Origin: a virus
Length of the DNA stretch: 23,126 nucleotides
Reading direction: 5' to 3' (one strand)
Virus record (IMG/VR): IMGVR_UViG_3300030106_006235
Span: 8,957-32,082 of that record
Notes under the pieces: model-generated
The model's input: only the letters and a program-made list of their open reading frames with translations
The model's database searches: none
Told to the model about the DNA's origin: nothing
Part shown: piece after piece, positions 1-23,126 of the stretch
How positions within the stretch are numbered: position 1 is the first letter of the stretch
Layout: the number at the start of each line of letters is the position of its first letter
Position numbers and translations under genes: made by a program

Positions 1-686
1 CCGTTCCTGGCCAGACGTTTGCTGCTAATGGTAGTGGGCCTCAAAGTGCTGCTGCAGCCGACAAGGTTGGTGTTCCTTTCGTTACTGATTATGCCGGAAT
101 TTCAACTGTTCCAGGCATTTACGGTGGTGAGCAGGAATCTAGCGTTGCTTGGCCAAATGGTATTGCTGATCCTGAGTATGATTTCTGGAGTCCGCTAATT
201 GTAGACTACACATCCGATGCTTTTAATGGTACTCTCGCTGATGGAAGCACTCAGTCAAGCACATGGGCTCGACAGGGTGACGAAGCTATGCGATTTGCTA
301 TTATTCACGCTCAGCGTAATAGCAGTCAGAATGGTCAGATTACCAACATTATGTTAGCACGAGATCTTTATATGGAACTTCTCAATTTGATTGATGAGAA
401 AGAACGTATTCAGATTACTAGCGAACATCAGTTGCGAGCACTTGGTTTCAAGAACACCGTCAACTTCGATGGTATTGAAGTTTCTTGGGAACTAGCTGTT
501 CCAAGTGGAATCGGCTATGGTCTTAACTATGACAACATTGAACTGAAGTCTATGGATGAATCTCTCCTTCGATCAGAAGGCCCAGAGTACGACATCCACA
601 GCCAGTCATTCAATGCTGTTGTTTCAACATTGTCTAACTTGAAGTTTAGTTCTCCACGGAACTTCTTCAAATTAATGACTATCTAA
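1..686 (+). CDS. Major capsid protein, C-terminal part (5' end outside window)
   Basis: This is the C-terminal 227 or so residues of a probable HK97-fold phage major capsid protein, which builds the icosahedral shell. The reading frame is open from base 3, well before the first internal Met at 288, so the gene starts outside the window. Visible features fit this family: a Gly/Ala-rich variable stretch, a helix around the MRFAIIHAQRN segment, then GIEVSWELAVPSGIGYGLN followed by a strand (NIELKSMDE), and a C-terminal end with NLKFSSPRNFFKL. Many capsid proteins of environmental podoviruses end in a similar 'NL..xPR...KL' pattern. The next gene starts 28 bases downstream and looks like a decoration protein, which supports the call. 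The missing N-terminus prevents a check of the E-loop or of any propeptide. The family assignment is by pattern recognition only. Confidence 0.75.
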   Translation, partial: VPGQTFAANGSGPQSAAAADKVGVPFVTDYAGISTVPGIYGGEQESSVAWPNGIADPEYDFWSPLIVDYTSDAFNGTLADGSTQSSTWARQGDEAMRFAIIHAQRNSSQNGQITNIMLARDLYMELLNLIDEKERIQITSEHQLRALGFKNTVNFDGIEVSWELAVPSGIGYGLNYDNIELKSMDESLLRSEGPEYDIHSQSFNAVVSTLSNLKFSSPRNFFKLMTI

Positions 687-689
687 ATC

Positions 690-703
690 CCTTTTAGGAA
701 AGG
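690..703 (+). promoter_or_regulatory. Shine-Dalgarno site of decoration gene inside a small hairpin
   Basis: The strong Shine-Dalgarno AGGAAAGG (696-703) precedes the ATG at 714. CCTTT (690-694) can pair with AAAGG (699-703) around a TAGG loop, a five-pair stem that would partly hide the site. This is seen in sequence; any regulatory effect is inference and the stem is weak. Confidence 0.3.
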
Positions 704-713
704 AATCATAATT

Positions 714-1421
714 ATGATTAATGTAGATCCTCCATTTGATCTCGGGGAAACCCTTAAAGGGTCGCAAACTACCGTCAAAGAAGACGGTACAACCGAAGTC
801 AAATTGATCAATACGCATTGGGAAGGAGCAATATTTGATTTTCCCGATGTAGACCGAACTCCATCAATTCGCGGTGGAAAGAATCGTCGATCTGGACGAA
901 GCATTCGCGCTGTTTGCGTTCGCAATAACAGCGATGGTGCTTTGACAGCTGCGAGTCTTGCCTTGAAGTTTGATATTACTCCGTCTAGCCCTAACGCAGC
1001 TGGCACTATGACAGCTTCTGTTGCGGGTGATGATACGGATACTGCGGCTGAATGGCACGAGTTTGGCCGACAGGTCATTGGCCGAGTTGATGGTGTTACT
1101 AATGCAGTAAATCTTTTCTGCGGAATTGGTGACGATCAGCTTACAGATACTGTGCCTAAACATGATTTGTTTTGGCTTATCATCGGTGGGCCAGTTCTCG
1201 CTAAACTTGCAAACACGCAAAGCGTAGCTGTAGGCGTTCCTCTAGCATCTGCTGCAAGCGGATACCTAGCTGACTTTGCCTCTGGCAGCGATGCTGCTGT
1301 TGCTGCTGAAGCTGTAAACGTAGTAGGTCGAGCACTCCAACCTTCGGATGCTACGAACTTCGACGGTAGTGCTTCAGGTGCAGGTGATACTATCTTGATT
1401 TGTGCTTGTGTTCAGATGTAA
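714..1421 (+). CDS. Probable capsid decoration / head stabilisation protein
   Basis: This 235-residue protein directly follows the major capsid gene and has a strong Shine-Dalgarno site (AGGAAAGG). The N-terminal part has SIRAVCVRNNSDGALTAAS, resembling the 'vkvVRNxSG..L..g' strand seen in small phage head proteins. The C-terminal half (GPVLAKL...VGVPLAS..SGYLADF...VVGRALQ...GDTILICACVQM) has the order and spacing of DUF2190-like, beta-rich decoration proteins, which end in 'G.Al......G....v.v'. In that role it would sit on the outer capsid surface and reinforce it. There is no signal peptide or membrane segment. It ends just before a hairpin block, so capsid and decoration genes probably share the 3' end of one transcript. 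A different small structural role cannot be excluded. Confidence 0.45.
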   Translation: MINVDPPFDLGETLKGSQTTVKEDGTTEVKLINTHWEGAIFDFPDVDRTPSIRGGKNRRSGRSIRAVCVRNNSDGALTAASLALKFDITPSSPNAAGTMTASVAGDDTDTAAEWHEFGRQVIGRVDGVTNAVNLFCGIGDDQLTDTVPKHDLFWLIIGGPVLAKLANTQSVAVGVPLASAASGYLADFASGSDAAVAAEAVNVVGRALQPSDATNFDGSASGAGDTILICACVQM

Positions 1422-1429
1422 GTTCTGAT

Positions 1430-1514
1430 ACCCGGCTGTTCAGCCAGCAAAAACACCTCCTTCGGGAAGTGTAGGGTCTTGGGTGCGGTGCCGGGTTCCT
1501 TCGGGAGCCCGGCA
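1430..1514 (+). terminator. Double cUUCGg hairpin block, likely terminator or mRNA processing/stability element
   Basis: The 114-base gap after the decoration gene holds stacked inverted repeats. The strongest is 1489-1499 with 1504-1514: eleven pairs (one G-T) closed by a TTCG loop on a C-G pair, the extra-stable cUUCGg form. A second, 1453-1460 with 1465-1472, has seven pairs, one C/A mismatch and the same loop. A small GGCT/AGCC stem lies at 1434-1445. Only TTT (1515-1517) follows the strong stem, so intrinsic termination would be partial. A read-through terminator after the capsid genes is known from T7, and UUCG hairpins also protect phage mRNA ends. ACCCGGC (1430-1436) exactly complements GCCGGGT (1490-1496) and could compete with the strong hairpin. 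Confidence 0.65.
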
Positions 1515-1535
1515 TTTGCATTACTGGAGAATTAA

Positions 1536-2108
1536 ATGGGACTGAAAGTAGTAAAGCCCTTTAGGGGTGGCAATAACTTTAACTGGTCTGAATTTAAGGA
1601 TGAAGTTGAAGGTTCGCCTAGTCAAAAAGCTTTTGCTGATGTTTGGGGTTTTAAGGATCCAGACAGAGGGCCAGCCCAGTGGGGGTGGGATTACTTCCAC
1701 GGAAACTGGGGTCGGTGGATGCGTAGCCCTAAGAAGTGGCAACGCAACGCAGGTTTTAATAGACACCAAGATTTTTATAAGGCAGTTTGGGATCTCTGGG
1801 ATACAGATGAGTTTAGGCATTTGTGGCCTGGTGCTGGTAGTGGAGATGATACTCCTCCACCTGAAGATGATATTGATCCATCGCCATCTCCTATAGATGG
1901 TTCTGTATTTAATCCTAACCCTTTTCCAGGCAATGAAGGCAAGCTTGGATATTCAGGAATATCACCTTTAAGTGCCAATTTACAGTCGCCATCGAGTATG
2001 ATTGGTGAGGGTGAGCCTTTTTTTGGTGCGCCTGGTCAAGATGAAACAACAGCTCAAGATCCAAACCCATTCAAAACACAAACAAAGCAGCAGGATTTTT
2101 GGAGGTAA
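1536..2108 (+). CDS. Hypothetical Trp-rich phage protein with disordered tail
   Basis: This 190-residue protein starts at ATG 1536 with GGAG at 1526-1529, just after the hairpin block, so it may be the first gene of the terminase-portal transcript. I do not recognise it. Residues 1-100 are unusually rich in Trp and other aromatics (WGFKDPD, WGWDYFHGNWGRWMRSPKKW, AVWDLWD) with basic patches, suggesting a small folded domain with helices. From about residue 101 it turns acidic and Pro/Ser/Gly-rich (DDTPPPEDDIDPSPSP), which should be disordered. No catalytic motif, signal peptide or membrane segment is visible. Its place between the capsid genes and the terminase suggests a head, scaffold or packaging accessory role, but this is inference only. 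Confidence 0.7.
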   Translation: MGLKVVKPFRGGNNFNWSEFKDEVEGSPSQKAFADVWGFKDPDRGPAQWGWDYFHGNWGRWMRSPKKWQRNAGFNRHQDFYKAVWDLWDTDEFRHLWPGAGSGDDTPPPEDDIDPSPSPIDGSVFNPNPFPGNEGKLGYSGISPLSANLQSPSSMIGEGEPFFGAPGQDETTAQDPNPFKTQTKQQDFWR

Positions 2109-2110
2109 AA

Positions 2111-2596
2111 ATGAACGCTCAATTAGGTTACGATATTTACGAACGCCAGCAAGATGGCAGTTACATGAAGGTTGGAAGCACACCACCAGTACCGCCTAAT
2201 GATCCTGCTTATCAGCAGTTGATTCAGATGGCACAACAATCTGGTGGTCGAATTGCCATTACCGACTCAGGTGGAAGCACCGATATACTAACAGGACAGC
2301 AGGTTCAGGCTGGAGGTCAAGCACCTCAAGACTTGGGAGGCCAAGCTGCCCACATACAACAAGGGATGCAAGATGGCACGGTACAACCAGTAGGCCAACA
2401 GATGGCATCCCCCGGCCCACAGGGAATGGGGCCAGCATCGCAGGGCTTGCCCAATGGGGAAAGTGCTGCGATGCAGGAGATGCTGCCTGGACAAGGTGTT
2501 CCACAAAGCGGAACAATGTATCCAGCACAGGATCCACTTCTCCAAGGACAACCTGGCCAGCCACCTATGGGGCCACCATTACCACCAGGAATGTAA
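2111..2596 (+). CDS. Hypothetical Gln/Gly/Pro-rich phage protein
   Basis: This is a 161-residue protein of unknown function. The ATG at 2111 is chosen because GGAGG (2100-2104) lies six bases upstream; an in-frame TTG at 2099 would put that site inside the gene. It begins two bases after the stop of the preceding gene. The first 60 residues look structured (LGYDIYERQQDGSYMKVGS, then PAYQQLIQMAQQSGGRIAIT). From about residue 65 it is dominated by Gln, Gly, Pro and Met (QQVQAGGQAPQDLGG, GPQGMGPASQGLP, PGQPPMGPPLPPGM), a low-complexity tail likely to be disordered. Similar Pro/Gly/Met tracts recur in the 702-residue protein at 8106. It may be a virion or assembly accessory protein; nothing more specific can be supported. 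Confidence 0.65.
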   Translation: MNAQLGYDIYERQQDGSYMKVGSTPPVPPNDPAYQQLIQMAQQSGGRIAITDSGGSTDILTGQQVQAGGQAPQDLGGQAAHIQQGMQDGTVQPVGQQMASPGPQGMGPASQGLPNGESAAMQEMLPGQGVPQSGTMYPAQDPLLQGQPGQPPMGPPLPPGM

Positions 2597-2597
2597 T

Positions 2598-3137
2598 ATG
2601 AGTTCTAAGCAATGCAAAAACTGCCATGTAGAGTATCCCGTCAATAAAGAGTTTTGGCATAGGGATAATTCATCTAGCGATGGATTCCGTTCTACATGTA
2701 AGATGTGCAGAGCTGAAGACTTAGAGAAGAACCGTAAAAAGAAGCTAGATGACCGTGTCACTAAGATTGAGGACGCTGGGATCGAACTCTTGGACAATAT
2801 GGCCAAGGGCGGTTCCAGCGTCCCGCACATGGCAGAAACATTCCAGAGGATAATGGAAGCCTTTGGTGGGCCAGGCGGATTTTCTCAACAGGTGATGTCT
2901 ACCTTTTACAGAGCAGCTCCTGGTAGTTTGCAACGACAAAGAATTTTAGAGGCTGTTTTGAGGCTTAATATTAAAGTATCTGAGTCTGGAGCAGCACAGA
3001 AATCATTAGAAGAATTGACTAATGAGGAAATAGATAAAGAGATAGAAAAGTCTTTTCAGGCTATCATAGATCCTGACATTAGTGTTTTACACAAAATAAC
3101 ACCTGCCAATGAACAATCCGAAGAATCCGAAGAGTAG
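2598..3137 (+). CDS. Zinc-ribbon protein, candidate terminase small subunit
   Basis: This 179-residue protein starts at ATG 2598 with AGGA at 2587-2590; the in-frame ATG at 2454 lies inside the preceding gene and is rejected. Residues 1-40 form a four-Cys zinc ribbon, C6-x2-C9 and C34-x2-C37, with the pattern seen at the N-terminus of many phage nucleic-acid-binding proteins, including endonuclease VII-like ones (F19, DGFRS, CKMC). A basic helix follows (LEKNRKKK), then a mainly helical region (FGGPGGFSQQVMSTFY, RQRILEAVLRLN) and an acidic end. It overlaps the large terminase gene by 29 bases, the classical position of the small subunit, which binds packaging sites on DNA. The terminase role is therefore inferred from position and DNA-binding character. 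It could also be another DNA-binding regulator. Confidence 0.5.
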   Translation: MSSKQCKNCHVEYPVNKEFWHRDNSSSDGFRSTCKMCRAEDLEKNRKKKLDDRVTKIEDAGIELLDNMAKGGSSVPHMAETFQRIMEAFGGPGGFSQQVMSTFYRAAPGSLQRQRILEAVLRLNIKVSESGAAQKSLEELTNEEIDKEIEKSFQAIIDPDISVLHKITPANEQSEESEE

Positions 3138-4821
3138 TATCCTTGATGCAGTAACAGAACATCAAAAGAAAGAACTTCGGGAATTATATCTAGAAAAAAG
3201 ACGGAGAGATTCGGAAGCCCTCAAGCTTTACGAGCCTTTGCCATTTCAGGATCGCTATCATGCCTCACAAGCTAAAGAGGTTCTTCTTCAGGCTGGAAAC
3301 CAAGTAGGCAAATCTTTAGCCGCTTTCGTAGAAGATGCAAGGGCTGCAACTGGGCAGGATCCATACGAGAAATACCCTAAAGAGAATGGGGTTATGGTTT
3401 GTCTTGGTATGGATGAAGGTCATATAGGACGAACAATACACAAATATTTGTTTCGTCCAGGTGCGTTCAAAATAATAAAAGATTTAGATAATAATAACTG
3501 GCGTGCCTGGAAGCCGTGGGTTGAGAGTGACTGGGATAGAAAGGCAGACGCAGAAGAGGCTCCTGCGCTTATACCTGAAAGGTTTGTTAAGACATTTGCG
3601 TGGAAGAAAAGAGCCCAGCATGTATTTGAAATATGCGAGTTAATTAATGGCTGGACTATCTACGCAATGGGCTCTAAGGGTGATCCTTCACAGGGGTTCC
3701 AAGCTGATCTGGTACATATAGATGAAGACCTAGAACGTCCAGAGTGGTACGACGAAATGATTGCTCGTCTATCTATGCGTGAAGGGAAGCTTAGGTGGTC
3801 TGCATTGCCCCATTCTAAGAACGACGCATTAGTCAATCTATGCGAACGAGCCGAAGATGAAGAGGGTAAGGACAATGCCTCCACTATTGTGATACGGGCG
3901 ACTATCTTTGATAACCCCTTCATGCCTGAGCAGGTCAAACAAGAGAACATTAAGCGATGGAAAGCTAAGGGAGAAGATGAGTTTCGTAAACGTGCATTAG
4001 GGGAATTAGTTACAGATAGTGTTTTAATGTACCCTAACTTCTCAAAGGATCTGCATAATGCCATCAAGTTCGACGAACCAAGAAATGCAGTTCAAGCCTA
4101 CCTCACTAATAACGATGGGGTACCGGGCAAAGACTGGTGCAGGTATATGGTCGTTGACCCGGGTCACAGTGTTTGCGCTGTTACTTTCTATGCCGTGCCC
4201 CCTCCTACTATGGGCAGGCATGTTGTATGTTACGACGAGCTTTATATACATAACTGTACGGCGGCGAAGTTTGGTGCTATGGTAGCTCAAAAGACACAAG
4301 ATCAAAACTTTGAGGCATTTATCATTGATGCTCATGGTGGTCGTATTAGGGAAATTGGTACAGGTGTTTTGCCCCGAGTACAATATTCAAAAGAACTTGA
4401 AGCCCATAATGTCAGAAGCAGGACAACAGGGCATGGATTTCTTAGCGGTAGCGATGATATTCCTGGGCGAGAAATGAAATTAAGATCTTGGATCAATGTT
4501 AGTTCTGGGGGTTATCCTACGTTAATGGTCGTAGCTGCCCGTTGTCCTAACCTGTGTAGGGAATTTAATAGGTTCAAGAAAAAGACCATTAATGGGTATA
4601 TTACGGACGAAGGGAACCGTAGGGGGAATTGCCACGCTATAGAAACCCTAGAGTATGCGGCGGCTAATGGGTTAAAATATGTAAAGCCCAAAGTAAAAAG
4701 AAAACACACTACTTTTGTGCAGCAAGTGCTGCATCAAAGAAAACTAAGATCTGCGACCAGGAAGGCACGGGCTCGTGGCCCAAGCTCTGGCGAGATTAAC
4801 CTAGGCCCTCAAGGAGGCTAA
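3109..4821 (+). CDS. Terminase large subunit (ATPase and nuclease)
   Basis: This 570-residue protein is the DNA-packaging motor that docks on the portal, drives DNA into the head with ATP and cuts the concatemer. The ATPase domain shows Walker A GNQVGKS (residues 63-69, K68, S69) and a Walker B-like LVHIDED with D205-E206. An adenine-binding-like segment (PLPFQDRYHAS) precedes Walker A. The RNase H-fold nuclease begins with VVDPG (D350), followed by FIIDAHGG (D407) and HAIETLEYA, where E512 or E515 would supply the third acidic residue. Length is usual for phage large terminases. The start overlaps the previous gene by 29 bases; an in-frame stop at 3097 leaves ATG 3109 as the only likely start, with no clear Shine-Dalgarno, so translation is probably coupled. 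The C-terminus is basic. Confidence 0.9.
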   Translation: MNNPKNPKSSILDAVTEHQKKELRELYLEKRRRDSEALKLYEPLPFQDRYHASQAKEVLLQAGNQVGKSLAAFVEDARAATGQDPYEKYPKENGVMVCLGMDEGHIGRTIHKYLFRPGAFKIIKDLDNNNWRAWKPWVESDWDRKADAEEAPALIPERFVKTFAWKKRAQHVFEICELINGWTIYAMGSKGDPSQGFQADLVHIDEDLERPEWYDEMIARLSMREGKLRWSALPHSKNDALVNLCERAEDEEGKDNASTIVIRATIFDNPFMPEQVKQENIKRWKAKGEDEFRKRALGELVTDSVLMYPNFSKDLHNAIKFDEPRNAVQAYLTNNDGVPGKDWCRYMVVDPGHSVCAVTFYAVPPPTMGRHVVCYDELYIHNCTAAKFGAMVAQKTQDQNFEAFIIDAHGGRIREIGTGVLPRVQYSKELEAHNVRSRTTGHGFLSGSDDIPGREMKLRSWINVSSGGYPTLMVVAARCPNLCREFNRFKKKTINGYITDEGNRRGNCHAIETLEYAAANGLKYVKPKVKRKHTTFVQQVLHQRKLRSATRKARARGPSSGEINLGPQGG

Positions 4822-4822
4822 T

Positions 4823-5200
4823 ATGCCAAACGTAATTACCCAAGAACAAATGCAAGTTGCTTCGGATTTTTTTATGCCTGAAGCTGAACTTGGAACCCCT
4901 GTTTTTTACTATCCCTTCCATAACTTAAACGCGGGTCGTTTAGGATTTATTGTTGAAGTATCAAAAACTGGTAGGAATGTGACAATTAAAGCACCATCCG
5001 GTGCAACATGGGATTCTGTTCGTCATGTAGAAGATCCTAAATTGAGCTGGAATAGCGATCACCGTGAGGGAGGATCGTGGGACTTTACAGATGAACACAA
5101 ACGTCTGGAAAAAGAACGGCATGAGATAAAAGCTCGCTTAGATGCTTTAGAGTTCTCAGCCACGAAGTCTACTGGACGTACTAAAAAGACCACTAAATAA
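4823..5200 (+). CDS. Small conserved-looking phage protein between terminase and portal
   Basis: This 125-residue protein has an excellent Shine-Dalgarno site (AAGGAGG, 4811-4817) and starts one base after the terminase stop. Residues 20-70 look like a small beta-barrel: GTPVFYYPFHN, GRLGFIVEVSKTGRNVTIKA, then SVRHVEDPKL and GGSWDFTD. The pattern 'G.pV.yyp ... V.HV.DP ... G.WD.t' is one I associate with small uncharacterised proteins next to portal genes in podoviruses. The last 40 residues form a charged helix, probably a coiled coil (HKRLEKERHEIKARLDALE), then a Lys/Thr-rich end. There is no catalytic motif or membrane segment. A head or packaging accessory role is likely from position but unproven. 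Confidence 0.65.
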   Translation: MPNVITQEQMQVASDFFMPEAELGTPVFYYPFHNLNAGRLGFIVEVSKTGRNVTIKAPSGATWDSVRHVEDPKLSWNSDHREGGSWDFTDEHKRLEKERHEIKARLDALEFSATKSTGRTKKTTK

Positions 5201-5216
5201 CCTTTAGGTAGATCTA

Positions 5217-7556
5217 ATGGAAGAATACAGCGATCACGACCATCCATTTAAGCCCATCGTGTCTCAATGGATGCAGAAAATAAAGCGCGCCAAAGAGCAA
5301 AAGAAAGAGCGATTTGGCAAGTACGCTGATGAAGCCATGAAGTTCTTTGATGGTTCTCATGACTGGATGTGGAAAGGCGAGTACTCCAAGGGAGATGGAG
5401 GGTTCCTCGAAAAGGGAACTCAGGGAGCCTTACCTACATTTAGAATGACAGTTAATAGGGTATTCGAGGCCGTTGCGCTTTTCGGCCCGGTACTCTATCA
5501 CAGAAATCCAACGATTCAGGTTTCAGCAAAGACATTACCTCCTATTGAACCTGCAATGTTGGGGATGGATCCCAATAATGAGCAGCAAGTAGAACAGACT
5601 AAACAGTTTGTATTCCAACAGGATCAGGAAAACTTTAAGAAACGTCAGTATGCGAAGCTTAAAGAACATTACCTGAATTGGCTCCAGCAAGAAAATAATA
5701 AAAAAGACCAGGCCAGGATGGCAATTAACGAAGCCATTATTAAGGGCATGAGTTTTCTCTGGACTGAAATGCACAGCCCGCATGGCTCCAATATACAAAT
5801 GCCACGCAGTGTTTATGTTTCTGTAGATGACATTGTTATCGACCCCGATGCTCAGTATTGGGAAGATGTACAGTGGATTGCACGCAGGTGTGTTCAGCCC
5901 GTATGGAAGGTAGAGCGTGAGTATGGGATCGAAGAAAGGATTCGTGGGAATAAATCATCAGCTAATAGACAGGCTGAAATAAAGTCCACCTCTAAAACTG
6001 AAAGCTCGGAATCTAAGCGCAAGGGTCATTCGTATGACCTTGTAGAATACTGGCAAGTCTATTCCAAAGGTGGCTTTGGGGCTCGGCTTAAGAAGGGTGG
6101 AATAAACAAAGACGTAGAGGAAAAGTTTGATTATGAACAATTCGGAGATTTTTGTTACCTTGCTGTTTGTGATGATGTTCCTTTTCCACTCAATATGCCT
6201 CCCGAATCTCTGGAGCTTTCGCCTGAAGAATTATTTGTCAGGTCGCAATGGCCGATACCATTCTGGACGGATGGGGGATGGCCATTCAGTAAAATCCATT
6301 TCTACGAAAAACCAAAAGAAGTCTGGCCAATCTCACTAATTAAGCCCGCGATTGGGGAATTGCGGTTTGTTAATTGGTGTATGTCATTCTTGGCTGATAA
6401 GGTAGCAGCTGCATCTACCACATATGTAGCTATCGCAAAGGCGGCTGGAGCAGAGATCCAGGATCAAATTAAAAATAAAATGGGGCCATACACCACCATT
6501 GAACTTAGTGAGATCTTTGGGCAAAGAGTACAGGATGTAGTATCTTTCCTAGATGCCCCATCTTTCAATGTAGACATCTGGAGAATGGTCTCAGAAGTAC
6601 TCGACATGATAGATAAGCGTACAGGGCTCACAGAGCTTCTGTACGGGCTTTCGGGTGGTACGCAGATACGTTCTGCCACAGAAGCTGATGTGCGTAATCA
6701 GAACGTGTCAGTGCGTCCTGACGACATGGCGAGTCGTGTGGAAGATTGGCTTAGCCAGTGTGCTCTTAAAGAGATGGAAGCTGCTGAATGGGCTCTCCAG
6801 AGACAGGACATACAACCTGTTCTTGGTGAAATAGGCTCCATGATTTGGGAGCAGCAGATACAGGCTCAGGAGTTTGAGAGAACTGTTCGGGATTTCGATT
6901 ATAGAATCGAAGCTGGATCTGCTCGTAAGCCTAATAAAACAAATCGAGTTCGCCAACTTAATGAGTTTGGCCAGATTATCATGCCTATGATGCAGCAATT
7001 TGTGCAGATGGGTATAGACCAACCATACAATGCCTTCCTGCGAGATTGGGCTAAAGCCAATGAGCTTGATGCCGAGCCTTACATTATAGATATGCAAGAG
7101 ATGCAAGCTGAACAGGAAGCCCAGCAAGGAGATGAGCCTGATCCAGAAGCACAAGCCCAAGAACAGCAAATGCAGATGCAGCAGCAGCAAATGCAAATGG
7201 AAATGCAGAAGATGCAGGTGGACTTACAGTCTAAGCAACTTGAAATGCAGATTAAACAACAGGAAGTTGCAATCAAGAAAGCTGAGTCTGAGGCCAAGAT
7301 ACAAGAATCGCAGGCTAAACAACAGCAAGTATCTGTCTCACAGACCCAAGCTGCTCAAAAATCTCAATTAGATGCACAGGTTGCATCTTTGCAGAATCAA
7401 AGACATACCCAAGAAATGCGGCATGATGCCGAGAAACATAACCAAGACCTACGTCAGGATCAGGAACGCCATCAAATGGAATTAGAATTCATGAAGGCAA
7501 AAGCTGATGCTGAAAAAGAAGCAAGAAGGCAAAGGCAATTTAATGTCCAAGCATAG
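5217..7556 (+). CDS. Portal protein with long Gln/Met-rich helical C-terminus
   Basis: This 779-residue protein is the dodecameric ring at one capsid vertex through which DNA enters and leaves. Portal-type features include FRMTVNRVFEAVALFGPVLY near residue 77, VYVSVDDIVIDPDAQYWEDV around residues 198-217 (the 'di.iDp.a....da' signature), and a stem/crown-like segment LTELLYGLSGG..IRSATEADVRNQN near residue 470. From about residue 625 to the end it is a continuous Gln/Met/Lys/Glu-rich helix (QMQMQQQQMQMEMQKMQVDL onward). Long C-terminal helices form the barrel in P22-type portals. It is longer than most T7-like portals because of this tail. The Shine-Dalgarno is weak (AGG, 5206-5208). Its stop overlaps the next start by 14 bases. 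Confidence 0.87.
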   Translation: MEEYSDHDHPFKPIVSQWMQKIKRAKEQKKERFGKYADEAMKFFDGSHDWMWKGEYSKGDGGFLEKGTQGALPTFRMTVNRVFEAVALFGPVLYHRNPTIQVSAKTLPPIEPAMLGMDPNNEQQVEQTKQFVFQQDQENFKKRQYAKLKEHYLNWLQQENNKKDQARMAINEAIIKGMSFLWTEMHSPHGSNIQMPRSVYVSVDDIVIDPDAQYWEDVQWIARRCVQPVWKVEREYGIEERIRGNKSSANRQAEIKSTSKTESSESKRKGHSYDLVEYWQVYSKGGFGARLKKGGINKDVEEKFDYEQFGDFCYLAVCDDVPFPLNMPPESLELSPEELFVRSQWPIPFWTDGGWPFSKIHFYEKPKEVWPISLIKPAIGELRFVNWCMSFLADKVAAASTTYVAIAKAAGAEIQDQIKNKMGPYTTIELSEIFGQRVQDVVSFLDAPSFNVDIWRMVSEVLDMIDKRTGLTELLYGLSGGTQIRSATEADVRNQNVSVRPDDMASRVEDWLSQCALKEMEAAEWALQRQDIQPVLGEIGSMIWEQQIQAQEFERTVRDFDYRIEAGSARKPNKTNRVRQLNEFGQIIMPMMQQFVQMGIDQPYNAFLRDWAKANELDAEPYIIDMQEMQAEQEAQQGDEPDPEAQAQEQQMQMQQQQMQMEMQKMQVDLQSKQLEMQIKQQEVAIKKAESEAKIQESQAKQQQVSVSQTQAAQKSQLDAQVASLQNQRHTQEMRHDAEKHNQDLRQDQERHQMELEFMKAKADAEKEARRQRQFNVQA

Positions 7557-8106
7557 AGATTACGAAAGATACCGCAAAGAATGTGAAGAAGTCGGAAGAG
7601 AAGACTTCTATGACCATTTAATTGAAGAAGGCAATAACCCAGGTTTTGCTGCAATGCTTGCAATGCAACGTCCAGCAGGAACTAAGGGTACAGAACGTGC
7701 TTTCCTTCAAGGCCAGCATAATTGGGCAGATAAGATTTCATATGAAGCAGCCGAAGCATTGCATTGGCAGGCTAAGAAAGCGGGTATATCTACTCAAGGA
7801 AAGAAATATATCGGAGGATTGGGTAGACCGACTGACCCACAAGCATGGATTTCAACGCAGGATGACGTAAGAGGAGCATTGAAGCGTAAAGGTTTGAGTG
7901 CTGTTGGTGGTGTTAATTACAAGGCACCAGAGCAGGAATTCAAAAAGAAACGTATGGGTAATGATGTTGTCCAGAGATTTATGGCTGAAGAACTACAGAA
8001 CAATCCAGACCTGGCAAAGAAAGTTAAGAAGAACCCTAAGAAGCTTCAGGATTTAAAAAACAAAGTAATACAAAAACATTCTAAAAAGAATTTGAGGAAA
8101 AAATAA
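7543..8106 (+). CDS. Hypothetical basic phage protein next to portal
   Basis: This is a 187-residue protein. ATG 7543 is preferred because AAAGG (7531-7535) lies seven bases upstream; an in-frame ATG at 7507 would extend it deep into the portal gene. It overlaps the portal gene by 14 bases. The N-terminal third is charged and helical (HRDYERYRKECEEV, DFYDHLIEEG). The middle carries ISYEAAEALHWQAKKAG, ISTQGKKYIGGLGRPTDPQ and AWISTQDDVRGALKRKGLS, which look like a conserved globular domain. The C-terminus is strongly Lys-rich (LAKKVKKNPKKLQDLKNKVI), suggesting nucleic-acid or acidic-partner binding. I cannot name the family. Location suggests a head assembly or portal-associated protein. Confidence 0.7.
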   Translation: MSKHRDYERYRKECEEVGREDFYDHLIEEGNNPGFAAMLAMQRPAGTKGTERAFLQGQHNWADKISYEAAEALHWQAKKAGISTQGKKYIGGLGRPTDPQAWISTQDDVRGALKRKGLSAVGGVNYKAPEQEFKKKRMGNDVVQRFMAEELQNNPDLAKKVKKNPKKLQDLKNKVIQKHSKKNLRKK

Positions 8107-10214
8107 TGGCTAGGGATCAATGGGGAAATCGAATTCGGAGAAAAGATCAACCTCTTATCGACGCTACAAGTGCGATGGGGCCTCGAGGGCCAATGCCTTA
8201 TCCGCCAGGGTCATTTCCTCCGATGCCCGGAGTTGCGGGAGTGCAAGGAATGCCTCACCAAGGAATGCCTCCGATGCCTCCGAGTGTGCCACAGATAGGT
8301 TTAATGCCAATAGGCAATCTGTCTGGGGTACCAACGCCAAATTATGGAGCAGCGATTCCCCCGTTCCAGCATCCCGAAGCAATGGATTTTCAAACATTTA
8401 TGACACTAGATCCTAGGGTGCAGGATCAGGTGTATGCTCAAATGTCTCCTGAAAAGCGTCAGCAATTTGCCCAACAAGGCGTTCAGGCTATCGCTCCCAA
8501 GCCTTCCCCAAGAGAAGCTGAGAATCAAGTAAGAGAACTTTTAATAAAGGATGGTATGAATCCTGCATCAGCAGCACATTATGCAGCTGGGGGAAATGAG
8601 TGGAATGATCCACAATTAGCCGTTCCCGCAGGAAGCGAAATAACTCCGGGTGGATCTATACACAGACCGCATGACTTTCCTTCTGGTAATGTCAATCCTG
8701 CATTTGGACACCCGAATGCAAATCCAGCTCACGAAGTTGAACATGCGAAAGATCAGTTAGAAAAAGTTGAAGGAGCGATGGGGGGAGATCCTGGATTCCA
8801 CACCAATCCTTTAACGGGAGAAATTATTCGCATACCTGATGAGTTCAGGAAAGATCCAAACGCTCCTGACAAAATAAAAGAGCGTGCAGATAATGTGCAA
8901 GCTTGGCACGAGGGTCAGGACTCAGGACAGCAAGACCTAGATCCAGAAGGTAATCCTTACAATGATGGTAAGGTAATTTCTAAAAACGAAGGGACAGCGT
9001 ATGTAAATGACCCTGGTGCCGCACATCACCAAGCTTCATTTAACCCACGAACTTATAGATATAATCGGGACACAGGAAGAGTTGAGAAAATACCAACTCA
9101 ATGGGAAACTCCTGGCACCAAAGCGGATAGGGAAGAAGGGCAAGAAGCAGCTGATGTTGGGGTAGTTGAAGTAGGGCCTTTGGAAAACTTCGATCCTTCA
9201 GTAGACCACGGCCCAGTTCCTCCTGGCGCAAACAAACCAGAGGAAAGACGAGAGGGTTTTCAAGGAGATCCTACTAGAGATCCTATCGAAAAGGTAAGTC
9301 CTGAAGGTGAATTTGAAGAAAGCCCTGAAGGAATACCTTTTGTTCCCGGAACTGGTGAGCTAAACACAGCACCTTGGGATCCTGAAGAAGCGGAAGAATT
9401 TCTGCAAGGTATGGAAGAGGACACTCGTGATCATTTGCTTGAAACAGGTCAAATAAAACCGGGGATATTAGATGAGGCTAGTGATCCTGAATACTGGGGC
9501 TTTGGGTCAGACTTTAACATGGTCGAAGAGGCTCAAAATGCTGGTGAAGATCCATCTTTGCTTGGCCTTGATGCTTATGAACCATATGACGGGCCGGAGT
9601 TTGTAGAAACGACGCGTGATCCATGGTCTAAGATGAGGCCGTGGTCAGACCCAACTCAGTTTGGGCTCAAGCGATATGACGATTTAGAAGATCCAAGAGA
9701 CTTTCGTGGAAATGCTGAGCAGGATTATGAGCGCGAGTTAGCTACGCTAAAGGAAAACTTACGTCGGTCGAAAAAAGGCAAAGATCCTGTAGATATTAGA
9801 ACAGCACGAAGTCCCGAACAATGGGAAAAGGCTATAGCAAAGCACCAGCAGAACAAGAAGAGATATATAGACCGTGCAGAGGGACATAGAAAACAGCAGT
9901 ACTTTGAAAAAGAAGGCATTTTTGGTGATGGTTCTGGTGCAGAGCAAATTTATGGATCAGGTGCGCCAATTAATCCGGTGTATCTAGACACCTATCCGAA
10001 TTTTGCACCTGCAAAATCTCATCCATATGCAGGGCCAAGTACACCTGCAACATTTGATCCTCTCATGCAATATTTCTTGAAGATGGGCCCATTGTTGCAG
10101 GGCATGGGTAACCAGGCACCTCCTATTCAGCCACCAATGAGACCTCCTAATCCAATGGCGTTAGACCCAGCCTTATCATTGCCGCCAAACGCACTTAATA
10201 ATATGGGGAGATAG
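8106..10214 (+). CDS. Large Pro-rich acidic protein, probably disordered; possible assembly or virion protein
   Basis: This 702-residue protein starts in a TAATG overlap with the previous stop, with GAGG at 8094-8097. It is not recognised. Residues 25-75 are Pro/Met/Gly-rich with short repeats (GMPHQGMPPMPPSVP). Residues 95-160 are helical (FQTFMTLDPRVQDQVYAQMS, REAENQVRELLIKDGMNPAS). Residues 170-560 are acidic, rich in Pro, Asp, Glu and Gly, with repeated short DPE/GDP-like turns and few hydrophobic runs, so mostly disordered. A charged helix lies around 535-610, and the end is again Pro-rich (QAPPIQPPMRPPNP). It occupies the slot between portal and adaptor where T7-like phages keep scaffold and capsid genes. 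A scaffold-like or internal head role is possible, but no sequence motif proves it. Confidence 0.6.
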   Translation: MARDQWGNRIRRKDQPLIDATSAMGPRGPMPYPPGSFPPMPGVAGVQGMPHQGMPPMPPSVPQIGLMPIGNLSGVPTPNYGAAIPPFQHPEAMDFQTFMTLDPRVQDQVYAQMSPEKRQQFAQQGVQAIAPKPSPREAENQVRELLIKDGMNPASAAHYAAGGNEWNDPQLAVPAGSEITPGGSIHRPHDFPSGNVNPAFGHPNANPAHEVEHAKDQLEKVEGAMGGDPGFHTNPLTGEIIRIPDEFRKDPNAPDKIKERADNVQAWHEGQDSGQQDLDPEGNPYNDGKVISKNEGTAYVNDPGAAHHQASFNPRTYRYNRDTGRVEKIPTQWETPGTKADREEGQEAADVGVVEVGPLENFDPSVDHGPVPPGANKPEERREGFQGDPTRDPIEKVSPEGEFEESPEGIPFVPGTGELNTAPWDPEEAEEFLQGMEEDTRDHLLETGQIKPGILDEASDPEYWGFGSDFNMVEEAQNAGEDPSLLGLDAYEPYDGPEFVETTRDPWSKMRPWSDPTQFGLKRYDDLEDPRDFRGNAEQDYERELATLKENLRRSKKGKDPVDIRTARSPEQWEKAIAKHQQNKKRYIDRAEGHRKQQYFEKEGIFGDGSGAEQIYGSGAPINPVYLDTYPNFAPAKSHPYAGPSTPATFDPLMQYFLKMGPLLQGMGNQAPPIQPPMRPPNPMALDPALSLPPNALNNMGR

Positions 10215-10216
10215 TA

Positions 10217-11401
10217 ATGGGCGCAGTTTCCGAAAGCGTAATAACTTTTGAAGACCTCTTGTCCTACATAACCTCATTGCTTGATGGTGGGGCAAGGACT
10301 AAAAACTTAAGACAGCATCGAGAAGCCATAATGGGTGCTTATCGTGATATAGCCATGGGTAATGAATGGAAATATTACCTTACTGAAGGCCGTATTAACT
10401 TAGATGCTAGCTCTAGCAGTAGTACTGTAACTTCTTCTGACGGGACAACCCTTGTTCTAGCGTCAGGCAACTGGCCTTCTTGGGCTAAATACGGGCGTGT
10501 TGTCATTGGAGATGACATCTATGACGTAAAAAGTGCAAGCGGTGCAACTTTGACGTTTGGCGACTTAAAGCCAACTGGAGCTATTGCCGGTGGCACTAAA
10601 TATACTATTTACCGATCGGTATATCCGCTTCCAGAAGATATGTGGCGGCTGTACGATGTCGGTGTAATGCAAGGCAACTGGGTCACTTCCTATATATCAC
10701 CCACTGAATGGCAACAACGGGAGGCCTTTTTGGGTTCTACCGGCCAAACGTGGGCGTGGACTATTATGAAAGATCCACACGATATGGGGAAGTGGGCTTT
10801 AAGGGTAGACCCAAGCCCTACTACCGCCGAGCCCCTGATGTTTGTGTATAGAAGGAAGCCTAGGATTCTTCGGTGGGCAGGCACCGAATCCTTTGCCAGA
10901 GCTTGCACAGCATCGGGCTCAACCTCGGCTGACCCCGCAATAACTTCCGTCGCTAATTCAGCTGGCGCAGTTACAATGCCTAGCTCTATGGTTGGTTCCA
11001 TACTCCGATTAGCGGCAGATGGAACACTCCCTTCTGGCTTAGCTGGAATTAATCCATATAACGAGCAGCATGAAATAACAGCTGTTGCTTCTGGAACTAT
11101 TTCAATCGCTGGAACTTTGTCTCAGTCTTATTCGGGTGCAAAGCTTTTGATCTCAGACCCCGTAGACATGTCTGAGAATATGATCGAAGCATTAAAAGCA
11201 CAGATAGAATACCGATTAGCACGCTTCTCTAATGATGAGAGGGGAACTGTTACTGCTAGAAAAGTTGCCGATTTGGAATTACGCCGTGCCCTTGAAGCTG
11301 AATCAAGAATGTTCACTGAAAAGGGTTACGATAGATACTCTAGATACAGCTACCTCTTCTCAAGGCTTTCCGATGTAATAACTACAGCCTCAGATACTTA
11401 A
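10217..11401 (+). CDS. Head-tail adaptor, tail tubular protein A (T7 gp11)-like
   Basis: This 394-residue protein probably forms the ring that attaches the tail nozzle to the portal. The N-terminus has the helical adaptor pattern (FEDLLSYITSLL, then MGAYRDIAMGNEWKYY), followed by PLPEDMWRLYDV, which matches the 'lP.Dm..l' element of gp11-like proteins, and a C-terminal helix pair (MIEALKAQIEYRLARFS, ARKVADLELRRALEAE). Two beta-rich modules are inserted, at about residues 65-138 and 227-315, each a 'T..L.......W..yGR.v.i....Y.I' type domain, which makes it about twice the length of T7 gp11. GGAG at 10207-10210 sets the ATG at 10217. The next gene looks like the partner nozzle, as expected in a podovirus tail module. 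Confidence 0.6.
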   Translation: MGAVSESVITFEDLLSYITSLLDGGARTKNLRQHREAIMGAYRDIAMGNEWKYYLTEGRINLDASSSSSTVTSSDGTTLVLASGNWPSWAKYGRVVIGDDIYDVKSASGATLTFGDLKPTGAIAGGTKYTIYRSVYPLPEDMWRLYDVGVMQGNWVTSYISPTEWQQREAFLGSTGQTWAWTIMKDPHDMGKWALRVDPSPTTAEPLMFVYRRKPRILRWAGTESFARACTASGSTSADPAITSVANSAGAVTMPSSMVGSILRLAADGTLPSGLAGINPYNEQHEITAVASGTISIAGTLSQSYSGAKLLISDPVDMSENMIEALKAQIEYRLARFSNDERGTVTARKVADLELRRALEAESRMFTEKGYDRYSRYSYLFSRLSDVITTASDT

Positions 11402-11415
11402 TACGGTTTCCGAAT

Positions 11416-14121
11416 ATGCCAAACATTACAACCTTTAAGGGTCTTATTACAGATAGCGATGGGGGCGATTTGCCACCAGGCTCGTCTAAGGAGCAGAAGA
11501 ATGTCGTCACCTCAGTAAATGGTGAAATGACACCTAGGCAGGGAATACAGCCAGCCACCTTTAGTGCGACTGAAACCATTGGCAGTGGATACAATACATT
11601 TCAAAAGATGTGTTTCTGTAAGACTAGAACTGGTGAAGTTATAGGTGTAAATGGTATTGATAGAGGGTTTATCTGGAACGGGATAAGCACAGACTCCGTT
11701 ACTCCGCTTGGCATAGAAGCACCAGCTGCAACGCCTACGATTACAAGAGCAGCTATCACTACAGTAAGTAATGTCACGAACTCTAGTGGAAAATATAAAA
11801 TAACTACCAGTGCCGATCATGGATTCTCAACTGGTAATACTGTTCTCATTGGAAATATAACAGGTACAGGCTCTGTCCCTGGCGATCTGAATGGCAAGAA
11901 GCATGTGATAACGGTTACAAGTACAACTGCTTTTACTATAGATGGCTCTACTCATTCAGCAGGATATGCTGGTGGTGGAGCTTGTTCTTTAGATGGTACT
12001 GGAACAACTAAAGGTGATTATTTATGTGCTTATAGGTACGTTGATTTACAATCTACTCCTGTTTATAGCAATATTACGACTGGAACGAAGGTCGAAGCTT
12101 TAACTTCTGACAAGTTAACATGGAGTTCTTTGTCTGCTCCAACTGAAAGCAGAGTAGATAGAATTCAACTCTGGAGAACTACGGCGGGTGTTACTAATGT
12201 ATTTTTTCTTATTGCGGAATTTGCTGTATCTGGCAGCATTACTACATCAGCAGATGCTTCGGGAAAGATTCGCTTCACAGTTCCGTTAGGACACGGATTG
12301 GTTGTTGGCCAGAACTTCACTGTTGCTGATAGTTCTGTGGGTGCAGATAATGCAACACATGCAGTTACAGCTGTAACCGACACTACTGTGACAACAGATA
12401 CCAACTCAACTGGTGGTAGCCATTCAGGCTCTGGTGGTACATGGTCTGCCCCTACTAGTGCCTATGAGGACAATGTGGATGACGACACTCTCAATCTCTC
12501 TGAAGGCGATAATATTTTAATAGTTGTAGCTAATCCCGGGACGGATAATACTATTATTGCTAGGAGGTTTGTCCCCCCACCAGACGACATGGCTTATTGT
12601 GTAATGTTTCAGGATAGGTATTTTTATTTCGGGGTAGTGAATTATAACGTGGGTACTGTCGGTACAGGGGGTTCAGCCACAAATACTTTGACTGGATCAG
12701 GGACAGCCTGGACTACAGCAATGGTTGATAGGTACATAGAAATAGAAGGTCAATCAGAAGCTGTCAAGATTACGGCTAGAGGCAGTGCTACCCAGCTTAC
12801 CTTAGAAAAAAACGTCACTGTAGCTAATGGAACTAAATATGTAATCTATCCAGAGAAATCCAGGCGTAGAACAATATATTATTCTTACCAAGATGAGCCT
12901 GAGAGTGTACCTGCAAGTAACGCAATGATCTTGCAGGAGAACTCAGGCGATGACGATGCTATTGTGGGAGCAATGCCATACGGGCCGTATCTATATATCA
13001 TCTCTCAAAGGCATAAGTACGCTTTAAGTTATAGCCAGGATCCAGTTAAAGATGGTTCGATTAGATACCTAGATGATAGAGGTGCATTTAATCACGATTG
13101 CTGGGATTACTTCGAGAACGAAGCCTATCTAATGGATGACTCTGGATGCTATAAGTTCAGCGGTTCAAATTCCGAATCTATATCGGAGCCTGTACAAGAT
13201 TTATTTAGGAAAGATGGAGATGGGGACAAGGTAGACTTTACTAAGTCAGCCAATTTTTTTGTTAAGGTGGATAGACTTAAGGAAAAGGTTTACTTCTTCC
13301 TGTGTTTTGTAGGTGATTCGGGTAATTATCCAACAAGAGCTTTGGTCTATAATATTCGACGAGAATCATTTGACCCAATGCACTATCCCATACAGATTAC
13401 AGCAGCCTCTATGGTTGAAAAGAACGGTCAAACACGGCTGATATTCAGTGCTGAAAATGAAAAAATATATTTAGCAGACGAGGGCAATACGGATGTAGTT
13501 ACCTCGGAGACTAAAGGCACCGTCACATCTAGCACTGCGACTACTTTAGTAGACAGTAGCAAGACATTTGTTTCCGCTATGGTAGGAGCCTCTGTTTATA
13601 TCTACGAAGGTACTGGGAAAGGTCAAAGACGAACTATCTTAACCGCAAGTAGCCATACGCTAGGTGTATCTGCATGGACGACAAACCCAGATACAACCAG
13701 CAAGTATATTATTGGAGCTATTGAGTGGAACTGGAAGACAGGGAGCTTCCCATTCGTTGAGTCAGAGGAAACAGAGGATCGGGAAATTGTATTAAACTTC
13801 GATCCAACAACAAACAATCAATCTGTCGATATGAGGTTTTACTACAACAACGATAGTGCACCCATTGCATTTGAGATAGCTCAAGATTTAGGTGAAGCTG
13901 TAAAAATAGAATACGATAATCGCCAGGATGTAGTTGTCCATATGGGTAAGGACTATGATTCCTTGCAAGAATCTACTGGACAAGAATCATTTCACTTTGA
14001 TGGAATGGCATCTTTCTTGGCATATTCAGATCACAAGGTAGCCTTAGAGCTTCGTGGTTATTCGGGAACAGATAGGCCTAAGATACAGGCCATTAACATA
14101 AAAGGGGTTGGAGGACAGTAA
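11416..14121 (+). CDS. Tail nozzle, tail tubular protein B (T7 gp12)-like
   Basis: This 901-residue protein probably forms the beta-rich hexameric nozzle of a short tail. The N-terminus has the typical opening: FKGLITDSDGG, LPPGSSKEQKNVV, then NGEMTPRQG. The central part has propeller-like strands (AIVGAMPYGPYLYIISQRHK, EAYLMDDSGCYKFSG, LVYNIRRESFD). Four small beta modules are inserted: two 'HGFSTGNTVLIG...LNGKKHVIT' type (about 123-193 and 273-345), resembling the FCCH domain found in phage proteins, and two 'GTAWT..MVDRYIEI' or 'GTGKGQRRTI' type (about 413-482 and 701-770). The modules explain the length, somewhat above T7 gp12. No Shine-Dalgarno precedes ATG 11416, 14 bases after the adaptor stop, so translation may be coupled. 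Confidence 0.65.
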   Translation: MPNITTFKGLITDSDGGDLPPGSSKEQKNVVTSVNGEMTPRQGIQPATFSATETIGSGYNTFQKMCFCKTRTGEVIGVNGIDRGFIWNGISTDSVTPLGIEAPAATPTITRAAITTVSNVTNSSGKYKITTSADHGFSTGNTVLIGNITGTGSVPGDLNGKKHVITVTSTTAFTIDGSTHSAGYAGGGACSLDGTGTTKGDYLCAYRYVDLQSTPVYSNITTGTKVEALTSDKLTWSSLSAPTESRVDRIQLWRTTAGVTNVFFLIAEFAVSGSITTSADASGKIRFTVPLGHGLVVGQNFTVADSSVGADNATHAVTAVTDTTVTTDTNSTGGSHSGSGGTWSAPTSAYEDNVDDDTLNLSEGDNILIVVANPGTDNTIIARRFVPPPDDMAYCVMFQDRYFYFGVVNYNVGTVGTGGSATNTLTGSGTAWTTAMVDRYIEIEGQSEAVKITARGSATQLTLEKNVTVANGTKYVIYPEKSRRRTIYYSYQDEPESVPASNAMILQENSGDDDAIVGAMPYGPYLYIISQRHKYALSYSQDPVKDGSIRYLDDRGAFNHDCWDYFENEAYLMDDSGCYKFSGSNSESISEPVQDLFRKDGDGDKVDFTKSANFFVKVDRLKEKVYFFLCFVGDSGNYPTRALVYNIRRESFDPMHYPIQITAASMVEKNGQTRLIFSAENEKIYLADEGNTDVVTSETKGTVTSSTATTLVDSSKTFVSAMVGASVYIYEGTGKGQRRTILTASSHTLGVSAWTTNPDTTSKYIIGAIEWNWKTGSFPFVESEETEDREIVLNFDPTTNNQSVDMRFYYNNDSAPIAFEIAQDLGEAVKIEYDNRQDVVVHMGKDYDSLQESTGQESFHFDGMASFLAYSDHKVALELRGYSGTDRPKIQAINIKGVGGQ

Positions 14122-14125
14122 ATTG
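14110..14125 (+). promoter_or_regulatory. Shine-Dalgarno setting a TTG start for the tail fibre
   Basis: GGAGG (14110-14114) is followed after eight bases by TTG (14123-14125). No ATG or GTG lies at a suitable distance. The site sits inside the last codons of the nozzle gene, so initiation is probably coupled to its termination at 14119-14121. An in-frame TTG at 14108 overlaps the ribosome site itself and is unlikely to be used. Confidence 0.7.
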
Positions 14126-14983
14126 TTCAGTAAGCATGCAGTACAATTCGACCGCCTAGTTCACGAAGGCATGACAGTAAGACAAGTTGAAGTACTTAAA
14201 AGCATTTTAACTAACCCCGATGTTGATTTAGAACATAATGGTACTGTTGTAGTTACAGGCGGTATTGAAGGGGCAAACATAAGATCTGGCAGATGGGCTG
14301 TATGTAAAAATAACTGGCAATACGATAGCAATCCCCCGAGTCAAAATGGAGGCACTGCTTATGTATATGCAGAAGAATGCTCTGATGTTCAAGGGGCAAA
14401 TGTTACCGGGGATTTAATTAAAATATTTTTACCAGTAAGCCCATGCCAGGATCCTAATGTAGAATCCGGTGATGTATTAATGTTTTTCTGCACAGCTGAT
14501 GGAACATATGTTGCTCCTGGCTATGGAGATGCACGCATTGGAACTCTTATACATAGCACCCAAATAGAGAACTCAGTTAGGGGTTGGGGGCTGATGGATG
14601 GCATTAATAATGCAGGTGCTAGCGGAGGGTCTGGTATAGACTCTAGAGATAAGTTTTTGCGACAATGGAGTAGTAGTAGTGATTCAGGTAATACTGGAGG
14701 AGCTGCTTCTTCAAATTTAACTATTGAAGGTACTTTTACAGCTAACGACATAGGAAACCATAGTCACACACTTCAAGAGTCTACTATCGGTACAGGAAGC
14801 GAAAGCACTGTGACTGTTATTACTAGCACTCCAACAGGAGATTCGGGTGTGGATTTAGGAACAATTAGTGTTAGCTTTACAGGGGCTTCAGGCAGTGGAA
14901 GTCCCTCAGCTGCAACAATACCACCTTATGCGTATGTTGCAGTTTATGAAAGATTAGATAACTCATTGAATAAGGTAGGTTAG
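14123..14983 (+). CDS. Tail fibre protein with tail-collar-like C-terminal domain
   Basis: This is a 286-residue protein from a TTG start. The N-terminal 140 residues have no clear relatives (VVVTGGIEGANIRSGRW, then a Cys-containing beta region) and may attach to the nozzle. The C-terminal half has the landmarks of phage collar domains in order: GWGLMDG (W155, D159; 'W..cdG' in the family), SRDKFLRQW (the 'dlrgrFl' element), NHSHT with H213 and H215, and IPPYAYVAVYERLD from P267 ('PPy.alayi'). The HxH pair in this family usually helps bind metal or organise the trimer. A Gly/Ser/Thr-rich linker separates these parts. Following the nozzle, this is the best candidate for host contact. No enhancin, hydrolase or chaperone motif is visible. 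Confidence 0.7.
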   Translation: MFSKHAVQFDRLVHEGMTVRQVEVLKSILTNPDVDLEHNGTVVVTGGIEGANIRSGRWAVCKNNWQYDSNPPSQNGGTAYVYAEECSDVQGANVTGDLIKIFLPVSPCQDPNVESGDVLMFFCTADGTYVAPGYGDARIGTLIHSTQIENSVRGWGLMDGINNAGASGGSGIDSRDKFLRQWSSSSDSGNTGGAASSNLTIEGTFTANDIGNHSHTLQESTIGTGSESTVTVITSTPTGDSGVDLGTISVSFTGASGSGSPSAATIPPYAYVAVYERLDNSLNKVG

Positions 14984-14985
14984 TT

Positions 14986-15918
14986 ATGGTAGGTGTGATG
15001 CAGGATCAAATGCCTCAAGGCCCCGGTGGGGTTTGGGGGCATGGCCCGCAGGGGCAGCCATTGAATTTCCAGCAATGGATGCAGTATCAGGAAATGCTTC
15101 GTCGTCAGCAGTATTTCGATTACATGCGTTGGATGCAAATGCCAGGTAATCAATCGCCTTACGGTAATAATCATATAGCTAACTGGATGTGGAATTCTTT
15201 TAATACCGCACTCCCAAATATGATTGGCGACTGGTACAAGCGTCAGCAGTACTACGACATGTGGAATGCTAGTCGAAAAGATAAAATCTGGATGGATAAC
15301 TTCTTAATGAAGCAGCATCTTGACTCGATGGCATTTAAGGGTGACTTACTAGATATGCTTCGAGGTGTATTCCAACCTGGAGGCACACTATCTGGTCTTG
15401 GTAATGCTATGGCTACGGCCATGGGTGGTTTAACTAACTTGCCGTGGTTCCAGAATGTAGATAAGTCGCAATCACAGTCCGATGCTAAAGGTACTGCCGT
15501 TGTGGATACTGGTATATCTAAGCAGGGAATGATTAACAAACCTCACAATCGTAGGATTGGCAGGGCACTTAAAGGAAGACGGGCTAAGGGAGGAACAGGT
15601 GGTGCCATTGCCAATGCACTATTTGACTCCATCAGAGGAAGCCAAACTCCTCAAGGTCTTAAGATTGCCAAGCAGTTATTCAACAGAAATGTTGGGGATA
15701 GAGCTAAAGGCAATATTGAAGCTCTTGGCTCTATGATGAAAGGTTACAAAGACGCATCTGCAAACGAACTTAAGGCCCTTGACACGAAACGAAAACTGCA
15801 TTCAGCCCGAACGGCTGCTGGCCCCAAGATGGCTCAGATGTATGGAAACATGCTTCAGGATATTCTTGGCGGATTTGGCGGCATATTTGGTGGTGGAGGC
15901 GGAGGTTTTAATATATGA
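14986..15918 (+). CDS. Hypothetical Trp/Met/Gln-rich protein, possible ejection protein
   Basis: This is a 310-residue protein of unknown family. ATG 14986 has AGGT at 14977-14980; a second in-frame ATG at 14998 is possible. The first 110 residues are very rich in Trp, Met, Gln and Tyr (FQQWMQYQEMLRRQQYFDYM, NWMWNSFNTALPNMIGDWY), probably helices. The middle contains GGTLSGLGNAMATAMGGLTN and basic GRALKGRRAKGG. The C-terminus is hydrophobic and Gly-rich (MLQDILGGFGGIFGGGGGG). Such Gly-rich hydrophobic ends occur in phage proteins that enter membranes, so an internal or ejected virion protein is plausible, but this is inference from composition and position after the tail fibre. Its end overlaps the start of the Hint protein (ATGA). 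Confidence 0.65.
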   Translation: MVGVMQDQMPQGPGGVWGHGPQGQPLNFQQWMQYQEMLRRQQYFDYMRWMQMPGNQSPYGNNHIANWMWNSFNTALPNMIGDWYKRQQYYDMWNASRKDKIWMDNFLMKQHLDSMAFKGDLLDMLRGVFQPGGTLSGLGNAMATAMGGLTNLPWFQNVDKSQSQSDAKGTAVVDTGISKQGMINKPHNRRIGRALKGRRAKGGTGGAIANALFDSIRGSQTPQGLKIAKQLFNRNVGDRAKGNIEALGSMMKGYKDASANELKALDTKRKLHSARTAAGPKMAQMYGNMLQDILGGFGGIFGGGGGGFNI

Positions 15919-17036
15919 GCTATTACGAGCAAATGATCCGGCAAGCACTTACTGATCTTGCTGGAAACCCCACCCAAGGCGGTAATCTTACTAGCCCATA
16001 TGACCAATATGCTGCCGAAGTATTAGGTATAGTTCACCAGCCTGGGCCTGAAGAGCCACCGCCTGAGCCCGAACCACCAGAGCCACCACCTAGGCCTGAG
16101 CCCGAACCACCAAAACCACCACCTAGGCCTGAGCCCGAGCCGCCGAAGCCACCGCCTAGGCCGGAGCCTGAGCCGCCAAAACCACCGCCTAGACCAGAAC
16201 CAGAACCACCAAAACCACCTCCGCAGCCTCCAACTTGCTTAGTCGGTAGCACTCCTATCGCTACGCCTGATGGAGAAGTTGAGCTGCAAGACCTAGAGCT
16301 TGGAGATGAGGTTATAACCCACAATGGAGTTGGTGTGGTTAAAGCTAAAGGCTCTCACGAGGTGGGTCGTATATATCGTATTACGCTAGAAAACGACACC
16401 ATACTGGAGTGTTCTCCAGATCATCCATTGGCAGTTTCTGGCGTAACTGAAGACTTAGCTGACAAAGAACAGTACGTCGAAGCAAAAGATATAAAATATG
16501 GAGACAAGGTACTTACGCCAGATGGCGAAGTGATGGTCGAAGAGTCGGAAACTCTAGAAGAAGATACTGTTGTATACAACTTAACAGTAGAGTCCGATCA
16601 TACTTATATTAGTGCTGGTGTATATAGCCATAATAAGTGGCCACCTTGGCCTCCAGAGCCAAACCCTCCATACCCATACCCTCAGCCTTGGCCTGAGCCT
16701 TGGCCATCGCCTTGGCCTGAGCCTCCAATCGAGCCATGGCCGGAGCCTGAACCCTTGCCTTGGCCTGAGACTCCAGATATTAGATTCGAGGATCCTAATG
16801 TAGGCGGATCAGTCTTCCCAGAAGAAGGCGATCCTGGCTACACAGAAGATCGTGCCCCAGCAGATTTTAGATCAAACATCTCAATCACAGAGATGCCACC
16901 ATTTGGTTTCTATGATGCTGGACAAGGCGATGTAGCTGGATGGATGCTCCCGGTTTCGCAAGGAACTAACCTTCCTTCGTATGTAGCGCAACAATCAGGT
17001 GGCCCAATGCCACCACTATTTCAAGCTTTGAGTTAG
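15915..17036 (+). CDS. Hint (intein-like) domain protein with Pro-rich flanking arms
   Basis: This 373-residue protein begins in an ATGA overlap, with GGAGG at 15901-15905. Residues 1-45 are a short N-terminal region; 50-104 are five 11-residue units of PEPEPPKPPPR type. Residues 108-240 form a complete Hint domain: block A CLVGSTPIATPDG (C108), block B ECSPDHPL (S167, H170), block F VVYNLTVESDHTYI (H229) and the terminal HN (H239, N240). About 133 residues is mini-intein size, with no homing endonuclease. The residue after N240 is Lys, not Cys, Ser or Thr, so standard splicing lacks its second nucleophile; this resembles B-type bacterial intein-like (BIL) domains, which cleave at either end. 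The C-terminal arm is Trp-Pro-rich, then a 90-residue acidic/Gly region. A virion role is inferred from position. Confidence 0.8.
   Translation: MSYYEQMIRQALTDLAGNPTQGGNLTSPYDQYAAEVLGIVHQPGPEEPPPEPEPPEPPPRPEPEPPKPPPRPEPEPPKPPPRPEPEPPKPPPRPEPEPPKPPPQPPTCLVGSTPIATPDGEVELQDLELGDEVITHNGVGVVKAKGSHEVGRIYRITLENDTILECSPDHPLAVSGVTEDLADKEQYVEAKDIKYGDKVLTPDGEVMVEESETLEEDTVVYNLTVESDHTYISAGVYSHNKWPPWPPEPNPPYPYPQPWPEPWPSPWPEPPIEPWPEPEPLPWPETPDIRFEDPNVGGSVFPEEGDPGYTEDRAPADFRSNISITEMPPFGFYDAGQGDVAGWMLPVSQGTNLPSYVAQQSGGPMPPLFQALS
16062..16226 (+). repeat. Five tandem 33-bp units encoding Pro-Glu-Pro repeats
   Basis: Five in-frame 33-base units (starts at 16062, 16095, 16128, 16161 and 16194) encode PEPEPPKPPPR, with variation only at one Lys/Glu in the first unit and the last Arg/Gln. 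Synonymous codon changes between units show they are not a very recent expansion. The repeat forms a stiff, extended arm directly before the Hint domain. Confidence 0.9.
16686..16769 (+). repeat. Trp-Pro-rich repeat region after the Hint domain
   Basis: Three exact copies of CCTTGGCCTGAG (16686-16697, 16710-16721, 16758-16769) lie in a stretch encoding PWPEPWP-like motifs. It forms the first part of the arm C-terminal to the Hint domain, with spacing too irregular to be a clean tandem array. Confidence 0.7.
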
Positions 17037-17042
17037 TGAGTT

Positions 17043-20000
17043 ATGGCTTTATCAAATCCATTTAAGGGTAAGTCTACCGAAGAAATCGCAAGTATCTTCG
17101 ATAGAGTTTACAAAAACACTTGGCAGCAACCAGCTGACCGGCAGGATAATCTTACTGCTGAAGATATATCTAAGGGTGTTGTTGTAAGTGATTACTTAAG
17201 GGATTTGCAAGCTACCCCTGAGACTTTTGGGGGTGAAGAGAATAAGCCAGATGAAGGCGAAGCTAGCAAAATGGGGTTTTCTGCTAGGTCAGGAATGACC
17301 AATGTAGGAGCCGAGCCCTGGAAAAAGCTTGAAGATGATTTTAAAAGAAATCTTGTTGAGTTTCATGGAAGAGGTAAGGACGACGAAGGGGGGATAGGCT
17401 TAGGCCAAACCCTGACAGGGGAAGGAGGCTATGACAACTGGGATGATTATGTTGATCAAGCCGCTGCCGCTGTAAGGGGTAAGCTACCAGCAGAGCCACC
17501 CCCTCCTACGCAAGAAGCTACCCAGCTTACGGGCTTGAATGATCAATACAAAAGAATTCAAGATCGCATGAACGGGGTTTATGGCCCCGATGGAATGGAA
17601 CTTGCCGAAGGAGATCCTGATGATATTAACGGTGATGGACAGCTAACTCCGGCTGACTTAAATGCTCTTGGTCAACAAATACGAGACCTTGAGGGTGTTG
17701 TTACGCAGCAAGAGCAAGAGGCTCAGCAACCTGTTGATGATGGAACTCCTACTTATAGTGCAGGTCAATGGTTGGATTACCTCTGGGGAACCGAACCATA
17801 TCACGGTAATGATTGGTTCAATGTGGGGGTTCCTCAGCCTAACGCAGGTGATCCTCATTCTATTATTGTTGCTCCTGATGAAAACTTTGAGGGGCAGTTC
17901 CAGCAATTTGTAGCAGAGAACTACCCAGCCCTTGCTGAGATCATGGTTCCAGAAGGATCCCAAAGGGAATTTGGTGGGAAGTATGGTACTGCTGTTAGAG
18001 AGTTTGAGTTTGGTCAAGGCTCTTTAGGATGGCAGGCTGGCACAGACCCAGGAAGAAATAGAATTTTATTTTCTACTCTTCCTGACAACCCGGCGTTCCA
18101 GAACCTCTTTATTGGGCAAATTGGAGAACAGATTAGGCAAGAGGCTGCAAATGTAGTAAATGCTTTCAAAGATGCAGGGATGGGTACAATCCTGAATTCC
18201 CTCAAGCCATTCGGTATGACGGATGAAATTATAAATTCTATTCAGAACCTAGATCCAGGAAGTGCAGGCCTTGCACTTACTAAGGAGAATGCTGATAGAA
18301 TTATGACCTATGTCTATAGCATGGAAGGTCTATATGGGGAGGGATATTGGGGTAGTCGTGATGCTTCGCAGCTCATGTACGACATGTCTCCAATGCTAAC
18401 AGCAGTCATTCCTATACCCAGAACAACTTTGCACTTCTTGCAGCTTCAAGACGGGACTGATCCCAATAACATGGAAAACTGGAAGCCAGTGTCATGGACT
18501 ACCAGTGTTATCAATCTTCCATTAACCAATATTCAAAATGCAATCGTTGAACGTACAACCGCAAACCCTCAAGACTTGCAGCAGTTTGTTGACTTCTTCA
18601 AGGACATGTATGGTGAAGGTGATCCATTAGCACTGCAGCGCAATTCCCAAATGGCAGAGTGGGAACAGTACATCCCAGAAATCCCAGAAGGGTATACAGG
18701 CGTAGAAGACGAAGTAAATCTATACAACCCTGATGCTCAACAGTGGTACTCTGGATCATCTACTTGGGCACCAGAAATAGGACAGGGTGGATGGACTGAT
18801 ACACCTCCCGAGTTCTCTTACGAGGAAAGAGATCCTTACACTGGAGAAATCAGTACGAAGTTTATGCCAGGCGAAGAGGATGTTGTTGAGCCAGTAACTG
18901 AGCCAGAAGAAACAGATACAACTGGAACTGAAACTGGAACTGAAACCGAAACAACTCCGACTGATACAACTGATTCCGATGCTTACACTGGCGAGACTTC
19001 GGATGATGCCGCTGGAGCAGCTGACGATGCAGGCGAGCAGGGTCAGCAAGATGATATTTATCACCCAGAAGGAAGTAACTTTATAACCAGCGGTGTAGCA
19101 GAAAGCGTCCAAGGTTCGGAGCAAGCCTCGCAAATTGAAGACATTATGGATCAAGCAGAAAATGATCCATTGCTTCAGGATGAAACGCAGAATGAAGAAG
19201 TCCAAGAGAGTCTTGATACCGGAAGAATATGGACAATCAAGGATTATCTCGATGGAAGTTATGAACGCTGGAGAAGAAGCCAGACTGACTTCAAACTAAA
19301 GTATGGCTGGACTACTGCTGATATTAATATCACAAACTACTTTGAGTACGACCATTATTGGGATCATATCAGAAGAACTAATTCAGATTACATAAAACCA
19401 TCTAACATATTGATGGAAAAAATTAGGGAGTACGATGCTAGATACGCAGAAATAACCTCAATAGCTCAAGTCAATGGATTAACTTACGAGCAAACCTATC
19501 CTCTCCTCAAGAAGTTATATGATAACTTCAACAATACCATAAACAATGGTACTTATGATGACTGGAGAAGGTACATGCCAGGTACTCAAAACATGAATCG
19601 TAAGTACGATCCAGGAATGATTGATTACAGTAAGTGGAAACCTCAAATGGGAATTAATCCCGGCAGTAGATCTTATGCAGAGCAAGAAGAGCGTAGACAA
19701 AAAATTCTAGATGACATGGAAAAAGCACAAGCTGAAGGAAACGAAAGTTGGTTGCGAAGCTTGGAAATGCAGCTAGATAATATTCGATTTGTACAGGGAG
19801 CATCTAAAGGAGCTGTTGGAGAATTCATTCCGGAAGATTGGTGGGCTAGAATTCTAGTCGGCCAGGCGTATGCCCCACAAGAATGGATTCAAAGAATGCT
19901 TGGGTGGGAAAAAGGAAATGAAGCTCACTCATGGCAAGTCAAGATGAAGAATTCTAAAGACTGGGAACGAAGAGACCCAACAGCCTTTAAGAATCAGATG

Positions 20001-21191
20001 TATGGCAAGTGGAGAAATAAGAAAGAACGTAGATGGACTCCTGCAAGCATGCAAGAAATTGGCCGCAAGTTTGGGTTATGGACTCCTGGACGAGGATGGC
20101 GAAAAGACGTTGCTGAGATTCTCGGTATAGGCAGGTTTGAAGAGAATAGGTACGACTTGAAGACGGTACTTAACGCCTCAGCCGGTGAGCTTCATGATAT
20201 GGCTCTAAACTATAAGCCTGCCACCTTCCGCTATACTCAGCCTGGTAGCACTCGCCATGAGACTTTTAGAATGATTGATGGCCCCGGTTATGGATGGTAT
20301 CACCCGAAACAGGGACTGGTATTCCATAGTAAGGACGACTACCGATACAACATAGGTAGAGAAGGTGGGGTAATGATTAGCAATGGAGTTATTACTCCAC
20401 TTACAGGTGGCCCTCCTTTCAATCTTAATAAGGTAAGACAAGGTAAAACAGATTGGGATAAGAACTTAGGATGGCACTTTGAGGGCATGACAAAACGAAT
20501 GACACCAGATCCTCACAAGAATGTTAATGTACGCAATCTTAACATGAACACTATTGCAGATGCTTTAATGGGTGCTAATTATGCCGACTCTTGGATCCAT
20601 GAAGAATTCAGGGCAATGGGAATTAAACCATTTGGACACATGCCAGTAGAAGGTATGGTTATACCAATCAGGGGCGATAAGAACCATATGTACGAAATCA
20701 AAGTTGGTAGTACTGCATGGAAGATGTTGCAGGCTGGTTATGGTATTAAAGATATTGTTAATCAAATTAAACCTACTGAACGATACTTTAGCGCCTGGAG
20801 AGAATTCAGAGCACCACATCAAGAAAGATTGTCTGCAGAACGTGCTCGGGCAGCAAGGGCATCAATGGATGCAGCCGCTGAAAAAGCAGCAGGGAGACGA
20901 GCAGAAGCTAGAGAACAAGAAATTCTGGCGATGAATTCAAAACTACAGCAATGGGCACTTAGAAAATGGAAGAGCTATGCCAAGAAGCGTGGATATAGCA
21001 GCTCTGCAATAGGAAACTTCCAGCGTTCTGGCCAGTGGTGGAATATGTTCGCTAGTAATAGAGTCTTTAAGCAAGACTTAGAAAATTATCTTAAGAAGCT
21101 AGGATTTACCTGGGCTGACCTTAGACCGCCTAATGTTAATTTTGAAGGCGGTAGGGGTACTTTACACGGGCAAGGAGTAAGGGCTAATTAA
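17043..21191 (+). CDS. Very large hypothetical protein, probable virion protein
   Basis: This is a 1382-residue protein, the largest in the window, unrecognised. It has two halves. Residues 1-605 look mostly globular, with a Pro patch near 150, an EF-hand/dockerin-type loop at 194-205 (DINGDGQLTPAD: D194, N196, D198, G199, L201, D205) followed by a Gln-rich helix. Residues 610-675 are an acidic Thr/Glu/Asp linker (TGTETGTETETTPTDTTDSD). Residues 700-1382 are rich in Trp, Tyr, Arg and Asn (WRRSQTDFKLKYGW, DWWARILVGQAYAPQEWIQR), then a Glu/Arg/Ala coiled coil (about 1253-1307) and a basic end. No lytic, protease or polymerase motif is visible. Its Shine-Dalgarno is weak. Size and position after tail genes fit an internal ejected protein or a large tail accessory; neither is proven. 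Confidence 0.7.
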   Translation: MALSNPFKGKSTEEIASIFDRVYKNTWQQPADRQDNLTAEDISKGVVVSDYLRDLQATPETFGGEENKPDEGEASKMGFSARSGMTNVGAEPWKKLEDDFKRNLVEFHGRGKDDEGGIGLGQTLTGEGGYDNWDDYVDQAAAAVRGKLPAEPPPPTQEATQLTGLNDQYKRIQDRMNGVYGPDGMELAEGDPDDINGDGQLTPADLNALGQQIRDLEGVVTQQEQEAQQPVDDGTPTYSAGQWLDYLWGTEPYHGNDWFNVGVPQPNAGDPHSIIVAPDENFEGQFQQFVAENYPALAEIMVPEGSQREFGGKYGTAVREFEFGQGSLGWQAGTDPGRNRILFSTLPDNPAFQNLFIGQIGEQIRQEAANVVNAFKDAGMGTILNSLKPFGMTDEIINSIQNLDPGSAGLALTKENADRIMTYVYSMEGLYGEGYWGSRDASQLMYDMSPMLTAVIPIPRTTLHFLQLQDGTDPNNMENWKPVSWTTSVINLPLTNIQNAIVERTTANPQDLQQFVDFFKDMYGEGDPLALQRNSQMAEWEQYIPEIPEGYTGVEDEVNLYNPDAQQWYSGSSTWAPEIGQGGWTDTPPEFSYEERDPYTGEISTKFMPGEEDVVEPVTEPEETDTTGTETGTETETTPTDTTDSDAYTGETSDDAAGAADDAGEQGQQDDIYHPEGSNFITSGVAESVQGSEQASQIEDIMDQAENDPLLQDETQNEEVQESLDTGRIWTIKDYLDGSYERWRRSQTDFKLKYGWTTADINITNYFEYDHYWDHIRRTNSDYIKPSNILMEKIREYDARYAEITSIAQVNGLTYEQTYPLLKKLYDNFNNTINNGTYDDWRRYMPGTQNMNRKYDPGMIDYSKWKPQMGINPGSRSYAEQEERRQKILDDMEKAQAEGNESWLRSLEMQLDNIRFVQGASKGAVGEFIPEDWWARILVGQAYAPQEWIQRMLGWEKGNEAHSWQVKMKNSKDWERRDPTAFKNQMYGKWRNKKERRWTPASMQEIGRKFGLWTPGRGWRKDVAEILGIGRFEENRYDLKTVLNASAGELHDMALNYKPATFRYTQPGSTRHETFRMIDGPGYGWYHPKQGLVFHSKDDYRYNIGREGGVMISNGVITPLTGGPPFNLNKVRQGKTDWDKNLGWHFEGMTKRMTPDPHKNVNVRNLNMNTIADALMGANYADSWIHEEFRAMGIKPFGHMPVEGMVIPIRGDKNHMYEIKVGSTAWKMLQAGYGIKDIVNQIKPTERYFSAWREFRAPHQERLSAERARAARASMDAAAEKAAGRRAEAREQEILAMNSKLQQWALRKWKSYAKKRGYSSSAIGNFQRSGQWWNMFASNRVFKQDLENYLKKLGFTWADLRPPNVNFEGGRGTLHGQGVRAN
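18921..18944 (+). repeat. Two 12-bp tandem units in acidic linker
   Basis: ACTGGAACTGAA occurs twice in tandem (18921-18932, 18933-18944) and a partial third follows. It encodes the TGTE repeats of the acidic linker in the 1382-residue protein, a site where linker length may vary by slippage. Confidence 0.6.
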
Positions 21192-21908
21192 ATGAGTTGG
21201 GCACCGACAACAAATCCAAACCAAGGCGGAGGTTTTAATAACTGGTGGAATCCAGAAAGGATACCAGCCCCTGACATTTTACCAGAACCTACCCCTGCTC
21301 CGGAAAAGAGTCCTGATGATCCTGATATAGGTATTAATACCATAGGTACATCTTATAAAGGTGGTGAATATCTACCTATCAAGACTACATGGAGCCTTGC
21401 TGATAAGAATTATTTCCCTGAAGGCGAAGACCAGATGATGAAAAACTGGGCAGTCGCTGACGCAGCAACTGCTGCCGGTGATCCCACGGTTAATCTGGCC
21501 AAGATGGTTCGGAAGGGCATGAGTTCTGCAAGTCCTGCACTACAGTACCAGAAGATGGGCGACGAAATAGCTCGTGATGCACAGATGGCAAACGCCTGGC
21601 TAGACACTGGTCTGCAAACTCAAGCAGCAGCAGATCAAAACAGAATGCAGGTAGAGGCAGCCAAGGCACAAGAGTTTAACCAACTTGCTTCTTGGTTAAG
21701 AGACAGGATTCAAGTCGCCAATGCTCATGGTTTAGGTGTTCAAGACATTCTTGCTCAGTCTGAGATTGACCAGCTTAACAATCAACTGGCATTGATGATG
21801 TCTCAGGGCCAGCTGCTCGGTCAGTTATTTAATATGTTAATGGGCATGGGTAACTTTGGAGGACTTGGCGGCCTTGGTACTCTTGGCGATCTTATGGAAC
21901 AGTTTTAA
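21192..21908 (+). CDS. Hypothetical protein with hydrophobic Gly/Leu/Met C-terminus
   Basis: This 238-residue protein begins at ATG 21192, immediately after the previous stop, with AAGGG at 21179-21183. The family is unknown. Residues 1-45 are Pro/Trp/Asn-rich (NNWWNPERIPAPDILPEPTP). Residues 75-200 are mainly helical with an Ala/Gln-rich stretch (MANAWLDTGLQTQAAADQNR, KAQEFNQLASWLRDRIQVAN). The end is hydrophobic and Gly-rich (LLGQLFNMLMGMGNFGGLGG, then LGTLGDLMEQF), long enough to be a membrane-interacting helix or a self-association segment. The overall plan, helical body then Gly-rich hydrophobic end, resembles the 310-residue protein at 14986. A small internal or ejection protein is plausible; the evidence is composition and position only. 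Confidence 0.65.
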   Translation: MSWAPTTNPNQGGGFNNWWNPERIPAPDILPEPTPAPEKSPDDPDIGINTIGTSYKGGEYLPIKTTWSLADKNYFPEGEDQMMKNWAVADAATAAGDPTVNLAKMVRKGMSSASPALQYQKMGDEIARDAQMANAWLDTGLQTQAAADQNRMQVEAAKAQEFNQLASWLRDRIQVANAHGLGVQDILAQSEIDQLNNQLALMMSQGQLLGQLFNMLMGMGNFGGLGGLGTLGDLMEQF

Positions 21909-21917
21909 TGGTGTCTC

Positions 21918-23126
21918 ATGGCTAAAACAAAAAAGCAAAACAGAAGGAAGAAGCGCCGTAAAAATAAAGAACTTCAAGGCCCACCGCAAACTTTAGAGGC
22001 CTATGAAGCTAAAAAACATTACGAAGAAGGCAAACACCGTCTAATCGAAGAGGCTTACGGTACTGAGGAGCTTGAAGCTACAGACTTTACTAATGAAACT
22101 CTACACGCTCAGATGAAGTTCTTTGAGCGTTTCCAGATTGCTATTCTTGAAAAGATTATTGCTGTTAATGAGGCCTTGGCTGGAGTTACGACAGCAAGCA
22201 ATACGCCAGAAAAAAATCTTGAGACCACCCACAGTGTAGCTGACCAGGGAGCTAGGGTGGAAGATAGCAAGGCTGTTGATGACTTCCGCAAAAGTCGTGA
22301 TGTTCGCAATCCAGCGGAGCTTTCTCCCGAAAAAAAATCCCAGTACATCGAAGCATTAGAAGCTCACGTTACAAGCGGTAAAGTTCGCAATGTAGTAATA
22401 AACAACGATACACTTAAAACTATTTATGACACAGCCCTTAGCGGTCAATCATATGCTGCTGTACTAGACGATTCTTATTATAAAATCACACAGTCTAAAG
22501 CAAGGTGGATTGAAAAAAGAAGAAACGCTACCAGCCGAAAGGCGAGGCAGGAAGCCGAGAAACAAATTAACCAGCTGGCAAAGCTTGAAGTAAAAGCAGA
22601 CAACGCCAGACGGACAGCTGGGGCCATGCACCCCAATCTAAAAGTACCTTCAGGTTCTTTTGTTAAGGATATAAAAGTTGAAGGGAGCTCTATAGGCGAC
22701 CCAACTAATATTGATTTTGGTGTTCCCTACTATCAAGGTTCAGACGAAGTTAAACCAAGGCCGCATGATAGGATTCGAGGATACAGTCCAAACATTGATG
22801 CTATACAGGCCGAAAGAGATGCACCACTATGGACTAGCGTTGGAGAGTCTTCTTTATCGGCAACTGAAGCTGCTTTGCGAACCTTTCAGCAGACCGATCC
22901 AATTAAATCTTTAGAAGATCCACGCCGTGGATTCACTAAAGATATTAATTTGTCGGGTGATGTTATATCTCCAATAGAGCAAGAGTCTTCCGCAAGGTTT
23001 ACAACGCCTGGCGAACTTACAAGATATTTTGAAACAGTGCCCTTAGATGATTCATTGCTTGCCAATATTATCTGGATGTCACAGACAGCATACGACAAAG
23101 ATAGTGTCGGACATGTTAAAGGTTCG
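21918..23126 (+). CDS. Hypothetical protein, N-terminal 403 residues (3' end outside window)
   Basis: The frame starting at ATG 21918 stays open to the last base of the window, 403 codons, and covers the whole region. An in-frame stop at 21906 makes this the first possible start; there is no good Shine-Dalgarno, so coupling to the upstream gene is likely. The N-terminus is extremely basic (MAKTKKQNRRKKRRKNKELQ), as in nucleic-acid-binding or internal head proteins. A helical stretch follows (LHAQMKFFERFQIAILEKII), then charged helices (RWIEKRRNATSRKARQEAEK) and a more mixed region to the edge (TPGELTRYFETVPLDDSLL). No signal peptide, membrane segment or known motif is seen. I do not recognise the family; it continues the putative ejection or virion block. 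Confidence 0.65.
   Translation, partial: MAKTKKQNRRKKRRKNKELQGPPQTLEAYEAKKHYEEGKHRLIEEAYGTEELEATDFTNETLHAQMKFFERFQIAILEKIIAVNEALAGVTTASNTPEKNLETTHSVADQGARVEDSKAVDDFRKSRDVRNPAELSPEKKSQYIEALEAHVTSGKVRNVVINNDTLKTIYDTALSGQSYAAVLDDSYYKITQSKARWIEKRRNATSRKARQEAEKQINQLAKLEVKADNARRTAGAMHPNLKVPSGSFVKDIKVEGSSIGDPTNIDFGVPYYQGSDEVKPRPHDRIRGYSPNIDAIQAERDAPLWTSVGESSLSATEAALRTFQQTDPIKSLEDPRRGFTKDINLSGDVISPIEQESSARFTTPGELTRYFETVPLDDSLLANIIWMSQTAYDKDSVGHVKGS

Follow-up and report, generated by a model that had tools for sequence, protein, structure and literature searches.

The question raised by this locus is what a Hint domain with an intact active site does inside a probable phage virion protein in which the residue directly behind the terminal His-Asn of the domain (+1) is a lysine. 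The window analyzed here, a stretch of 23,126 nucleotides, is part of a 34,732-base IMG/VR virus record, and the gene concerned, P0001 (15915..17036; + strand, as for all window features given below), is an open frame for a probable virion protein of 373 residues, with its start ATG and the upstream stop codon overlapping as ATGA. The Hint domain (residues 108-240, 16236..16634) lies between an N-arm (residues 1-107, 15915..16235), which is Pro-rich from about residue 43 and consists of 64% proline over residues 43-106, and a C-arm (residues 241-373, 16635..17033), which is Pro/Trp-rich to about residue 300, has no match in Pfam and contains Lys241 as the sole lysine among its 133 residues. 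An earlier note on this DNA, made from the letters alone, had described two different Pro-rich arms, and this is borne out by their distinct repeats: the N-arm contains a 33-bp tandem repeat of 4.8 copies encoding units of the PEPEPPKPPPR type (16061..16219, Tandem Repeats Finder) and the C-arm contains Trp/Pro repeats at 16678-16775.

The identity of the domain was established by profile matches and by the predicted fold. On P0001, PT-HINT (5e-8) and Hint_2 (1.1e-6) from Pfam both exceeded the curated cut-off, as did the NCBIfam models TIGR01445 (intein_Nterm, spanning residues 108-173) and TIGR01443 (intein_Cterm, residues 220-240); the best PDB sequence match was 2lwy, a bacterial intein-like (BIL) domain (2.9e-5), and a phage-Hint profile, for whose building set P0001 itself was among the candidates, matched residues 108-240 end to end (1.7e-20). 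An AlphaFold2 model of the Hint, with an alignment of 57 Hints as input, reached a pLDDT of 92.4 and a pTM of 0.85. For the predicted fold, Foldseek ranked the two characterized BIL domains, 2lwy and Tetrahymena BIL2 (6y75), first and second among PDB entries, and VIA-align placed 2lwy (Z 19.9, rmsd 1.2 A, 127 residues, 30% identity) and BIL2 6y75 (Z 19.6) in a tie with the gp41-1 intein, which fell between the two at Z 19.7 (6qaz, Z 19.4). The active site is intact throughout, including Cys1, the block B histidine and the block G His-Asn. Cys108 occupies Hint position 1 (16236..16238) and aligns to Cys1 of 56 other Hints, an invariance imposed by the selection of rows, each of which had to have a Cys close to its start. 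His170, the block B histidine of SPDH (16422..16424), is invariant in the 57 aligned Hints and, unlike HTY, G and His-Asn, was not imposed by the search pattern described below. His229 of the HTY motif in block F (16599..16601) and His239-Asn240 in block G (16629..16634; TIGR01443 and the 57-Hint alignment) complete the set; the conservation of HTY, G and His-Asn among the aligned Hints is no evidence, because the search pattern imposes them. The earlier note had thus correctly read a complete Hint (C108, SPDH with H170, H229, H239-N240, followed by K241), and the profile search and structure prediction that it had proposed as a check returned Hint and intein profiles and a confident Hint fold.

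To which kind of Hint does the domain belong? A-type BILs have a C-terminal His-Asn and no +1 nucleophile, and B-type BILs have no C-terminal motif (PMC7765530, PMC4031507). P0001 combines a Hint fold bearing Cys1 and the block B histidine with a His-Asn end, and carries Lys241 (16635..16637) in place of a Cys, Ser or Thr at +1, a loss that had already been recognized in the earlier note. Because the terminal His-Asn is present and the +1 nucleophile is not, the P0001 Hint fits, as judged from its sequence, the A-type BIL pattern; the B-type label of the earlier note is contradicted by His239-Asn240, and a B-type BIL is ruled out by this block G motif, which TIGR01443 recognizes above its cut-off. 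A class 1 intein is ruled out by Lys241 at +1 and by the insertion between low-complexity arms. The insertion site is not conserved, as homologues of P0001 carry unrelated linkers at the position of the Hint, and the view of the earlier note that the Hint lies between repetitive arms and not, as is usual for inteins, in a conserved enzyme site is supported. A tree of phage and bacterial Hints (134 columns, in which the described BILs were not placed) was poorly resolved and left P0001 as a lone deep branch. Under the class rule that we propose, a Lys in position +1 or +2 behind the His-Asn, P0001 has its lysine at +1, and it was left out when the rule was counted.

P0001 lies within a co-directed gene run that also includes a portal gene (5217..7556; phrog_156, 4.2e-13), a gene with a weak terminase-like match and one for a virion structural protein (phrog_3287, 1.6e-9); the portal gene contains, in its 3' part, a Gln/Met-rich 21-bp tandem repeat (7164-7216). 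The upstream gene (310 aa, 14986..15918) shows weak similarity to its positional counterpart in L003 and L005, and the downstream gene (1382 aa, 17043..21191), which belongs to the same module, has relatives in L003, L005, L012 and L050. The earlier designation as a probable virion protein therefore stands on position, syntenic homologues and neighbours, with no direct family match. With the portal as query for phage relatives, 59 loci matched, the majority being clear relatives and a few at the end of the list only weak matches. A search of 50,697 phage records revealed no relative of the terminase, so that on these data the phage group is an uncultivated one. In L050, L012 and L053, the gene in the place of P0001 encodes a small linker protein, either Pro/Gly-rich or acidic, which has no Hint and shares the last ~50 residues of P0001 (conserved C-terminal segment, residues 320-373, 16872..17033), with local alignment scores of 76, 61 and 55, respectively, against shuffled means of 24-26. 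No P0001-like gene was seen between its neighbours in L003 and L005. A Hint profile search of 16 viral records including the window's own, several of them fragments, found no Hint in the 15 related ones, and a search of IMG/VR with the whole of P0001, the Hint alone, the downstream gene and the C-terminal segment returned no second Hint-bearing homologue. Because the Hint is present here and was not found in the relatives examined, it is an added domain in a variable linker. The earlier view that it is not a parasitic element holds only in part: the setting argues for a processing function, but presence in one of 16 viral records, with three syntenic homologues lacking the domain, is a scattered distribution of the kind that inteins also show. 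A GTP cyclohydrolase-like protein of L001 carries a canonical intein with +1 Cys.

The recurrence of lysine behind the His-Asn, which the earlier note had missed, as it had the singular status of Lys241 in the C-arm, was assessed in two viral scans with the pattern HTY...G..SHN or HTY...G..VHN, in which +1 was free, and bacterial and archaeal genomes were also scanned with the SHN pattern, again with +1 free; all counts are among the matches listed. A profile kept 164 full mini-Hints with Cys1 among these matches, which formed 64 clusters at 50% identity. With P0001 left out, Lys stood at +1 or +2 in 45 of the 53 listed clusters that do not end in Cys, Ser or Thr, the 45 including those in which a Lys at +2 follows Ser or Thr, compared to an expectation of 8.2% from protein composition. 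The corresponding binomial value of 6e-41 ignores shared ancestry and is to be read only as "very large", and because the clusters share ancestry they do not amount to 53 independent events. Further along, at +3 to +12, lysine made up 3.6% of residues in the listed clusters, and none of the ten true-intein (Cys/Ser/Thr-end) clusters listed had Lys at +1 or +2. Arginine occupied +1 or +2 in two of the 53 non-intein clusters listed; this preference for Lys over Arg suggests, rather than proves, that the amine matters and not charge alone. Lysine was found at +1 in 17/17 members of cluster L120 and at +2 in 11/11 of L127, while L115 (15 at +2, one at +1) and L111 (ten at +2, one at +1) contain both positions, and inside clusters the neighbours of the lysine vary while the lysine is kept. 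Parsimony on the poorly resolved tree required 17 changes for Lys+1 and 13 for Lys+2, of which well-supported branches force five and three; from the many changes, the position appears to shift while the lysine stays. A scan of viral contigs carried out earlier for His-Asn-Lys with Pro-rich sequence, in which 13 of 43 loci had real Hints, was kept out of the statistics because the lysine was fixed in its pattern. In a profile sample from Alphaproteobacteria and Myxococcia, 50 His-Asn ends comprised 30 with Lys at +1 or +2, 12 with other residues and eight with Cys, Ser or Thr, counts in which one protein appears twice and the tail columns of the profile lean slightly to Lys; since 12 of the 50 sampled ends differ, the lysine rule is strong yet not universal for BIL-like Hints. 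We found no description of a Lys motif after His-Asn in an open-access library of the literature. Neither the fold nor the A-type pattern is new; what we have not found described there is that phage Hints have a conserved (x)Lys end, which sets the class apart from the inteins and toxin-type Hints sampled here.

The proteins that carry such ends include several from phage tails. Those of L237 and L267 match central tail fibre J, L237 carrying its Hint near the N-terminus and L267 at the C-terminus, and the Hint proteins of L115 and L127 match other tail families. Pro and Gly are more frequent in the flanks of the non-intein clusters than in those of the intein clusters. In 19 of the 53 non-intein clusters among the matches listed the protein ends no more than 25 residues after the Hint, and in many such Hints it stops 2-14 residues past the His-Asn-(x)-Lys. 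Among the hits read from cultivated-phage records with six Hint queries, one faecal phage contig had the motif (Ile-Lys), a Vibrio phage match was a canonical helicase intein with +1 Cys, and the Ruminococcus phage Hints carried Ser or Ala in that position; with these six queries, the Lys motif was not found in any cultivated phage. Some loci hold more than one domain: L076 (in an ORF of 2008 aa), L161 and L180 each have two Hint-Lys domains inside one ORF, and in L331 (HN-KCFIAGT...), L272 (HN-KDDGCFAED...) and L298 (HN-CDGCSCFLAG...) a second Cys-started Hint follows directly after the first, which suggests serial processing. In several Myxococcia genomes (L416, L457-L462), proteins about 400-580 aa long carry C-terminal Hints that have the motif HN-(V/T/A)K and a short tail.

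Among characterized systems, the A-type BIL of C. thermocellum (2lwy) shares with P0001 the Hint fold, the His-Asn end and the absence of Cys, Ser or Thr at +1. It is splicing-competent. Its +1 residue, in the work of Dassa et al. from 2004, is reportedly alanine; P0001 differs in its +1 lysine, in the strong lysine preference across its class and in having a phage virion protein as host. BIL2 from the BUBL1 polyubiquitin locus of Tetrahymena thermophila (6y75, 6tmm) likewise has no Cys, Ser or Thr at +1 and lies between independent segments, but it differs from P0001 in having Met at +1, ubiquitin-like flanks and a eukaryotic origin. Class 1 mini-inteins (gp41-1, 6qaz) have the fold and the catalytic motifs in common with the P0001 Hint, but they need Cys, Ser or Thr at +1 and sit in conserved enzyme sites; P0001 has Lys instead, and its Hint lies in a linker of low complexity. 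Pretoxin HINT (PF07591) of polymorphic toxins is one of the two Pfam families above the cut-off on P0001; such domains directly precede a C-terminal toxin domain, whereas the end of the P0001 C-arm is common to Hint-less syntenic phage genes. The self-processing module of the RTX protein FrpC (SPM, clip-and-link), which cleaves itself and transfers to a lysine epsilon-amine (PMC7078468), offers an analogy only, as it is an unrelated module with calcium-dependent Asp-Pro chemistry.

Based on these features, our leading reading, to which we give slightly less than even weight, is that P0001 contains an A-type BIL-like autoprocessing Hint in a flexible virion-protein linker, with Lys241 as a built-in amine acceptor, a role proposed for it as the only lysine of the C-arm and from the recurrence of Lys at +1/+2. 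An N-S acyl shift at Cys108 would turn the Thr107-Cys108 bond into a thioester, and His239 and Asn240 would cut the Asn240-Lys241 bond by Asn cyclization. Because +1 is lysine, the N-arm would be resolved by an amine, most likely that of the Lys241 side chain, to give an isopeptide between T107 and the epsilon-amine of K241; alternatively, once the C-side has been cut, the alpha-amine of Lys241 could serve as acceptor and leave an ordinary peptide bond. The Hint would be released and the two arms would end up joined or separated, so that the products named in the earlier note (1-107, 108-240 and 241-373) are plausible ones on the present sequence. We infer catalytic activity, this order of steps, the use of the lysine amine and the product in the virion. 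Precedent exists for both outcomes: for Tetrahymena BIL2, a BIL without a +1 nucleophile, the formation of isopeptides with lysine side chains has been reported (PMC8616854), and A-type BILs can ligate by way of a thioester, Asn cyclization and attack by the freed amine, although cleavage products dominate over splicing in BILs (PMC4031507). Counting against Lys241 as acceptor, the +1 residue of BIL2 is Met. The lysines reported as acceptors for BIL2 belong to separate domains or proteins, namely ubl5 or Ras (PMC8616854). Extended to a widespread class of phage Hints, in which the epsilon-amine of the +1/+2 Lys would take the N-flank from the Cys1 thioester before Asn cyclization frees the Hint, the proposal is a speculative one that we consider unlikely to hold as it stands. 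The main difficulty for splicing is the short C-tails: joining the arms would achieve little where the protein ends 2-14 residues on, and the lysine may there serve catalysis or folding, for example by releasing the Hint or aiding Asn cyclization.

A second reading is that the P0001 Hint is an ordinary A-type BIL which mostly cleaves, with some alpha-amine ligation, and in which the lysine side chain does not itself react but aids folding or Asn cyclization, for instance by placing a positive charge near the leaving amine. The mechanism is a published one, shown with a +1 residue other than Cys, Ser or Thr (PMC4031507), and a supporting role for the lysine would fit both its occurrence at +2 in place of +1 and the very short C-tails; pure charge, however, would also allow Arg, which was found in two clusters compared to 45/53 for Lys among the matches listed. 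We regard this explanation as doubtful, if clearly ahead of the others that follow. The thioester might instead pass the N-arm to an amine outside the protein, on a virion protein or the host surface, in a Hedgehog-like transfer that would cross-link or anchor the virion. With BIL2, the N-flank becomes attached to lysines in other proteins (PMC8616854), and many of the Lys-motif Hints stand at the C-terminus of tail proteins, but the sequence points to no partner, and an outside acceptor is unnecessary because the conserved lysine behind the Hint offers an internal one; we consider such a transfer improbable.

Alternatively, P0001 could carry a decaying selfish intein that has lost its +1 nucleophile, the gene being tolerated because the phage can do without the linker. 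Phages often contain inteins, and the occurrence of the Hint in one of 16 viral records, with three syntenic homologues devoid of it, would agree with this origin. All catalytic positions are intact, however, there is neither an endonuclease domain nor a conserved enzyme site, and the same replacement by Lys is seen repeatedly in Hints that have diverged widely, a pattern that decay would not leave; we hold this explanation to be slightly less probable even than transfer to an outside amine. That the Hint is an inert structural domain of the virion protein without autoprocessing seems very improbable, since the P0001 active site has kept Cys1, the block B His, the block G His-Asn and its other residues.

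BIL domains are usually described by what is missing, the +1 nucleophile. Should the lysine prove to be the acceptor, many phage Hints would share a fixed chemistry of their own, and the tail proteins of many phages would mature themselves by cutting or isopeptide joining that is hidden from annotation; were the reading for the whole class true, virion proteins would be spliced or capped through an isopeptide bond without ATP or partner enzymes. The recurrence of the lysine behind most of the non-intein Hints sampled from phages suggests that virus proteins may be cut or joined in a way that has received little study; it would also offer a possible means of producing lysine-linked proteins and would justify a look for branched peptides in virion proteomics.

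Other genes merit mention. Upstream of the window, the same phage, which has several Pro-rich proteins, encodes a 2OG-Fe(II) oxygenase (L062:2112-2768; PF13640, 1.1e-13) that might be a prolyl hydroxylase acting on Pro-rich arms. A membrane dipeptidase of family M19 (L062:5836-7110; PF01244, 2e-46) is unusual phage cargo, and two adjacent small genes (L062:989-1381 and L062:1363-1863) both start with MAGFETPKY and probably arose by tandem duplication. Matches to E1_FCCH (PF16190) in virion-like proteins at 11416-14121 of the window (weak) and at L115:1016-1990 probably reflect a shared beta-domain of tail proteins.
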